Shown: one piece after another, positions 1-64,000 of the stretch
Numbering within the stretch: position 1 is the stretch's first letter
Layout: every line of letters begins with the position of its first letter
Origin: Candidatus Gastranaerophilales bacterium
Lineage (GTDB): Bacteria > Cyanobacteriota > Vampirovibrionia > Gastranaerophilales > Gastranaerophilaceae
DNA: 64,000 nucleotides
Direction: 5' to 3'
Assembly (NCBI GenBank): GCA_944325005.1
Contig: CALUYO010000001.1
Coordinates: forward strand, 124,001 to 188,000
Translations under genes and position numbers: made by a program
Notes under the pieces: generated by a model
The model's database searches: none
What the model was told of the DNA's origin: nothing
What the model saw: only the letters and a program-made list of their open reading frames with translations

Positions 1-762
1 CAATTATACAAACGAACATTACATGTTGCATTTCCTAAAAAAATTAATAAAGGTGAAATAGGTGAATGTATTGTAAATTATCCTTGTCTTGAGGAGCAGG
101 AGAAGATTGCGGGATTTTTGAGCAAGGTCGATGAGTTGATTAATGAGTGTGAGGGTGAGGTTAAAGACCTTGAAGAACAAAAGAAAGGGCTTATGCAAAA
201 AATCTTTTCTCAACAAATCCGCTTCAAAGACTCCAACAACCCCTACCCAGATTGGGAAGAAAAATATGTAAATGAGGTTTGTGATATATCTACAGGCAAG
301 GGTAATACGCAAGATAAAGAAGACAATGGCATTTATCCTTTTTATGTACGTTCACCTATAATAGAAAGAAGTAATAAATACATATTTGATGGAAAGGCTG
401 TACTTACTGTTGGTGATGGAGTTGGTACAGGGAAAGTTTATCATTATGTAAAGGGGAAATTTAATTTTCATCAAAGAGTATATAAAATGTCCAATTTTAA
501 TGGAATATTGGGAAAATATTTTTATTATTATTTTTCAACACATTTTTATGACCGGGTAAAAAAGATGACTGCAAAAACTTCGGTAGATTCTGTTCGTCTA
601 GAAATGATATCAAAAATGACTATATTAATACCTTGCCAAGAAGAGCAAGAAAAGATAGCAAAAGTATTATCAAAAATGGATGAGCTTATTGAAGAGAAAA
701 AAGCACTTCTTTCTGACTGGCAACAGTTCAAAAAAGGCTTACTCCAACAAATGTTTGTATAA
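1..762 (+). CDS. hsdS: Type I restriction-modification specificity subunit S (5' end outside window)
   Basis: The open frame runs from the first base with no stop, so this is the C-terminal 253 residues of a longer HsdS. HsdS gives a type I restriction-modification complex its DNA target through two target-recognition domains joined by helical spacers. Both spacers are visible: a first EEQEKIAGFLSKVDELI near residues 31-47 and a near-repeat EEQEKIAKVLSKMDELI near residues 214-230. Between them lies the second recognition domain (about residues 80-210, with GDGVGTGKVY-like segments). An internal TTG at 118 is not needed as a start because the upstream frame carries conserved HsdS sequence. HsdM and HsdR are presumably to the left. 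A putative MBL-fold gene follows 15 bases later and may share the transcript. Confidence 0.93.
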   Translation, partial: QLYKRTLHVAFPKKINKGEIGECIVNYPCLEEQEKIAGFLSKVDELINECEGEVKDLEEQKKGLMQKIFSQQIRFKDSNNPYPDWEEKYVNEVCDISTGKGNTQDKEDNGIYPFYVRSPIIERSNKYIFDGKAVLTVGDGVGTGKVYHYVKGKFNFHQRVYKMSNFNGILGKYFYYYFSTHFYDRVKKMTAKTSVDSVRLEMISKMTILIPCQEEQEKIAKVLSKMDELIEEKKALLSDWQQFKKGLLQQMFV

Positions 763-777
763 TAGGAGGTTGTTATT

Positions 778-1899
778 TTGTTTATTGATGAGTTAAGTTT
801 TCCAGTAGAGAATATAATCTTTCCAGTAGGACAAGGAGGTTTGTTCTTAGGTTTGATTAAATATCGAGAATCAAACCTAAGATCAAAAACTTTTGCTTAT
901 ATATATGATTGTGGAAATATACAACAAACATATTTGAAAAAATCAATAAACAATTTAATAAATATTTTAAAAAATACAAATGAAATTTCACCATTAACCC
1001 ATATTTATATTTTTATATCTCATGTGCACGATGTTCACATTAGTGGGTTAAAAATTTTAAAACAAAAATTAGAAAAATGTAAATTCAATCTACATTCTAC
1101 ACCTGTTCTTGTAATGCCTTATATGGATGCAGTTGAAAAGAATTTAATTATAGGGTTAGATATTTTATATAAAAGATACACTGGTATTTTAACAGATCCA
1201 GAATCCTATTTTGGCGGTTATTTTGATATTATATACTTAACAGACGAACAAGATAATTCAAGGGATATTGCTCCTGAAAATAAAGATTTTTCTCCCAACT
1301 CTTTTAAATGTTGTTCAATACCAAAAACAGCAATTAATAGTTTAGGTATTAAAGTTTTTAATCATAGTGAAAATTTTACATTTAACACATTAGCTGGTTT
1401 ATGGGTATTAAAACCATTTTATAAACGTTTTGACATATCAAACAAATTAAAAGAAGAAATTAAGGAGATGGGCTACAATAGCATAGATAGCATTAATTTT
1501 GATAATATAAATAATCGGCTAAAAACGGAATTAAAAGATAAACTAAATCTGTCATCATTATGTTTGTATTCAGGGCTGCTAGATGATCGTAAAATTTGTG
1601 GTTGGATGCATACAGGTGATTTCAATTTTAAAAATAAGAAAGCTCTTGAAAATTTTTGCAAGCATTATGTTTCTGTTTTGGATAATATTCAAGTTTTACA
1701 AATTCCTCACCATGGTTCTGCAAAGAATTCATCAAATGAAATTTTTAAAATATTTAAACACTTAAAATTTAAGTATATTACGATGCAGGGAAATCCCAAT
1801 GGCCGACAAGAACCTAAATTATCTCCAGAATATACTAATGATAAAACAATTTACTTAGCAACAGAAAATAAAAGAATTAAAACATTTTTAGGATTTTGA
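778..1899 (+). CDS. ComEC-like metallo-beta-lactamase-fold protein, defence-island neighbour
   Basis: A 373-residue protein starting at TTG with a strong AGGAGG box at 764-769. The fold is suggested by SHVHDVHISGL (about residues 81-91), HTGDFNF (about 279-285) and IPHHGSAKNS (about 306-315). These match the zinc motifs of the hydrolase domain found in ComEC/Rec2 and stand-alone relatives. The first motif is unusual: family members have HxHxDH, here it is HVHDVH, so the metal-binding Asp is displaced by one position. It lies 15 bases after hsdS and may be an accessory of that restriction system or an independent nuclease or hydrolase. There are no membrane segments, so it is not ComEC itself. 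Substrate unknown. Confidence 0.6.
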   Translation: MFIDELSFPVENIIFPVGQGGLFLGLIKYRESNLRSKTFAYIYDCGNIQQTYLKKSINNLINILKNTNEISPLTHIYIFISHVHDVHISGLKILKQKLEKCKFNLHSTPVLVMPYMDAVEKNLIIGLDILYKRYTGILTDPESYFGGYFDIIYLTDEQDNSRDIAPENKDFSPNSFKCCSIPKTAINSLGIKVFNHSENFTFNTLAGLWVLKPFYKRFDISNKLKEEIKEMGYNSIDSINFDNINNRLKTELKDKLNLSSLCLYSGLLDDRKICGWMHTGDFNFKNKKALENFCKHYVSVLDNIQVLQIPHHGSAKNSSNEIFKIFKHLKFKYITMQGNPNGRQEPKLSPEYTNDKTIYLATENKRIKTFLGF

Positions 1900-1984
1900 C
1901 TTTGATACGAATTGTGTCTTTTTGGTTGATATTATAGGGAAATAGAGTGATAGATGTTTATACAAGTATTAATGAGGTATTTGT

Positions 1985-2302
1985 ATGGCATTGAATATTT
2001 TTGAAAAACGTATTAAGGCTTGGAATGCAAAATATCCGCCCCTTGCCCCTGAAATTCTACGTAAAATTAACAAACTTGTTGAACAGTATGACAAAACTCA
2101 ACAAGTAGAAAAAGATTCTAAAGTTCTATCAATAACTGACGGAACAAAATTAGTCAGAGAATTTAAAGGTCGAAGATATACTGTGCTTGTTTTACAAGAC
2201 GGTTACGAGTTTAACGGTTCCAAGTATAAAAGTCTTTCTGCAGTTGCTAATAAAATTACAGGAACTCGTTGGAATGGTAAGAAATTTTTTGGAGTAGCAT
2301 AA
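1985..2302 (+). CDS. DUF2924-family protein, partner of serine recombinase
   Basis: A 105-residue basic protein. It has an N-terminal helical segment (IFEKRIKAWNAKYPPLAPEI) and a C-terminal part with KLVREFKGRRYTVLVL, DGYEFNGSKYKSLSAVA and ITGTRWNGKKFF. That order of motifs is typical of DUF2924, a family commonly encoded just before large serine recombinases in phages and islands. Here the stop codon overlaps the recombinase start by one base (TAATG), so the two are translationally coupled. A role as a recombination accessory or DNA-binding factor is inferred from this linkage; no biochemical function can be read from the sequence. Confidence 0.75.
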   Translation: MALNIFEKRIKAWNAKYPPLAPEILRKINKLVEQYDKTQQVEKDSKVLSITDGTKLVREFKGRRYTVLVLQDGYEFNGSKYKSLSAVANKITGTRWNGKKFFGVA

Positions 2303-3882
2303 TGACAAAGAAAATCAGATGTGCAATTTATACTAGAAAATCCACAGAAGAAGGGCTTGAACAAGATTTCAACTCTCTTGATGCGCAAAGAGAAGCTTGT
2401 GAATCTTATATAAAATCTCAAAAGCACGAAGGCTGGAGTCTTTTAACTAAAAAATACGATGATGGCGGATATTCAGGCGGTACAATGGATCGTCCGGCAT
2501 TTAAACAACTTTTGCAAGATATTGAAAATGATGAAATTGATATTGTTGTGGTCTATAAAGTTGATAGGCTTACTCGTTCTTTGATGGATTTTTCAAAGAT
2601 TATTGAGATTTTAGACAAGCACAATGCCTCATTTGTTTCAATAACTCAGCATTTTAATACAACAACTTCAATGGGACGGTTAACGCTCAATATTTTGCTA
2701 TCCTTTGCGCAATTTGAAAGAGAAGTTACAGGAGAGCGAATTCGAGATAAATTTGAAGCTTCAAGACAAAAAGGGCTTTGGGTTAATGGTGCTACACCTT
2801 ATGGCTACACAAAAGATGAACACCACATTCTACAACCTCAACAACCATTTGCAGATAATGTTAAATTTATTTTTGAAGAATATCTCAAGGTTAAAAATGT
2901 TATTAAGTTAAAAGAGAGCCTTAATCAAAAAGGGATTCTTTCAAGGACAGGAAAACCATTCCCAAAATCAAATTTGTATCGGATGCTTGCTAACAAAGTG
3001 TATTTAGGCAAAATTCCTCACAAAAACAAAGTCTATGATGCTCAACATTCTCCGATTGTTTCAGAAGAATTGTTTAATGCTGTTCAAAATCTGCTACTTT
3101 TAAATGCGACAGAGCGTAAACATAGGACAAATGCAAAAGTTGGAACACTGTTATCAGGATTGCTTTATGACGATAAGGGAAATCTTATGTCTCCGACTTA
3201 CAGCAAAAGTGGTAACAAGTTATACAGATATTATATTAGCCAAGCACTGAAAGACCCAAGCAGATGCGAGCGAGGTGATATTACCAAAATTTCAGCAGGT
3301 GAAATTGAAAAGTATGTAAAAGATGATTTGACAAAACTTTTGCAAGATACATTATTGATCCAAAAATATTTAGAAAATTATTCAATCGAACAACAAACCA
3401 GCATTTTAAATACAATGCACGAATTTAGCCCTGATAAAGTATTTATTAGAACCGTTATAAAGCGTGTTGATATGAACTTAAATTTAATCAAAATCAGCTA
3501 CGACATAAATTATATAATCCAATATTTTGCAACGCTGGCATTTAATGCAAAATTTACATATACCCCAGAAGATGAACAGATTTACACAAAAGAACAAAAT
3601 GTCAGAATATCGTTAACCCCACAAAAGCAAAATAAAATTATTATCCCTGGAAAAGCTAATTATGATATGAAACTTATTCAGGCAATAGTAAAAAGTTTTT
3701 GGTACAACAAACTTGGAGCTGAAAGACGACTGCCGCCAGAAGCTAGAAATGGAAACAATAAGCGCTTGCGTAAACTAAGATTTCTGCCACCAGAAATTAT
3801 AGAAAGCATAATGAACGGAACTCAAGATCCGGAGTTGAATGTGAAAAAGCTTATTGCAATGGCAGATAAGTGCTGTAAGTAA
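2302..3882 (+). CDS. Large serine recombinase (resolvase/invertase family)
   Basis: A 526-residue site-specific recombinase. The N-terminal catalytic domain has the nucleophile in YTRKST (Ser14), the DxxYSGGTMDRPAF segment near residues 54-67, KVDRLTRS at 86-93 and the long E helix from about 125. The 'recombinase' domain begins near WVNGATPYGY (160-169). The following beta-ribbon (GLLYDDKGNLMSP, then RYYISQALKDPS) lacks the zinc-binding cysteines of phiC31-type enzymes; my recollection is that this is normal for DUF2924-linked recombinases. It is the only recombinase in the window, so it is the best candidate for inserting and excising the cassettes at ssrA. It may act in trans on the two neighbours, which lack one. 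Confidence 0.92.
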   Translation: MTKKIRCAIYTRKSTEEGLEQDFNSLDAQREACESYIKSQKHEGWSLLTKKYDDGGYSGGTMDRPAFKQLLQDIENDEIDIVVVYKVDRLTRSLMDFSKIIEILDKHNASFVSITQHFNTTTSMGRLTLNILLSFAQFEREVTGERIRDKFEASRQKGLWVNGATPYGYTKDEHHILQPQQPFADNVKFIFEEYLKVKNVIKLKESLNQKGILSRTGKPFPKSNLYRMLANKVYLGKIPHKNKVYDAQHSPIVSEELFNAVQNLLLLNATERKHRTNAKVGTLLSGLLYDDKGNLMSPTYSKSGNKLYRYYISQALKDPSRCERGDITKISAGEIEKYVKDDLTKLLQDTLLIQKYLENYSIEQQTSILNTMHEFSPDKVFIRTVIKRVDMNLNLIKISYDINYIIQYFATLAFNAKFTYTPEDEQIYTKEQNVRISLTPQKQNKIIIPGKANYDMKLIQAIVKSFWYNKLGAERRLPPEARNGNNKRLRKLRFLPPEIIESIMNGTQDPELNVKKLIAMADKCCK

Positions 3883-4038
3883 AATATAATTTAAAATTTG
3901 TATAATGTTAAAGATTTAAATTTGTTTTACAAAGTCATTTAAAGGATTTAAAATTGTAAATTTTATATTAGCCATGTTTCTATATTAACTAGATAATCTA
4001 TATTTTTCCATTTATAATGAAAATCAAAGGAGAAATTC

Positions 4039-4971
4039 ATGGCAATTGGACTTATGGCTTATGCCTTCAGGATCAAAGAACGAAATACAAATGTATACGT
4101 AAATTTAGATGATGTAAATGGAGTTGATATGATCCATTTTGTACAAAGTTTTTTACAAATTTGGTCTAATGGACAATATTATACAAATCCTGATAGTATA
4201 AAAGCCTTTACAGTATTATCAAGCAATTTGGATGTAAATAATAGAAGAATTACTGGACAGTTTTTATCAGGAGAAGGAGGAGTCCCTGCTGAAATTAGAA
4301 ATGTTAATAATATAGACCAAGTTCGTTATCAAAAAGAAGCTGAAGATTCTGAATGTATTCCATTGTACTACTTATTTCATATTCCAAATTCTACTTTAGG
4401 CATAATTATTTTAGAAAGGTTTAAACGTATTTCAGTTAAACAAGTTTTAACAAATTTAATGAGGCAGAGTTTTGCAAATGATTTCCCAAATTTTACATTG
4501 GAAGTAGAACCTTTGCCACAAAGAAGACTCATTGACATGTATTTACGTGAAGGTAGTGTTAAGAAAATAACACTTTCAAGTTTTAATTCTCCTAATAATA
4601 CCTTAGAAGAAAGATATGCAAATGATGATAGAGATGTTGAAAACTTAGCTATTTATGAATTTACAATTCGAAGTCGAAGGAATCGTAATTTGAATATATT
4701 TCAAAATATACTTGCTAATATTGCAAATGGAAATGCCAACATTAGTGCTGTTAATAATTTAGTAGGAGTACATGAATTTGTTGCAACAGAAATTAATGCT
4801 ACTTTTGATATTAATGGTAAACAAAAAACAATCAGATTAGATCAACCTGATGAAATCAATGCAATATATGATATTTCAAACGAACTCGAAAATGTTAATA
4901 TTCACCCTGAATATGATGTGATTAATCCTTTAGCTATTGAATATTTAAATTCTTTAATAAACAATGAGTAA
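4039..4971 (+). CDS. Unrecognised 310-residue cytosolic protein paired with a membrane protein
   Basis: I do not recognise this family. The protein has no signal peptide or clear membrane segment and looks like a mixed alpha/beta soluble protein. A central hydrophobic strand set (CIPLYYLFHIPN, then TLGIIILERF) lies near residues 112-138. The start is backed by AAAGGAG at 4026-4032. Its stop overlaps the next gene, a four-helix membrane protein, by 8 bases, so the two are made together. The layout (soluble protein plus small membrane protein in a restriction/recombinase island) resembles two-gene phage-defence modules such as Kiwa or CBASS-like systems in architecture only. No homology to them can be claimed from sight. 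Confidence 0.6.
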   Translation: MAIGLMAYAFRIKERNTNVYVNLDDVNGVDMIHFVQSFLQIWSNGQYYTNPDSIKAFTVLSSNLDVNNRRITGQFLSGEGGVPAEIRNVNNIDQVRYQKEAEDSECIPLYYLFHIPNSTLGIIILERFKRISVKQVLTNLMRQSFANDFPNFTLEVEPLPQRRLIDMYLREGSVKKITLSSFNSPNNTLEERYANDDRDVENLAIYEFTIRSRRNRNLNIFQNILANIANGNANISAVNNLVGVHEFVATEINATFDINGKQKTIRLDQPDEINAIYDISNELENVNIHPEYDVINPLAIEYLNSLINNE

Positions 4972-5527
4972 TATGTTAATGTTAGTAGTTTTAAAAGAAT
5001 ATTATCATACAAAAAAATATCCGTTATTTAAATTGCTTTTCTTAGTTTTATTAGCAGTTTTACTAACATGTTTTGTTCCAGTAATACCAGAAAAATTTGT
5101 TAATGCATTAATTGCTTCTTTTTCTATTTTTACAGCGTTATCCTTTAATTTGTTGTTATTACTAATAGACATGATTAAAGGGATAAATACTAATATAAGT
5201 ATTCCGTCAAGAAAAAATTTACAAAGTTTAAAATTGGAAGTTATAAATAAATGTTTAAAAATTATTTCGGCATCTATTCTATTTGCGATTACTGATATTA
5301 TTTTTCTTCTCTTAATATCATGTGATTTTAAAAAATTGACAGATTTAATTCAAATTAATATAATTACTATTTTTATAAAGAAATTATTAATATTTTTGAC
5401 ATATCTTTTTATAATGCTATTTTTTGATTCTTTATATTCAATATTGAAAATTATGCATATTTTAATAACAAAAGAAGTTGATAATAAAAAAAATGAGTTT
5501 AATAAAAATAATATAAATTCAGACTAA
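4964..5527 (+). CDS. Small four-helix membrane protein, partner of the upstream gene
   Basis: A 187-residue very hydrophobic protein. Four probable membrane helices lie near residues 20-42, 46-70, 95-117 and 128-155, with a basic loop after the second and a Lys/Asn-rich C-terminal tail. It overlaps the end of the 310-residue gene by 8 bases and is the last gene before the cassette end. In defence operons such proteins often act as membrane-disrupting effectors; this role is inferred from context only. AT content is even higher than in the core genes, in line with horizontal origin. Confidence 0.6.
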   Translation: MSNMLMLVVLKEYYHTKKYPLFKLLFLVLLAVLLTCFVPVIPEKFVNALIASFSIFTALSFNLLLLLIDMIKGINTNISIPSRKNLQSLKLEVINKCLKIISASILFAITDIIFLLLISCDFKKLTDLIQINIITIFIKKLLIFLTYLFIMLFFDSLYSILKIMHILITKEVDNKKNEFNKNNINSD

Positions 5528-5723
5528 TGTTATAATTTGTAGAATTTTATTTAAAATGATAAAAAAGGGCCTTTTTTATTTGCCAAAAGAGAATTTTAGC
5601 TTAAAAAAGTAAAATTCTGTTAAGATCAAATGTTCAAAATTCTCTAAAAACTCCTAAAGCCTGCACTGTGTGGGAATTTTTGCACTAAAAAAGAGGCTTC
5701 TCATGCCTCCTATTTATAAATAC
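5528..5723. repeat. Diverged right end of the leftmost ssrA cassette
   Basis: No gene is seen in 5528-5876. From about 5568 the sequence is recognisably related to the right ends at 6696 and 11779. It shares TTTATTTGCCAAAAGAGAAT, AAATTCTCTA, a CCTGC..TGTG..TTTGCACTA block, and then TGGAGAC at 5724. It is more diverged than those two are from each other. A small hairpin (GAGGC 5693-5697 with GCCTC 5705-5709) may be a terminator for the upstream operon. This supports reading bases 1-5723 as a third cassette of the same type. Confidence 0.6.
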
Positions 5724-5855
5724 TGGAGACAGTGGGAGTCGAAACAATGTCCAAAGATTTCTCCATTTTAACATATTGCATACTTATAGTATTGCTCTAT
5801 ATTTCACTTATATCAAGTGGATTCAAGGTTTTCTTATCATTCTGACACACTTTAT
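5724..5855. repeat. Cassette left end and att-like junction A (tmRNA 3'-end mimic)
   Basis: It begins with TGGAGAC, identical to the last 7 bases of ssrA at 12024-12030. It continues with a T-arm-like stretch (GGGAGTCGAA, then TGTCCAAA) that imitates ssrA but does not match it fully. About the first 83 bases match the copy at 6941 closely, and similarity fades out near 5855. TGGAGA (5724-5729) and TCTCCA (5760-5765) form a 6-bp inverted repeat with a 30-base spacer. ATACT-TAT-AGTAT at 5780-5792 is a second small palindrome. These are likely recombinase-recognition features. Confidence 0.75.
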
Positions 5856-5876
5856 TTTATGTATAACAAAACTCTT

Positions 5877-6041
5877 CTATGAAAAATTATATTGGGTTGT
5901 AATATCTCCATTAGGTAATTGAAATACAATTTTCTCATTTATACTGTATACATTTGGAATACCTTTTTTACGATTATTTTCTTGAGCTTTTTTAATTGCT
6001 CTATTCCCTATTTTTAATAATTTTTCTGTCATTTTTGTCAT
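5877..6041 (-). CDS. 54-residue partner of the zeta-like kinase (putative antitoxin)
   Basis: A short frame starting at ATG 6041-6039, which overlaps the stop of the upstream kinase gene by four bases (ATGA), and ending TAG at 5879-5877. The peptide starts MTKMTEKLLKIGNRAIKKAQ and continues with GIPNVYSINEKIVFQLPNG near residues 28-46. A basic helix followed by a short 'GxPxVY..dGKIVyxLPdG' hairpin is a layout I associate with small proteins encoded next to zeta-toxin-like P-loop kinases. The four-base overlap implies coupled translation. An antitoxin or partner role is inferred from this arrangement; the order here is kinase first. Confidence 0.6.
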   Translation of the reverse strand: MTKMTEKLLKIGNRAIKKAQENNRKKGIPNVYSINEKIVFQLPNGDITTQYNFS

Positions 6042-6610
6042 AATGAAAAATCCTTTATAAATTCATTATACAAATTTTCATTTAATATTTCAACCGTTCT
6101 ATTTTCAGATTGCGCAACTAAAATATATTCTGAAGAACCGTTATAAAATAAAAACCACTCATCTACTATATCTTTATATATATTCCAAAAATTTTTCTTA
6201 CTTCGATAAAAACGTCTTTCTATATCTTCTTTTGGAATATCATGCCCACCATTTAGTACTCTTACTTTTATTCGATTTTCACATAATATAGGATTATCTA
6301 AATATGAATATATTAAAGTAATTTTATAACCCAAAGCTTTTGCTTTTTCTATAGTTTTAATATGATTTTTACCAGATAAAGTTGTTTCTATTGCAAATGA
6401 TTTATGATTATCTAATAATTTTGCCAATTTATCTAAAACAATTTTTCCTGCTCTAATTTTTACACTTTCTATATTTTCAGGACAAATTTCTTTAGCAATA
6501 TCATCTGCATTTAAATATTCTAAATTTTCATATGGTAACAATTCGCTTGCTAAAGTAATTTTCCCGCTACCATTAGCACCTGCAATTAAATATAAATTTT
6601 TATTTTTCAT
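6038..6610 (-). CDS. Zeta-toxin-like P-loop kinase
   Basis: A 190-residue protein. It has a Walker A-like GANGSGKITL at residues 11-20, the catalytic-region motif LNADDIAKE at 33-41 and IETTLSG at 74-80. This is the order of the zeta toxin/UDP-GlcNAc kinase family, which phosphorylates nucleotide-sugar or related substrates. The residue after the Walker A lysine is Ile18, where the family has Thr or Ser to coordinate magnesium, so catalysis may be impaired or the protein may have changed role. It is the first gene of a two-gene unit with a 54-residue partner and is the main cargo of the 1217-bp cassette. Confidence 0.78.
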   Translation of the reverse strand: MKNKNLYLIAGANGSGKITLASELLPYENLEYLNADDIAKEICPENIESVKIRAGKIVLDKLAKLLDNHKSFAIETTLSGKNHIKTIEKAKALGYKITLIYSYLDNPILCENRIKVRVLNGGHDIPKEDIERRFYRSKKNFWNIYKDIVDEWFLFYNGSSEYILVAQSENRTVEILNENLYNEFIKDFSL

Positions 6611-6695
6611 ATGATTAGATTAGCACAAATATAAAATTATAAGCATTTAAGAAATAAATATTTAAGAATATGTAAGTTCTTTATTAGTATACATA

Positions 6696-6940
6696 AGTTT
6701 GTAATATCCTTTTTCTCGGGAAAACGAAAGTCTAACAAATATCCAATCAGGCTAAAACCTACACTACAAAAGCTTTTACAAAAGGACTCTTTTTATTTGC
6801 CAAAAGAGAATTTGCGATTCCTTAACCCAAAATTCTCTAAATTCTCTATTTTAAAATTCTCTTAATTTCGTTATATCACCTGCTGTGCACACATTTGCAC
6901 TATATAAAACAGCTCTAACCCTTGCTATGACTGGTAAAAT
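6696..6940. repeat. Cassette right end, copy B
   Basis: A 245-base non-coding direct repeat of 11779-12023. The copies align without gaps (constant offset 5083) and differ at only a handful of positions. It contains inverted and repeated short words (AAAATTCTCT..TTCTCTA, TTGCCAAAAGAGAATT). No gene is seen anywhere in 6611-7231; that stretch holds this repeat, the junction at 6941 and the promoter of the WG-repeat gene. Confidence 0.85.
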
Positions 6941-7072
6941 TGGAGACAGTGGGAGGCGAAACAATGTCCAAAGATTTCTCCATTCTGGCATATTGCATAC
7001 TTATAGTATTGCTCTAAATTTTAGTTATATCAACTGTTTTTGAAGTATTTTTATCAATTAGACACATTATAT
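6941..7072. repeat. Cassette left end and att-like junction B
   Basis: A second copy of the left end described at 5724, starting TGGAGAC. It has the same 6-bp inverted repeat (6941-6946 and 6977-6982) and the same ATACT-TAT-AGTAT palindrome (6997-7009). Left of the core this junction matches the 12024 junction; right of it, the 5724 junction. That is the pattern expected where two cassettes abut, and it maps the crossover to the 7-bp TGGAGAC. Confidence 0.8.
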
Positions 7073-7171
7073 AATTGCCAATATAGAAATTATTTCTTTA
7101 ATATTTATAAGTTTGTATTTTGTTCAAATTAAATTGTTGCAAAATCCTAACGATAATAAAATTACTCAAGT

Positions 7172-7190
7172 TCTGACTTATTTTGTCGTA
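7172..7190. promoter_or_regulatory. Degenerate operator upstream of the WG-repeat gene
   Basis: TCTGAC-N7-GTCGTA, with the same spacing as the two palindromes at 10842-10896. The right half sits in TTTTGTCGTA, the exact reverse complement of TACGACAAAA found at 10842-10851. It lies 42 bases before the start of the WG-repeat gene, where a repressor or activator would act. The WYL-domain protein of the same cassette is the natural candidate regulator. Confidence 0.5.
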
Positions 7191-7231
7191 TAAGACCTTT
7201 AAAATAAATTTATAGTACGGCAAGGAAGCAT

Positions 7232-8428
7232 ATGAGTCAGGCAATCAAAATTACAAGAAATAATTATAATCAAATATTGGAAAATTATAATAATTACACT
7301 TTAAGAGCGATAAAAATTAATTCAGAATTTTTATCTAATATATTTAAAAGTTTTAACAGTTCTGAAAGTGTTGAATTAATTATTGATGAAACATTATCCT
7401 TTGACGAAGTTATTTTAATTACGGAAAACACAAAAGAATCTAATACTATAACACATATGGAATGTGAAAAATCTTTATATGATAAAGATTCATTATATAG
7501 CTTTTTACATTCAAATTGCCCACCAATTACTAATTCTAGTGATTTTAAGTTTAAGTATGAAATAAAAGATAATCAAGTTAAAGAAAATTTTAAATTTGAA
7601 AAGGTTTGGGAATTTAGAGAAAATTTGTCTGCAGTAAAACAAAATGAAAAATTTGGATTTATAAATAATCAAGGTAAACTTGTGATACCGCCAAAATACG
7701 ATTTTGCCTTATGTTTTAGTGAAGGATTAGCAAATGTTGGATTAAATGGTCAATATGGGTTCATCGATAAACATGAAAACATAATTATCCCGTTCAAATA
7801 TGATTTTGCTTTTGAATTTCAGGACGGACTTGCAAAAGTAGAAAAGAACGGATTGTGGGGATATATCGATAGGTTTGGTAAGGAAATAATACCTATTCAA
7901 TATGAATATTTAGATTTTTTTGAAGATAATGTCTGTAAGTTTCAAATTGATGCAGATGATAAATTTGGTCTTTTAGGTAAATCAGGTAACGAAATTTTAC
8001 CTTGTATTTATGATGAAATTGGATCTTTTTATGAATCAGTTGCTAGAATTAAATTCAATAATAAATGGGGTTATGTAGATAAGTTTGGGAAATTTGTAAT
8101 CCCATTAAAATTTGACTTAGCTTTTGATTATTTTAATGGAATATCACGAGTAAAGCTTGATGGGAAATATGGTTTTATTAACCAAAATGGTGAAGTTATT
8201 TTGCCATTAGAATATACAAAAATAGGTAACTGTTTCTTTAATTATTACCCAATAAAAAAAGATAACAAATGGGGATTGGCTGATCTTTTGGGTAAAGTAG
8301 TTGTTCAATGTGAATATGACAATATTGAATATGATATTGAAAAAAATCAAATGAGATTAAAAAAAGATGACAAATATACATACATTACTGAATTAATAGG
8401 AGAATATTATGACAGAACAAATTATTAA
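7232..8428 (+). CDS. WG-repeat protein, seven C-terminal repeats
   Basis: A 398-residue protein. After an unrecognised N-terminal region (about residues 1-120) come seven WG beta-repeats of about 35-40 residues. Their cores include KFGFINNQGKLVIPPKYD, LWGYIDRFGKEIIPIQYE, KWGYVDKFGKFVIPLKFD and KWGLADLLGK. WG repeats build a beta-rich scaffold, usually for protein or ligand binding. There is no signal peptide, so it is probably cytosolic. The start has AAGGAAG at 7219-7225 and a palindromic operator upstream. Its last 20 bases overlap the next gene, which also carries a WG repeat, so the two products probably work together. Confidence 0.8.
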   Translation: MSQAIKITRNNYNQILENYNNYTLRAIKINSEFLSNIFKSFNSSESVELIIDETLSFDEVILITENTKESNTITHMECEKSLYDKDSLYSFLHSNCPPITNSSDFKFKYEIKDNQVKENFKFEKVWEFRENLSAVKQNEKFGFINNQGKLVIPPKYDFALCFSEGLANVGLNGQYGFIDKHENIIIPFKYDFAFEFQDGLAKVEKNGLWGYIDRFGKEIIPIQYEYLDFFEDNVCKFQIDADDKFGLLGKSGNEILPCIYDEIGSFYESVARIKFNNKWGYVDKFGKFVIPLKFDLAFDYFNGISRVKLDGKYGFINQNGEVILPLEYTKIGNCFFNYYPIKKDNKWGLADLLGKVVVQCEYDNIEYDIEKNQMRLKKDDKYTYITELIGEYYDRTNY

Positions 8429-8894
8429 AAACGCAAAACTTGAAGCTCAAAAAATTCTTGAAGAAGCTAAAAAAGAGGCTAATAGAATATTGTCTGAATC
8501 TGCGCTTTTAAAGGCAGTAGAAAAAGAAGCACAAAAAATTAAAGAAAAAACTTTTAATGAGATTAAATTGGCAAAATTAGAAATTCAACCAATAGAATCT
8601 ATATTTAAATATGAAAGCTGTAAACATTTATGGGAAAATTTATGGAAAGTCCAAAATTTTGATACCAAACAATTTGCTCTTTTTCATAGTGAAAATAAGC
8701 AGCTAACAGATTTTAAATACTCAATGATTGAAAGATTTGAGGGGCTTGCAAATAATCATTTTTTAATCGGAGTTTTTGATGAATATGGAGTTAATGGGCA
8801 GTTTGGAATTTTGAATGATAAAGGACAGGAAATTCTTCCTATGATTTATTCTTCAACTGATAGTGTGTTAGAACAATACAAAAAATTAGTCTAG
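8409..8894 (+). CDS. Coiled-coil protein with one WG repeat
   Basis: A 161-residue protein. Residues about 5-60 form an Ala/Glu/Lys-rich coiled coil (AKLEAQKILEEAKKEANRIL) like ATP-synthase b or V-type stator helices. The C-terminal part has a single WG repeat (QFGILNDKGQEILPMIYS). It overlaps the upstream WG-repeat gene by 20 bases and converges on the WYL regulator gene with a 9-base overlap. It is possibly an assembly or oligomerisation partner of the seven-repeat protein. Function unknown. Confidence 0.65.
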   Translation: MTEQIIKNAKLEAQKILEEAKKEANRILSESALLKAVEKEAQKIKEKTFNEIKLAKLEIQPIESIFKYESCKHLWENLWKVQNFDTKQFALFHSENKQLTDFKYSMIERFEGLANNHFLIGVFDEYGVNGQFGILNDKGQEILPMIYSSTDSVLEQYKKLV

Positions 8895-9839
8895 GTTATT
8901 AAACATTGAAATAACTGTATTTTTGTATTCTTGTTTTAATTTTTCCGGCGAGATTATTTTTACACAATCTCGCCATTTTAGTAATTCTGTTATAATTTCA
9001 TATTGACCGCTTGCCGTAAATGTTACTTCAAAGTTTCCATTTTCTAATTCTTTGATTTTTTGTGTCGGATGAAAATTATATTCTAAGACTTCTTGAGCTG
9101 ATTTCTTGAATTCTAACTTTACTTCCATTTCATCATCTTGAAATACTCCAAAAGATTTTTGAGAGAATTCTTTTATATCAAAACTTTCATCTCTATCAAA
9201 ATAGTTGTTTGTAATTTGGATTTGCTCAATTTTTGACAATCTAAATGTATAATTTTTATCATTATTGTCAAAACGTGCAATTAAATATATTTTTTCACCA
9301 ATTAACAAACCGTAAGGATTAACTATTTTTTCTTCATTATAATATCTAAACTTTATCTGCTTTTGACAAAGTATTGCTTCATTAATTTTTCCCAAAATTT
9401 CTGATGAAATATTTTCCTTAAAACCTTGACGAACTGCATAACCTTGAGCTTCCAAAGTTGCTTCGATATCTAAATTATGAGTTTTGTTAGAGTCAAGAAT
9501 TTTTAATTTCTCAATAAGTTTTTGAATTTCATTTTTTTGAGTTGAGTTTGTTAAACTATCTTTGCAAATTTCAAGATTTGCAAAATCTTGAGGTGTGAGA
9601 TTAATCAAATAATTCACACTTCCTTTTTTTAATCTCCAACGTTTTTTTCTATCTGTTTGATTTTCAACTTCTTCTATTTTGTTTGGAAAATTTTTAACAA
9701 TAAGTGCTTTCATGCGTTCTGCAGAGCGTCTTGTACATTCAAATTTTTCTGCAATTTCATCAATTGTAAGACCCCTGTATGAAGTTTGTAAAAGAATTAA
9801 TAATTCTATAATTTGATTAGCTTTTTCAAGTCTTGACAT
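8886..9839 (-). CDS. WYL-domain transcriptional regulator (DeoR-type HTH)
   Basis: A 317-residue protein. An N-terminal winged helix-turn-helix occupies about residues 5-60 (YRGLTIDEIAEKFECTRRSA). A WYL domain spans about 155-235 (KQIKFRYYNEEKIVNPYGLL, then KIYLIARFDN), followed by a WCX-like C-terminal part. WYL proteins sense ligands such as single-stranded DNA or nucleotides and often control phage-defence genes. It is the last gene of the minus operon that starts under the paired palindromes at 10842-10896. Autoregulation and control of the WG-repeat promoter are inferred from the shared sites. Confidence 0.87.
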   Translation of the reverse strand: MSRLEKANQIIELLILLQTSYRGLTIDEIAEKFECTRRSAERMKALIVKNFPNKIEEVENQTDRKKRWRLKKGSVNYLINLTPQDFANLEICKDSLTNSTQKNEIQKLIEKLKILDSNKTHNLDIEATLEAQGYAVRQGFKENISSEILGKINEAILCQKQIKFRYYNEEKIVNPYGLLIGEKIYLIARFDNNDKNYTFRLSKIEQIQITNNYFDRDESFDIKEFSQKSFGVFQDDEMEVKLEFKKSAQEVLEYNFHPTQKIKELENGNFEVTFTASGQYEIITELLKWRDCVKIISPEKLKQEYKNTVISMFNNLD

Positions 9840-9847
9840 AATTCTAC

Positions 9848-10393
9848 CTATTGTTTTGGGATTGTTCGATGATCACAAGCATTTATCCATATTAAATTTT
9901 CAACTCGACTATCTCTTGGATCATTATTGATATGATGTATTTGCACTCTTAAATTTTTTGGTACGGTACATTTTTGACATTTTTTATTTTGACATTTTTC
10001 TTTTATATGTTCACAACTTAACCAAGTTTTAGTAACAATCTGATAAATTTTATTCTTAGTAAACCTTTCAATTAATTCAATCTTATCAGAATTTATTTTT
10101 CCATTAACTCTGATTCTTCCATAATTACTTACCTCTATAGTATTGATGTCTCGATATTTTTCCCTCCAATGTGTCTTATCTTCGTTTTTATAATCCCCAT
10201 ATATTCTCCATTTTTCCTCATTCCATAAATCTGGAGCTGTTTTTAATGAATTAATTTCTTCATCTGGAACTTTTATTTTACCTCTTTGATCAATGACAAT
10301 ATTTTTTAAATCTTCAAGTTTGTATGTTGATTTCCCAATATCAACAAGATCAGTTTCATCATGAATTTCTAAAATTTTTCTTTCTATTTTCAT
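9848..10393 (-). CDS. NUMOD4/HNH endonuclease-like protein
   Basis: A 181-residue protein. A NUMOD4-like segment IEVSNYGRIRVNGK lies near residues 87-100. A C-terminal HNH-type signature reads VQIHHINNDPRDSRVENLIW near 149-168. CxxxxxxCxxxxCxxC cysteines just before it (about 126-141) may bind zinc. HNH proteins cut or nick DNA; homing-type and phage-type relatives share this module order. It lies 8 bases before the WYL regulator gene in the same operon. Because it is in a mobile cassette it could be a defence nuclease rather than a homing enzyme. About 80 N-terminal residues are unrecognised. Confidence 0.7.
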   Translation of the reverse strand: MKIERKILEIHDETDLVDIGKSTYKLEDLKNIVIDQRGKIKVPDEEINSLKTAPDLWNEEKWRIYGDYKNEDKTHWREKYRDINTIEVSNYGRIRVNGKINSDKIELIERFTKNKIYQIVTKTWLSCEHIKEKCQNKKCQKCTVPKNLRVQIHHINNDPRDSRVENLIWINACDHRTIPKQ

Positions 10394-10439
10394 ATATACT
10401 CCTATTTTAGTTTTACCATAAAAACAACAATGTCAGAAT

Positions 10440-10805
10440 TTATTTAGCGTTAATATATCCCAGCTCTTTTAATTTATTGCAGATTTCCTGAAATAAAACA
10501 TCTGATATTGTATAAGAAAATTCAAACACTTCTGCTTCTTCTTTTGAAAATTCTTTATAAAAGCTTTTAGCCATTTGATAAATTTTTATAAATTGATCAG
10601 AAATTTGCAAAGAATACCTCTCAACATCTTCTCCATTCCAAATATTATCCCCTACTAAATTTCCATTTGCTGAAATCCTTAAATAACGAGTACTATTATC
10701 GTTTGTTAATAACAAAATTTTTTCATTATCTTTACTCATTAAATGTTCAACCAAACTTGACTTTTCAATAAAATATGCATGAATTATTGGATTTTGGTCT
10801 GTCAT
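10440..10805 (-). CDS. Unrecognised 121-residue protein, first gene of the WYL operon
   Basis: I do not recognise this protein. It is acidic, has no signal peptide or membrane segment, and looks alpha/beta (strands around KILLLTNDNSTRYLRIS, helices in the C-terminal half). The start has GGAGAAT close by. It is transcribed first from the divergent promoter carrying the two TACGAC palindromes, followed by the HNH-like and WYL genes. It may be an immunity or partner protein of the neighbouring nuclease-like protein, but nothing in its sequence proves that. Confidence 0.55.
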   Translation of the reverse strand: MTDQNPIIHAYFIEKSSLVEHLMSKDNEKILLLTNDNSTRYLRISANGNLVGDNIWNGEDVERYSLQISDQFIKIYQMAKSFYKEFSKEEAEVFEFSYTISDVLFQEICNKLKELGYINAK

Positions 10806-10841
10806 GTTTTATTCTCCTTTTATTTAATTGTAATTTATATA

Positions 10842-10896
10842 TACGACAAAACGAGTCGTAATTATCCTATTTATTGCTACGACACAAATTGTCGTT
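10842..10896. promoter_or_regulatory. Twin palindromic operators in a divergent promoter region
   Basis: Two sites of the same form, TACGAC-AAAACGA-GTCGTA (10842-10860) and TACGAC-ACAAATT-GTCGTT (10878-10896), lie 36 bases apart between the minus operon ending in the WYL gene and the + gene at 10941. A third, weaker site of the same spacing lies before the WG-repeat gene at 7172. This is the expected layout of a local regulon; the WYL protein is the likely binder. Confidence 0.65.
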
Positions 10897-10940
10897 ATTG
10901 CGTCTTAAAATAAAATATAATAACATCCAGGAGATACCGA

Positions 10941-11708
10941 ATGCAAAATAAACAACTTTCAACTTACGATTTTACTGAAGACCCATCTTTACAAACTCCA
11001 TTCTGGAAAGACTTTTGGAAAAACAAAATTAATGGTTCGACACCTTGTGATCCGGATGTGGAAAGTAAACAATTGCAATATTGTCATAAATTAGCTTGGG
11101 GCAATCGAAAACTTCCTTGCGGCAAAATTTTTAATTTAAAAGAAGGAGACAATTGTGAACTTATCTGGGAAGACGAAAATATGAGATTTAGTAGTGATTG
11201 GTTAATTAATACTTACATTCATTGGAAAAGATGTTATCCTGTATTAAAAGAAATATATGATAAAAATCCTAGTTGTTACAGAAATTATATGGAAAATTTT
11301 ATCAGAACGACATACACAATAGGAGGAAGTATAATTTTCCCAAAACGCTTAAACGGGATTAATCAAACCAGAGGTTGTATTGATTTAATAAGTGATAGAT
11401 TTGACTTAACATTAGAATGTATCAGAAGGTATTATGATGGAAATCAAGAGAGTCCATTGAAGGAAGTTTTAAATCAAGATAAGAAATTTTTTAATTTATT
11501 TGTAGATTTTAAAGGGTATGTTGACTTCTTTTATTTAAAAGATTTAGTATCTGAGGATTATAAATCTGTAAAAATATTCTTTGGACATTCAGATTTCAAA
11601 AATATAGCTTACCCAAGAACTTCACAGGAATGGAATCTTTGGGCACAAAAAGCACAAGAATTTATTCAGAAAAGGAATGCTAGAATAGATAATGAAAGCA
11701 GAAAGTAA
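10941..11708 (+). CDS. DUF6994-like protein of unknown function
   Basis: A 255-residue protein with a conserved-looking C-terminal two thirds. It includes TYTIGGSIIFPKR, INQTRGCIDLISDRFDLTLECIRRYY and FVDFKGYVDFFYLKDLV. From memory this pattern matches DUF6994, a family known mainly from actinobacteria; that assignment is tentative. It has no membrane segment. It is divergently transcribed from the WYL operon, shares the palindromic operator region, and has CCAGGAG at 10928-10934. Function unknown; its place in a cassette with nuclease-like and WYL genes suggests an accessory or defence role. Confidence 0.6.
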   Translation: MQNKQLSTYDFTEDPSLQTPFWKDFWKNKINGSTPCDPDVESKQLQYCHKLAWGNRKLPCGKIFNLKEGDNCELIWEDENMRFSSDWLINTYIHWKRCYPVLKEIYDKNPSCYRNYMENFIRTTYTIGGSIIFPKRLNGINQTRGCIDLISDRFDLTLECIRRYYDGNQESPLKEVLNQDKKFFNLFVDFKGYVDFFYLKDLVSEDYKSVKIFFGHSDFKNIAYPRTSQEWNLWAQKAQEFIQKRNARIDNESRK

Positions 11709-11778
11709 ATTATTTTATTATGTTAATTTTGAAAAATTTATTTTTCACTATCAAAGAAATTATTTATTTTTGAACATT

Positions 11779-12030
11779 AGTTTGTAATATCCTTTTTCTC
11801 GGGAAAACGAAAGTCTAACAAATATCCAATTAGGCTAAAACCTACACTACAAAAGCTTTTACAAAAGGACTCTTTTTATTTGCCAAAAGAGAATTTGCGA
11901 TTCCTTAACCCAAAATTCTCTATATTCTCTATTTTAAAATTCTCTTAATTTCGTTATATCACCTGCTGTGCGCGCATTTGCACTATATAAAATAGCTCTA
12001 ACCCTTGCTATGACTGGTAAAATTGGAGAC
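11779..12030. repeat. Cassette right end, copy C, joined to the ssrA 3' end (attR-like)
   Basis: It is nearly identical over 245 bases to 6696-6940 and then runs into TGGAGAC (12024-12030), which is the real 3' end of ssrA. Beyond 12030 the sequence is the native tmRNA gene and no longer matches the cassette left ends fully. Bases 11709-12023 hold no gene. This junction is what keeps the tmRNA gene intact after insertion. Confidence 0.85.
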
Positions 12031-12420
12031 GAGGGGAGTCGAACCCCTGTCCAAAACGGATCTTGATAAACTTCTACGAGTGTAGATATCAATTTTCTCG
12101 GGTTATTCAGGGAATATCAGAACCTTTATAAATATCCCAAAGTGTTTTTTTAGGAAACACTAACCCTTAACGGTTTTTCTTGATGCATCTACCGTCATCA
12201 ATGCACTGCCGCTTGCATAATGGACCCATACTTCCGGCAAGCTGGGAAATATGAGTAGCTATTAAAGCGACTAAGCAGCTAAAGCATAAGCTCTAGAGAA
12301 GTCAGCTTTGATTACATTGTTGTTAGCATTTAATTTTAGTTTGCTCGTTGATAACCGTGAACAGCGCACGGACTCGCAGCCTATCTCAACCGAACGTCCT
12401 GTCAAATCCAAAACGTCCCC
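12024..12420 (-). ncRNA. ssrA: Transfer-messenger RNA (tmRNA)
   Basis: The minus strand starts GGGGACGTTTTGGATTTGAC and ends GTTCGACTCCCCTCGTCTCCA. The two ends pair as a 7-bp acceptor stem (GGGGACG with CGTCTCC) followed by discriminator A; the CCA is not encoded and must be added. The tag frame at 12327-12271 encodes ANNNVIKADFSRAYALAA and a TAG stop. tmRNA rescues stalled ribosomes and tags the unfinished proteins for proteolysis. Its 3' end is the attachment site of the cassettes to the left and remains intact. Confidence 0.97.
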
Positions 12421-12477
12421 GTATTTAATTTTGAATGTACTAATTTATATTATAAACTGTTTTATTTAAATTTCAAC

Positions 12478-12882
12478 CTATTCGGTTATATGGAAAGAAC
12501 ATTTTGAGCAATGCGCTTTAGGGTGAAGCATCAAATTATCCTCTAGATCATAAAGTTTTGCAATCCTTGTGATTAAAGGTGCTCCGCATTTAGGGCATTT
12601 AAGACCGCAGGCTCCATTTAATATCAATTCTTTTAAGCTGACTATAATTTCTTGAGAAACTGTATAGCTTGTATAATCTTTTTCTAAGGCTTTTATCTCT
12701 TCCGGTGTGCATTTTAAAATTTTAGCCAAATTTTGTCTTATTGTTACAGGCAGAAAAAGTTCTTTTCCTGCTTCAATATCTTCTATTAAATTCAATGGAA
12801 GATTACATTCTTTTGCCAGACCTTTTGTTGATAAGCCTATGTTATCTCTTTTATGCTGTATAAATTGTGCCAATGTTTTCAT
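12478..12882 (-). CDS. XRE-family HTH protein with C-terminal zinc ribbon
   Basis: A 134-residue protein. An N-terminal lambda-repressor-like helix-turn-helix spans about residues 1-65 (GLSTKGLAKECNLPLNLIED, then EIKALE). A C-terminal ribbon has CPKC near 96-99 and CSKC near 127-130, probably binding zinc. It is likely a DNA-binding regulator. It lies 57 bases upstream (+ coordinates) of the tmRNA gene on the same strand, in a single-gene unit, and no target sites are evident. Confidence 0.75.
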   Translation of the reverse strand: MKTLAQFIQHKRDNIGLSTKGLAKECNLPLNLIEDIEAGKELFLPVTIRQNLAKILKCTPEEIKALEKDYTSYTVSQEIIVSLKELILNGACGLKCPKCGAPLITRIAKLYDLEDNLMLHPKAHCSKCSFHITE

Positions 12883-12964
12883 AATTTAATTATATGCAGA
12901 AACATCCGCTTTATTCAAGCGGATGTTTCCAGGTTGTGTAGAAAAAGTTTTTTACAAGGTATAA

Positions 12965-13972
12965 TTATTGCCCCCAGCCCGGATTTTCGTAATCTCCTCT
13001 TTTAGCATAATCTGAGTAAATTACGGCCTGGTCAAAGTCATATTGTGCAAATTCGGGATTGCCTTCATCATCATAATATGGTTCACCTGTTTCTTCATCA
13101 ATAATTAAAGAACCGTATAAGAATGTTCCCGGGTCTGTACCTTTTTCATAGTTCCCGCGATATACAAGATTGTTATTATTGTCAAAGATTGAGCGGATAT
13201 TTTGTTTACCGTCGCTTCCATTTGTACGTACTTCGTAACCTGCATAATTCCATAAATATTGTTCATCATCTTCTGGTTTTTTAGCAGTATTTGCGGTATA
13301 ACGTGTTATTTTAATACCTCTGCCCGGTACATCATTAATTACAGCTTTAAGATATGTTGTTTTCGGATTATTTGAATCGTATAAGTCAACTACTTTTGTA
13401 ACTACAGATAATTCTCTTTTATTTGTTCCTACACTGTCAACCATTGATTCATAAAATTTATTGTCATATCTGTTACGAGCTTTTGAGCCTACATAAACAA
13501 CACTGTCGAGACCTGAACCATCGGGAACTGGTCCATCAATAGGTATTCCGATATTTTGTCCCTGTGCGATTAAGGAATCTCCAATGTTGAACGGATAATC
13601 TTTTACGTAAATAGGTTTGATCTCAGTATGAATTATAGTATCTGTGTCATAAATTGTATCGGGTTTAATGATTGTGATTGTATCATCATGACTACAACCA
13701 CCACCAATTACAGTTGCGATAGCTGAAGCTGATGCTGAAGATGAAGAGCTTGCTGAGGCAATAATATCTTCTTCACAGCTTGCTAAAGTTCCTGCAGTTG
13801 CTCCTAATGCCATTAAACCTAACATCATATTTCTCATAGCCTTACTCCCATCGTGAGAGGCCGGTGAAGTATGATTTGGATTATTTTTTACATTTTGTTT
13901 TGTTTTATTTTGTTTTTGGGTTCTGCCTTCAAAATTTAAAGCATTTACACTGCTAATTGCTTTGACGTCCAT
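12965..13972 (-). CDS. Lineage-specific surface or structural protein with an NFEG N-terminal motif
   Basis: I do not recognise this family. I chose the ATG at 13972-13970, 11 bases after GGAGG (13988-13984); the longer TTG start at 13990 overlaps that box. The 335-residue product starts with about 45 polar residues (MDVKAISSVNALNFEGR). Then come a hydrophobic stretch (MMLGLMALGATAGTLASC, about residues 48-65) that could be an inner-membrane or lipoprotein-like segment, a Ser/Ala-rich linker, and an acidic Asp/Tyr/Asn-rich domain. The repeated 'YDDxGNP' and 'DNNNN' style suggests an extracellular beta-rich protein. The long polar lead before the hydrophobic segment is atypical for a signal peptide. 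Confidence 0.55.
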   Translation of the reverse strand: MDVKAISSVNALNFEGRTQKQNKTKQNVKNNPNHTSPASHDGSKAMRNMMLGLMALGATAGTLASCEEDIIASASSSSSASASAIATVIGGGCSHDDTITIIKPDTIYDTDTIIHTEIKPIYVKDYPFNIGDSLIAQGQNIGIPIDGPVPDGSGLDSVVYVGSKARNRYDNKFYESMVDSVGTNKRELSVVTKVVDLYDSNNPKTTYLKAVINDVPGRGIKITRYTANTAKKPEDDEQYLWNYAGYEVRTNGSDGKQNIRSIFDNNNNLVYRGNYEKGTDPGTFLYGSLIIDEETGEPYYDDEGNPEFAQYDFDQAVIYSDYAKRGDYENPGWGQ

Positions 13973-14029
13973 TCTAATTATTACCTCCAATTTCTACACT
14001 TATTTAAATTTGTATGTATATAAAAGATA

Positions 14030-14072
14030 AACATGTTTTTAGTTGCTAACAGAATCATACCAAAAACATGTT
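14030..14072. terminator. Long inverted repeat downstream of recA
   Basis: AACATGTTTTT (14030-14040) and AAAAACATGTT (14062-14072) are exact inverse copies with a 21-base spacer. They lie between the recA stop and the next minus-strand gene. It could end the recA transcript, though the stem is AT-rich and a T-run is weak. It could also be a regulatory palindrome for the downstream gene. Confidence 0.4.
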
Positions 14073-14131
14073 TTTTAATAAATTTGTTGATATAACAGTG
14101 TTTAACTGCTTCATAAATTTTAATATATTAT

Positions 14132-15157
14132 TTAATTAGCTGATAATTTCTCTCTGACAAGATTTTCTATTGTATTTAAAATGTCAGGATTTTCCGCCAG
14201 AAAATCACGGGCTTTATCTCTGCCCTGTCCTAATTTTTCTTCATTAAAGCTGAACCATGAGCCTGCTTTTTTTACGATGTCCAGATTTACTGCAACGTCT
14301 AATATATTTCCAATTTTGCAAATACCTTTTCCAAAGATAATATCAAATTCTGCAGTTCTGAATGGCGGGGCAACTTTATTTTTAAGAACTCTAACTCTTA
14401 CATGGTTTCCGACATCTCCATCGTCACCTTTAACTCCTTCTGTCCGTTTAATTTCCATGCGAACAGATGCATAATATTTTAAGGCATTACCGCCGGTCGT
14501 AGTTTCCGGATTTCCATACATAACGCCGATTTTCATTCTTAACTGGTTGATGAAAATAACTGTTGTATTAGTTTTTCCGATAATACCGGTTAATTTTCTT
14601 AAAGCCTTACTCATAAGCCGTGCCTGAAGTCCCATCTGCTGGTCTTCCATAGAACCTTCAATTTCCGCTTTTGGAACAAGAGCTGCAACTGAATCGACGA
14701 CCACAACATCAACAGCACCTGAACGAACGAGTTCTTCTGTAATATCAAGAGCCTGTTCACCTGTATCCGGCTGGGAAATAAGAAGATCATCAACCTGAAC
14801 CCCCAAATTCCTTGCGTATTCAGGATCAAGAGCATGTTCTGCATCAACGAAAGCTGCAATACCGCCTCTTTTCTGACATTCCGCAACGATATGCTGTGCA
14901 AGAGTTGTTTTACCTGAGCTTTCAGGACCGTATATTTCTATAATACGTCCGCGTGGAACGCCTCCAATACCTAGTGCTACGTCAAGTGAGAGCGCACCTG
15001 TCGGAATGGCATCAACATTAACTGTGGCTTTATCGCCGAGTTTCATTATTGAACCCTTTCCGAAATCTTTTTCGATTTTTTCTATAGCAAGTTTTAAGGC
15101 TTTACTTCTTTCGTCTATATTGGATGATGTTTCATTTTCTTTTTCTTTGACAGCCAT
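14132..15157 (-). CDS. recA: Recombinase RecA
   Basis: A 341-residue full-length RecA. Walker A GPESSGKT is at residues 77-84, the Walker B region is [32 protein letters not shown] forms the conserved helix, and loop L2 includes [19 protein letters not shown]. RecA drives homologous strand exchange and activates the SOS response by stimulating LexA cleavage. It lies 34 bases after a MerR-like coiled-coil protein gene, so the two probably share a transcript. No obvious SOS box was identified. The acidic C-terminal tail is short. Confidence 0.99.
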
Positions 15158-15191
15158 ATTAAATTCCTTTTATTTATCCTAAGCACACAGC

Positions 15192-15689
15192 CTATTCCCA
15201 AACGTGTTTTTCTTTCTTCTTATAAAAACCTAATCCTACCGGCTTGTAAGCATGAAGGTCGTTTTTTAACTGATAAATTTCTTTATTTAAGTCAATAATC
15301 TTTTGTCTTAAAGTTTCATTATCTGTTTTGCAACGGATAAGCTCAACAACAACCTCATCCATGCCTTCAAGTTTTTCATCTATAACTTTAGCAATTCTAT
15401 TGCTCAATTTAGTTTCCATATCTTTTAAAGAGTTTAAAATATTTAAAATTGCAGAAGGCTGTTTATTTTCGGCTTTTGCTGGAGGCAGAGCCACTCCTTT
15501 CATTGCCTGAACTTTTCTTAAATTTTTGACTTCTTCATAGGAAAAATATGTTTGACCTTTGCTGTTTTTGCGAGGTAATATGGAAGCACGTTTACAAAGT
15601 TCAACAATTTCTTTGTTATCGGCCTTTAATATACTTCTCACCTCTTGCGGAGATAAAGTTTTCCCCTTTAACTCTTGTTCTAATATCAT
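15192..15689 (-). CDS. MerR-type HTH and coiled-coil protein upstream of recA
   Basis: A 165-residue protein. Residues about 12-62 look like a MerR-family winged helix (TLSPQEVRSILKADNKEIVE, then KGQTYFSYEEVKNLRKVQ). A predicted coiled coil covers about 85-150 (LKDMETKLSNRIAKVIDEKL, then EIYQLKNDLHAY). The architecture resembles DNA-binding regulators or plasmid/chromosome adaptor proteins. It precedes recA on the same strand with a short gap. Target and role are unknown; no effector-binding domain is visible. Confidence 0.65.
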   Translation of the reverse strand: MILEQELKGKTLSPQEVRSILKADNKEIVELCKRASILPRKNSKGQTYFSYEEVKNLRKVQAMKGVALPPAKAENKQPSAILNILNSLKDMETKLSNRIAKVIDEKLEGMDEVVVELIRCKTDNETLRQKIIDLNKEIYQLKNDLHAYKPVGLGFYKKKEKHVWE

Positions 15690-15849
15690 CTTGTATCCCT
15701 CTAAATTTCTCCACTTATATTTTATTTTATATATAAAAAAAAGACAAATATATTTAGTAATCTTGTAACATCACTTAATAAATTAATATTTTATACACTT
15801 GCTTTCTTTTTTCCTTTTTTATTTAATAAAAATCGGAAGAAGGTATAAT

Positions 15850-16722
15850 ATGAAAAAGAGAATATTTTTGTTCCTGCTGGTTTCATTAATTTTTGCTGCT
15901 TCTGCAAATGCCGTAAGCTGGGAAGAGATAGATACTAATATCCCGAATTTTTCTATGTATATAGATATGGATTCCGTAAAGTATAACAGGCAGAATGAAT
16001 GCTTATATGCAATTAGGGTTAAATCTGGGAGCAAGCCTGAAAAGATCATATATCTTAAGTCAAATTCTGATACGAACTATCTTGGAATAATAAGAACGGA
16101 TGAATACATTGAAAGTGATTATAATCCTAAATCTGTTTTTTCCAATGTCCATGTTTTTATGAAGCCTGTTGATGAGGAATCTTTTTTAATTCTGGCCCAT
16201 AAGTATGTCTTGGATAAAGGCGATACATCTAAAGAAGATAAATACGTTCGCGCTCACTCTGAAACAGCAGAAAATCAGGAAGAAAAACCTGTAGCTTATG
16301 TCCAAATCGAACCTGTAAGACCGGTAATAAGGGGTATGTTCGACAAAAAAGTTAAAACTGTGGAAAGTCAGGACAAACATGTTCAAACAGTATCGTATAC
16401 ATCGTTGCAGAAAGAATCTTCTGCGGTGAACCTGAAAGGATATGTGGAAGAGGTAAGTGCAGTATTAAACGCCAATTGGATGCCCCCGAAATCAGGACGC
16501 AATACGCAGGCCATAGTAATTCTTACAATAGGTCCTGACGGTAGTCTGCAAAAATATAAAATGGCTAAATCATCAGGAGATGAGGCAACTGACCGTTCAA
16601 TTATAAATGCGGCAGAACAGGCGGTTCCCTATGCAAAATTCCCGAAAGTTTATAATCAATCGGTGCCGCTTAAGCTTCAATTTGTATTTACTTATAAAAA
16701 ATTCAGAAAATCTGTTATATAA
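15850..16722 (+). CDS. Secreted TonB C-terminal-domain protein
   Basis: The start is ATG 15850, placed after GAAGAAGG, giving a clean signal peptide MKKRIFLFLLVSLIFAASANA (cut about residue 21). The 290-residue product has a middle domain of unknown type (surface-entry-like 'YIDMDSVKYN...YLKSNSDTNY') and a TonB C-terminal domain (about residues 198-285, with LNANWMPPKSGRNTQAIVIL and GPDGSLQKYKMAKSSG). Stand-alone TonB-C proteins act in the envelope, often in energy transfer or unknown roles. A strong bidirectional terminator follows. Confidence 0.78.
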   Translation: MKKRIFLFLLVSLIFAASANAVSWEEIDTNIPNFSMYIDMDSVKYNRQNECLYAIRVKSGSKPEKIIYLKSNSDTNYLGIIRTDEYIESDYNPKSVFSNVHVFMKPVDEESFLILAHKYVLDKGDTSKEDKYVRAHSETAENQEEKPVAYVQIEPVRPVIRGMFDKKVKTVESQDKHVQTVSYTSLQKESSAVNLKGYVEEVSAVLNANWMPPKSGRNTQAIVILTIGPDGSLQKYKMAKSSGDEATDRSIINAAEQAVPYAKFPKVYNQSVPLKLQFVFTYKKFRKSVI

Positions 16723-16731
16723 TAAAATAAC

Positions 16732-16763
16732 AAAAAAGAGAGCCTTCGAAGGCTCTCTTTTTT
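16732..16763. terminator. Bidirectional rho-independent terminator
   Basis: A perfect 32-base palindrome, AAAAAAGAGAGCC-TTCGAA-GGCTCTCTTTTTT, lies between the convergent TonB-C gene and rpmB. A-run and T-run flanks let it work in both directions. Confidence 0.93.
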
Positions 16764-16781
16764 GTTTATTAGTTTAAATTG

Positions 16782-16973
16782 TTAAACAGCTTTTTGCACT
16801 TTACCCGCTCTTAAACAAGATGTACAAACCTTTATTCTTTTTGTAGTACCGTTAATATTAACTTTAACAGACTGTAAGTTAGGTTCCTGTGTATGAACAA
16901 TTTGTTTATGCGAGAAGGTTAATTTCGCTGCTTTAATCGGTGTTTTTCCGCATACATCACATTTTTTTGACAT
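16782..16973 (-). CDS. rpmB: 50S ribosomal protein L28
   Basis: A 63-residue L28. It starts with a CDVC zinc pair (residues 5-8) and has CTSC near 51-54, the zinc-binding form of the protein. AKLTFSHKQIVHTQEPNLQ and TTKRIKVC are conserved. It binds the large ribosomal subunit. It is a single-gene unit ending at the shared terminator. Confidence 0.96.
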   Translation of the reverse strand: MSKKCDVCGKTPIKAAKLTFSHKQIVHTQEPNLQSVKVNINGTTKRIKVCTSCLRAGKVQKAV

Positions 16974-17166
16974 AATTCTAATTTCCTTTTCTAGCTAGTT
17001 TGTGTATTTTAATCATATATTAAAAATCAGAAAAATCAAGAACCATGTTAAAATACATTAAGTCAGCCGGAATATCTCTTTAAATGTAACAATTTTATAA
17101 GTACTTGAATTAAAATTTACCTTATGATATATTTCACTTATTAAAGAACAATTTATTTATTAGGGT

Positions 17167-17739
17167 ATGGAAAAAATGAAAAGTTCAACTATCAGAAGAT
17201 CAAATTTATCTAAGGAAAAAATGGCTGTTCTTGAGGCTTTGTCTCAGTATAGACATGATCCGTATGATAACTCTCCGGGGATTTATGTAAGACCAAATAA
17301 AGAAAGAGAATTGGACTTATTATGGCAGAATTTTAAGGTAAATCAGAGGAATGATAAGTCTCCAAGTATTTATCTTGCTGCGGGATTTATTGTCGGTGCT
17401 GTTGTTATGCTGATTTTGACAGTTCTTATCAGTTTTTCAGCTAACGGGTTTAATTATATAAAAGAACAACTTTCTTCTGTGCCTGCTCCTGTTAAGAAAG
17501 AAAAGCTCAGTTTGAATTTTATTCCGTCTTCCGAGGAAAAATCCGAACCTGTAGCTACTAATGAAGTTTATACCGTACAGAGCGGGGATACGATGGAAAG
17601 TATTCTTATTAGATTTTACGGAGCATATAGCAAAGATAAAGAAGCATTAGTTTTAAAAACAAATAATATGACAAATCCGAATAAACTTTCAATAGGGCAA
17701 AAACTTACAATTCCAATGGAAGCTAAAGAGGTTCAATAA
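17167..17739 (+). CDS. LysM-domain membrane protein
   Basis: A 190-residue protein. A cytoplasmic N-terminal part with a polar YRHDPYDNSPGIYVRP segment is followed by one membrane helix (IYLAAGFIVGAVVMLILTVL, about residues 76-96) and a C-terminal LysM domain (EVYTVQSGDTMESILIRFYG, then NKLSIGQKLTIP, about 136-186). LysM binds peptidoglycan GlcNAc, so the protein is anchored in the inner membrane with LysM in the periplasm. It may help to position a cell-wall enzyme or divisome partner. A terminator follows directly. Confidence 0.8.
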   Translation: MEKMKSSTIRRSNLSKEKMAVLEALSQYRHDPYDNSPGIYVRPNKERELDLLWQNFKVNQRNDKSPSIYLAAGFIVGAVVMLILTVLISFSANGFNYIKEQLSSVPAPVKKEKLSLNFIPSSEEKSEPVATNEVYTVQSGDTMESILIRFYGAYSKDKEALVLKTNNMTNPNKLSIGQKLTIPMEAKEVQ

Positions 17740-17741
17740 GT

Positions 17742-17775
17742 AAAAAATACCGGTTTTAGAAAACCGGTATTTTTT
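17742..17775. terminator. Bidirectional terminator
   Basis: AAAAAATACCGGTTTT-AG-AAAACCGGTATTTTTT, between the LysM gene and the convergent pseudopilin gene. The stop codon of the latter overlaps its edge. Confidence 0.9.
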
Positions 17776-18495
17776 AGTATGTCATCTCCCAGTTGTCGTT
17801 AATAATTTTTCCAAAACACCCGTGCCAGTTATTAGCAGTATTGCTTGTACATATTTTCTGGTAAGTGTCTTCACGTTTATCTTTAGACATAGGTGCTGTT
17901 GCAGTATTAGATACATCACTATCATCTATGAATCTATTGTTATACAGATATATTGCAAATAGATCCCTGCCTACTATATTTGGACCTTTTTGTCCATTTA
18001 CATCTACAAATATTTCACACAAAACGTCCCCCATTGGTCTGTAGCCTATGGCAATTGAACTCCCGCCGGCAATTACATAATGCGTTTTAGGGGTTGGCCA
18101 GGTTGTTATAGTTGTGCCTGACAGTTTTTTATATTCTCCCGCAGCGGGAAAACATGGTGTTCTATCTGAGCTGCAATTCTGTACAACTTTAAAATACTTT
18201 TCAATAAAATTTTCAGCGGCGGCTTGAGTTGTCAGACCTGCTTCTTTAAGATTAACTGCATTTTTTTCTGTCTGATATTGAACTGCGGCCTGTGAAAGTT
18301 CATTATATATTTTGTGTAATTGAGTAACATAGGATTGCCTTTGATAATTCTGCATCAAAGTAGGGACAGTCATAGCTGATACTACTCCAATAATGCCTAA
18401 AGTAACTAATACCTCAGCTAAAGTAAACCCATCTAACCCTGTATCCCAAGCGACCTTCGCGGGGGGGGGGCAACCCTTAACGCTTTGAAATTCAT
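17774..18495 (-). pseudogene. Type II/IV pseudopilin gene, out of frame at a C10 tract (probable phase-variable gene)
   Basis: The start ATG (18495-18493) sits 8 bases after AAGGAGG (18510-18504) and reads MNFKALRV, then enters ten C residues (minus strand; G's at 18461-18470) and stops soon after. In the frame used downstream the sequence is VAWDTGLDG then FTLAEVLVTLGIIGVVSAMT, a classic prepilin peptidase site (G/F, Glu+5), followed by a pseudopilin body to 17774. Eleven or eight C's would join the two halves. So it is either phase-variable by slippage or carries an assembly error. The downstream body (199+ residues, cysteine pairs near CSSDRTPC and CTSNTANNWHGC) is intact. Confidence 0.75.
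18461..18470. repeat. Homopolymer tract, ten G (+ strand)
   Basis: A run of ten G's, unusual in this AT-rich genome, 26-35 bases into the pseudopilin gene. It separates the start codon from the signal sequence by a -1/+2 frame error. Such tracts mutate in length often. Confidence 0.9.
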
Positions 18496-18560
18496 AATTT
18501 CTGCCTCCTTAAATTATTCTATTATACTTATTATATCATATTCCTCAGGTAAAGTCAAGT

Positions 18561-19793
18561 TTAGCGGGTATACTTTCGTCCGACAAGTTCATCCGGCAAA
18601 AACTGCTGTTTTATATCAGGTGCATCATGCGAGTATATGTAACCTATACCGAAACCGTAATTTTTTGCGTCTTTGTAATGAGCATCCCTAAGATGCATCG
18701 GAGGCGGAAAGTCTTTGCCGCTTTCAATATCATGAAGAGCTTCATCAATAGCCATAACTGTTTCATTGGATTTTGGCGCGCGGGCAACATAAATTACTGC
18801 CTGTGCAAGCGGAATTCTTCCTTCCGGAAGTCCTAATAATTCTACTGCTTTATAGGCATTTAGTGCAACATTCAGAGCATTAGGGTCGGCATTCCCTACA
18901 TCTTCTGCTGAGCATGTTATAAGCCTTCTTGCAATAAATCTGGGATCTTCCCCCGCTGCAATCATTTTAGCGAGATAGTAAATTGCGGCATCAGGGTCTG
19001 AACCGCGCAGGCTTTTCTGGAACGCGGATGCACAGTCGTAATGTTCCTGCTGTGAATACCTTGTATTCCGTTTCTGGCAGATTTCTTCAATAATTTTTAC
19101 GGTTAGATTACGTCTGTTATCTTTTAAATCACTTGCAAAATAAGCATTCTCTACTACATTTAAAGCATACCTTGCATCACCGCGTGCAAGGTTAATTATA
19201 AAGTCTATAGCTCCGGCTTCACAGTCCATGGGGAGGTAATTTTTTGCGAGGTAAGCAAAACCTTTTTTAATGATTTTGTCCATACTTGCGTCATCAATTG
19301 AGTTTAACCTTACAACCTGTACTCTTGATAAGAGTGCCGGCACAACCTGAAAAGACGGGTTTTCTGTTGTGGAACCGATGAGAAATAGTGTACCGTTTTC
19401 AAGGTGGGGAAGAAGCGCATCCTGCTGGGTTTTGGAATATCTGTGAATTTCGTCGATAAATAAAATTGTTTTTCGTCCTGTTCTTAAAGCTTCTTTTGCG
19501 CTTTCAACGGCATCTTTAATATCTTTAACTCCTGAGGTTACGGCCGAAATTTCAATAAAGTTGGCACTTGTTTTGGTTGCAATTAATCTTGCAAGTGTTG
19601 TTTTCCCGCAACCAGGTGCCCCCCAGAAAATAAGCGAAAAAAGTCTGTTTGTTTTTAAAAGATTAAGTATAGGACTGTTTGGAGAAACAACGTTACTCTG
19701 TCCCAGAAAGTCCTCAAGTGTTTTCGGGCGTAATATTTCGGCAAGCGGTATCTGCTTATTTTGATTTTCCAATTCCGTAAATAAATTATTCAT
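18561..19793 (-). CDS. rarA: Replication-associated recombination protein RarA (AAA+ ATPase)
   Basis: A 410-residue AAA+ protein of the RarA/MgsA/WRNIP1 family. Walker A GAPGCGKT is at residues 58-65. Walker B and sensor regions are [20 protein letters not shown] and [11 protein letters not shown]. The C-terminal tetramerisation part has [18 protein letters not shown] and [15 protein letters not shown]. It acts at stalled replication forks. It is preceded by a short gap with repeated AGTGAAAAGTGA words and followed by the split pseudopilin gene on the same strand. Confidence 0.96.
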
Positions 19794-19835
19794 AGTATAA
19801 TTTTAACATGGTTAGTGAAAAGTGAGTAGTGAAAA

Positions 19836-21062
19836 GTGAAAAGTTTTGTTATAAAAATATGTATTGTTTTAATCGTAATTCTTATGGTTTTGCTAACAGC
19901 ACCGGTTCATAAAAAATCGGCTGATAACGAAGTTATTTTTTGGACTTTACAAATGGGAGATTTTTCCTCTTATATGAATAAGGTTATAAAAGAGTTTGAA
20001 GCGCAAAATCCCGGAATTAAGATAAAATGGATTGATGTTCCTTTTTCGGAAGGAGAAAAACGCACTCTGGCATCCGTTTTGAGTGACAATCCGCCTGATT
20101 TGATTAATCTTAATCCTGATTTTTCTGCTCTTTTGGCTCAAAGAGGCGCATTATATGAAATTGACGAGAAATATACGGAGCAATTTAATAAGGATATTAT
20201 AAATTCTTTAAAATATAATGGAAAATTATATTCATTGCCATGGTATGCTACATCTGCCGTGACTATTTATAATAAAGAGCTCCTGTCCGCGGCGGGGGTA
20301 AAAATGCCTGAGACTTTTGAAGATTTAGGTGAAATAGCCTCGCAAATTAAAGAAAAAACCGGAGCCTATGTTCTTCTTCCAAATATTACTGAAAATGATA
20401 CAATGCTGCGAATTTTAAATAAGTATGGCGTAACTGCGTCAAATATCAATTCAAAAGAATCTGTTGAAGTTTTTGATTATTTTAAAATGTTATATCAAGA
20501 TGGTTTGATCCCAAAAGAATCTGTAACACAGACCCACCGTGAAGCTCTTGAAAAATATATGGCAGGACAGATTGTATTTTTTCAGGCCGGTGCGAATTTT
20601 CTTAATATGATTAGGGAAAATGCTCCTTCAATATATAAAAATACTGATGTCGCCCCGCAAATAACGGGAAAACTGAAACAAAATGATTTTTCTCTGATGA
20701 ATTTTGTAGTTCCGGTGCGTGCAAAACATAAAAATGATGCTTTGAAATTTGCCGTGTTTTTGACAAATTATGAAAACCAGCTTGAACTTGCAAAGCTGAC
20801 AAACGTTTTAGCCGTAAATCAAAAAACTCTGCAGGATGATTTTTATACTTCTTATGATGCAAATGATTTAATTGCAAAAGCGCGTGTAATAAGTGCAAAG
20901 CAGTTAAAAAAAATAAAGCCGTCTTTTAAAACCATGAAGGATCAAAAAGAAATAAATACTATCGTAAATACTGCTGTTCAACAAATATTGTTAAACAAAA
21001 ACACCACCGGGAATATTCTCGATGATGCTTTAAACAAAATTAAGTTAATGGATGAGGATTAG
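19836..21062 (+). CDS. ABC transporter sugar-type substrate-binding protein
   Basis: A 408-residue family-1 extracellular solute-binding protein. It starts with a signal anchor (VIKICIVLIVILMVLLTAPV), then EVIFWTLQMGDFSSYMNKVI, NPGIKIKWIDVPFSEGEKRT and the hinge region NGKLYSLPWYATSAVTIYNK. It is most like maltose/glycerol-phosphate binding proteins. No permease or ATPase gene is nearby. The GTG start lies in a tandem repeat (TAGTGAAAAGTGA at 19813-19825 and 19827-19839), so the exact start is uncertain; no clear ribosome-binding site is seen. Its 3' end overlaps the convergent gene by four bases. Confidence 0.85.
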   Translation: MKSFVIKICIVLIVILMVLLTAPVHKKSADNEVIFWTLQMGDFSSYMNKVIKEFEAQNPGIKIKWIDVPFSEGEKRTLASVLSDNPPDLINLNPDFSALLAQRGALYEIDEKYTEQFNKDIINSLKYNGKLYSLPWYATSAVTIYNKELLSAAGVKMPETFEDLGEIASQIKEKTGAYVLLPNITENDTMLRILNKYGVTASNINSKESVEVFDYFKMLYQDGLIPKESVTQTHREALEKYMAGQIVFFQAGANFLNMIRENAPSIYKNTDVAPQITGKLKQNDFSLMNFVVPVRAKHKNDALKFAVFLTNYENQLELAKLTNVLAVNQKTLQDDFYTSYDANDLIAKARVISAKQLKKIKPSFKTMKDQKEINTIVNTAVQQILLNKNTTGNILDDALNKIKLMDED

Positions 21063-21508
21063 CACCAGAAGCCTCGTACTCCGAAGAATGACGGACCGCC
21101 GAACATAAATCCGTTTCCGCATCCGCATCCTCCGCCGAAGAAACCTCCTCCAAAAGGTCCGCAGCCGTAAATTGTAGATGTCATATAAGGGTTAAAACCG
21201 CACCCGAAAATTCCGAATGGTGATGTCAACATAGCTGTATTTATAAGTCCGATTGTTCCCTGTGCATTAGCTGCCGGATTTCCGTAACCTGCAATCGAAT
21301 TTACGGCATATCCCATGTAACTTCCGGTATGACGTTGAATTTCACGTGCCGCTTCATTTCTCAATGCACCGTTCATTACATTAAATCCAAAACTCATTAA
21401 AGAATCTCCGGCACTAGCTCCATTGTTACGTGCATCTACTGCTCCTAACGCACTTCCGGCAAGAGCATTAAAGTTACTGAGTGCATATATTGCGTTGTCT
21501 ATACTCAT
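21059..21508 (-). CDS. Small Gly/Phe/Cys-rich protein, lineage-specific
   Basis: A 149-residue protein I do not recognise. The N-terminal two thirds are Ala/Asn/Gly-rich and probably helical (ALSNFNALAGSALGAVDARN). The C-terminal 50 residues are glycine- and aromatic-rich with repeated GCGFN, GCGPFGGGFFGGGCGCGNG and end ...FWC. There is no signal peptide. The composition suggests a structural or self-assembling surface protein. It starts with a good AGAGAAA upstream and converges with the binding-protein gene. Confidence 0.55.
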   Translation of the reverse strand: MSIDNAIYALSNFNALAGSALGAVDARNNGASAGDSLMSFGFNVMNGALRNEAAREIQRHTGSYMGYAVNSIAGYGNPAANAQGTIGLINTAMLTSPFGIFGCGFNPYMTSTIYGCGPFGGGFFGGGCGCGNGFMFGGPSFFGVRGFWC

Positions 21509-21684
21509 AATATTTCTCTCATTTATATACTTGTATATATATAAAGTATATTTATCAGAAAAAATTGCCTGACTTTTCTTATAATGTTAAGTATTGTAAC
21601 AAGGTTGGCTAAAATATTAAAGATATCAACAAAAACAACCGAATAAATAATTAAGGAAACAATAGAAAAAAAGGGATTGAAAAC

Positions 21685-22179
21685 ATGGCAATCGGGTTTA
21701 ATGCACAGTACAAATTAGGGATTGATACTACAACTTTAAAACAGGTTTCAAATGAAATTTTGAAACGTGCTGCTGAAAAAAATAGCCAATATAACATAAA
21801 TACTTCTGGATTAAGCAGCTTCAGAACAACAGATATCGGCGTTGATCTTTATAAAGGTAATGTTGATACTAACGTTGCACGCCAGATTGCGATGAATAAT
21901 TCAGGTTTTCAAATTCAATTAAATCAAGAAGTTATGCAGTCAATTCAGTATTTGAATGCAAAAGCTGCACAGAATGTTCAGAAAAATATTGAAGGAAAAA
22001 TTACTGTTGCTTTAAATGAAGGCGTAGGAAATACTCAGAAATCTGAAGCAGCCCCTTTATTTAACAGTATCATAAGTCTCGGGGCAGGCAAAGATAAAAA
22101 CGGTTCTGCACCGTCTTATAAGGGTGAATTTTTGTTTATTAAAAGAGACAAAGAAAAAGAAGAAGCTGCAGTTGCATAA
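21685..22179 (+). CDS. Unknown 164-residue protein ending in EAAVA
   Basis: I do not recognise this protein. It is polar, Asn/Gln/Thr-rich and mostly helical, without signal peptide or membrane segment (MAIGFNAQYKLGIDTTTLKQ start). A Gly/Lys loop (LGAGKDKNG) lies near residue 136, and the Glu/Lys-rich C-terminus ends EEAAVA. The 469-residue unknown protein at 61847 also ends in AAVA after a Lys-rich stretch. A rho-independent terminator follows. Confidence 0.5.
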   Translation: MAIGFNAQYKLGIDTTTLKQVSNEILKRAAEKNSQYNINTSGLSSFRTTDIGVDLYKGNVDTNVARQIAMNNSGFQIQLNQEVMQSIQYLNAKAAQNVQKNIEGKITVALNEGVGNTQKSEAAPLFNSIISLGAGKDKNGSAPSYKGEFLFIKRDKEKEEAAVA

Positions 22180-22187
22180 TTTGCAAT

Positions 22188-22215
22188 AAAACCTCACCTG
22201 TCGGGCGAGGTTTTT
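22188..22215. terminator. Rho-independent terminator
   Basis: AAAACCTC pairs with GAGGTTTT around a GC-rich loop, with a T-run to 22215. It serves the + gene at 21685 and possibly the convergent minus gene. Confidence 0.85.
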
Positions 22216-22612
22216 ATGTATCCTGTTCTTCCTTTATTTCTCTTGCAAGGTTGTAAAACTCTTCTTCTAATTCTTTTTCAGCATTTTCATGTCTTTGTTC
22301 ATCTTTATCAGAACTGCTGTTGTTTTCTCGTTCTTTTTGTTCTTCAAGGGCTTTTTTACGGGCATTGATAACATTTGCAACGTTCATCATTGCAAGCGAA
22401 TTCAGTGTTGCTCTTAGTTGAGCACTTCTGTCAGTATATTTTTGACTGTCCTGATTTTCCTCATCTTCGGTCCTTTTCTGCTGCGCAAAATATTCTCCGC
22501 CCTGCCCCATTTTGTCGTCCTGTGTTTTGGCAGCTGTTCCCGAAATATCTCCGCTTTTGAAATTAAACGAGCCTCCGATTCCAAAGAATCCCGCTGATCT
22601 GTTATCGACCAT
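22214..22612 (-). CDS. Unknown polar 132-residue protein
   Basis: I do not recognise it. The N-terminus is Gly/Phe-rich (SAGFFGIGGSFNFKSGDISG). The rest is Gln/Glu/Lys/Asn-rich and probably coiled-coil (ARKKALEEQKERENNSSSDK, then AEKELEEEFYNLAREIKEEQ). There is no signal peptide or membrane segment. It is a single gene converging with the 164-residue unknown. Confidence 0.45.
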   Translation of the reverse strand: MVDNRSAGFFGIGGSFNFKSGDISGTAAKTQDDKMGQGGEYFAQQKRTEDEENQDSQKYTDRSAQLRATLNSLAMMNVANVINARKKALEEQKERENNSSSDKDEQRHENAEKELEEEFYNLAREIKEEQDT

Positions 22613-22845
22613 AAGTCTAACCCTCTGTTTATTTTCACTTCAATCTCTCTAGATAATCCTATCAGATTGAATGATATAATAACTCATCTGAAAATATTAT
22701 TTTGCTACTGTTTTAATAAAAGTTTACATATTTTATAAGTTTATTTAAATCACCTTGTTATAAGACACTTGAATGATGTTTGTGTGTTGAAAAAAAAGGG
22801 CATATATGTTATTATAATAATAGAACTATTACAGGAAGGATGTTT

Positions 22846-23511
22846 ATGAGAAGATTAAAAGGTTTTACAATGACCGAATTAATGGTGGCTCTTGCTATAA
22901 TTGGTATTCTTGTAGCTGTGGTTACTCCTACTATTATGAAGACCAGACCTAATAAAAATAAAATGATGGTTAAAAAGACATTTTATACCACTGAACAGAT
23001 TGTGGCTACATTGATTAATGATCAGAGACTTTATCCTGATTTGCGTGATGCCTGCGAAGATGATTGGATAGATGATTCGGTTGAATGTGCCTGGGGATTT
23101 GATTATGATAAACAGGTTAAATATGAAGGTGAAACATATCAGGGAAATACAAAGTTTGAGGGTTTATTCAGAAGCAGACTTAATGTAAAATCCGGTGATG
23201 ATGATGTATTTTTCACTACAGATGGTGTAAAATGGGATTTGTCAGGAACCGAAGGCGCTTGGACCTCTAATAAAAGTACTCCCGGATCATTTGACGATCA
23301 GACAAATGCTGCTGGTATTGGAGAAATTCTTATTGATGTAAATGGAGATGATGAGCCTAACTGTAGACAGACAGATACGGGCTGTGATGCTGACAACTTT
23401 GATCAATATGTAATACAGGTTCTGGCTACGGGTAAAATGCAGGTAGATCCTGATGATGCCAAAGCTGTTGAATGGGTTACAATTAACACTTCAATCCGTG
23501 ACGCTTTATAA
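22846..23511 (+). CDS. Type II/IV pseudopilin-like protein
   Basis: A 221-residue prepilin. I chose the ATG at 22846, which follows AGGAAGG (22833-22839); an ATG six bases earlier is also possible. The leader RRLKG is cut before FTMTELMVALAIIGILVAVV, with Glu at +5, then the body (about 200 residues) is acidic and rich in Asp/Thr/Asn. It ends in a variable domain with one cysteine pair (DACEDDWIDDSVEC) and a second pair (CRQTDTGC). It probably belongs to a pilus or secretion pseudopilus with unknown partners. Confidence 0.75.
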   Translation: MRRLKGFTMTELMVALAIIGILVAVVTPTIMKTRPNKNKMMVKKTFYTTEQIVATLINDQRLYPDLRDACEDDWIDDSVECAWGFDYDKQVKYEGETYQGNTKFEGLFRSRLNVKSGDDDVFFTTDGVKWDLSGTEGAWTSNKSTPGSFDDQTNAAGIGEILIDVNGDDEPNCRQTDTGCDADNFDQYVIQVLATGKMQVDPDDAKAVEWVTINTSIRDAL

Positions 23512-23512
23512 T

Positions 23513-23946
23513 AAAGTAATCGAATAATCGCGCCTGATTTATCAGGTGAGGAAAGTCCGTGCATTCAAGGACAGGCAGCCGGAGAAATTCCGGACGGTGT
23601 GAACCGGTGGATAGGGCCACAGAAATGCAGATTACGGGCATAGGGCAGTGAAACAGCTTGGCTTGGTAAAAGCTCAGGGCATACAGATTTCAGTAACCCC
23701 GTTAAATGTTTGTAATCACAGACTGCCGATGGGCAAAAATGTCACAGGCGATGGTGCAACGGTGAGTTAAGAGCTTCACCGGCGGTATTGAGAGATACCG
23801 GCCAGGTAACCCCCTGCAGAATGCAAGATTAACTTGAAGGTTTAAAGGCTGTCCGCCTACTTCAGAAATATCGCTAGAGATTGAAAGTAATTTCAATACC
23901 AGACAGATGATTATTTAGAAACAGAACACGGCTTATGAGTTACTTT
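23513..23946 (+). ncRNA. rnpB: RNase P RNA (class A)
   Basis: It contains the conserved GAGGAAAGTCCGTGC block (P4 5' side), GGCAGCCGGAGAAATTCCGG, ACAGAAATG, CCAGGTAACCCCC, and the 3' P4 region AGACAGATGAT with ACAGAACACGGCTTA. The ends pair as P1 (AAAGTAA 23513-23519 with TTACTTT 23940-23946). It is the catalytic RNA that matures tRNA 5' ends. It lies directly after the pseudopilin gene and is followed by a terminator. Confidence 0.96.
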
Positions 23947-23957
23947 ATTTTTTTTTT

Positions 23958-23988
23958 AAATATCCCTCTATAAGGGGGATATTTTTTA
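23958..23988 (+). terminator. Terminator after rnpB
   Basis: AAATATCCC pairs with GGGATATTT around CTCTATAAGG, followed by a T-run. It also overlaps the end of the convergent O-methyltransferase gene. Confidence 0.85.
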
Positions 23989-24564
23989 TTTCAGGTCCTT
24001 TAATTTTCTGGCAAGGGACAAACCGGCAGGAAGCGATAATATTACATTTTCATAATTCGGATTTGAATTTATTGCGTCTATAAAAGGTTTACATTTTGCC
24101 TCATGCGATAATACGTTGTCACATGCTATTATACCGTTCTTTTTCAAATGTTTGTCTATAAACTCAAAATATTTTATATACTCAGATTTATTGGCATCAA
24201 TGAAAGCAAAATCAATTTCAAAGTCATCAGGTAAGTATTCAAGATGCATTAAAGCAGAACCTTTAAGGGTTGTTATTATCTCAGATACACCGCAGGTTTT
24301 AAAGTTTTCTTTTGCGATATCAAGACGTTTATCATAGAATTCAATTGTTGTAAGATGTCCGCCGTTTTCCTTAACCGCTTTCCCAAGCCAGATTCCGGAA
24401 TACCCGTTTGAAGTGCCGATTTCCAAAACATTTTTGGATCCTTCCGTCTTTATAAGCGTATACAAAAATTCACCTGTAACTCTTGCTATATTCCAGAATT
24501 GTTTTTGGGTAACTTCCAAATCCGCAAGAACTTTTTCTGTTGTGTCATCAAAGTATTTTATCAT
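23986..24564 (-). CDS. Class I SAM-dependent O-methyltransferase
   Basis: A 192-residue protein of the O-methyltransferase family 3 (catechol/caffeoyl-CoA type). Motif I is VLEIGTSNGYSGIWLGKAV (about residues 45-63), followed by LTTIEFYDKRLDIAKENFK, then FIDANKSEYIKYFEF and GIIACDNVLSH with the metal-binding Asp/Asn set. It is the last gene of a minus-strand group grpE-dnaJ-propeller-methyltransferase. The natural acceptor is unknown. Confidence 0.9.
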   Translation of the reverse strand: MIKYFDDTTEKVLADLEVTQKQFWNIARVTGEFLYTLIKTEGSKNVLEIGTSNGYSGIWLGKAVKENGGHLTTIEFYDKRLDIAKENFKTCGVSEIITTLKGSALMHLEYLPDDFEIDFAFIDANKSEYIKYFEFIDKHLKKNGIIACDNVLSHEAKCKPFIDAINSNPNYENVILSLPAGLSLARKLKDLK

Positions 24565-24580
24565 TTTTTTATCTGTTATG

Positions 24581-26050
24581 TTATTTATTAATCTTTTTTA
24601 CTTTTTCTGTTACTACAATGGAATTTGCCGGAATATCAATAGGTATTGTTTTTATAACCTTATTAGTTCCGAGGTCAAATACTGTATATAAAGAAGCTTT
24701 TGTATCTGTAATCAATGCAATATTTGTATTTTCAATTTGATTTATCTTTGTAGAAAAACCGTTTGTGTTCAAATATATAGAATCGGTGATAATATCTGTC
24801 TTTGCATCAAGCACCTGAATAGAATTATCACCTGCACCTAGCACATAAACTCTGTCATGAAATGCAATCATATCAATTGGTTTTTCACAGATTTCGACTT
24901 CTGCAATCAGACCGATTGTATCGTAATCAATTATTGCAAGTCTGTTTTTTGTTCTGCTTGTTATATAGATTTTGTTGTTTGTGTACAAAATTTTTGAAAC
25001 ATTCGGAAATTTTCCTATTTCTTTTAAAAGATAATTGTTATCAAGTTCAATTGCCCATATATCACGTGTTTTCTTATCATAGTAGAAAAGTTTTGAACCA
25101 TCATCCGACAAAGTAAGTTTTTCACACATTCCGGTAATTTTTATCTGTTTTGAAAGAGTCATAGTCTCGAGGTTAACGATATAAATACTTGAATCTTCCG
25201 CACTAGAAACGTATGCAATATTTTTTGCTGTATCAATAATTATTTCATCAGGCTGGGTTTTTATATAAATCTGCTTGATAATCTGGTCATCTGCAAGCGA
25301 TATAACATCAATAGACGGTTTATCATATGCAGTTACAAGTAAAAATTTATCATCATAAGCTTTCATTGAAATAGGCACATTTGTCTGTGCAAGAGAATAT
25401 TCAGGAGTTTTGGCCCCTAAATTCAGTACCTGAATATTTTTCGAATATGGTGATGATACATAAAAACTTTTGTTTTTTAATTGCGGAATTTGAGAAAGGG
25501 TCTTTAACGTAGAACCGGAAAGTTGTGTAACAACCGGTTTTGAATTTTCAACGCGTATTCCCGGATCATTTATGGTTTTAATCTCAAGATTGCCGACAAT
25601 TGATTTTAAATTCTCTGGAATTACGAGTCCTTTAGGTACAAGCATATCCTGCGGTAAAAGTCCTGTCCTCAACTCCATCGGAGGATTTGCCATTTTATAA
25701 ATAGTTTTATTTCCATGCGTATCAGTCAAAACTTTCAATAAGGCAAAATCATTATTTAATATTACAATATTAGGTTTGTCCGCCAGAGATTTTCCGGAAG
25801 GATAAGTTTGTTTTATCTGTATTGTTTCAGGTGTTATGACTTTTGCGGGGAATAAAGGAAGATAAATCGTATTATCAGGAAGAATTATAACACCATCAAA
25901 TCTGAAAGTAGTTTTGGGAAAGTCATTACTGATAAACTGCTGAACATTATCAGGTATTTTAGCGGCAAAAGACGGTACGGCAAGAGATAGCATTACTGCT
26001 GCCGTTAAACATATCTTAGCTGCTTTCCCTCTCAACTCTTTTCCATTCAT
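24581..26050 (-). CDS. Secreted YVTN-type beta-propeller protein
   Basis: About 489 residues with an N-terminal signal peptide (KICLTAAVMLSLAVPSFAA). I chose ATG 26050, which overlaps the dnaJ stop (TGATG), over the GTG one codon earlier. Residues about 190-490 hold propeller blades with YVSS, IYIVNLETMTLSKQI, IYITSRTKN and the spacing of YVTN/NHL-type beta propellers. Such proteins act as binding platforms in the envelope. Translational coupling to dnaJ suggests co-expression. The N-terminal domain (about 30-180) is not recognised. Confidence 0.72.
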   Translation of the reverse strand: MNGKELRGKAAKICLTAAVMLSLAVPSFAAKIPDNVQQFISNDFPKTTFRFDGVIILPDNTIYLPLFPAKVITPETIQIKQTYPSGKSLADKPNIVILNNDFALLKVLTDTHGNKTIYKMANPPMELRTGLLPQDMLVPKGLVIPENLKSIVGNLEIKTINDPGIRVENSKPVVTQLSGSTLKTLSQIPQLKNKSFYVSSPYSKNIQVLNLGAKTPEYSLAQTNVPISMKAYDDKFLLVTAYDKPSIDVISLADDQIIKQIYIKTQPDEIIIDTAKNIAYVSSAEDSSIYIVNLETMTLSKQIKITGMCEKLTLSDDGSKLFYYDKKTRDIWAIELDNNYLLKEIGKFPNVSKILYTNNKIYITSRTKNRLAIIDYDTIGLIAEVEICEKPIDMIAFHDRVYVLGAGDNSIQVLDAKTDIITDSIYLNTNGFSTKINQIENTNIALITDTKASLYTVFDLGTNKVIKTIPIDIPANSIVVTEKVKKINK

Positions 26051-27180
26051 CACTGAAATACTCCCTTAACCTTATCCATTATAGAAGATTGCTGTACAGC
26101 TTTTTTATTATTCTGAATTTCATATAATTTTTTATACAAAATTCTTTCTTCATCAGTAAGTTTAACCGGTGTTTTAACAGCAACAATAACAATATGGTCT
26201 CCTCTTTGAGAAGGTCTTGCAATATATGGAACTCCGGCTCCTTTTATTTTAATCGAATTGCCGCTTTGCACTCCGGCCTGAACAGTAATTTTTTGCTTAC
26301 CGTCAAGAGTATCTACTACAATATCATCTCCCAGAGCTGCCTGTGAAGGGGTTATATCAAGTCTTGTATATACGTCATTTCCTTCTCTTTTAAAGTAATC
26401 GGAAGACTTTACATGTAATACTACATACAAATCACCTGCAGGACCACCGTTTGTTCCGGCATCACCTTCATGGGAAACACGAATTTTAGATAAATTATCA
26501 ACTCCTGCCGGAATTTTTATATTAATTTTCTTTTCTTTCTGAACTTTTCCCTGTCCTTTGCAGGCCTTACAAGGATTGGTAATCTTTTTACCTGCACCTC
26601 TGCAGTCAGGGCATGTTACAATCTGAGCAATAGACCCAAGTGGTGTACGCATTACCTGTTTAACTTGCCCGGAACCATGACAGGTTGGACATGTCACCGG
26701 CTGTGAGCCCTTCTCAGCGCCTGTTCCGTTGCAGGATGAGCAAAGTTCGAGATGGTCAAATTTAATCTCTTTTTCACATCCGAAAACCGCATCTTTAAAA
26801 TCAATTTCGATATCAAGTCTTAAATCATCCCCTTCAACAGGAGCATTCGGATCAGGCCGCCCGCCGAATCCGAAACCGCCCATTCCTCCGAAAAAGGAGT
26901 TAAAAATATCATTTAAGTCGCCAAAGCCGCCGGCGAATGGACCGCCTGTATCAAATCCTGCATTTTTAAGCCCGTCTTCACCATATCTGTCGTAAGTTGC
27001 GCGCTTATTATCATCCATAAGTGTTTCATAAGCTTTACCGAGTTCTTTGAATTTTTCTTCGGCATCAGGTGCTTTATTTACATCGGGGTGTAATGTTCTT
27101 GCCTTTTTTCTAAAGGCGGATTTTATCTCTTCCTTGGTCGCAGTTCTTGAGACCTCAAGTATTTCGTAATAATCTGTCAT
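26050..27180 (-). CDS. dnaJ: Chaperone protein DnaJ
   Basis: A 376-residue type I DnaJ. The J domain has HPD at residues 31-33, followed by a Gly/Phe-rich linker (FAGGFGDLNDIFNSFFGGMG). Four zinc repeats follow (CSSCNGTG, CPTCHGSG, CPDCRGAG, CKACKGQG) and then the substrate-binding C-terminal domains. It works with DnaK and GrpE. grpE lies 74 bases upstream on the same strand; no dnaK is present in the window. The propeller gene downstream is coupled to it. Confidence 0.98.
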   Translation of the reverse strand: MTDYYEILEVSRTATKEEIKSAFRKKARTLHPDVNKAPDAEEKFKELGKAYETLMDDNKRATYDRYGEDGLKNAGFDTGGPFAGGFGDLNDIFNSFFGGMGGFGFGGRPDPNAPVEGDDLRLDIEIDFKDAVFGCEKEIKFDHLELCSSCNGTGAEKGSQPVTCPTCHGSGQVKQVMRTPLGSIAQIVTCPDCRGAGKKITNPCKACKGQGKVQKEKKINIKIPAGVDNLSKIRVSHEGDAGTNGGPAGDLYVVLHVKSSDYFKREGNDVYTRLDITPSQAALGDDIVVDTLDGKQKITVQAGVQSGNSIKIKGAGVPYIARPSQRGDHIVIVAVKTPVKLTDEERILYKKLYEIQNNKKAVQQSSIMDKVKGVFQ

Positions 27181-27254
27181 TTATAATAATTCTTCCCTAT
27201 TCTGCATCTTTAATTGTATTTTATCATGTAAATCCTCAGGGGCAAAAAAGCTTT

Positions 27255-27833
27255 TTAGTCCTGTGAAGTTGCAACATTCACAAGAGCGGGTCTTAAAACT
27301 TTATCTCCCATTTTATATCCTTTTTGCAGTTCATTGATAATTGTATGTTCCGGTTGTTCGGAGGTTGGTGTTTGCATTACTGCATCATGAAAATTCGGAT
27401 CAAATTCTTTACCTTCTGTTTCTATGGTTTCAAGGCCTAATTTTGTCAATGCATCTACAACCTGCTTATGGACAAGATCAAAACTTTCTTTAACTTTTTC
27501 GCAATCGTCAACTCCTTCAAGAGCTTTTTTGCCTCGTTCAAAGTTATCAAGAACCTCGATCATTTTTTTCAGAGCATTTTCTGTACCAAATTTTAAAAGT
27601 TCTTCTCTTTCATGTTCCTGTCTTTTACGGTAATTATCAAAGTCTGCAGCAAGTCTTAAATACTGCTGGTTTAAAGTATCGTATTTTTGCTGAAGCTCAT
27701 TTATCTCTGAGTTTGATGTTTCAGAGACATTTTCCGGTTGGTTATTTCCGCATTCAGAAGTCTCTTTTTTAGTATCTTCTGCAATATTATCGGAATTTTT
27801 AAACGGATTATTGTTATGATGTTTATGTGACAT
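27255..27833 (-). CDS. grpE: Nucleotide exchange factor GrpE
   Basis: A 192-residue GrpE with a long N-terminal coiled coil (ELQQKYDTLNQQYLRLAADF, then DNYRKRQEHE) and a C-terminal beta domain with NFERGKKAL, NFHDAVMQTPTSEQPEHTI and the motif GYKMGDKVLRPALVNV. It releases ADP from DnaK. Its start region is preceded by GAGG. It forms the front of the grpE-dnaJ unit. Confidence 0.97.
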   Translation of the reverse strand: MSHKHHNNNPFKNSDNIAEDTKKETSECGNNQPENVSETSNSEINELQQKYDTLNQQYLRLAADFDNYRKRQEHEREELLKFGTENALKKMIEVLDNFERGKKALEGVDDCEKVKESFDLVHKQVVDALTKLGLETIETEGKEFDPNFHDAVMQTPTSEQPEHTIINELQKGYKMGDKVLRPALVNVATSQD

Positions 27834-27918
27834 TTCTCTACCTCTTAATTAATATTTATATTGTATATTATAGTTTATCAATATTATTTAACAATAAAAA
27901 TTTATTATTTTTTAATAA

Positions 27919-28584
27919 TTAGCTGGATGTTGGAAAATTAGAATATCCTTTTAATAAAGCTTCCATGTATATAGAACCTTTATGAACATAATCAGGTTCA
28001 TGGAGAACTCCGACTATATCATCTGCGGCCTGTAATACTTTTTCTATATCTCTTTCCGATTTATAGATATTTTCATCATTCAGGTATAAATCAAATTTTT
28101 CAATTAATCCGGAATCTTCCAGAAAGTCTACCTTACCGGCACTGCCGTCAAGGTAGTCAACTATATCTTCTTTATAGATTAAGCCTTCCTGTGCTTCTTT
28201 CATAATGTTATAATCTTCATCAATTTTAAAGTCTTGTTTTTTCATGTTAACAACTCTGTTAACCAGAGCTTTCATATAATTAAGCAATGACATTTTATTC
28301 GGTTTATCAAGAATAGATTCTCCGTTCATTTTTATATTTAAACCGCTTATTCCATTACCTATTTTTAAAGTTTGAAATTCAAGATTTACAAAGTTGTCAT
28401 TTATTTCATTTTTCAACATAGGATTTGCAGCAATAACTTTTTTATATTTAGCGAGATCCTTGCCGCATTTATCATCGGTAAGTTCCATATTCATACAAAC
28501 TCTTGTAGATTTTATATTATCATCTATTAATACTCTTGCGTATCCTATATTTTTCATCCCTGTAAAACTTAACGGACTCAACAC
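27919..28584 (-). CDS. Unknown 221-residue protein with SFTG N-terminal motif
   Basis: I do not recognise it. It starts at GTG (28584) after AAGGAGA (28603-28597) and reads MLSPLSFTGMKN; the next part looks soluble and alpha/beta with charged helices. There is no signal peptide or membrane segment. The N-terminal [NS]F-x-G motif recurs in the 335-residue protein at 12965-13972 (NFEG) and less exactly in the 202-residue protein at 48637. It is a single gene transcribed away from murA. Confidence 0.5.
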   Translation of the reverse strand: MLSPLSFTGMKNIGYARVLIDDNIKSTRVCMNMELTDDKCGKDLAKYKKVIAANPMLKNEINDNFVNLEFQTLKIGNGISGLNIKMNGESILDKPNKMSLLNYMKALVNRVVNMKKQDFKIDEDYNIMKEAQEGLIYKEDIVDYLDGSAGKVDFLEDSGLIEKFDLYLNDENIYKSERDIEKVLQAADDIVGVLHEPDYVHKGSIYMEALLKGYSNFPTSS

Positions 28585-28758
28585 TTTTTAATTATCTCCT
28601 TTGTTGATTACATTAAATCCGGAAAAAATTTTTTTTAACACTTTTGTTTTAATAAAATAAATTTTGTTACATAATTTAACTTATTTACATCATGCAAAAC
28701 TAATTGTATTATTATAATAGTGAAGTGAATATATTTTTTATTTAAAAAGGTAAGAAAA

Positions 28759-30084
28759 TTGGCTGAAAAATTTTATATAAAAGGCGGTACCCCGTTAAGA
28801 GGTGAGGTGTCAATAGGCGGAGCTAAAAATTCAGTATTAAAGTTAATGGCTGCAGCTTTATTGGCAAAAGGTGAAACAAAAATTTATAATGTTCCTGATT
28901 TGACAGACGTTGAAATCATGCTCAGCGTAATAGCTCAACTCGGTGCAAAAACGTATTATGACAAAAATGAAAAATCCGTAACAATTGATGCATCTGAACT
29001 TACAAGCATTACTGCAAAATATGAACTTGTAAGCAAAATGAGAGCGTCATTTATAGTCCTCGGCGCGCTTGTTTCAAGATGCAGAGAAGCTATAGTTGCC
29101 CTCCCCGGCGGCTGTGCAATAGGTGAAAGACGTGTAGATTTCCATATTAAAGGTTTGGAAGCTTTAGGGGCGAAAATAAAAATTGAAAACGGTTATGTTC
29201 ATGCAAAAGTTCCTAAACTTGCCGGAACTGATATTTATCTTGATATCCCTTCTGTCGGAGCTACAGAAAATCTTATGCTTGCATCTGTTTTAGCAGACGG
29301 ATCTACAAGAATTCAAAATGCAGCTCAGGAGCCGGAAATTGTTGATCTTGCAAATTTCTTAAATTCTATGGGGGCTGATATCACAGGTGCAGGAACCTCT
29401 GAAATTGTAATAAACGGGGTTAAACAGGAAAATTTACATCCTATAGAATACACTACAATCCCGGACAGAATTGAAGCAGGAACATTTATGTCAGCAATTA
29501 TTGCTACAAAAGGAAAGGCAATAATCAGAAATGTTTTTCCTGCTCATTTGACTTTCTTTACGGATAAGCTTTTAAAGATGGGGGCAAATATCAAATTGAT
29601 TGAACCTACTTCTATTGAAGTTTCTTGCAAAAACAGGCTTAATTCCATTAATTTTGTAACACAACCATATCCGGGATTTCCTACGGACTTACAGTCTATG
29701 GCTATGACGTTATTGACAACGGCTAACGGAGTGGGAATTATAACTGAAAGCCTTTATGAGAACAGATTTATGCAGGTCCCTGAATTACGCAGAATGGGTG
29801 CGGATATTCATCAGGATAGAAACCATGCTATTATTAAAGGGGTAAAAAAACTTACCGGTGCAACTCTGGCAGCAAGCGATTTGCGTGCCGGAGCATCTCT
29901 TGTGGTTGCTGCACTTATGGCTGAAGGAAATTCTACAATTGAAAATCTACATCATATAGATAGAGGATACGAAAATTTTGAAAATAAGCTAAGATTATTA
30001 GGAGGCAAAATAGAAAGAAGAGAAGAAGAAATTGTTTCTCCTGCTATTGAGCCTAAAGTAAATCTAACGGAGGGCTTATTATAA
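28759..30084 (+). CDS. murA: UDP-N-acetylglucosamine 1-carboxyvinyltransferase
   Basis: A 441-residue MurA, first committed step of peptidoglycan synthesis (enolpyruvyl transfer from PEP to UDP-GlcNAc). The start is TTG with AAAAGG upstream. Key features are GAKNSVLKLM (Lys23-Asn24), the catalytic loop ALPGGCAIGERRVDFH with Cys119 (target of fosfomycin), and YPGFPTDLQSMAMTLLTTAN. It overlaps the next gene by one base (TAATGG). It is transcribed divergently from the SFTG protein gene; a TATAAT-like -10 is at 28713-28718. Confidence 0.98.
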   Translation: MAEKFYIKGGTPLRGEVSIGGAKNSVLKLMAAALLAKGETKIYNVPDLTDVEIMLSVIAQLGAKTYYDKNEKSVTIDASELTSITAKYELVSKMRASFIVLGALVSRCREAIVALPGGCAIGERRVDFHIKGLEALGAKIKIENGYVHAKVPKLAGTDIYLDIPSVGATENLMLASVLADGSTRIQNAAQEPEIVDLANFLNSMGADITGAGTSEIVINGVKQENLHPIEYTTIPDRIEAGTFMSAIIATKGKAIIRNVFPAHLTFFTDKLLKMGANIKLIEPTSIEVSCKNRLNSINFVTQPYPGFPTDLQSMAMTLLTTANGVGIITESLYENRFMQVPELRRMGADIHQDRNHAIIKGVKKLTGATLAASDLRAGASLVVAALMAEGNSTIENLHHIDRGYENFENKLRLLGGKIERREEEIVSPAIEPKVNLTEGLL

Positions 30085-30428
30085 TGGCACCTGCATATAA
30101 ACGCTGGTATGATCATGATCCATTACTGCTTGAAGTCATTGAGCTTTTAAGAAATTATCAGACAGAATTAAGGGCGCAGGCTGAAATTTTTCTGCAGAAA
30201 ATTGAAGAGAAAGTTTCTAAAGAAACTATCGATAAGTTTTACGCTATGGTCAAACCCGTTAATGCAAATAACCGTTGGTATGATAAAGATCCCGTAATTT
30301 CAAAAACAGTTGAAATTTTAAGAATTGTACCTCCTGAAGCCCAGAAAATTTGTGCTCAGAATTTTATAAGAACACTTAAGGAAATGGGTATTGAATACGA
30401 AAGTCCAAATAAGACGGATGTAAAATAA
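30084..30428 (+). CDS. Small protein with two internal repeats, coupled to murA
   Basis: A 114-residue protein built of two related halves: RWYDHDPLLLEVIELLRNY (about residues 7-25) and RWYDKDPVISKTVEILRIV (about 73-91). Each is followed by a helix (AEIFLQKIEEK and CAQNFIRTLKEMG). It overlaps the murA stop by one base and is followed by a terminator. I cannot name the family; its coupling to murA suggests an envelope-linked role. No membrane segment. Confidence 0.6.
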   Translation: MAPAYKRWYDHDPLLLEVIELLRNYQTELRAQAEIFLQKIEEKVSKETIDKFYAMVKPVNANNRWYDKDPVISKTVEILRIVPPEAQKICAQNFIRTLKEMGIEYESPNKTDVK

Positions 30429-30453
30429 AAAAGCTCCATTATGGAGCTTTTTT
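30427..30453 (+). terminator. Rho-independent terminator
   Basis: AAAAAAGCTCCAT and ATGGAGCTTTTTT form a 13-bp stem with the minimum loop, ending the murA operon just before mfd. Confidence 0.92.
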
Positions 30454-30474
30454 ATTTTATGTTAAAATGATTTT

Positions 30475-33400
30475 ATGTTTAAAATTCCTGTCCCTGAAAA
30501 TAATGAAAATTATGCCCTGTTTGAAAGATACATTGCACGATCTTTTTCGTTTGCAGCAACAGGATTAACAACTCTTTTAAGGCTTTTACTTATTATAAAA
30601 ATAAAAGAAATTTCAAGTAAAAAAATTCTTGTTATCACATCAACCGAACAAAATGCCCTAAAATACCAAAACGATTTATTAAAAGGATTTGGGAAAAAAT
30701 CAGAGCTTTTACCGTTTCAAAATATTTCGATGTATGAAAGTGTATCACCTAACAGGTATGATTATGCCGAACAGGTTAGAATTTTAACTGAAACACCTGA
30801 TATAGTAATAGCTCCTGTCAAAACACTGCTTGAAAAATTCCCGTCAGCAGATTTTTATGATGAAAATTCAATATGTTTAAAAATCGGTGATGAAATTGAT
30901 GTTAAAAAATTTGCACAAAAATTCATTGACCTTGGCTATAAACGTGCAACAATGGTTTCAGATATAGGAGAATTCAGTATCAGGGGTGATATTATAGATT
31001 TTTACTCTCTAGATAAACATCCTGCAAGAGTTGAACTCTGGGGGGATGAAATAGTTGATATCCGGTATTTTAACAACGAAACCCAAAAATCAATAGAAAA
31101 ACTTAAATCCGCAAAAATTATGCCAATGTATAAGTTTACGCTTGCAGGCGGCATACCTCAGGAAATTAAGCCGGAAGATGAGGACGGATATTTTGAAGGA
31201 ATTGAGATTTATCAGAACTATTTTAACAATAATCTTGTAAGCATTTTGGATTATTTTAAAGATTACATCCTTGTGTTTGACGAAACTTCTGAAATTTACG
31301 CTAAATACGAATTCACAGACAAAAATTTTGAAGAACAACTTCAAGAAAATTTAAAACTTGGGCTTAATATTGATCTCAAAGGCCGCAATCACATTCCTTT
31401 TGAGGATTTTATACAAAAAAGCGCCGGATTTGTAAAAGTCGGATTAAATAATTTTCTTGACAGCGAAATGGATGAAATCATTGAATTCAACACTCAGACA
31501 GTACAGAATTTCGGCGCAAAACTTGATGAGATAGCAAGCTATATCAATTCAAAACAAGGATATAAAATAATTATTGCGACGGACTATCCTGAACGTGTAA
31601 AAGAAATTCTTGCAGAACGCAGTATTTTTGATGTTGAATATAACGAGAGTATTTCATCTCACGGGTGTATTTTAGAAGATTTTAAAACCGTAATTCTTAC
31701 AGACAGGGAACTTTTTAACAAACGCACAAAAGAAATTACGTCAACTAAACGTTCTTATTACAAGGAAAAACCTGAATATATCGAAAATATTAACGATATA
31801 AAAGAGGGTGAATACGTTGTCCATAGTATACATGGGGTTGGAATATACAAAGGGCTTTCACAGCAGGAAATAGACGGACAATTAAAAGATTATCTTACAA
31901 TTGAATATGCAAACAAAGACAGACTACATATTCCCGCTGAACAGATTAACCTTCTTGTTCGTTACAGAGGCTCCGGCGCTTTAAAGCCTAAACTTTCCAG
32001 AATGGGCGGTAAAGATTGGGAAAATACTAAAACCCGCGTAAAAAAAGAAGTTGAACAGGTTGCTTATGACCTTTTAAGGCTTTATGCAAAACGAAAAATG
32101 CAAAAGGGTATTCAATTCCTTCCGGACACAACCTGGCAGGTTGAAATGGAAGAAGCTTTTGAATATACCGAAACCCCGGATCAGATGAAAGCAATTAATG
32201 ACGTCAAAGCAGATATGGAAAGTGAACAGCCAATGGATAGACTTATCTGCGGGGATGTAGGATTTGGCAAAACAGAAGTTGCAATGCGCGGAATATTTAA
32301 GGCTGTAACATCGGGTAAACAAGTGGCAGTAGTTGTTCCTACAACAATTCTTGCGTTCCAGCATTATCAGACAATCTCAGAAAGATTTAAGCCCTTCGGT
32401 GTAAATGTTGAACTGCTTTCACGTTTTCGCTCGCAAAAAGAGCAAAAAGAAACGGTTAAACATCTTGCAACAGGAGAATGCGATGTTGTTATAGGCACAC
32501 ACAGGCTTTTACAGGAAGGCATAATTTTTAAGGATTTAGGGCTTCTTGTAATTGATGAAGAACATCGCTTCGGGGTTCGCCATAAGGAAAAATTAAAACA
32601 GTTACGTGAAAATATTGATATTATTACAATGTCGGCAACTCCAATTCCGAGAACACTTTATATGTCACTATCAGGGATTAAAGATATGTCGATTATCAAC
32701 ACTCCGCCGAAAAACAGGCTTCCTATAAAAACCTACGTCGGAGAATGGAATGAAAATATGGTGAAAAATGCCATAATCCACGAACTTGACAGAGAAGGCC
32801 AGGTATTCTATCTGTACAACAGAGTAGAAACAATTGACGAATTTAGAATGCAGCTTCAAAAACTTGTTCCCAATGCGCGTATTGCAATCGGCCACGGACA
32901 GATGGATGAAAAAACTCTTGAAAAAGTAATTATAGATTTTGCAAATCACGAATATGACGTTCTTCTTGCGACAACAATTATTGAAAACGGGATTGACATC
33001 CCGAATGCAAACACAATGATTATTCATAATGCCGACAAATTTGGTCTTGCACAGCTTTATCAATTAAGAGGGCGTGTAGGACGCTCCCAGCGTCAGGCTT
33101 ACTGTTACTGTTTATATACAAAATCAAAAGAAATTACATCTGATGCCGTTCAAAGATTAAAAGCAATAAAAGAATTCACAACGCTCGGAAGCGGTTATCA
33201 GATAGCGATGCGCGACGTTGAAATCCGCGGAGTCGGAAATATTCTCGGGACAAAACAGCACGGACATATGGTTAATGTCGGTTTTGACACTTACTGCCAG
33301 CTGCTTGAAGAAACGGTTCAGGAACTTCAAGGACAACATATAGATAAAACAGAACCTACAATCGTGGATATTAATGTAACGGCATTTATCCCTGATGAAT

Positions 33401-33834
33401 GGGTGGGCTCTAAAGAACAGAAAATGATTGAATATAAACGTCTGGCGGATGTTAAATCTGATGTTGAATTGGATTATATAACCGAAGAGTGGAAAGACCG
33501 CTTTGCAAAGCCGCCTGAAAGTGTTGAAAACTTAATAAAACTTATCAAAATCAGACTTGCTGCAACAGATGTAAAAATTTCACTTATTAGAGAAACCGAT
33601 TCTAATATAAGAATTTACACACCTTACACAGCTTTGGAATGGAAAATTATTCAAAAAACACTTCCATCAGAAATTCTTAAACGCATAAAATTTACAATTG
33701 CGCCAAAATCTTGCACTGAGGGAAATTCTATTTTATTATTGAATAATACATACATGAATTTTAATGAAGTATTTAACATTTTAACAGATTTGTTTTATTA
33801 TATATATAAAACCATAAATGAATATAAAAATTAA
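30475..33834 (+). CDS. mfd: Transcription-repair coupling factor Mfd
   Basis: A 1119-residue Mfd. It has the UvrB-homology N-terminal part, a CarD-like RNA-polymerase-interaction domain (EYVVHSIHGVGIYKGLSQ, about residue 455 on), and the helicase core with Walker A GDVGFGKTE and DEEH (VIDEEHRFGVRHKEKLK). These are followed by motifs MSATPIPRTLYMSLSG and QLRGRVGRSQRQAYCY, and the C-terminal TRCF domain. It removes RNA polymerase stalled at DNA damage and recruits UvrA. Slightly shorter than the usual 1150-1180 residues, but all domains are present. Confidence 0.98.
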   Translation: MFKIPVPENNENYALFERYIARSFSFAATGLTTLLRLLLIIKIKEISSKKILVITSTEQNALKYQNDLLKGFGKKSELLPFQNISMYESVSPNRYDYAEQVRILTETPDIVIAPVKTLLEKFPSADFYDENSICLKIGDEIDVKKFAQKFIDLGYKRATMVSDIGEFSIRGDIIDFYSLDKHPARVELWGDEIVDIRYFNNETQKSIEKLKSAKIMPMYKFTLAGGIPQEIKPEDEDGYFEGIEIYQNYFNNNLVSILDYFKDYILVFDETSEIYAKYEFTDKNFEEQLQENLKLGLNIDLKGRNHIPFEDFIQKSAGFVKVGLNNFLDSEMDEIIEFNTQTVQNFGAKLDEIASYINSKQGYKIIIATDYPERVKEILAERSIFDVEYNESISSHGCILEDFKTVILTDRELFNKRTKEITSTKRSYYKEKPEYIENINDIKEGEYVVHSIHGVGIYKGLSQQEIDGQLKDYLTIEYANKDRLHIPAEQINLLVRYRGSGALKPKLSRMGGKDWENTKTRVKKEVEQVAYDLLRLYAKRKMQKGIQFLPDTTWQVEMEEAFEYTETPDQMKAINDVKADMESEQPMDRLICGDVGFGKTEVAMRGIFKAVTSGKQVAVVVPTTILAFQHYQTISERFKPFGVNVELLSRFRSQKEQKETVKHLATGECDVVIGTHRLLQEGIIFKDLGLLVIDEEHRFGVRHKEKLKQLRENIDIITMSATPIPRTLYMSLSGIKDMSIINTPPKNRLPIKTYVGEWNENMVKNAIIHELDREGQVFYLYNRVETIDEFRMQLQKLVPNARIAIGHGQMDEKTLEKVIIDFANHEYDVLLATTIIENGIDIPNANTMIIHNADKFGLAQLYQLRGRVGRSQRQAYCYCLYTKSKEITSDAVQRLKAIKEFTTLGSGYQIAMRDVEIRGVGNILGTKQHGHMVNVGFDTYCQLLEETVQELQGQHIDKTEPTIVDINVTAFIPDEWVGSKEQKMIEYKRLADVKSDVELDYITEEWKDRFAKPPESVENLIKLIKIRLAATDVKISLIRETDSNIRIYTPYTALEWKIIQKTLPSEILKRIKFTIAPKSCTEGNSILLLNNTYMNFNEVFNILTDLFYYIYKTINEYKN

Positions 33835-33849
33835 AAAGAAGGAGACATT

Positions 33850-35067
33850 ATGAGAGGGAAAAACAACGGGAGCACAGCGACCAGCAATAGTCCGTCAAAT
33901 GCATTCAGCATCGGCAAAGGTGGTAAAATACTGGCAACACTTGCAATTTCAGCGGTATTATTTGCCGGATGCGGATTGAAGTCAGGGGAAGCAATCATTA
34001 AGGTTAATGATAAAACAATTACTCAGGGCCAGTTTGATCAGGAGTTTGATAAACAGGCTGGAAACGGTATTGCCAAAGCTTTAGGGATCAATGTTAAAGA
34101 TGATAAAAACAGCTTTATATATCTGTTAATAAAAGACAGAGTAATTAACGAACTTATTGTAAAAACTTTGCTTGATGAAGAAATTGCTAAACGCGGCATT
34201 AAGGTAACAAATAAAGATGTTGATGATGCAATTAAAGAAATAATTGACAAGTTAGGTTCCAAAGAACAGCTTGATGCTCTTCTCAAACAACATGGAATTT
34301 CAAACTCTGACTTTAAGAAAGACCTGAGAGAAGAGGTTAAAATGAAAAAGTTAGCTCAGCAATTAGGATCTTCAAATGTTTCTGATGCTGAAGCCAAAAA
34401 ATTCTACAACGAAAATCAGGATAAATTTAAACATCCTGACAGAGTAAGAGCATCTCATATTTTGATTTCGGTTAATCCTCAGGAAATAACGGAAGTAGTT
34501 AAATCTGACCCTAAAAATAAAGATCTTGATGAAACTGCTATAAAAGCTAAAGTTGAGGAAGAAATTAAAGCTAAAGAAGCTAAAGCAAACCAAATCTTAG
34601 CTGAAGCCAAAAAAGATTTAACACAATTTGCCAAACTTGCAAAAGATAACTCTGATGATACCGCAACAGCATCAAAAGGCGGGGATTTAGGTTTCTTTGC
34701 CGCAAAAGAAATGGTTCCGGAGTTTTCAAAAGCTGCTTTTTCAATGAAACCTAATACTATTTCAGATAAACCTGTAAAATCACAATTCGGTTACCATATT
34801 ATAATGGTAACTGATAGAGCCGCTGCAGGGCAGGAACCGTTTGAAAAAGTTAAAAATAACATCAAAGCTTATCTTGAAAACCAGAAACAGATTGAATCTA
34901 TTGACAAGCTTACTGAATCGTTAAAGAAAAATGCAAAAATTGAATATGTAAATCCTGAATATAATCCTGATAAGGTAAAAGAAGATGTTCAAGAATCTAT
35001 TAAAAACAGCGGTGAAGCAGCCAAAAAAGCAAAAGAAGCTGCTGAAGCTAAAAAGAAAAATAAATAA
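33850..35067 (+). CDS. PpiC/SurA-type peptidyl-prolyl isomerase, lipoprotein-like
   Basis: A 405-residue periplasmic foldase. An unusually long polar lead (about 25 residues) precedes a hydrophobic segment and lipobox LFAGC (Cys41). A SurA-N-like helical domain (about 55-200) and a parvulin rotamase domain (RVRASHILISVN, then FAKLAKDNSDDTATASKGGD, then QFGYHIIMV; about 205-335) follow. The C-terminus is highly Ala/Lys-rich. It probably helps exported proteins fold. It lies 15 bases after mfd with AAGGAGA at 33838-33844. A strong terminator follows. Confidence 0.9.
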   Translation: MRGKNNGSTATSNSPSNAFSIGKGGKILATLAISAVLFAGCGLKSGEAIIKVNDKTITQGQFDQEFDKQAGNGIAKALGINVKDDKNSFIYLLIKDRVINELIVKTLLDEEIAKRGIKVTNKDVDDAIKEIIDKLGSKEQLDALLKQHGISNSDFKKDLREEVKMKKLAQQLGSSNVSDAEAKKFYNENQDKFKHPDRVRASHILISVNPQEITEVVKSDPKNKDLDETAIKAKVEEEIKAKEAKANQILAEAKKDLTQFAKLAKDNSDDTATASKGGDLGFFAAKEMVPEFSKAAFSMKPNTISDKPVKSQFGYHIIMVTDRAAAGQEPFEKVKNNIKAYLENQKQIESIDKLTESLKKNAKIEYVNPEYNPDKVKEDVQESIKNSGEAAKKAKEAAEAKKKNK

Positions 35068-35081
35068 GAAATTTGAAAATG

Positions 35082-35109
35082 AAAACGGCCTTTTAAAAGG
35101 CCGTTTTTT
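35082..35109 (+). terminator. Rho-independent terminator
   Basis: AAAACGGCCTTTT and AAAAGGCCGTTTT form a perfect stem, with a further T-run to 35109. Confidence 0.93.
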
Positions 35110-35150
35110 AATTTATCGTAATTTATAATAAAATGTGATATAATATTTTT

Positions 35151-35636
35151 ATGAAAATTTTAGGCATAGATCCCGGGCTGGGTATTGTGGGTTATTCTGT
35201 TATTGATTATGACGGAGAAAATACAGTACTTTTACATTCAGGTTCAATTCAAACCAGAAAGGGCTCAAGAGAGGCATCAAGACTTCTGGAAATTTTTGAG
35301 GATATGACTGCACTTGTTGAGAAATATGCTCCGGATTGCGCAGCTATTGAAAAATTATTTTTCTTTCGTAACAGAACAACAGTTATGCCCGTTGCCCATG
35401 CGCGTGGTGTTATTTTAACGGTGCTTGAAAAGTTTAAAGTTCCGATTTTTGAATATACACCGATGGAAGTTAAACAGGTTCTTACCGGTTACGGCAGGGC
35501 AGACAAAAAAGAAGTTGAACATATGGTTAAATTATCCCTCGGTGTTGAAGCTCTTCCAAAACTGGACGATACCGTTGATGCTATTGCTATTGCAATATGC
35601 CATACAAGATCTGCTGATATTGTCGGAGGTATATAA
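35151..35636 (+). CDS. ruvC: Holliday junction resolvase RuvC
   Basis: A 161-residue RuvC. Catalytic acidic residues are Asp7 (LGIDPGLGIVGYS), Glu67 (CAAIEKLFFFRN), Asp140 and Asp143 (LDDTVDAIAIAICH). It cuts Holliday junctions during recombination. It lies two bases before the matrixin-type gene. No ruvAB is in the window. Confidence 0.98.
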   Translation: MKILGIDPGLGIVGYSVIDYDGENTVLLHSGSIQTRKGSREASRLLEIFEDMTALVEKYAPDCAAIEKLFFFRNRTTVMPVAHARGVILTVLEKFKVPIFEYTPMEVKQVLTGYGRADKKEVEHMVKLSLGVEALPKLDDTVDAIAIAICHTRSADIVGGI

Positions 35637-35638
35637 TT

Positions 35639-36991
35639 ATGCCTAAAAAAATAATGGTTTTTGTATTCGTTGCAATTTTACTGGCATGCTTGGGTTCATT
35701 CTTAAGTAAACCTGAAGAGCATAAACCTGTTATAACGCATGTTCAAAAACGGGATACCGATGCTGTACAAAAATATAAGCCTGAGATTGAATATGATAAT
35801 AAAAGTTTTAATGGTAATACAAATAATGTAAAATTTAGCGGGGAAATAGGCAGTAATAGAAAATATTTGGATGAACAATTTAAAAATAATTATATTGACC
35901 GTACTTTAACCGGCGGCAAACTTGTAAGATGGAACCCTGCAACATTTCCCTTAAAAGTTTATATTGAAGATATCCCTGATTTGCCGGATTATTATGCAGA
36001 ACAGGTAAAGAAAGCATTTATATTATGGCAGCAGTCAAGCGGAGGATTACTTTCTTTCGTATTTACGGATATCAAAGATTATGCCGATATAAGATGTTTT
36101 TTCCCTGAAAATTTTAATACTGAACAATCTGAAAACAAAATGGTTACGGGGACTACACGTTTTACATATAAAAATGATTTAATTAATTATGCTCAAATAG
36201 ATTTTGCACGTTATGTATCCGGTAGTAAGTATTTCTCTAAAAATGGTATATATTCAACAGCTGTACATGAAGCGGGACATGCTCTCGGGCTTGGAGGACA
36301 CAGTGTTAATCCGGATGATGTTATGTATCCTGTATCATCAAATTATCATACAAGATTGAGCACAGGTGATCTCAGCACCCTGAAACTTCTTTATTCTATT
36401 GTCCCTGACGTTTCAAATAAAGATTTTTCTCAAAAACAAAAAGAAACTTTTCTGACATCATATGATGTTTTTGGCAATAAAGATACGAGAGTTGATATTG
36501 AATTAGAGAGCACAAAAGCAGATATTGATGCAACAGGATTTGATGTTTCCAGTAAAACAATAAGAACTGCAAATTTGTATTATAAGAAAAAAGATTATAA
36601 TAGTGCTGTTGCTAACTATAAAAAGAGTTTGACGCTGCTTGCTGATAAAAGTCAGATTGAAATTGTTAGTATGAGAATTGCATTCTGTTATTATTATTTA
36701 AAAGACTACAATAATGCATTAACTTATGCTAATAAGTCTGAAGAATTAAAACATGATAACGAAAAATTATCTTTCATAACTGTTTTATACTATGAGACTG
36801 GCAATTTGAAGGAAGCGAAGCAACTTGCTGAAAGCCTTATAAATTCTTCCCCTTCTGATAAAAAAATTTATAATGTTTATATGGTGCTGCACAATATTTA
36901 TCTTAAAGAAAAGAATTATGAAGCAATTGATAAGCTTTACAATCTTGGCATAACTAATTTCCCTTCAAATCCTCCGCTTAGAAAAAAGTAA
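35639..36991 (+). CDS. Matrixin-like zinc metallopeptidase with TPR repeats
   Basis: A 450-residue protein. One N-terminal membrane anchor (about residues 4-23) leads into a peptidase domain with HEAGHALGLGGHS (zinc ligands His210, His214, His221, catalytic Glu211) and Met-turn DVMYP (Met229). The extra residue before the third His matches the cyanobacterial version of the matrixin motif, so it is not a defect. C-terminal TPR-like helices run from about 310 to 445 (TANLYYKKKDYNSAVANYKK). It is anchored to the membrane with the active site outside. Substrate unknown. Confidence 0.85.
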   Translation: MPKKIMVFVFVAILLACLGSFLSKPEEHKPVITHVQKRDTDAVQKYKPEIEYDNKSFNGNTNNVKFSGEIGSNRKYLDEQFKNNYIDRTLTGGKLVRWNPATFPLKVYIEDIPDLPDYYAEQVKKAFILWQQSSGGLLSFVFTDIKDYADIRCFFPENFNTEQSENKMVTGTTRFTYKNDLINYAQIDFARYVSGSKYFSKNGIYSTAVHEAGHALGLGGHSVNPDDVMYPVSSNYHTRLSTGDLSTLKLLYSIVPDVSNKDFSQKQKETFLTSYDVFGNKDTRVDIELESTKADIDATGFDVSSKTIRTANLYYKKKDYNSAVANYKKSLTLLADKSQIEIVSMRIAFCYYYLKDYNNALTYANKSEELKHDNEKLSFITVLYYETGNLKEAKQLAESLINSSPSDKKIYNVYMVLHNIYLKEKNYEAIDKLYNLGITNFPSNPPLRKK

Positions 36992-37024
36992 ATTAGATGT
37001 TTGTCATACAATTTCAATCGTGTT

Positions 37025-37486
37025 ATGATTATTTCTATGAATATTAATTTAATATTATTAAGACAAATTTCTGTATTAAGCATATTTTTCGGGGCGCTCC
37101 TCGGGGCTGTAACATTAATTCCGTATGTAGGAACAATTTCTTTTACATTTTTAATATGTTTCATAGCCCCCCTTGTAATATGGATTTTAATTAAATACAA
37201 CTGTCTTTCTTTATCGTCCGTAAAAGATAGCGTAATAGTCGGAGCAATAGCCGGCTTTGTTTCTTATCTGGGTTTTTCAATAATTTATGTTCCAATTTCT
37301 GTTGTATTGATGAAGTTTTTTCATATAGCAGCAAATTATGGTGTCGGTTTAATGCTGCAAAATGCAAATCTTTTTATACTTGTAGTGATATCGCTTTTTT
37401 TAGGCGTGCTTGGAGCAACAATTAATGCTTTTACCGGTTTTTTAACTTTTTATGTTTTAAATTTATATAATTCAATGAGGAAATAA
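37025..37486 (+). CDS. Small membrane protein with several hydrophobic segments
   Basis: About 153 residues, start uncertain (TTG 37001, ATG 37025 or ATG 37037; no clear ribosome-binding site). Four probable membrane segments, including SVLSIFFGALLGAVTLIPYV, SFTFLICFIAPLVIWILIKY, VIVGAIAGFVSYLGFSIIYV and NLFILVVISLFLGVLGATIN. It lies between the matrixin gene and mtnA and ends one base before the mtnA start. I do not recognise the family. Confidence 0.55.
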   Translation: MIISMNINLILLRQISVLSIFFGALLGAVTLIPYVGTISFTFLICFIAPLVIWILIKYNCLSLSSVKDSVIVGAIAGFVSYLGFSIIYVPISVVLMKFFHIAANYGVGLMLQNANLFILVVISLFLGVLGATINAFTGFLTFYVLNLYNSMRK

Positions 37487-37487
37487 A

Positions 37488-38546
37488 ATGGCAGAATTTC
37501 ATTCAAAAATAAAAACAATAGAATGGGTTGATAATTATTCAAAAATGGTTGATCAAACTATACTTCCGTACGAATTTAAGTATGTTAAGATTACAGGCGG
37601 TCAGGAGATGTTTGATGCAATTAAAACAATGATAGTCCGAGGGGCTCCGGCAATTGGTGTTGCAGGGGCGCATGGAGTAGTTTTATATGCTCAGGAACTT
37701 GCAGGTGAAAATCTTTCTCGTGATGAATTTGTAAAAAAACTTCTTGAAAAAGCTGATTATATGGCAACATCACGACCGACGGCCGTAAATTTAATGTGGG
37801 CTGTTGAAAAACAAAAAGAAGTTATAAAAAATTCCACATCAGATATACAGGGAATTGTTGAAGAATTAAAGCAAAACGGAATAAAATTGGAAGATGAAGA
37901 TATTGCGATAAACAAAAAAATCGGGGATTACGGTGCGGAAGTTGTCCCGAAAGGTGCGGCAATTTTAACCCACTGTAATGCAGGCGGTCTTGCGACTGTC
38001 GGCTATGGAACAGCATTGGGGGTTGTACGTTCAGCTTTTGCTAATGATCCAACTATTCAGGTTTTTGCAGATGAAACAAGACCGCGTCAGCAAGGAGCAA
38101 GAATTACCACATTTGAACTTACAATGGATGGAATTCCAACAACATTAATCACTGATGGTATGTGTTCGTATTTTATGAAAAAAGGCATGATTGATATGGT
38201 TGTCGTAGGGGCAGATAGAATTGCTGCAAATGGTGATACTGCAAATAAAATCGGAACATATACAGTTGCGATTGCTGCGAAATACCATAATATACCTTTC
38301 TATGTGGCAGCGCCTTTATCAACAATTGATAGAAGCATTAAAACCGGTGAGGAAATTGTTATAGAAGAACGTTCCCATGAAGAAGTAACACACATAAACG
38401 GGAAACTGATATGTGCGCCTGATGTAAATGTTATTAATCCCGGGTTTGACGTAACCCCGCATGAACTTATTACAGGTATAATTACAGAAAAAGGGATTTT
38501 ACGTCCGGATTACAATAAAGCAATTGCAGAAGCATTTGCTAAATAA
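37488..38546 (+). CDS. mtnA: Methylthioribose-1-phosphate isomerase
   Basis: A 352-residue MtnA/eIF2B-like enzyme of the methionine salvage pathway, converting methylthioribose-1-P to methylthioribulose-1-P. RGAPAIGVAGAHGVVL binds substrate; the catalytic Cys is in THCNAGGLATVGYGTALG and the Asp in VGADRIAANGDTANKIGTY. No other salvage genes are in the window. It converges with tyrA, overlapping 8 bases. Confidence 0.95.
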   Translation: MAEFHSKIKTIEWVDNYSKMVDQTILPYEFKYVKITGGQEMFDAIKTMIVRGAPAIGVAGAHGVVLYAQELAGENLSRDEFVKKLLEKADYMATSRPTAVNLMWAVEKQKEVIKNSTSDIQGIVEELKQNGIKLEDEDIAINKKIGDYGAEVVPKGAAILTHCNAGGLATVGYGTALGVVRSAFANDPTIQVFADETRPRQQGARITTFELTMDGIPTTLITDGMCSYFMKKGMIDMVVVGADRIAANGDTANKIGTYTVAIAAKYHNIPFYVAAPLSTIDRSIKTGEEIVIEERSHEEVTHINGKLICAPDVNVINPGFDVTPHELITGIITEKGILRPDYNKAIAEAFAK

Positions 38547-39282
38547 ACATTTTTGAACGGATATTTTTTAACTCGGCGATTGTCTTTGGATAATCGCCGT
38601 TTGTTAATTCCCCTACTGCTTTATAAAGTTTTAAAATTGCGTGCTCTATATTTTTATGGTTCATAGTAACCATATCATTTGCCATCTCTTCATTTGATAG
38701 TGCAAGGCGTGTCATATCGCGGAAACCGCTCGATGCAATTTCCAATGCAAGCGGGTTATCTTTTGCGGCAAGCATTAAGGCCTGTGCTATTACCATTGGC
38801 ATATGCGATATCATTGCAACAGCTTCATCGTGTTTTTCGGCAGTAGTGAAAACAGGCTTTGCCCCTACGTAATTAATAATTTCTAAAAGCAGGTCATTTT
38901 TTTCTCCTGTAATTACCCATTTAGCATTTTTAAAAAGTCCTTCAAAAGAGTTTTCAAACCCTTTATGTTCAGTTCCAGCCATTGGGTGTGACGGGATAAA
39001 TTTGTATGGTCTTTCTTTTTCTGATACAAATTTTTTAAGGCTGCAAACATCAGTTACGACGGTTTCATGATTTAGAAATTTGTCCAGCTCGTCAAGAACT
39101 GCAAGAGTTTTGTTCATCGGCGTGCATACAAAAATTAAATCTCTGTCTTTTAATACATCATAAGATTTGAATATTTTATCACCACTTTGAGACTGTGATA
39201 CCGCGATTACATCATATGCTTTTTGTAAATCTTTAAATAACGAGCCGCCTATTAAACCTAAACCAATAATTCCTATTTTCAT
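38539..39282 (-). CDS. tyrA: Prephenate/arogenate dehydrogenase
   Basis: A 247-residue TyrA, tyrosine biosynthesis. N-terminal Rossmann fold GIIGLGLIGGSLFKDL. Conserved VTDVCSLKKFVSEKERPYKF, then IPSHPMAGTEHKGFE (catalytic His) and SSGFRDMTRLALSNEEM near the substrate. Shorter than the bifunctional forms and without an ACT domain, so probably not feedback-regulated through one. The NADP/NAD and prephenate/arogenate preference cannot be read here. Confidence 0.93.
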   Translation of the reverse strand: MKIGIIGLGLIGGSLFKDLQKAYDVIAVSQSQSGDKIFKSYDVLKDRDLIFVCTPMNKTLAVLDELDKFLNHETVVTDVCSLKKFVSEKERPYKFIPSHPMAGTEHKGFENSFEGLFKNAKWVITGEKNDLLLEIINYVGAKPVFTTAEKHDEAVAMISHMPMVIAQALMLAAKDNPLALEIASSGFRDMTRLALSNEEMANDMVTMNHKNIEHAILKLYKAVGELTNGDYPKTIAELKNIRSKMFI

Positions 39283-39356
39283 AAGATGATTATATCATAT
39301 AAAATTGACTGGAGAACTATTGTTTTATATAATCAAAATTAAAAAAGGGGGTTATT

Positions 39357-39875
39357 ATGGATTTGTTAGAACTTTTAAAGAAAAGATATTCGGTTAGAAA
39401 ATTTGACAGCAGAAAGGTTGAAAAGGAAAAGCTTGATTTAATCCTTGAGGCAGGAAGGGTTGCTCCGACTGCAGTTAATTTTCAGCCTCAGAGAATTCTT
39501 GTACTTCAAAATGAAGAAGCTCTGGGCAAATTAAAAAATTGCACGCCTTACCATTTTAATGCACCTCTGGCTCTTTTAATCTGTTATGATAAACTTGTAA
39601 GCTGGAAGCGTTCACATGATAATTATGATATGGAAACTGTTGATGCAAGTATTGTAACAACACAGATGATGTTGGAAATTGAAAATCTGGGGCTTGGTAC
39701 AACATGGGTAGGTTCATTTAAGCCGGAACTGTTGAAAACTTCATTTAATATTCCGGAAAATTATGAACCGGTCGCAATTTTACCGGTAGGTTACCCTGCA
39801 AAAGATGCTGTGCCGAGTTCTCATCATAATGAAAGATATGAGTTAAGCCATACTGTATTTTATAATTCATTTTAA
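39357..39875 (+). CDS. Nitroreductase-family FMN oxidoreductase
   Basis: A 172-residue nitroreductase. KKRYSVRKFDSRKVEKEKL, RVAPTAVNFQPQRILVL and NLGLGTTWVGSFKP match FMN contacts of the family, and ILPVGYPAKDAVPSSHHNER is the C-terminal signature. It probably works as a dimer reducing nitro or quinone compounds. GGGGG-rich ribosome-binding site just before the ATG. Single gene, convergent with the HAD gene by 4 bases. Confidence 0.92.
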   Translation: MDLLELLKKRYSVRKFDSRKVEKEKLDLILEAGRVAPTAVNFQPQRILVLQNEEALGKLKNCTPYHFNAPLALLICYDKLVSWKRSHDNYDMETVDASIVTTQMMLEIENLGLGTTWVGSFKPELLKTSFNIPENYEPVAILPVGYPAKDAVPSSHHNERYELSHTVFYNSF

Positions 39876-40627
39876 CATATAGAAATTTTATCAAGTGAAG
39901 AAACAACATATTCAGATGTTTTGGAAAGTGTTTCAGTATTAATTTGACCTGTTGCACATAGAATTGTTTTGCCAACTCCGCCATGTTTTGCCGCAAGATA
40001 ATCCATAGGTGCATCTCCAATCATTATAGTATGCTCAGTATTAGATTTTAAAAGTTCAAGTGCCATTTTGACCGGTACGCCGCTTTCTTTTGTTTCTTTT
40101 GTAGATTCTCGTCCTATGACAACATTAAACAGATTTTCCCAGTGAAAATGTTTGAGGGTTAAAAGTGTAGATTCCTTAGAATCAGATGTTACAATACCTG
40201 TCTTAATCCCTTTTGATTTGACCGATTTTATAAAGTTTATTGCTTCATCAATCGGTTTTGTGTACTCTGACATATTTTCATAAAATAATTTACTTACATT
40301 GTCAAAAATTTCTTCAATCTGTTTTTCAGTAATGTTCACGCCTATATTATTTAGATCTTTACAAAAAATTTCAATAATAACAGGTCTGGAATACATTGCA
40401 GTAATTCCGTCCTGCAACATTTTACCCGTTGAAATGTCATAGCCTAGTTTTAAACAAAGAATGGGAAATACTGATTGCTGCAAGTTAAATCTTTTAATTA
40501 TTTCCGAAACTCTCATTTCTGTCATTTTTCCCCAGAAATAGTGCAAATCTATGAACGTCCCGTCTTTATCAAAAAGAATTGTATCAATATTAGTGATTTC
40601 CCACCAGTTTGTTTTAAGATTAATCAT
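39872..40627 (-). CDS. HAD-family phosphatase
   Basis: A 251-residue HAD hydrolase, phosphoglycolate-phosphatase-like. Motif I is FDKDGTFIDLHYFW (nucleophile Asp), motif II TGIVTSDSKESTL and motif IV TIMIGDAPMDYLAAKHGG. The cap inserted after motif I is helical. It starts two bases before the ldpA stop, so it is coupled to ldpA. Exact substrate not predictable. Confidence 0.9.
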   Translation of the reverse strand: MINLKTNWWEITNIDTILFDKDGTFIDLHYFWGKMTEMRVSEIIKRFNLQQSVFPILCLKLGYDISTGKMLQDGITAMYSRPVIIEIFCKDLNNIGVNITEKQIEEIFDNVSKLFYENMSEYTKPIDEAINFIKSVKSKGIKTGIVTSDSKESTLLTLKHFHWENLFNVVIGRESTKETKESGVPVKMALELLKSNTEHTIMIGDAPMDYLAAKHGGVGKTILCATGQINTETLSKTSEYVVSSLDKISIC

Positions 40628-40629
40628 TA

Positions 40630-41589
40630 TTATCCTTTTATAACAGTGTTAATAAGTTCTTTCGCTATTTTCACCGCTTCATTTATTAAATTTTGATCAT
40701 TGAGCAGGTTATCGTTTATAAGATATTTTTTTACAATTTTTCTTGCATAGGAACCGACAGCCAGACAGTGAGGTGTAACTCCGCATAAATGCGCAAGTTC
40801 TATTGATTTTGTGTTTGTGCCGCCCGACATCATAATGTATGCCGGAAAGTTTGCATTCTGAAATAACTGTGCTGTTGCAACTGCCTGAAGGGTCGTACCG
40901 TAATTATCATCACTTCCGCTCATTGCTATGCCGTCAGCCTGTATAATTGTTGTATAAGGTTTTCTTATACTAAGCATTTTCTTTACCCGTTCTTTTAATT
41001 TTTTGTCGCCTAGTTCCGAACGGTCGATTGATATACATAACATTCCGTCGAAGAAATCGTTTATTTGAAGCCATTTATCCATTACATCCTTTTCATCAGT
41101 AGAAATTGCGTGGAATTCGATACAATCAATTCCTTTTTCTATCAATTTAGGAAGTACTTCTTTATAATCCTGTAATTGGCTTACCATTTCAATTGCCTGT
41201 TTAGGACAATTGTGCGCACACTGTGTACAGCCAATGCATCTTTCTTTTTTTACTTTATATTTATCCAGTTCAATTATTGCGTCGTGAGGACAGATTAGTT
41301 TACACTTACCGCATTTGACGCATTTATTCTGGTCAATTACAGCCTTTGTTATATGAGGGTCTCCATCAATACCTACACTTACGCATAAATATCTGTTCTC
41401 TTTTATGCCTGCTCTTTCCAGACCTCTTTTTGCTGCATCAACAATTTCAGGTTTAGCGCATAAGTCAAAGAAATTACATCCTGCAAGTGAATAAATTGTT
41501 ACAAGTTTTTCAACTTCTGCGGCATCTTCGTTACCTGCTCCGCAGACAAGCTTAAAGCATTCTTTTTTGTCTAATAAATCTTTTAACAT
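40630..41589 (-). CDS. ldpA: LdpA-like protein with two 4Fe-4S clusters
   Basis: A 319-residue protein. I took the ATG 41589, after AGAAGG; the longer frame upstream crosses the tRNA gene. FKLVCGAGNEDAAEVEKLVT and SLAGCNFFDLCAKPEIVDAA near the start, then two ferredoxin motifs (Cys90, 93, 96, 100 and Cys118, 121, 124, 128), then the LdpA C-terminal domain (ELAHLCGVTPHCLAVGSYAR). In photosynthetic cyanobacteria LdpA senses cell redox state and feeds the circadian clock. Here there is no photosynthesis, so its role must be more general redox sensing. Coupled to the downstream HAD phosphatase. Confidence 0.85.
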   Translation of the reverse strand: MLKDLLDKKECFKLVCGAGNEDAAEVEKLVTIYSLAGCNFFDLCAKPEIVDAAKRGLERAGIKENRYLCVSVGIDGDPHITKAVIDQNKCVKCGKCKLICPHDAIIELDKYKVKKERCIGCTQCAHNCPKQAIEMVSQLQDYKEVLPKLIEKGIDCIEFHAISTDEKDVMDKWLQINDFFDGMLCISIDRSELGDKKLKERVKKMLSIRKPYTTIIQADGIAMSGSDDNYGTTLQAVATAQLFQNANFPAYIMMSGGTNTKSIELAHLCGVTPHCLAVGSYARKIVKKYLINDNLLNDQNLINEAVKIAKELINTVIKG

Positions 41590-41612
41590 AACTACCTTCT
41601 TAATTATTAAAT

Positions 41613-41699
41613 CGGAGAGGGTGGGATTCGAACCCACGGAGGGTGTTACCCCTCACAGACTTTCGAGATCCGCACCTTAAACCACTCGGACACCTCTCC
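41613..41699 (-). tRNA. tRNA-Ser (anticodon CGA)
   Basis: The minus strand has a GGAGAGG acceptor paired with CCTCTCC, a D arm GTCCGAGTGGTTTAAGGT, anticodon loop CTCGAAA (CGA at positions 34-36), a long serine-type variable arm (GTGAGGGGTAACACCCTC) and T loop GGTTCGAATCC. It ends at discriminator G without an encoded CCA. Sits between proBA and ldpA. Confidence 0.97.
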
Positions 41700-41703
41700 T
41701 TTT

Positions 41704-42960
41704 TTATTTAGTTATAATATCATTATGATGAAAACATTTTGTTCCGTCAACGTAATCTTTTACTATATTGCCGTTGCCGGTAAGTTTGTATTTGTATATA
41801 GTTAAGCCGTCCAAGCCTACAGGACCTCTTGCATGGGTTTTGTTTGTGGAAATGCCGACTTCTGCTCCGAAGCCGTAACGAAAACCGTCTGCAAACCTTG
41901 TTGATGCATTAAAGTATACTCCTGCTGAATCTACTTTGTTCATAAATTTTTCTGCATTTTCAATATTTTTTGTAATAATGCTGTCTGTGTGGCCTGAACC
42001 GTATGTGTTTATGTGTTCGATTGCTTCATCAACATTTTTCACGAGTTTGAACGAAAGAATTTTATCCCCGTATTCATGCGACCAGCTTTCAGGTTTATCA
42101 ATCAGTTGAATTTCCGATAATTGCAAAGCTGCCAGAAGATTGTCGATTTTGGGGAATTTTTCGTGGATTAAAAGTGTTTCAACAGAATTGCAGGCACTTG
42201 GATATTGTGTTTTTGCATCTGTTACAACTTTTATTGCCATATCAAGGTCGGCTGTTTCATCGACAAATATATGACAAATTCCGTCAGCGTGTCCGAGAAC
42301 CGGAATTTTTGTATTTTCTTTAATGAATTTAACGAGTTTGTTGCCGCCGCGCGGGATAAGCAGGTTAATATATTTATCGCATTGAAGCATTTGGGCGACA
42401 TCATCATGTGTAAACACCTGTTGAACAACGTTTTGGGGAAATTCTGAAACTTTTTCAAGAGCCGAATTTATAACGGAAAGAATTTTTTTATTTGTATTAA
42501 CACTTTCTTTACCGCCCTTTAAGATTACTGCATTTGCGGATTTTATTGCAAGGGACGAGATTTGTGCGATAACATCCGGTCTTGCCTCAAAGATTATCCC
42601 GAGAACCCCTATGGGACAAGAAACTTTATATAAAGTCAGGTCGCTGTCGAGTTCGCGGACAAGCAGTTTTTTATTTACGGGATCTTCAAGTTTTGCGACA
42701 TCTCTAATACCTTGAATCATATCGCGCATTTTGTTATCATCAAGCTTTAGGCGGTTGAATGTGGATTTTGAAAGTTCGCCGTTTTGAACAAGTTTTTCCG
42801 CATCTGCCAAGTCTTTTTTATTTGCTTCAAATATTTCGTTTTTGTGTGCTTCAATTTCATCTGCTATTTGAATTAATGCTTTATTTTTAATTTCAGTTGA
42901 TAAATCTGCAATTTTTAGTGAAACTTCTTTTGCATTTTTAGCAATTTGTATAAAATCCAT
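41704..42960 (-). CDS. proA: Gamma-glutamyl phosphate reductase
   Basis: A 418-residue ProA. Conserved PIGVLGIIFEARPDVIAQIS, LIPRGGNKLVKFIKENTKIP, catalytic-Cys block QYPSACNSVETLLIH, and NASTRFADGFRYGFGAEVGI and ARGPVGLDGLTIYKY. Second step of proline synthesis. proB is immediately upstream (9-base gap), so the pair is one operon on the minus strand. Confidence 0.98.
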   Translation of the reverse strand: MDFIQIAKNAKEVSLKIADLSTEIKNKALIQIADEIEAHKNEIFEANKKDLADAEKLVQNGELSKSTFNRLKLDDNKMRDMIQGIRDVAKLEDPVNKKLLVRELDSDLTLYKVSCPIGVLGIIFEARPDVIAQISSLAIKSANAVILKGGKESVNTNKKILSVINSALEKVSEFPQNVVQQVFTHDDVAQMLQCDKYINLLIPRGGNKLVKFIKENTKIPVLGHADGICHIFVDETADLDMAIKVVTDAKTQYPSACNSVETLLIHEKFPKIDNLLAALQLSEIQLIDKPESWSHEYGDKILSFKLVKNVDEAIEHINTYGSGHTDSIITKNIENAEKFMNKVDSAGVYFNASTRFADGFRYGFGAEVGISTNKTHARGPVGLDGLTIYKYKLTGNGNIVKDYVDGTKCFHHNDIITK

Positions 42961-42969
42961 GCTCTCTCC

Positions 42970-44109
42970 TTATAGCAGTGTAATATTGTCGCGTGTAATT
43001 ATTGCATCATAGTTTTTGAAGCCGAGAATTTCCATAATATTATCAGAGTGGCAACCGATAACTTTTCTGCAGGAATCCGAGCTGTAATTTACTATTCCGC
43101 GTGCAATTTCGTTATGTTTTTCATCAAGGATAGATACAACATCACCCTTGTTAAATTCATTTATTACCTCGCAAACACCGATTGGGAGCAGACTTTTTTG
43201 CTTAAGCAGTGCTTTTTTTGCACCGTCATTGACGACAATCTGCCCGATAATATTTGTAGCGTAGCCAATCCAGCGTTTTTTGTCAGGTAAATTTTCTGTT
43301 TGCGGTAAAAACATTGTACCAATATCTTCACCTTCAAATATTTTTTTGATTACATAAGGAATTTTTCCATTTGCAATTAAGACTTTTCCCCCGAATCTTG
43401 TAACCATTCTTGCAGCTTTTAATTTTGTTCTCATACCGCCTCTTCCGCCTTCAGAGGCATCTGTGCCTAGTGCGAGAATATCTTCTGTGACTTCTTCAAC
43501 TGTTCTGATAATTTTTGCATCAGGATTTGTTTTCGGGTTTTTGTCGTATAAACCTTCCACATCAGAAAGAATTACAAGTAAATCTGCGTCAAGTTCACTT
43601 GCAACAAGTGCAGACAGTTTATCGTTATCAGAAAAACATACTTGCATATGTTCAAACTGCGGATGAACTTCTACGGTTGACACTGTATCGTTCTGATTGA
43701 TAATCGGAACAACCCCGAGCTCCAAAAGTTTATTTAATGTCGTTCTGAGGCTTAAATATCTTTGTCTCAGTGAAAAATCGTCTTCTGTTAGAAGAATTTG
43801 TGAAGCTATAAGACCGTAAGTATCAAAACCTGTTTCGTAAATAGACATTAATTTACTCTGTCCTATTGCGGCACACGCTTGTTTAAGGGCAACTCCTTCA
43901 GTGCTTTCCAGACCGAGCCTTTTTTTGCCCAAACCTACCGCGCCGGATGTGATTACGATAACTTCTTTTCCTTGCCTTGCAAGACGTGCAAGATCTTCAA
44001 TAAATGAAAAAACTCGCGGGAGTGATACATAACCGTCATCCCCTCTTAAAATGTTTGTTCCGAATTTGAAAACGATACGTTTTGCTTTAATAAATTCCTG
44101 TCTGTTCAT
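42970..44109 (-). CDS. proB: Glutamate 5-kinase
   Basis: A 379-residue ProB with kinase domain (RIVFKFGTNILRGDDGYVSL, VITSGAVGLGKKRLGLES, NQNDTVSTVEV, FSDNDKLSALVASELDADLL, GTDASEGGRGGMRTKLKAAR) and a C-terminal PUA domain (from about residue 295: GQIVVNDGAKKALLKQKSLL). First step of proline synthesis, feedback-inhibited by proline in the family. Confidence 0.98.
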   Translation of the reverse strand: MNRQEFIKAKRIVFKFGTNILRGDDGYVSLPRVFSFIEDLARLARQGKEVIVITSGAVGLGKKRLGLESTEGVALKQACAAIGQSKLMSIYETGFDTYGLIASQILLTEDDFSLRQRYLSLRTTLNKLLELGVVPIINQNDTVSTVEVHPQFEHMQVCFSDNDKLSALVASELDADLLVILSDVEGLYDKNPKTNPDAKIIRTVEEVTEDILALGTDASEGGRGGMRTKLKAARMVTRFGGKVLIANGKIPYVIKKIFEGEDIGTMFLPQTENLPDKKRWIGYATNIIGQIVVNDGAKKALLKQKSLLPIGVCEVINEFNKGDVVSILDEKHNEIARGIVNYSSDSCRKVIGCHSDNIMEILGFKNYDAIITRDNITLL

Positions 44110-44191
44110 AGCTAAATTATATTACAAAAATTTTACAAAAAAGCAATTATTTATAAAAAAAATTTTTATTTATATATGGAAGGTAGGTTAT

Positions 44192-44575
44192 ATGGTTAGT
44201 AATATAGGAATGCAATATCAGCCTATGCAAGCATATAATACGTATAGGCAAATACCACCGGTTAAACAAAAATTGGAACCAGTGAAGCCTCAACCGAAAG
44301 AGGAAAAGAAAGGTCTTTCTATCGGGACAAAAATTGCAATAGCGATTGGCTGTGTAACAGCGTTAATATTTGCTGATTATTTTTTTAGAGGTAAAAATTC
44401 TACAAGTAAGGCTGTTATAAATAAAATTGAAACCTTATTAAAGAATAAAAAGGTTCAGGAACAATGTAAAAAGAGTAACATTGAGACCGATATTAATAAA
44501 ATCAAAGAAAAAAGTTATGAAAAACAGTTAGAGTTTTTAGAAGATTTTTTGGATATTGTAATACAGGTTGTATGA
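44192..44575 (+). CDS. Small membrane protein, lineage-specific
   Basis: 127 residues from the ATG 44192, which follows GGAAGGTAGG (44178-44187); longer versions upstream overlap the proB start and lack such a box. A Pro/Gln/Tyr-rich cytosolic N-terminus (MQYQPMQAYNTYRQIPPVKQ) precedes one membrane helix (IGTKIAIAIGCVTALIFADY) and a Lys-rich coiled C-terminal part (LLKNKKVQEQCKKSNIETDI). Divergent from proB. Unknown function. Confidence 0.6.
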   Translation: MVSNIGMQYQPMQAYNTYRQIPPVKQKLEPVKPQPKEEKKGLSIGTKIAIAIGCVTALIFADYFFRGKNSTSKAVINKIETLLKNKKVQEQCKKSNIETDINKIKEKSYEKQLEFLEDFLDIVIQVV

Positions 44576-44585
44576 TGATAATTTA

Positions 44586-44946
44586 ACATAACAAATGTTA
44601 TCGGCAACTAAAAACAAACTAACCTACTTTATTTGCCTCCGGCGGGTCCTCCAGACAGGGGCACTTTTGGTGGCAAAAGTGCCTCAAAACCATCGGCACG
44701 CTTCACTCACTAATAATTGCAATGGCTCAGCCATAAGGCGTGTAAACTCGCTTATGCTCAAACAATACACGCCTTTGAAATTTGCTTCGCCTGCAATTAT
44801 TGCTCGTTTTCGCTATCGCCGCATTATGTTACATAAATTTTAGTGAGCTTTGCTCACCGAAAACAGCCTGTGCCTTCTTACCCTCTGTATACGAATATTC
44901 CCCCACTCTTCAAAATGAGGGGAAATATTCCGATAACATTTGTTAT
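44586..44946. repeat. 361-bp structured inverted-repeat element (MITE-like)
   Basis: Exact 18-bp terminal inverted repeats, CATAACAAATGTTATCGG (44586-44603) and CCGATAACATTTGTTATG (44929-44946). Inside are several further stems: GGCACTTTTG/CAAAAGTGCC (44660-44669 with 44674-44683), GGCGTGTA/TACACGCC (44737-44744 with 44766-44773), AATAATTGCA/TGCAATTATT (44712-44721 with 44792-44801) and GTGAGC/GCTCAC (44843-44857). It is clearly richer in GC than the neighbours. No gene is believable in 44576-44996. It could be a MITE, an intergenic repeat family, or a structured RNA. Confidence 0.75.
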
Positions 44947-44996
44947 GCAATAAAATAATTGCACCATAATAAATTTAGTTATATACTAAAGTTACT

Positions 44997-46178
44997 ATGA
45001 AAAATGTTAGACAAACAAATATAAATATTCACAGGGACAGCTGGGTTGAGATTAATCTTGAAAATATTGCATATAATATGCGTTCAATAAGAAAAAATAC
45101 ACCGAAAGGTATTAAGCTGCTTGCAGTTGTAAAGGCTGATGCTTACGGGCATGGTTCTGTTATGATTGCCCCGACACTTCTGGCGTCAGGTGCTGATATG
45201 CTTGGCGTAGCATCTATTGATGAAGGTGTTGATTTAAGACAGGCAAAAATAAATTGTGAAATTCTTGTTCTCGGAGCAGTGCCTGTGTGGGCGGTAGAAA
45301 GCGCAGTTAAAGCAGATTTAACTATTGCAATTTTTTCAAAAGAACATTTAACAGCCTGCAAACAGGCTTATGAAAGAACAGGGCAAAGACCGAAAGTTCA
45401 TGTAAAACTTGATACCGGTATGAACAGAATTGGTGTTTCTTCTGATGATGCGGTAGAATTTATTAATGAAGTTCGAATAGCTGATTATTTAGAGTTTGGC
45501 GGGGTATTTACCCACCTTGCCAACGCCGAAAACAGAGAAAAAACGCAAATTCAAATTGACAGATGGAATAGGGTTATTTCTCAAATTGATACAAACGGTT
45601 TGCTTCTTCATATCTTAAATACTGCCGGTGCTATGTGTTATGATGTACCGAATTCCAATATGTACAGGGCAGGTATAGGAATTTACGGACTTTATCCGGA
45701 TTTGCCTGAGGATGGGGAAAGCAAAAAGCCTATATACAAAACAGACGAAGATTACAATAGTTTTCATAGTGTGGTAAAAAAGCCTGATTTAAAACCTGTT
45801 ATGTCATTAAAAGCGCGCATTGTAAATATCCATGAAGCCCGTGACGGTGAAGGAATAAGTTATGGGCACACATTTACGGCTCATGGCAATAGAAAAATTG
45901 CAACAGTTCCTCTGGGTTATGCCGACGGTGTACCGCGCGGGCTTTCAAATAAAATTTCAGGTTCTTTGAACGGAAAAGATGTCCCGCAGGTTGGAAATAT
46001 CACAATGGATCAGATGATGTTTGATATTACGGGAGTTGATGCTGAGCTTGGAGATGTAATTACTTTGCTTGACGAAAAACATTCAATTGATGAGTGGGCA
46101 AAAATTCTCGGAACAATTAATTACGAATTGACCTGCCGTTTAAAGGTTAGATTACCGAGAGTTTACACAAGGGATTAA
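44997..46178 (+). CDS. alr: Alanine racemase
   Basis: A 393-residue PLP-dependent racemase supplying D-alanine for peptidoglycan. PLP lysine in AVVKADAYGHG (Lys46), LDTGMNRIGV, HILNTAGAM, YRAGIGIYGLYP and the second catalytic tyrosine in GISYGHTF. C-terminal beta domain from about residue 275. An insertion (about 240-262: ESKKPIYKTDEDYNSFHSVV) is longer than usual. Four bases before the dihydrolipoamide dehydrogenase gene. Confidence 0.97.
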   Translation: MKNVRQTNINIHRDSWVEINLENIAYNMRSIRKNTPKGIKLLAVVKADAYGHGSVMIAPTLLASGADMLGVASIDEGVDLRQAKINCEILVLGAVPVWAVESAVKADLTIAIFSKEHLTACKQAYERTGQRPKVHVKLDTGMNRIGVSSDDAVEFINEVRIADYLEFGGVFTHLANAENREKTQIQIDRWNRVISQIDTNGLLLHILNTAGAMCYDVPNSNMYRAGIGIYGLYPDLPEDGESKKPIYKTDEDYNSFHSVVKKPDLKPVMSLKARIVNIHEARDGEGISYGHTFTAHGNRKIATVPLGYADGVPRGLSNKISGSLNGKDVPQVGNITMDQMMFDITGVDAELGDVITLLDEKHSIDEWAKILGTINYELTCRLKVRLPRVYTRD

Positions 46179-46182
46179 TGTT

Positions 46183-47415
46183 ATGAGCGAAAATAAATTT
46201 GACATAGGTATTATAGGTGCAGGTCCGGCAGGGTATACTGCGGCATTTCATGCAAGAGCAAAAGGCTTATCTGTTGTTCTGTTTGAAAAAGATAAAGCCG
46301 GCGGTGTTTGTCTTAACAAGGGCTGTATCCCGACAAAAGCTATTTTACATTCGGCAGAACTCTATGAAGAAATGAAGTGTTCTGCTGATTTAGGTATAAC
46401 CTGTTCTGATGTTTCCGTTGACTATGCGAAAGTTGTTGAACGCAAAGACAAAATTGTTGAAAAATTGAGAAAATCTCTTGAACTTTCTCTGAAAAATGCG
46501 GGAGTTGTCACGTTTAACGCTGAAGCAAATGTTTTAGATAATCGCAAAATTTCTGCAGGCGGTGAAATTTATGAATGCGAAAAAATCATTACGGCAACCG
46601 GTTCTGCCCCGCGGGATTTTGAAAATTTAAGGTTTGACCACGAATTTGTATTAAGCTCAGATGATATTTTAAATTTGAAAATTCTTCCTAAAAGTATTCT
46701 TATAATAGGAAGCGGTGCAATCGGAGTTGAGTGGGCAAGAATTTTTTCTGCTTTTGAGGTTGAGGTTACAGTTGTTGAACTGGCAGAACATATTTTACCT
46801 CTGGCAGATATTGAGGTTTCAAAACGGGTTGAAAGAATTTTTAAGGCTAAGAAAATAAAAACTTATCTTTCAAACAGCGTTGAAAAAATAGAGGATAAAA
46901 AAGTTTATTTATCATCAGGCGATGTCCTGGAACCTGAACTTGTTCTTCTTGCTGCAGGCAGAAAACCTTACCGGTTAGATAATGCTTTATCTTGCATCGG
47001 TGATGCCTGCGGGAAAGTTCAGCTTGCGCATTTTGCAATAAAACAGGCTGTGGCTGAAGTTTCCGGAGTTGAGTTTAATGAAGGTCTTGTTCCTTCTGTT
47101 GTTTACGGCTGTCCTGAAATTGCATGGGTAGGAAAACGCGAGCAGGATTTGGAAGAAGGTACTTACAAAAAATCAAGTCTTCTTATTTCTGCGCTCGGGA
47201 AATCTCATTGTGATAACTGTTCTGACGGGTTTATAAAAATTCTTTCGCGTGACGGAAAAATTCTCGGCGCTCATATAGTTTCAAAAGAAGCATCCGCTCT
47301 AATTCAGCAAATAATAATTGCTATGCAGAATAACTTAAGTATAGATGATTTGAAAAAAGTTTGTTTTGCCCACCCGACATATTCGGAAGGAATTTTTGAA
47401 TGTCTGTTCAGGTAG
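46183..47415 (+). CDS. lpdA: Dihydrolipoamide dehydrogenase-like flavoprotein, internally short
   Basis: A 410-residue flavoprotein disulphide reductase. FAD site GIIGAGPAGYTAAFHARAKG, redox pair CLNKGC (Cys43, Cys48), NAD site ILIIGSGAIGVEWARIFSAF, and C-terminal FAHPTYSEGIFECLF with the active-site His-Glu. About 50 residues shorter than the usual 460. The segment between LLAAGRKPYRLDNAL and the GDACG motif is cut down, missing the GxxxDxxGxIxVD strand. Nearby lipA and a lipoyl transferase suggest it serves a lipoyl complex (pyruvate dehydrogenase or glycine cleavage). Confidence 0.88.
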   Translation: MSENKFDIGIIGAGPAGYTAAFHARAKGLSVVLFEKDKAGGVCLNKGCIPTKAILHSAELYEEMKCSADLGITCSDVSVDYAKVVERKDKIVEKLRKSLELSLKNAGVVTFNAEANVLDNRKISAGGEIYECEKIITATGSAPRDFENLRFDHEFVLSSDDILNLKILPKSILIIGSGAIGVEWARIFSAFEVEVTVVELAEHILPLADIEVSKRVERIFKAKKIKTYLSNSVEKIEDKKVYLSSGDVLEPELVLLAAGRKPYRLDNALSCIGDACGKVQLAHFAIKQAVAEVSGVEFNEGLVPSVVYGCPEIAWVGKREQDLEEGTYKKSSLLISALGKSHCDNCSDGFIKILSRDGKILGAHIVSKEASALIQQIIIAMQNNLSIDDLKKVCFAHPTYSEGIFECLFR

Positions 47416-47435
47416 TTCAAAACTGCCGCCTCGCG

Positions 47436-47681
47436 CTAGATAGTGCCGGTCCAGAAAGGGACTTTCCCAAAATTCCAGTAAGTATTTGTAGGGTTAAGAT
47501 CTTTGTGTCTGATAACTCTTTTGCGTTCAACTTTTGTTTCGGCTTTGTCTTTATCATTTTTATCCTGTTGAACCTGAACTTCTTCTTCAGTTGTTACCTG
47601 TGAGCCGGGAACTTCATAAACTTCTGCGTATGCACAGCCTGCAAAGCATAATAAACAAAATAAAGTTATTAAATTCTTCAT
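47436..47681 (-). CDS. Small putative lipoprotein
   Basis: 81 residues. Signal segment NLITLFCLLCFAGCAYA with a lipobox-like FAGC (Cys16), then a charged Lys/Asp/Glu linker (VQVQQDKNDKDKAETKVERK) and a C-terminal NTYWNFGKVPFWTGTI. Converges with lpdA. Unknown function. Confidence 0.6.
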   Translation of the reverse strand: MKNLITLFCLLCFAGCAYAEVYEVPGSQVTTEEEVQVQQDKNDKDKAETKVERKRVIRHKDLNPTNTYWNFGKVPFWTGTI

Positions 47682-47766
47682 AAGATTACTCCTGTTTGTA
47701 CTTCTGTATATATATTATAACGTTTTAAGTCATGAAAATCAATATTTTTGCTATATAATTTAAAAT

Positions 47767-48609
47767 ATGCAAACAAGACTTCCTGATTATTTGAAACGAC
47801 CAATTATTGATACGGATAAAACCCGTACGGTCAGAAAAATTTTGAAAACAAAATGTTTGAATACGGTTTGCGAGAATGCGCGATGCCCGAATAAAAATGA
47901 ATGTTATACAAAAAATATTGCAACTTTTTTAATTATGGGCAATAATTGTACACGCAACTGCAGGTATTGCAATATTACCTGTAATCGTCCCGAGCCGTTA
48001 GATTTGAATGAGCCTCAGCATGTGGCGGAAGCAGTAAAAGATTTGGGGCTGAAATATGCGGTAATAACTTCTGTAACGCGTGATGACCTGCCTGACGGCG
48101 GGGCTGAACATTTTGCAAATTGCATTTATGAAATCAGAAAAATTTCACCTGATATAAAAATTGAAATTTTAACCCCAGATTTTAAGGGTAATAAAAATTC
48201 TCTTGATACAATAATTAAAGCACACCCTGATGTTTTTAATCATAATATTGAAACTGTACGTAAAGTTTTTAAGACAGCAAGACCCCAGGGAAATTACGAC
48301 TGCTCACTTGAAGTTTTGAAATATGTTAAAGATAACAGCGACATTATAACAAAATCAGGTTTAATGATAGGTTTAGGAGAAACATTTGAAGATATTGAAG
48401 AAACACTTATAGATTTGAAAAATGCCGGCTGTGATATTTTAACTATAGGGCAGTATATTCAGCCTTCGAAAGCTCATCTTGAGGTGTCAAAATATTATAC
48501 TCCTGAGGAGTATGAAAAGTTGAAATCCCTTGCCGGCCAAATCGGGATAAAGCATTATCAAATAGGGCCGCTGGTAAGAAGTTCATACAGGGCAGCAGAA
48601 TTGGTTTAA
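47767..48609 (+). CDS. lipA: Lipoyl synthase
   Basis: A 280-residue radical-SAM enzyme adding the two sulphurs of lipoate. Auxiliary cluster CENARCPNKNEC (Cys35, Cys40, Cys46), radical SAM cluster CTRNCRYC (Cys61, 65, 68), and the C-terminal RSSYRA serine ligand. Substrate is octanoylated carrier protein. Single gene; lpdA is encoded about 350 bases upstream and a lipoyl/octanoyl transferase at 61112. Confidence 0.97.
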   Translation: MQTRLPDYLKRPIIDTDKTRTVRKILKTKCLNTVCENARCPNKNECYTKNIATFLIMGNNCTRNCRYCNITCNRPEPLDLNEPQHVAEAVKDLGLKYAVITSVTRDDLPDGGAEHFANCIYEIRKISPDIKIEILTPDFKGNKNSLDTIIKAHPDVFNHNIETVRKVFKTARPQGNYDCSLEVLKYVKDNSDIITKSGLMIGLGETFEDIEETLIDLKNAGCDILTIGQYIQPSKAHLEVSKYYTPEEYEKLKSLAGQIGIKHYQIGPLVRSSYRAAELV

Positions 48610-48636
48610 CTCTTTGTAAGAGAAAGGAAAAATTTT

Positions 48637-49245
48637 ATGAGGGTAAATAAAATAAGTTTTCCCCGGGGCATACAAAGTCAGAATTTTGGTGTTACTGCAA
48701 AAGTAAATTCCCTTCAAAATTTTTCAGAAAATAATAAATGTAACTTTAATGCAGTTAATTATATACCTTCAATATTGTTTCAGGCAAGTGGAATTGCCAC
48801 AGATGAAAAATCGCAAACAGATGAAATTAAGAATTCATATATAGAAAAGTTTGACCCTGTAACCGGAAATTTATTAAAGGGAATAAGTTATAGAGATGAT
48901 GGCAAAACAGTTGAATGTGTAGAGGACTATGACCCTGTAAGTTTAAATAAGATTAAAGAAACAGGTTATTTTGATGATGGGAAAACTGTTTCGTATACTT
49001 ATGATTATGACCCTGAAAATGAAGATTTATTAAAAGCAACATATTATTACGATGACGGTAAAAATATGGAAATTTTAGCTGAGTATAACAGGGACGGAAA
49101 TCTTATAAAAGAAACATATTTTAAAAAAGATGGCAAAACGGTAGATTATATTATTGATTTTTCTCCTGCAACCCATGAAGAACTTTGTATAACTTATTAT
49201 AAGCTGGATGGAGTGACCGTGGACAGGGTTGAAGAAACGTTATAA
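48637..49245 (+). CDS. DUF2963-like repeat protein
   Basis: A 202-residue protein with about five repeats of around 24 residues of the form YDP..g.l.k.tyyddGKTV.y: KFDPVTGNLLKGISYRDDGK, YDPVSLNKIKETGYFDDGK, YDPENEDLLKATYYYDDGK, YNRDGNLIKETYFKKDGK. The repeat resembles DUF2963 beta repeats. The N-terminus (MRVNKISFPRGIQSQNFGVT) is polar and contains a weak NFG motif. No signal peptide seen. Downstream of lipA by 27 bases with AGAAAGGA. Confidence 0.6.
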   Translation: MRVNKISFPRGIQSQNFGVTAKVNSLQNFSENNKCNFNAVNYIPSILFQASGIATDEKSQTDEIKNSYIEKFDPVTGNLLKGISYRDDGKTVECVEDYDPVSLNKIKETGYFDDGKTVSYTYDYDPENEDLLKATYYYDDGKNMEILAEYNRDGNLIKETYFKKDGKTVDYIIDFSPATHEELCITYYKLDGVTVDRVEETL

Positions 49246-49824
49246 TTCTATTGTAATTGCTCCCTGACGGAAAATCTTCAATTCATCCCCGAACACTCCG
49301 CACACTGTAGATTCTAAACCTTTGCAGATGTGTCCGTAGTCAGGGATTATCATATCCGCTAAACCTTGCATATTTTCTAACGCCTGCTCGTAAGTTTTTG
49401 CAGACGGTTGATGTGAAAGGTTTGCACTTGTTGTTGCAAGTACATGACCCTCAGCAATTTCACAAATCTCCTTAAAAACTTCATTATCAGGAACTCTTAT
49501 CCCTACTGTTTCCATATTTGAAGTCATATAATATGGGGTTTTATCTGTTTTTTCAAGTACAAGTGTGAGGGCGCCGGGAAAATATTTTTTTATCAATCGG
49601 CATCCGATTTTGGGTATTGGTTTTACATATTCAAGAAGGTTGTAAGTTTCATTTGACATTAAAATCAGCGGTTTTTGCGCCTCACGTTTTTTTATTTCAT
49701 AAATTTTTTTCACTGCTTTTTCAGATGACGGCAGACAGCCTAACCCCCAAACAGTATCGGTTACATATGCTATTACTCCGTCATTTTCAAGTATTTTTTT
49801 AATTTTTTCTTTATTGTCCAGCAT
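49240..49824 (-). CDS. tsaC: Threonylcarbamoyl-AMP synthase
   Basis: A 194-residue YrdC/Sua5-domain protein, first step of t6A tRNA modification. GVIAYVTDTVWGLGCLPSSE, KIYEIKKREAQKPLILMSN, KYFPGALTLVLEKT, VGIRVPDN and ATTSANLSHQPSA are the family motifs. It lacks a C-terminal Sua5 domain. Its start overlaps the murJ stop by 14 bases, so they are co-transcribed. Confidence 0.95.
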   Translation of the reverse strand: MLDNKEKIKKILENDGVIAYVTDTVWGLGCLPSSEKAVKKIYEIKKREAQKPLILMSNETYNLLEYVKPIPKIGCRLIKKYFPGALTLVLEKTDKTPYYMTSNMETVGIRVPDNEVFKEICEIAEGHVLATTSANLSHQPSAKTYEQALENMQGLADMIIPDYGHICKGLESTVCGVFGDELKIFRQGAITIEL

Positions 49825-51418
49825 TTATTTTCCTCATTAATCGTTCTGAAAGTTCTTTAGCATATTCCATTTTTAATGCAAGATTAAGTCCTGTGTATAT
49901 TACGAGGCAGACAATTCCAACTGATGCGATTTTGGTAATTTCAAAGAGAATTTTGGGAAGTTCTATGAATTTGTCAAAACAAATCGCAACACCGAAGCAA
50001 ACTACAATTGTTATAATTCCTGCAATACACATTTTAAAGAGATTTGTGAATAAGGATTTGTAATCCATTCTGACCTTTTTATAAATCAAAGCTCCTAAAA
50101 CACAGGCATTGAATAGAGTTACGAGTGATGTTGAAAGTGTAATTCCTCCTATTCCCATCCCGAGCTTGTTTATAAAGATTACATTCAATAAATATTTTAA
50201 AACGATTGAAGAAAAAGCAACCGTAAAAGGTGTTTTTGAATCATTGAAAGAATAATAAACCCTTGTAATAGAATCTCTGAATACATACGGTAATATTGAA
50301 AAAGATAAGAACCATAATGCCTCAGTTACCATAAATGTTGCATTTTCATCAAAAGCCCCCCGCTCAAATACAAGTCTGACAGCATCTGTTCCTACTGTTA
50401 AAATGCCTATGATTATTGGAATTGCGGCAAAAAATAACACCCCTACACCCTTATTAAAATATGTTTTGATCCCCTCCAGATCTTTATCAGCCACAAGTCT
50501 TGAAAAAATCGGGAACAATGGAACAAGAAAAGCAGTTACAAGTATGCCGACAGGGAACTGAAAAACTCTGTTTGCATAGCCGATTGCAGTCCATGCACCC
50601 TCAGAAATTGATGATGTAAAAAACATATCTACATAAATATGAATTTGGCCGACAGTTGAGCTTAAAACAGCAGGAAATAAAAGTTCCGTTATCTCTTTAA
50701 AATTCGGGTTATTTGTAAAATGAAAATCCGGCTTCCATTTAAATCCGAGCTTTTTGACATTCGGGTACTGGATTACAAGCTGTAATATTGCACCTATTGT
50801 TGTTGCCCATGCAAGAGCATAACCCTTGCTGTCATCGGGTACAGCCATTACAACCCCTATTATTGCCGCACTCATTATTATAGGCGACAGGTTAGGAAGC
50901 ATAAATTGTTTATATATAATCAAAATGCCATAATAAATTCCTACAATTCCTCCGATAACCAAAAGCGGCGTCATAATTTTTAAATGTTCTGCAGCGAGAT
51001 TAATCATATCCGCAGAGCCGTTTGAGATAATTAGTCCCATTATCTGACGAGGGAATAAAAACATTATGGCGGAAAGTACAAGGAAAAATATTGTGGTTGC
51101 TGTCATAAATGTTGAATATAATTTATTAACTTCTTTTTCCGGCTTTTCTTCTAAACTCGGTATAAGTTTAGAAAAAACTGCGACAGTTGCACTGTGGAAG
51201 GGACCCCCTACACCTCCGAGAAGTATTAACGACAGCGACGGTATTTGATAAGCATAATAATATGCGTCTGATACGAGCGATGCACCGTAATAATTTGCGA
51301 TTACAATATCTCTTATAAACCCTATGAGTTTGCTTATAATTGTAACCACCGCAATTATCCATGCGGCTTTCAGCACACTCATAGATTTGCTGTCTTTTTC
51401 TTTTTCACTTATTTCCAA
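49811..51418 (-). CDS. murJ: Lipid II flippase MurJ
   Basis: A 535-residue polytopic membrane protein of the MviN/MurJ family with about 14 membrane helices. Conserved YYGASLVSDAYYYAYQIPSL near the start and GVGVLFFAAIPIIIGILTVG, then LVFERGAFDENATFMVTEAL in the middle. It moves lipid-linked peptidoglycan precursor across the inner membrane. It lies between the SpoIID gene and tsaC on the minus strand. Confidence 0.95.
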   Translation of the reverse strand: MEISEKEKDSKSMSVLKAAWIIAVVTIISKLIGFIRDIVIANYYGASLVSDAYYYAYQIPSLSLILLGGVGGPFHSATVAVFSKLIPSLEEKPEKEVNKLYSTFMTATTIFFLVLSAIMFLFPRQIMGLIISNGSADMINLAAEHLKIMTPLLVIGGIVGIYYGILIIYKQFMLPNLSPIIMSAAIIGVVMAVPDDSKGYALAWATTIGAILQLVIQYPNVKKLGFKWKPDFHFTNNPNFKEITELLFPAVLSSTVGQIHIYVDMFFTSSISEGAWTAIGYANRVFQFPVGILVTAFLVPLFPIFSRLVADKDLEGIKTYFNKGVGVLFFAAIPIIIGILTVGTDAVRLVFERGAFDENATFMVTEALWFLSFSILPYVFRDSITRVYYSFNDSKTPFTVAFSSIVLKYLLNVIFINKLGMGIGGITLSTSLVTLFNACVLGALIYKKVRMDYKSLFTNLFKMCIAGIITIVVCFGVAICFDKFIELPKILFEITKIASVGIVCLVIYTGLNLALKMEYAKELSERLMRKINAGQ

Positions 51419-51436
51419 TTTTTTATACCTTTATCA

Positions 51437-53161
51437 TCACCAAATATAGTCGTTATCAGATTTTTTTACCAGTTCTACATATAATCTTAAAGCTTTTTTA
51501 TCTCCTTCATCCATCGGGTAATAGAATATTACCGTGTTTTTGCCTTTTTTAATATATTTTGAGATATCTATTTCAGCATTTCTTTTTAAAATGTTAGGAT
51601 TAAGTTCGAATGTGTATTCTTTCCCGTTTATATTTGCAATCAATTTTGAAACCATAAATTTATTGTCAATAATTATTTTGGCATATTTGTCTTTTGCATA
51701 AAAATGCTGGGTAACAGATTGCTGATCGCTGTTAGATGAAATTATTGACGGTTTTGTGGAAAGTGTTATCCCCGTATAATAATGCTGGAGAATTTTGTCA
51801 TACGGAATATGCATTTCAGAACCCATAAAACCGGCGCCGTACTGGCTCATTCCTACACCGTGTCCGAAACCGCCTCCATATGCATGAATTGATGTCAAAT
51901 TACCATCTTCATCATAGTTGTTGTCAAAGACAACATTTGCACTCGGAAGAGCCTTGCCGTCCTTTGTTAAAAGTCTGCGTACAACGAGTTCTTTAAAAAT
52001 TTTATATTTCTGAGAACGCGTTACAATTTCCATTTCTATAATTTTTCCTGAATCTCCGCGTCTTACGACCTTTAATTCGACTAAATCATCCAATTTGTCG
52101 CCTTTTGTAAATGCAGGGTGCACAAATCCTGTTGCGGATTGTGCTGCAAGGGTTGTTTCAAGAGCATTTTTTAGTTCATCTGCACTCCATTCACGCTCCC
52201 ATCTGAAATAAGGCGAGCGAATATCATAAGCATCAGGTTTGGATTTGTAATACTCACTTGCAGCTTCTTCATTATTTAAAGGAGTTTGACCGATTATATC
52301 GGGGCGTGCCTGTAAATAAGGCTTATCTTCTGATGGAAATTCTTTTGTTTTCGGGTCAGAAAAAGCGTTCGCAAAGCTTTCTGTGTATCCGCCGGCAGTG
52401 GATGAATATTGTGCAAGAATTAAATCCCAGTTATATATTGCAACAATACCTTCAGTTTCTTCTACAGCCTTGTTTGAAAGTTCTTTTTCAGTATTTGCTC
52501 CAAAATAAACCTGACTTGCGACACTGTCTACAACATCGTAATTGGGCGAAGATTTTACACGCGGAGAAAGAACGTAGTTTCTTGCAGCAACGCTTTGAGC
52601 TTTCAATGCTTCGAGCCCGAAATGTACGGGCATTTCATTCGGAACAACGCCTTTCAGGTAATCTTCAACCTCAATCATATTGACAAGGTTGAATGTCCCG
52701 TTAGAATTTGGAGTGAGTTCAAAAGCTCCATGATAAAGTGCCTGTTTACCGGCTCGTTTAAGTCCTGTTACCCCAAGAAGTCCGGAATTGCATGTAATTT
52801 GTAATGGTCCTTCCACTTTTTCAGGAAAAATATTCCCTGCTGCATAAATATTAAACATTCCGTTTGAATAGGATATTTTTATTTCCTGATTAGGCTCGTA
52901 AATTCCTATAGGCACTCTGTTATCGTAAAGCTGAATATCTGATGTACCAAAAACTGTTATGTTTTTATACTGGTAAGTCCCAAAATTCTGTGTACCTATA
53001 CCTACACGTATAACCTCTGAAGAAGGCATGTTTTGGGTTACTGCCGCTTCTCTTGCAGCTTGAAGCGTAGATGCCGGAATTTGCGGAATAACCTGTGCAA
53101 CAGATGGTTCAGACACATATATAAAGCTCAAAATTGTGATTAAATATAATAGTTTTTTCAT
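51437..53161 (-). CDS. SpoIID/LytB-domain secreted protein
   Basis: 574 residues from ATG 53161, giving signal peptide MKKLLYLITILSFIYVSEPS; a longer frame adds 12 upstream residues without a better start. The SpoIID domain (VEDYLKGVVPNEMPVHFGLEALKAQSVAARNYVLS, about residues 170-205, and GGFGHGVGMSQYGAGFM, about 428-444) is typical of amidase-enhancer/lytic transglycosylase proteins acting on peptidoglycan. Last 150 residues are a separate beta domain. Followed closely by murJ. Confidence 0.88.
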   Translation of the reverse strand: MKKLLYLITILSFIYVSEPSVAQVIPQIPASTLQAAREAAVTQNMPSSEVIRVGIGTQNFGTYQYKNITVFGTSDIQLYDNRVPIGIYEPNQEIKISYSNGMFNIYAAGNIFPEKVEGPLQITCNSGLLGVTGLKRAGKQALYHGAFELTPNSNGTFNLVNMIEVEDYLKGVVPNEMPVHFGLEALKAQSVAARNYVLSPRVKSSPNYDVVDSVASQVYFGANTEKELSNKAVEETEGIVAIYNWDLILAQYSSTAGGYTESFANAFSDPKTKEFPSEDKPYLQARPDIIGQTPLNNEEAASEYYKSKPDAYDIRSPYFRWEREWSADELKNALETTLAAQSATGFVHPAFTKGDKLDDLVELKVVRRGDSGKIIEMEIVTRSQKYKIFKELVVRRLLTKDGKALPSANVVFDNNYDEDGNLTSIHAYGGGFGHGVGMSQYGAGFMGSEMHIPYDKILQHYYTGITLSTKPSIISSNSDQQSVTQHFYAKDKYAKIIIDNKFMVSKLIANINGKEYTFELNPNILKRNAEIDISKYIKKGKNTVIFYYPMDEGDKKALRLYVELVKKSDNDYIW

Positions 53162-53197
53162 AAAACTATTATATGACAAAACCGTAAAAAGTAACAA

Positions 53198-53716
53198 TTA
53201 TTCTTTTTCAGTTTTTGGCAGTTCTTTTTCTTCTGTTTTTGGAGCTTCCGGTTTTATCTGTAAAGCTGGTTCTTCAAGCATTTGAAACCCTAAATTTTTC
53301 AGTTCTTTTATATTTTTCATCATCGGATATAATATTGCTACTGTCAAAGCCGTACTTGCAACAAATACACCGCCGAGGGCGCCTGTGAGAGTTTTAGCAA
53401 ATTTACCCATTTTGGATTTTGTTTTGATAAGTGATGCGGTCAATGCACCACCTAATAATGCTCCTCCAAGTGTTGCAATATGTGCAGCCTGTGCAAGTTT
53501 TATTTCAGGGTTGATGCTATATTTCCCGAATTTTTTATGAAGTTCTTGAACAGTTTTTTCAAACTTATCCTGATTTTCTTCAGGAACTGTGAAATGTTTT
53601 ACTTCACCGGTTTTTGGATATTTTGTTTCATAAATAATTTTACCGTCAGAAGTTTTACCTACCGCAACAGGCATAACCGGAAGCATTGAATTTGTTGTAA
53701 TATTTATAGCTACCAT
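53198..53716 (-). CDS. Unknown membrane protein with two hydrophobic segments
   Basis: A 172-residue protein. A polar N-terminal domain (about 1-75) is followed by hydrophobic segments ATLGGALLGGALTASLI (about 88-104) and ALGGVFVASTALTVAILYPM (about 119-138). The C-terminus is Pro/Glu/Lys-rich (KPEAPKTEEKELPKTEKE). I do not recognise the family. Upstream of the SpoIID gene on the same strand. Confidence 0.5.
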   Translation of the reverse strand: MVAINITTNSMLPVMPVAVGKTSDGKIIYETKYPKTGEVKHFTVPEENQDKFEKTVQELHKKFGKYSINPEIKLAQAAHIATLGGALLGGALTASLIKTKSKMGKFAKTLTGALGGVFVASTALTVAILYPMMKNIKELKNLGFQMLEEPALQIKPEAPKTEEKELPKTEKE

Positions 53717-53767
53717 ACTCTGTATAAGTCCCGTAAAAATATTTTTTGCCTATTTATTAAAAAAAAT

Positions 53768-55141
53768 TTACTTAACTTCCCAGCTTGTACCTTCTTTGGA
53801 ATCTTTCAGGATAATATTAACTTCATCAAGTGCAACCCTGATTTTGTCTGCAATATCCCAGTTTTTTGCATCTCTTGCTTCTTTTCTGTATGCAATTAAT
53901 TCTTCCATTGAATTGAAGTCTTTACCAAGTTTTTCCGAGACATATTTAACCGCATTTTTCAATTCATCTTCTGAAAGAGTAGCTTTTTCAAATGTAAAAC
54001 CGAGAACTGATGAAAGTTTATAAAGAATAGTGAATGCATCTTTATCGTCTTTATTAGCTTTGTTTGTAAGTTCAAACAATACTGCAAGAGCTTTTGAGGT
54101 ATTCAAGTCATCATCCATTGCTTCAATGAATGCTTTATATTCATCTGTTTTTGTAATATCCAAATCTTCATTAATTTTTGTACGTTTAGCGTTAAGCATT
54201 CTCTTAACTCCTGCCTGAGCAGATGACAATGCTTCATCTGAAAATTCCACAGGCATTCTGTAGTGATTTGTCAGAATGAAAAATCTTATTGTATTTGAAT
54301 CATATTTTTTCAAAAGTTCGTCTATCGTTAAGAAATTGCCTAAAGATTTAGACATTTTCTCTTTATTAATAGTTACAAAGCCGTTGTGAAGCCAGTAATT
54401 AACGAACTTACAGCCGTTAGCGCATTCTGATTGGGCAATTTCATTTTCGTGGTGAGGGAATATTAAGTCAGCTCCGCCGGCATGGATATCAATAGTTTTC
54501 CCTAGATATTTTCTGCTCATAGCAGAACATTCAATATGCCAGCCCGGGCGCCCCACACCCCATGGGGATTTGTAACCGAATTTTTCATCTTTTTTCCACA
54601 ACGCAAAATCAAGCGGATCTTCTTTGTGTTCGCCAACTTCAATTCTTGCACCGCTTTCAAGCTGGTCGATAGGCTGCTTGGAAAGTGAACCATATTGAGG
54701 GAATTTTTTTACTCTGAAATAAACATCGCCGTCAGCTTCATAAGCATAGCCCTTATTGATTAAATCTTTTATCATGCCTATCATTTCACCTAATGTTTTT
54801 GTGGCAAAAGGTTCTATGTCCGGCTTTAAGGTATTTAAAGCCTTCATGGAATTTTCAAACTGCTTATACCAGTATTGAGAAACTTCTTCGGGAGTTTTTC
54901 CTTCTTTGTCTGCTTTTTTAAGAATTTTGTCGTCAACATCTGTTACGTTACGGCAATATGTAACGTCATATCCTTTAAACTTCAAATATCTGTATAAAAC
55001 ATCCCATGTTATATAGCATCTGGCATGTCCGAGATGTGCAAAATCATAGACGGTAGGTCCGCAGACATACATCTTAACTTTATTGCCCTCAATCGGAACA
55101 AATTCTTCAACCTTATTTGTATAAGAATTATGCAGTTTCAT
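53768..55141 (-). CDS. cysS: Cysteinyl-tRNA synthetase
   Basis: A 457-residue class I synthetase charging tRNA-Cys. Zinc/active-site start [18 protein letters not shown] (HIGH-type HLGH at 36-39), [42 protein letters not shown] and [12 protein letters not shown]. All zinc ligands present. Single gene, divergent from the 149-residue EF-hand-like protein. Confidence 0.98.
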
Positions 55142-55289
55142 ATTAAAAATCCCTCTTTTCTTTTAATTTTACTACAAAAACGATACATGTTAACTAATGT
55201 AAATAAATTTGTTAATCTCTGCAATTTGATATGTCAAAAATATTTATTAAGTATATACGTAATAGTTGAAAAACATGAGGAGATATTTT

Positions 55290-55739
55290 ATGGTAAATCC
55301 AGTAAACGGTGCAAATAACGGCAAAGCTCCGGACGGCTACAACAAAGTTACAATGTATGATGAAAAATCTAAAAAGACTAAAACATACTTTGTTCCAGTT
55401 GGTCAACAGCTTATAGTAAATAATAATACTTATGATCTTGATAAGGCTAAGGGCCATGAACAGGTGTTTAAAGGAAATCCTGAGCAGACGAAATTTAATC
55501 TTATGGGTTTGGCGTTAGAACATATGGACGTGAATAAAGACGGTCGAATAGATAAAAACGATACAGATCCGGAGCTTGCGGGCAAAATAAACAAGAAGCT
55601 GGAGAATTCGGTTTATTACGTAAAACAAAATGATATCTATTCCGATGCCGGTATTGATAAAGGAGAAGGCGGTGTCGTCTTCAGTCTTGACGGGCGCGGT
55701 CAATTTTATGGTGTTGAAATAGAAAAAAAAGATGAATAA
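55290..55739 (+). CDS. EF-hand-like protein
   Basis: 149 residues from ATG 55290, after GAGGAG (55277-55282); a start 24 bases earlier is weaker. An EF-hand loop DVNKDGRIDKNDTD lies near residues 80-93, like dockerin-type calcium loops. DAGIDKGEGGVVF near 122-134 could be a degenerate second loop. The N-terminus (MVNPVNGANNGKAPDGYNKV) is polar, with no obvious signal peptide. Followed by a strong terminator. Confidence 0.6.
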   Translation: MVNPVNGANNGKAPDGYNKVTMYDEKSKKTKTYFVPVGQQLIVNNNTYDLDKAKGHEQVFKGNPEQTKFNLMGLALEHMDVNKDGRIDKNDTDPELAGKINKKLENSVYYVKQNDIYSDAGIDKGEGGVVFSLDGRGQFYGVEIEKKDE

Positions 55740-55742
55740 TTT

Positions 55743-55770
55743 AAAAGAGGTCTTTCAAAGACCTCTTTTT
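55743..55770 (+). terminator. Terminator overlapping the end of the convergent M14-type gene
   Basis: AAAAGAGGTCTTT and AAAGACCTCTTTT form a 13-bp stem with a T-run. The convergent gene's stop (55757-55755) falls at its tip, so its last codons are part of the stem. Confidence 0.9.
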
Positions 55771-56393
55771 AGTAAATCAAAGATTTTGTGAACAGGCTTA
55801 ATTAAATTTTCTACAGGAACTTCCTCATCAAGTTCAAGTGTAATAGTTGGAATTTGTCTTTCAACTCCTGCATAAGTTCCGAAACTGCCCGGAGTAGGAT
55901 AACCTATACTTGCTTCAACAGGGTAATTTATGATTTCGGCAATTTTTGCGGCAATTTCTTTTGCAGGTCCGTCGTAATTAACTACTTTATAAGGAGCGTG
56001 AAGTGTTAATATTGTTTGAGGCTTAAATTCATTAATAGTATCTATAAGAAACTGAGTTTCAATTTCGCTTCCGCCTTTTGTGCCGCCGTAATAAGCAGTA
56101 TTGGCGTCGTCACAGGTTGCATTATCTCCTTCGTTTTTCCCCCAGTTTTTTGTCGGAAAATTTCTGTTCAAATCTACCCCGTTTGCGTTGGTTCTCCTGC
56201 CAAGCAGTAAGCCGTCTGGATTCAGGCAGGGAATGAATAACAATCCGTTATTATCGTTGCTTTTCAGGTATTCTTCAATCAAATACTTCCCTTGCGGTTC
56301 ATCCCCATGAAATACTCCGACGATAAGAACCTTACCATTATTGCCTTTTAATTCTACACTGTTTCCCAGTTTTGTTGTTATTACCTTATTCAA
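55755..56393 (-). CDS. M14-type zinc carboxypeptidase/desuccinylase-like protein
   Basis: A 212-residue compact metallopeptidase domain. Zinc motif VGVFHGDEPQG (His29, Glu32), then NANGVDLNRNFPTKNWG (substrate Arg-Asn pair), third zinc His in LTLHAPYK, and catalytic Glu in TLELDEEVP. No signal peptide, so probably cytosolic; could be a peptidoglycan-peptide or N-acyl amino acid hydrolase. Overlaps the ftsY stop by 8 bases. Confidence 0.82.
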   Translation of the reverse strand: MNKVITTKLGNSVELKGNNGKVLIVGVFHGDEPQGKYLIEEYLKSNDNNGLLFIPCLNPDGLLLGRRTNANGVDLNRNFPTKNWGKNEGDNATCDDANTAYYGGTKGGSEIETQFLIDTINEFKPQTILTLHAPYKVVNYDGPAKEIAAKIAEIINYPVEASIGYPTPGSFGTYAGVERQIPTITLELDEEVPVENLIKPVHKIFDLLKRGL

Positions 56394-57300
56394 AAAGTGC
56401 CTCTATAAATTCTTCTGAAGCAAACGCCTTTAGGTCTTCCATTTTTTCGCCGACGCCGACAAGTTTAACCGGAAGCTTTAATTCTTTAGCTACTGCAAGA
56501 ATTATTGCACCTTTTGCAGAACCGTCGAGTTTTGTAAGTGCAACTGAAGAAATATTTACGGCATCTGTAAATACTTTTGCCTGTTGTAAACCATTCTGTC
56601 CCGTATTTGCGTCAAGAACAAGTATGCATTCCCGCAAAGCTTCAGGAGCTTTTTTATCTATAACTGATTTTATTTTCTTTAATTCTTCCATAAGGTTGAA
56701 TTTATTTTGCAAGCGGCCTGCTGTATCAACAAGAATTACATCATAATTTTCTTTTTCTGATTTTTCAATGGCTTCATAAACTATAGATGCAGGGTCTGCC
56801 TTATCGCGTCTTACTATTGAAGCTCCGGCACGTTTTGACCAGATGTCAAGCTGCTCTTCGGCTGCTGCACGGAATGTATCTCCTGCCGCTATAAGAACTC
56901 GTTTCCCTTCCTTTTTAAACTTGTATGCAAGTTTACCGATAAGGGTTGTTTTTCCTGCACCATTTACACCGGTAATAAAATAAATATTTAATTCGTTTTC
57001 TTTGTAAATTAAGTTGTTATCTCCTGCATCTTTCAAAACTTTCAGAAATTCGTCTTTTAGATATTTTTTTACTTCTGAGGGTTTGATTTTTGTTTGATCC
57101 CGGAGTTTATCAACCAGTTCGGATGCATAACTTACTCCTAAATCGGCACTGATAAGCATATCTTCCATATCGTCAAGGACAAATTCTGAAAATTCTTCTT
57201 CATTTTCAACGGATTTAACGACATTACCGACAAGCGCCTGCGCTGTATTTGAAACAGTTTCTTTAAGGTTATTAAATTTATCTTTAAAAAATCCGAACAT
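56386..57300 (-). CDS. ftsY: Signal recognition particle receptor FtsY
   Basis: A 304-residue NG-domain GTPase: N-domain helices, then P-loop GVNGAGKTT (111-119), DTAGRLQNKFNLMEELKKI and TKLDGSAKGAIILAVAKEL. Membrane-associated receptor for the signal recognition particle. It lacks the long acidic N-terminal region of some bacteria. Followed with overlap by the M14-type gene. Confidence 0.97.
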   Translation of the reverse strand: MFGFFKDKFNNLKETVSNTAQALVGNVVKSVENEEEFSEFVLDDMEDMLISADLGVSYASELVDKLRDQTKIKPSEVKKYLKDEFLKVLKDAGDNNLIYKENELNIYFITGVNGAGKTTLIGKLAYKFKKEGKRVLIAAGDTFRAAAEEQLDIWSKRAGASIVRRDKADPASIVYEAIEKSEKENYDVILVDTAGRLQNKFNLMEELKKIKSVIDKKAPEALRECILVLDANTGQNGLQQAKVFTDAVNISSVALTKLDGSAKGAIILAVAKELKLPVKLVGVGEKMEDLKAFASEEFIEALFE

Positions 57301-57431
57301 ACAGGGATAATAACATGAAATTATTTAATTTTCAATTTGAAACTGTTCAGGTAATTCTTGTGTATTACGGTTTTGAACTTATTGTCGTAAAACCGAAAAG
57401 TATCAAAAAAATAATTTCTATTAATAATATA

Positions 57432-57458
57432 AAAACCGCTTTTAGATTAAGCGGTTTT
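57432..57458 (-). terminator. Terminator after nusB
   Basis: AAAACCGCTT pairs with AAGCGGTTTT; the minus strand then reads TTTTTATA. It lies between the nusB stop and the ftsY start. Confidence 0.85.
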
Positions 57459-57484
57459 CATATTATTGATTATACTTAATTATT

Positions 57485-58144
57485 CTAGTTAATTCCGTAA
57501 TCTACGATTACTTTAGCCAGAATGCCGTTTATAAATGAAGCGCTGTCATCTGTTGAATATTTTTTTGCAAGTTCTAATGCTTCATCAACAACAACTTTCA
57601 TAGGAGCATCTTTCATATACAGCAGTTCAACAATTGCGATTCTCAATATATCCTTGTCCATTTTTACAAGCCGGCCTAAATCCCAATTTTTAGCATATTT
57701 TTGAATTATATCGTCAACTTCTTTGTGGTTTTTCTGGAAATATTCGGCAATATTAATTGCGTAATTTTTAACCTCGTTCTGGGAATCTAAAGTTGTGAAC
57801 TCTGCAATTTCTAATGCTAAAAGAGCTTTTTCTGCAATATCAATCATTTCATTAATTCTTCCGGTCATATCAGATGTCATAGGCAGCGGAACCGGAATAT
57901 TTGCAGCACCTATCGGCCTGCTAAGATTAATTTCTGCGTCGGCTTCGTAATTTTCAATCTGGTCTCTCATTACAATAAGTGAACCCAGAGCTGTTTTAAG
58001 TTCATCATTTGCACTGCTTGTAAGAATTCTTACTGATTTTAATATGATGTCCTGTAAATCATCTTTAGAATAATTTGTTATTTTTTTATCAAATTGTGAA
58101 AATAATATAAACGCCAATTCTCTTGCTGCTCTGCGGGCTTGCAT
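57485..58144 (-). CDS. nusB: Transcription antitermination factor NusB
   Basis: A 219-residue NusB with the N-terminal ARRAARELAFILFSQFDKK and C-terminal VVDEALELAKKYSTDDSASFINGILAKV signature. It binds boxA RNA with NusE and promotes rRNA transcription. Longer than the usual 140-160 residues because of an inserted region (about 55-130), as in cyanobacterial NusB. Confidence 0.93.
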   Translation of the reverse strand: MQARRAARELAFILFSQFDKKITNYSKDDLQDIILKSVRILTSSANDELKTALGSLIVMRDQIENYEADAEINLSRPIGAANIPVPLPMTSDMTGRINEMIDIAEKALLALEIAEFTTLDSQNEVKNYAINIAEYFQKNHKEVDDIIQKYAKNWDLGRLVKMDKDILRIAIVELLYMKDAPMKVVVDEALELAKKYSTDDSASFINGILAKVIVDYGIN

Positions 58145-58205
58145 ATATATTTACCTCTTTTTCATTTATTAATATTTACAGGTTTAATGCTAACATGAAA
58201 AATTT

Positions 58206-58442
58206 TTATCTACAAGACGTTTTGTTCCTGCAAAAGGCATTTTCAAAATCATTTAATCTGTTTTTAGCGGAGATAATTTCCTGAACCAGCAAAGAACAGA
58301 GATTTTGGCTGTCTCTAATATCATAATCTAAATTTTCAATAAGTGTTCGATTAAGAACTTTTGCAACAGTTTCCAGTTTATCTATCTGGCATAAAATAAC
58401 AGAAAGTTCATTTTCGAGAAATTCAAGTTTATCCTCTTCCAT
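58206..58442 (-). CDS. Unknown small helical protein
   Basis: 78 residues, nearly all helical and acidic (ENELSVILCQIDKLETVAKV), two cysteines near the C-terminus. No recognisable domain. Between nusB and the TPR gene on the same strand, not overlapping either. Confidence 0.4.
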   Translation of the reverse strand: MEEDKLEFLENELSVILCQIDKLETVAKVLNRTLIENLDYDIRDSQNLCSLLVQEIISAKNRLNDFENAFCRNKTSCR

Positions 58443-58552
58443 GTTTAAATCTCCAACAATATATTAGTATAACATTGGAAAAACTATATTGAATTACCCG
58501 AATGGTTAAAGTTTGTTTTTGTAAATACGCAGAAGGGTTACATCTTCATAAT

Positions 58553-59284
58553 TTATTTACAGATTCTGAGATTATTTTTTTCTGTTTTACGATTTTTTAA
58601 CTTTTCCAATCTGTTTTGAATAAATTCAGCATTATGAGAAAACGGTTTTTCTGATAGAAATTTTCTGTAATACCTTTGAGCAGAATTTTTTCTCCCCATT
58701 TTATCAAAACAAATCCCAATTCCGGCATAAGCTTTGTAATAGTCAGGATTGAGCTTTAGTAATTTATGAAGAATATTCGATGCTTCTCTGTATTGACCGA
58801 GTTTCATCAGCAAAGTTGATTTGTGCTCATAAGCTTTTAAAAAGCCCGGAGAGTTCTCTATAAGTTTCTGGTAAATCATTAATGCGAGATCATGTTCTTC
58901 ACATAACTCATGTGCTATCCCCAGTTGTAAGATAGCTTCAGGATTATCAGGATTAATTTGTATGGCTCTTACAAAATTTTTTATTGCTCCGCAGGCAATC
59001 CCTTTAAGTAAATGGCAAACTCCAAGTTCAAAGAAAATTTCATAGCAGTCATCTTTTAAGTCCGCAGCCATTTCTAAATATTTAATTGCTTTGGAATACT
59101 GTTTAAGATGTTTGTAACAAACGCCGAGACCATAATAACTTTCTGCATTATTTCTGTCTATTAATATTGCATTTAAATAATTTGTAGTTGCCTCTTTATA
59201 CAAATTATCAAGACGCAGAGCATCGGCTTTTTTATAAAAGCTGTCAGCGGCAGTGTTATCACAAATTTTTATGTTTGAACTCAC
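58553..59284 (-). CDS. TPR-repeat protein
   Basis: A 243-residue protein of about six tetratricopeptide repeats (AESYYGLGVCYKHLKQYSKA, IFFELGVCHLLKGIACGAIK, EAILQLGIAHELCEEHDLAL, KAYAGIGICFDKMGRKNSAQ). Likely a protein-interaction scaffold. No signal peptide; single gene, divergent from the secreted paralogue pair. Confidence 0.82.
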   Translation of the reverse strand: MSSNIKICDNTAADSFYKKADALRLDNLYKEATTNYLNAILIDRNNAESYYGLGVCYKHLKQYSKAIKYLEMAADLKDDCYEIFFELGVCHLLKGIACGAIKNFVRAIQINPDNPEAILQLGIAHELCEEHDLALMIYQKLIENSPGFLKAYEHKSTLLMKLGQYREASNILHKLLKLNPDYYKAYAGIGICFDKMGRKNSAQRYYRKFLSEKPFSHNAEFIQNRLEKLKNRKTEKNNLRICK

Positions 59285-59400
59285 TTTTACCTTCTTTCAT
59301 TACTAATGATAGTTTTTTTTTCCATGTTGAAGAACATCCGTTTGATGTATAAGATAATCAATCATTGGATTTATTATTATGGTTGTGCTATAAAATTGTT

Positions 59401-60213
59401 ATGAAAAAGTTTCTGGTATGGCTGTTAATATTAACGGGGATTCCTGCCTTTGCGGACGAAGTTTCGCTGGGAAAAGTCGAGCAGCAAAAAATTGAACTCC
59501 CGAAAACTGATGTCCAGTCAAAAAAATCACTTGTAGTTAATGATGAACAGGTTATTCAGGAGCTCATTAGCCGTCAGAAAGAAAAAGATGTAGAAGATAT
59601 TGAAAATCTCTGGAAAGGAACAGTTGAAAATAATCAGGTCATAGGTTTTGCTCTGAAAAAACTTGCAACTCCGGAAAGTCAGAGAAGAATCCATTCTTCT
59701 TTAATGGCAAAAACACTTTCTGCAGTTGTTGCAGGAGCATCTCTTGCTCCTTCGCTTCTCGGTGCAGATTATATGACCCAGTCATCAGCATTTGCCGCAG
59801 GCCGGCTTGCACAGAATTTGATTAACCGTAAAAATATGCCGGCTGAAATCCCTTTGACAGATACAGAATTAATTGAACTTGCAGGACTTGTTGAAAATCT
59901 TCAGGATAAAATAATTACAGCTTATTACAATTACAAAAGTTCTCTTTCCCAGTTGAAAGAAACACGCCAGAGGCTGCTTTTATATAATAAAAATTATGCA
60001 AAGGCTCTTGATGATGAAGATTTGATGGAAATTACAATTTCATCTGCTCTTTATGACAACATGAGAGTTGAAGAATTTTATTATATGGAGAGTGCTAAGA
60101 AATACCACCTTGAACTCCAGCGTCTTGCCGGTAAAAAAGTGGTGGATAAATTGAATTTATATCAATTCAATTACAACTCAACACTTGTTGGAGAAAAGGC
60201 GGTGAAAAAATGA
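59401..60213 (+). CDS. Secreted coiled-coil protein, paralogue 1
   Basis: 270 residues from ATG 59401 with signal peptide KKFLVWLLILTGIPAFA. It shares with the following gene the segments LWKGTVENNQVIGFALKKLA, then a long helix ENLQDKIITAYYNYKSSLSQ, and a C-terminal part where YYMESAKKYHLELQRLAG repeats the pattern. TolC-like periplasmic helices are possible. Overlaps the next gene by 4 bases. Function unknown. Confidence 0.6.
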   Translation: MKKFLVWLLILTGIPAFADEVSLGKVEQQKIELPKTDVQSKKSLVVNDEQVIQELISRQKEKDVEDIENLWKGTVENNQVIGFALKKLATPESQRRIHSSLMAKTLSAVVAGASLAPSLLGADYMTQSSAFAAGRLAQNLINRKNMPAEIPLTDTELIELAGLVENLQDKIITAYYNYKSSLSQLKETRQRLLLYNKNYAKALDDEDLMEITISSALYDNMRVEEFYYMESAKKYHLELQRLAGKKVVDKLNLYQFNYNSTLVGEKAVKK

Positions 60214-61109
60214 TGAGAAAAATTCTGATTGCCGTATTAATTCTAAATTTTTTCCTTCCCTGTGAGGCAGTTACGGTTAATTACGAAGATATAAAAATGC
60301 CTAAACCTCCGGCATATCGTACAGGTTTGTCTGAAATTCCCGAAAAAGAATTTATGGAAGCAAAAGCCAAAGAAGATAAAGTTCATCAGGAATATGTAAA
60401 AAAAGATGCGGAACAATTTGATGCAACGGATTTAACTTTTGCGGATTTAAGCATAAAACAAATATCCAGAGAGGTTGCCGCTGACCTTGAACTTGATCAG
60501 GAATCAATGGTAGGAGATTTATCTGTTTTATGGCAGGGTGCCGCTTCACAGAGCGATACGATAAATTTCGCTTTATATAAACTCGCAAATCCGGATGAAG
60601 ATAAACCGGATGAAAAGTCGGTAAAAAAAGTTCTTACAACAATTGCGAGTATGTCTACTCTTGTCGGTGCGGGCATGGGAAATCCTATTCTTGCAACCAG
60701 TTCAATAATCGGTGGAAATGTTCTCGGGATTATGTCTCAGGATACAAAGGCTCTGAACTATAAATATACAAAAGTTACGGATGCTGATATGATTATTCTG
60801 GTAAGAAAAATTGAAGATTTACAGCAGCGTACCGTTGATTTGTATTATAACTATATGACGGCACGTAAAAGGTTAAAGATGATTGAGCAGATTGCTGCTG
60901 ACAGAAAGAAAAATTACGAACTTTCTCAGGATATGCCGCGTGAAGTTATATTGATTACAGACGCATATTATAGAACAGCTCTTGATAATCAAATGAAAGC
61001 AAAATCTGATTATTATGCAAAACGTGCCGCATTGGAACAGTTTGTCGGAAACGAGGTTTTTGCACAGTTTGAAAATGACCTGAAAAAACGTGAAGCAGAG
61101 GATAAATAG
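60210..61109 (+). CDS. Secreted coiled-coil protein, paralogue 2
   Basis: A 299-residue secreted protein (signal peptide RKILIAVLILNFFLPCEA). LWQGAASQSDTINFALYKLA, IEDLQQRTVDLYYNYMTARK and YYAKRAALEQFVG match the upstream paralogue block for block. A central Gly/Ala stretch (TLVGAGMGNPILATSSIIGG) corresponds to SAVVAGASLAPSLLGA in it. Tandem duplicates with ATGA overlap imply a hetero-complex in the envelope. Partner of unknown type. Confidence 0.6.
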   Translation: MMRKILIAVLILNFFLPCEAVTVNYEDIKMPKPPAYRTGLSEIPEKEFMEAKAKEDKVHQEYVKKDAEQFDATDLTFADLSIKQISREVAADLELDQESMVGDLSVLWQGAASQSDTINFALYKLANPDEDKPDEKSVKKVLTTIASMSTLVGAGMGNPILATSSIIGGNVLGIMSQDTKALNYKYTKVTDADMIILVRKIEDLQQRTVDLYYNYMTARKRLKMIEQIAADRKKNYELSQDMPREVILITDAYYRTALDNQMKAKSDYYAKRAALEQFVGNEVFAQFENDLKKREAEDK

Positions 61110-61111
61110 TA

Positions 61112-61768
61112 ATGTTTATACCTTATGAGGTTAGAACAGGTTTAGAAAATATGCAAATCGATTCAGATTTGCTTGAAGGTGCTATAAAACAGCAGATTAA
61201 AGAACCGATTTTCAGATTATACGGCTGGTCGCCTGCCTGTATTTCTCTCGGCAGAAACCAGAAAAATGATTTTCTGGATGAAGAATTTTTGCGAGAAAAC
61301 AATATTGATATAGTAAGACGTCTTACAGGCGGGCGTGCATTATTGCATGATGATGAAATAACATACAGTTATGTTTGTCCGGTTTCATATTTACAAAATG
61401 GCGAAAATGTTACGCAATCATATAAAGAAATATCCCGAATTTTAGTTGACGCTTTCAAAACTATAGAAATAGAGCTTGATTTTGGCGGAGTTAGAAAAAC
61501 ACGCGGGCATATTGATTACTGTATGCTGGTTTCTACAGGTGCTGATTTGTGTTTTGACGGGCGTAAACTTATCGGGTCTGCTCAATTTAGGAAAGAGGGT
61601 TATATTTTACAGCATGGTTCTATTTTATATGATTACAAAACAAAACTTCTTGAAAAAATTTTTAATGAAAATGTCGAGACATCCTCAATTGTTTGTATAA
61701 AAGAGATTAACCCTAATATTTCCAAACAGGATATTATTAATTTGTTAAGTAATGTAAACTGCATGTAA
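61112..61768 (+). CDS. Lipoate/octanoate-protein ligase or transferase
   Basis: A 218-residue BPL/LplA-fold protein. RRLTGGRALLHDDEITYSYV is the lipoate-family signature, and LCFDGRKLIGSAQFRKEGYILQHGSILYD completes the site. A cysteine in HIDYCMLVS aligns with the catalytic Cys of LipM-type octanoyltransferases, which suggests transfer from octanoyl-ACP rather than ATP-dependent ligation. Works with lipA. Two bases after the secreted paralogue pair. Confidence 0.85.
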   Translation: MFIPYEVRTGLENMQIDSDLLEGAIKQQIKEPIFRLYGWSPACISLGRNQKNDFLDEEFLRENNIDIVRRLTGGRALLHDDEITYSYVCPVSYLQNGENVTQSYKEISRILVDAFKTIEIELDFGGVRKTRGHIDYCMLVSTGADLCFDGRKLIGSAQFRKEGYILQHGSILYDYKTKLLEKIFNENVETSSIVCIKEINPNISKQDIINLLSNVNCM

Positions 61769-61846
61769 TTATTAAGGCAATTTTGTTAAACAAATTTTCT
61801 TTATATAAATACGGGGAATTTAAAGTTTCACAGGGGATAAGGAAAG

Positions 61847-63256
61847 ATGTTTAACACGATACCAATGTACAATAGCATAATGCCAAACTTACCGGCTTAT
61901 TGGTCTCTCGGAAACCGTTACTGGGTATCTAATTTTGGCAGCGCGGTCCAGAATAACGTTTTCCCTTCAGGTTATTCTCCGTTAACTTATGCATTGGCAC
62001 ATGGATTAGGAAGTACCAATCATATTAGCCAGTGGAATCCTATGTTAATCGGTTTTAATTTAGGCGGTAATATGATGACTGATCCTGCTTTAACAGCTCA
62101 AGGTAATCAGGCTGCATATGACTGGGGATTATCCATCGGGCTTAGATCAAGATTAACCTCTTTATTGTCTACTCTTTCAGGTTATGAATCTCAGATTTCT
62201 AATATTTTGCAATCAGATAAACTTGATGCATCTCAAAAAGAAAGATTACAAGCAGTTCTTGATGAGATAAAAGCTATGAAAGAACGTATAAACGAAGCAG
62301 CTAAAAATCAACTTTCAATGGAAAGTGTTGAAGCTCTGCAAAAAGAAGTTTTAGAATTAACAAAAAATGCATCTGAAGTAGCAGAAGAAATTATAAACGA
62401 AATAAAAGAAACTCAGGAAACGGAAGAGGCTGAAAATGACGATGATGAAAATGATGTCTCTGAAAACGACGATGATACTTCTTCAACTTCTGCATCAATT
62501 CCTACTGCAGTTCAAAATGAACAGGCTGAAAATGAAGCGGTAGATATCTGTAAAAATATATATGACGGAGCAATTGGGCCAGGTACAGATTATTCAAAAA
62601 TTAAAGAAGGAATAAATGCTATAACAAAAGATAATGTTACTGCTGTATTAAATATGTGGCAGGATCAATACCAGCCCCACACTGGCGACGATAATATGAT
62701 TGAAACCTTGTTTGATGAAGAAATGTTCTGGAATAATAGCACAAATACAGGTTTGATTACTACTATTGTTCAGAAACTTGAAGAACGTGCTAAAGAATTA
62801 GGTGTAAGAAACCAGCTTGCAGGCCAATTTGTTGTTGCATATGATGAATTAAACGATACTTTTGTTAATGAAGCTAAGGTAAAAGAAGCTGTTATGACTG
62901 TTCTTGAAGCCGTAACTGAAGCTGAAGCTAAGGCAGATAAAAAATCCGTAAAAACTGAAAAAGCTGACGCTGCAAGAGAAAAAGCCGAGGCAAGAAAAGC
63001 TGAAGCTGATAAGAGACAAGCTGAAAAAGCTAAACAAAAAATTTCTCAATTCAGAGATGATATGAGAGAAATTTTAGGTGATGACAAGGCCGAAGTGTCT
63101 GATAAAGTTAAATATGAAAATAATAAGTTTGTCATAAGAATTGAAGGAAAAAATTATTATGGTAAAGATTATCTTGAACTGGCAAAAGTAATTGAAAAAG
63201 CAGGCTATGAACCGGCTAAATACTTAAAGAAACAGAATGCAGCCGCAGTTGCCTGA
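61847..63256 (+). CDS. Large unknown protein, Asn/Gly-rich head and Ala/Lys/Glu coiled-coil tail
   Basis: A 469-residue protein I do not recognise. Residues about 1-100 are Asn/Gly/Tyr-rich (NLPAYWSLGNRYWVSNFGS). A Gln/Lys-rich helix runs about 110-180, an acidic linker (EAENDDDENDVSENDDDTSS) at about 190-210, a folded domain to about 350, and an Ala/Lys/Glu coiled coil (KADAAREKAEARKAEADKRQ) to about 400. It ends KKQNAAAVA, like the 21685 protein. No signal peptide. GGGGATAAGGAAAG precedes the start. Confidence 0.5.
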   Translation: MFNTIPMYNSIMPNLPAYWSLGNRYWVSNFGSAVQNNVFPSGYSPLTYALAHGLGSTNHISQWNPMLIGFNLGGNMMTDPALTAQGNQAAYDWGLSIGLRSRLTSLLSTLSGYESQISNILQSDKLDASQKERLQAVLDEIKAMKERINEAAKNQLSMESVEALQKEVLELTKNASEVAEEIINEIKETQETEEAENDDDENDVSENDDDTSSTSASIPTAVQNEQAENEAVDICKNIYDGAIGPGTDYSKIKEGINAITKDNVTAVLNMWQDQYQPHTGDDNMIETLFDEEMFWNNSTNTGLITTIVQKLEERAKELGVRNQLAGQFVVAYDELNDTFVNEAKVKEAVMTVLEAVTEAEAKADKKSVKTEKADAAREKAEARKAEADKRQAEKAKQKISQFRDDMREILGDDKAEVSDKVKYENNKFVIRIEGKNYYGKDYLELAKVIEKAGYEPAKYLKKQNAAAVA

Positions 63257-63340
63257 GAAAAAATTTAATATTAATGATTCCTCATATTTGGTAGAAAGAA
63301 AAATTGTAGAAGAAAGTTAGCAGGTAAAGTGTGAAATTTG

Positions 63341-63368
63341 GTCCCCTCAAATGGGGACTTTTTTTTAT
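63341..63368. terminator. Terminator
   Basis: GTCCCC-TCAAAT-GGGGAC followed by eight T's, after the large unknown gene and overlapping the end of the convergent XRE gene. Confidence 0.88.
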
Positions 63369-63682
63369 TTTAATACCGAACGTATTAATCGGTAAATAAG
63401 TTTTAGTTGTTCGTCCGAAGCTATATTTAAAAGATTATTTATATCATCCGTAATTTCTTGTTTGGATTTTTGGTGTTCAAAATCAAACAAGTCTTTGATT
63501 TCTACCTCAAATATTTCTGCAAGTTTTTCAAGGTTAGGCATAGTTGTAAAATATGAGCCTGTTTCAATGTTTCCAATTTGTTTCTGATAAAGTCCTAATA
63601 TTTCGGACAATTGTTCCTGAGTAAGTTTTTTTGATTTTCTCAGTTCTTTAATTCTTCGTCCAAACAGTTTTAATTTTTCCAT
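63365..63682 (-). CDS. XRE-family HTH regulator
   Basis: A 105-residue protein with a clear helix-turn-helix domain (IKELRKSKKLTQEQLSEILG, then IGNIETGSYFTTMPNLEKLA, about residues 10-62) and a short helical tail. Divergently transcribed from the pseudopilin gene at 63841, whose promoter region contains a long inverted repeat; it may regulate that gene. Effector unknown. Confidence 0.87.
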   Translation of the reverse strand: MEKLKLFGRRIKELRKSKKLTQEQLSEILGLYQKQIGNIETGSYFTTMPNLEKLAEIFEVEIKDLFDFEHQKSKQEITDDINNLLNIASDEQLKLIYRLIRSVLK

Positions 63683-63750
63683 AATGACCTCATAAAGTTA
63701 ATTTTACAAGTTATAGAAAAATATATTACCCAATTAAACTATATTTTTTA

Positions 63751-63818
63751 TTGACAACGGATAATTTAATATGATATTATCTTGTGTAATTAGGAATAAT
63801 ATTGATAATACCTAATTA
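63751..63818 (+). promoter_or_regulatory. Promoter with palindromic operator upstream of the pseudopilin gene
   Basis: TTGACA at 63751-63756 and TATTAT at 63775-63780 (18-base spacer) form a good -35/-10 pair. Just downstream, TAATTAGG (63787-63794) and CCTAATTA (63811-63818) are exact inverse copies with a 16-base gap, where a repressor would block initiation. The XRE gene next door is a candidate regulator. Confidence 0.65.
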
Positions 63819-63840
63819 AATTAGAGAAAGGATGCCTTTA

Positions 63841-64000
63841 TGTTAATACATAAACGTTTAGCTTTTACACTGGCAGAAGTTTTAATTACACTTGGCGTGA
63901 TAGGAATTGTTGCGGCTTTGACTATACCTGTGTTGATTGCTAATCATAGAAAGCAGGTTGTAATAACCAGAATGAGAAAGTTTTATACAACTATTAATCA
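63841..64000 (+). CDS. Type II/IV pseudopilin-like protein (3' end outside window)
   Basis: The frame starts ATG 63841 with GAAAGGATG upstream and is open to the last base (53 codons). MLIHKRLAFTLAEVLITLGV has a prepilin site (A/F rather than G/F, Glu at +5), followed by the hydrophobic helix and NHRKQVVITRMRKFYTTIN. Similar in form to the split gene at 17774 and the one at 22846. The Ala at -1 is a conservative change from Gly that may slow processing. Confidence 0.8.

Follow-up and report, generated by a model that had tools for sequence, protein, structure and literature searches.

In Bifidobacterium breve, a G-tract situated between two ORFs of a pilin switches the gene by replication slippage (PMC9187656). 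The genes of the order Gastranaerophilales described here resemble this system in that a G-tract parts the ORF of the secretion signal from the pilin body, with slippage as the event that joins, or here would join, the frames. The B. breve switch concerns two sortase-pilus loci, however, as compared with approximately 70 type IV pilin-like genes in the genome analyzed here, and the Gastranaerophilales tracts differ from it in having a mode of exactly 10, one shared register and a strand that is tied to replication. There is also a likeness to the poly-G phasome of Campylobacter, in which many intragenic poly-G tracts are found in an AT-rich genome, and interrupted tracts are seen in switch-less homologues (PMC6321876). 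In Campylobacter, tract lengths are mixed (52% G9, 30% G10) and C is on the coding strand in only 5% of the ORF poly-G/C tracts (PMC6321876), whereas here about a third of the pilin tracts are C-coding, approximately nine in ten tracts are exactly 10 long, and most belong to a single protein family. What distinguishes the tracts described here from the known poly-G switches is their replication polarity, their tight length and a 3' motif. A search of a literature library found no paper tying this order to phase variation.

The locus that we describe lies in a window of 64 kb (contig C1, 124001-188000) of a 2.0 Mb Candidatus Gastranaerophilales genome assembled into 27 contigs. We propose, from sequence analysis, that its tract turns translation ON or OFF from within the leader of a prepilin, as one of about 70 such switches in the same genome, and that these switches undergo phase variation by slippage with OFF as the default state. 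We estimate the probability of this reading at roughly 0.7.

The window pilin and its C10 tract

The sequence-only reading of the window placed a ribosome-binding site and a start codon upstream of a C10 tract, with the prepilin signal in another frame, and the coordinates of AAGGAGG, ATG and C10 confirm this arrangement (Table 1). It also stated that 11 or 8 C's would reopen one frame. Translation from the window pilin ATG agrees, with an open frame of 240 aa at C11 and 239 aa at C8; at C10 there is a stop after 20 aa, at C9 after 26 aa, and at C12 after 27 aa. As in homopolymer phase-variable genes, a run of at least 8 separates the start codon from the functional portion of the ORF, and a change of +1 or -1 toggles the frame. 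The further statement that long G/C runs are rare in this AT-rich DNA is true of the window, where the pilin C10 is the sole G/C run of at least 7 and three overlapping C8 matches compare with 0.20 expected from shuffles, but it does not extend to the genome as a whole, in which the C10 pattern has 113 partly overlapping matches.

Table 1. Features of the proposed pilin switch locus (17774-18510, minus strand); positions are those of the window.
Feature	Position	Strand	Basis
Shine-Dalgarno AAGGAGG	18504..18510	-	sequence
Leader, ATG to tract (MNFKALRV...)	18471..18495	-	sequence; sister genes with similar short leaders
ATG start codon of pilin leader	18493-18495	-	sequence
C10 on coding strand (G10 on + strand), proposed frame switch	18461..18470	-	sequence
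3' motif of G strand, CAACCCTTAACGCTT (consensus C-R-N-YYY-NN-A-R-GCT-Y); overlaps leader of opposite strand	18471..18485	+	
Leader remainder plus body of the prepilin; continuous with the ATG only if the tract is 11 or 8 long; prepilin motif from ~18430	17774..18460	-	
Cleavage-site Gly codon of G/FTLAEVLVTLGIIG	18428-18430	-	sequence

The encoded protein matches the prepilin N-terminal motif PF07963 and TIGR02532, both over the cut-off, and has the organization of type IV pilin-like proteins, that is, a G/FxxxE peptidase/methylation motif followed by a hydrophobic segment. It does not reach the curated cut-offs of the equivalog models for the type II secretion pseudopilins GspG and GspH, with scores of 29.6 and 22.9 bits where 88.85 and 80, respectively, are required.

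Tract repertoire, length and register

Prepilin motifs number 95 in the genome, and in 71 of these 95 genes a tract of at least 10 is present within approximately 350 bases upstream. Two of the 24 prepilin genes that have no tract are also located in the window (22780-23511 and ~63852). In stretches amounting to ~1.08 Mb of the genome, which were picked partly around tracts and prepilin hits, there are 26 G/C runs of 6, five of 7, one of 8 and none of 9, followed by 86 runs of 10, seven of 11, and one each of 12 and 14; 86 of the 95 tracts of at least 10 are therefore exactly 10 long. With 7s and 8s rare and 9 absent, the tracts are a class apart from ordinary runs, and we reject the tail of the ordinary run-length distribution as their source.

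Within the genus, 29 of the 33 genomes carry CG10CR, which reaches 162 copies in a single genome. A search of 25 genomes from other genera did not recover it. CG11CR is present in 0 to 7 copies per genome and CG9CR in 69 copies in the whole genus; when the per-genome rows of the 33 genomes are summed, the totals are ~1,500 G10 and ~95 G11. The named records that carry the element are mostly Candidatus Gastranaerophilales, and include Zag_111 and a record labelled Fusobacterium sp. CAG:439. The genomes without G10 tracts include pilin-poor ones (9, 16 and 23 prepilins), and G10 is almost absent from three pilin-rich genomes too (G022, G002 and G030, with 96 to 128 prepilins). In the stretches fetched from these three, a search of the leaders for an alternative homopolymer turned up mainly plain leaders of the MKK type or palindromic repeats rich in GC.

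Two observations were made elsewhere. In Bifidobacterium callitrichidarum (locus L197, 2052-7981), six G9-G10 tracts are seen in 8 kb, each just past an ATG and all on one strand, possibly representing an independent tract family at signal-sequence starts. Three G/C runs of 10-11 are clustered in 3.4 kb of the viral contig IMGVR_UViG_2806310961_000002 (locus L319, at 5953, 8965 and 9334). A scan of viral contigs yielded 16 scattered hits.

These surveys bear on the checks that the sequence-only reading had set for itself. The same tract was to be sought at pilin starts in related genomes, and it is there in most of the genus. A uniform length of 11 or 8 was to signal assembly error; the length in the assembly is 10. 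A fixed length across strains in the absence of other such tracts was to count against switching. Other tracts are abundant, as the number of tract-bearing pilins in this one genome shows. There is a strong preference for 10 across species, and lengths of 9, 11 and 12 have also been assembled. Such a strongly preferred length across species implies that the tract is not freely drifting.

The register of the tracts was determined for those tract pilins, 199 in number, in which a start could be recognised and the frame of the pilin remains open back to the tract. The ATG is joined to the prepilin at 8/11 in 188 of them, at 10 in 9, and at 9/12 in 2, and the 8/11 register is common to G-coding and C-coding genes. 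Those pilins of the window's genome that have 11 G/C and the standard register have an open reading frame. Among 107 cases with 60-330 nt from the tract to the prepilin, this interval is open in the pilin frame in 101, compared with 4 and 0 for the other two frames. The median dN/dS among tract pilins is 0.16, which should be read for its direction only, as dS is often near saturation. Taken together, the openness of one frame between tract and prepilin and the low dN/dS suggest that the tract pilin genes are not decaying but maintained, and they look constrained. In addition, tract length is the sole difference within three near-identical pilin pairs from separate copies or species, two of them 10/11 and one 9/10, as is found for homopolymer phase-variable genes. 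Near-identical copies that differ by one G are the trace expected from slippage changes.

Phase variation by slippage, as the sequence-only reading had suggested, is therefore the best-supported explanation, considering the abundance of tract pilins, their spread through the genus, the length-only pairs, the open pilins of length 11 and the selection of one frame. In the mechanism that we propose, the leader ORF would end early at ten G/C pairs and no prepilin would be made, whereas one pair gained by replication slippage, or two lost, would join the start codon to the prepilin peptide. Slippage dynamics would keep the length near 10 as an equilibrium, such that each pilin is OFF but one insertion from ON. 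With few pilins ON at once, the outcome would be a pilin repertoire that is expressed rarely and combinatorially. Slippage as the cause, the low number of pilins ON per cell and, on the basis of translation, the absence of protein in the OFF state are all what we infer from the sequences.

Three points speak against slippage phase variation. The mode at 10 is sharp with few 9s, unlike the spread seen in Campylobacter, and pilins that are ON at 9 would also be one step away, yet they make up only 2 of the 199. The scarcity of the latter may result from descent of the leader module together with selection on the ON frame. In addition, some pilins have an in-frame ATG past the tract and might be made independently of it.

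The uniform register, with one base more always needed, would also suit programmed recoding, and a near-fixed length is what a recoding site would require. Under such a scheme the length stays at 10, and a low level of prepilin is produced through -1 ribosomal frameshifting or through RNA polymerase adding one base. We regard this as unlikely, as alleles of 9 and 11 exist, and non-pilin genes whose frame is intact at 10 likewise have this length as a rule, among them a glycosyltransferase discussed below. Moreover, the coding strand carries G in some genes and C in others, and the strand of the tract tracks replication, not transcription.

Two other candidates were considered and rejected. Loss of mismatch repair does not fit with the full-length MutS1 match that is present in nearly all genomes, including that of the window, and a reverse-transcriptase writer of DGR or retron type does not fit with the lack of any PF00078 match in the tract-rich, ~99% complete genomes G007, G015, G025 and G026.

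Some pilin loci have additional features. Four pairs of loci (L182/L149, L160/L115, L045/L169 and L029/L028) are alike on one side of the tract and unlike on the other, as if leader and pilin body had been exchanged with the junction at the tract. In L198, the genes at 3764 and 5767 have an identical leader and differ in two bases just past the tract (CACTCTCGG versus CTCTCGG), which shifts the register with the tract unchanged. Dispersed palindromic repeats are found inside the prepilin leaders of L134, L191, L198, L228, L333 and L340; in L134, those between tract and prepilin are open for ~110 codons in the 11 frame. At C1:257323, C4:159340, C5:16900 and other sites in the window's genome, the interval from tract to prepilin contains a promoter-like TTGCAA-N16-TATAAT and an in-frame ATG, as though an older pilin gene had acquired the tract leader at its front. 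Expression of these pilins might be independent of the tract.

Replication polarity and the 3' motif

The window pilin is C-coding, with its G run on the + strand, as is the case for all other tracts of at least 10 found on the same contig. Across the genome, the G strand is the same in 77 of 79 neighbouring tract pairs, although the genes themselves lie on either strand. Within the contigs of G026, there are just two intervals in which the G strand flips, and these contain the minimum and maximum GC skew of the fetched stretches; in G027, 45/45 and 15/15 tracts are on one strand in two contigs. When the tracts of the window's genome are sorted by local GC skew, the counts on the G-rich strand are 59 versus 2 where the skew is positive and 18 versus 14 where it is negative, the latter indicating that local skew is a noisy guide. 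In bacteria the leading strand is usually G-rich, and the G-rich strand is taken as leading here; a motif search did not find dnaA, and origin and terminus were thus placed by GC skew alone. On this basis, the G run of the tracts lies on the leading strand, the one that serves as template for the lagging strand, irrespective of gene orientation.

G runs of 4 to 7 in the same genome show little strand preference. The polarity therefore belongs to the tracts, and we reject a general leading-strand bias of G runs as its explanation; the placement may instead reflect strand-dependent stability of long G runs. A known mutation hotspot, GnT, involves the same strand, extension of G runs at a 3' T being largely confined to runs of the leading strand (PMC12344412). 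However, as no such bias is visible in the short runs here, this bias alone is insufficient.

On the G strand, the run is preceded by C (usually as TC or GC) and followed by C and then R-N-YYY-NN-A-R-GCT, where GCT mostly starts 9-11 nt past the tract in both coding orientations. Among the pilin tracts in the stretches from the window's genome, 41 of the 46 G-coding and 22 of the 28 C-coding ones have GCT at +9 to +13; on the mirrored side it is found in 3 and 2 tracts, respectively, and the background is 6%. The motif is also present in non-pilin surface genes: GCT occurs at +9 to +13 in 13 of 26 spanning-ORF tracts with no nearby prepilin motif, a set in which one gene is represented by three orthologs and a few loci are viral. 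Because pilin copies share descent, the non-pilin genes weigh more as evidence for the motif. In a GT-D-type glycosyltransferase, the tract lineages have TTC-G10-CTGTTTATAGCTGC, and tract-less orthologs have, for example, TTC-CGGCGGCAGA-TTTTTTATAATTGC. G10 and AGCT occur together, and orthologs with and without the tract are equal in length, and hence insertion of extra DNA is rejected as the origin of the tract. This gene is in frame at G10 in three genomes, and length 10 is therefore a feature of the DNA itself, unrelated to the reading frame.

It is conceivable, if doubtful, that G10 and the 3' box C-R-N-YYY-NN-A-R-GCT constitute a directional DNA element that is read on the lagging-strand template during replication. 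GCT could, for example, set the start of an Okazaki primer 9-11 nt from the tract, an idea that comes from general knowledge of primer lengths. The RNA-DNA junction would then land at the G run, where slippage would be focused and held at ten.

Going further, G10 and the motif could be primarily a DNA element, such as a signal for recombination or replication whose location in leaders is incidental, with any frame switching being secondary. This would accommodate the polarity that is independent of gene strand, the frequency of GCT in pilin and non-pilin tracts, the glycosyltransferase tract and motif that differ together from orthologs of equal length, and the mosaic pairs, several of which switch partner at the tract. 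We nevertheless find it improbable, since the shared ON register and the open ON frame show that translation through the tract is important, the motif counts are not independent given the common descent of many tracts, and no machinery was found, reverse transcriptase being missing in several tract-rich genomes.

All tract lengths are taken from assemblies. Several contigs of the window's genome end within ~220 bases of a tract, and one of them (C5:155891-155972) ends in G14 followed by low-quality-looking sequence that terminates in AGATCGG and resembles a sequencing adapter, likely a poly-G sequencing artefact. Poly-G is hard for Illumina and tract lengths in databases can be wrong (PMC9187656), but an error of assembly or sequencing, in which 10 was written for a real length that is 11 or mixed, is an improbable explanation, given that the peak at 10 recurs in 29 separate genomes, that 9, 11 and 12 are assembled too, and that a uniform off-by-one would break the in-frame glycosyltransferase gene in three genomes.

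Significance of a proposed default-OFF pilin repertoire

If slippage phase variation is correct, this would be the largest single-family homopolymer switch set known to us. Strict leading-strand placement and a conserved flank, in many tracts per genome and in dozens of species, make up a natural experiment in how replication sets the length and mutability of a homopolymer. Should the directional element also be real, it would be a dedicated replication-coupled mutator site, placed before a pilin repertoire of up to ~150 genes. Metagenomes could show directly, gene by gene, whether a switch is ON or OFF. For the organisms themselves, slippage phase variation would mean that uncultured gut cyanobacteria spend a few percent of their genes on a default-OFF contingency repertoire of surface pilins.
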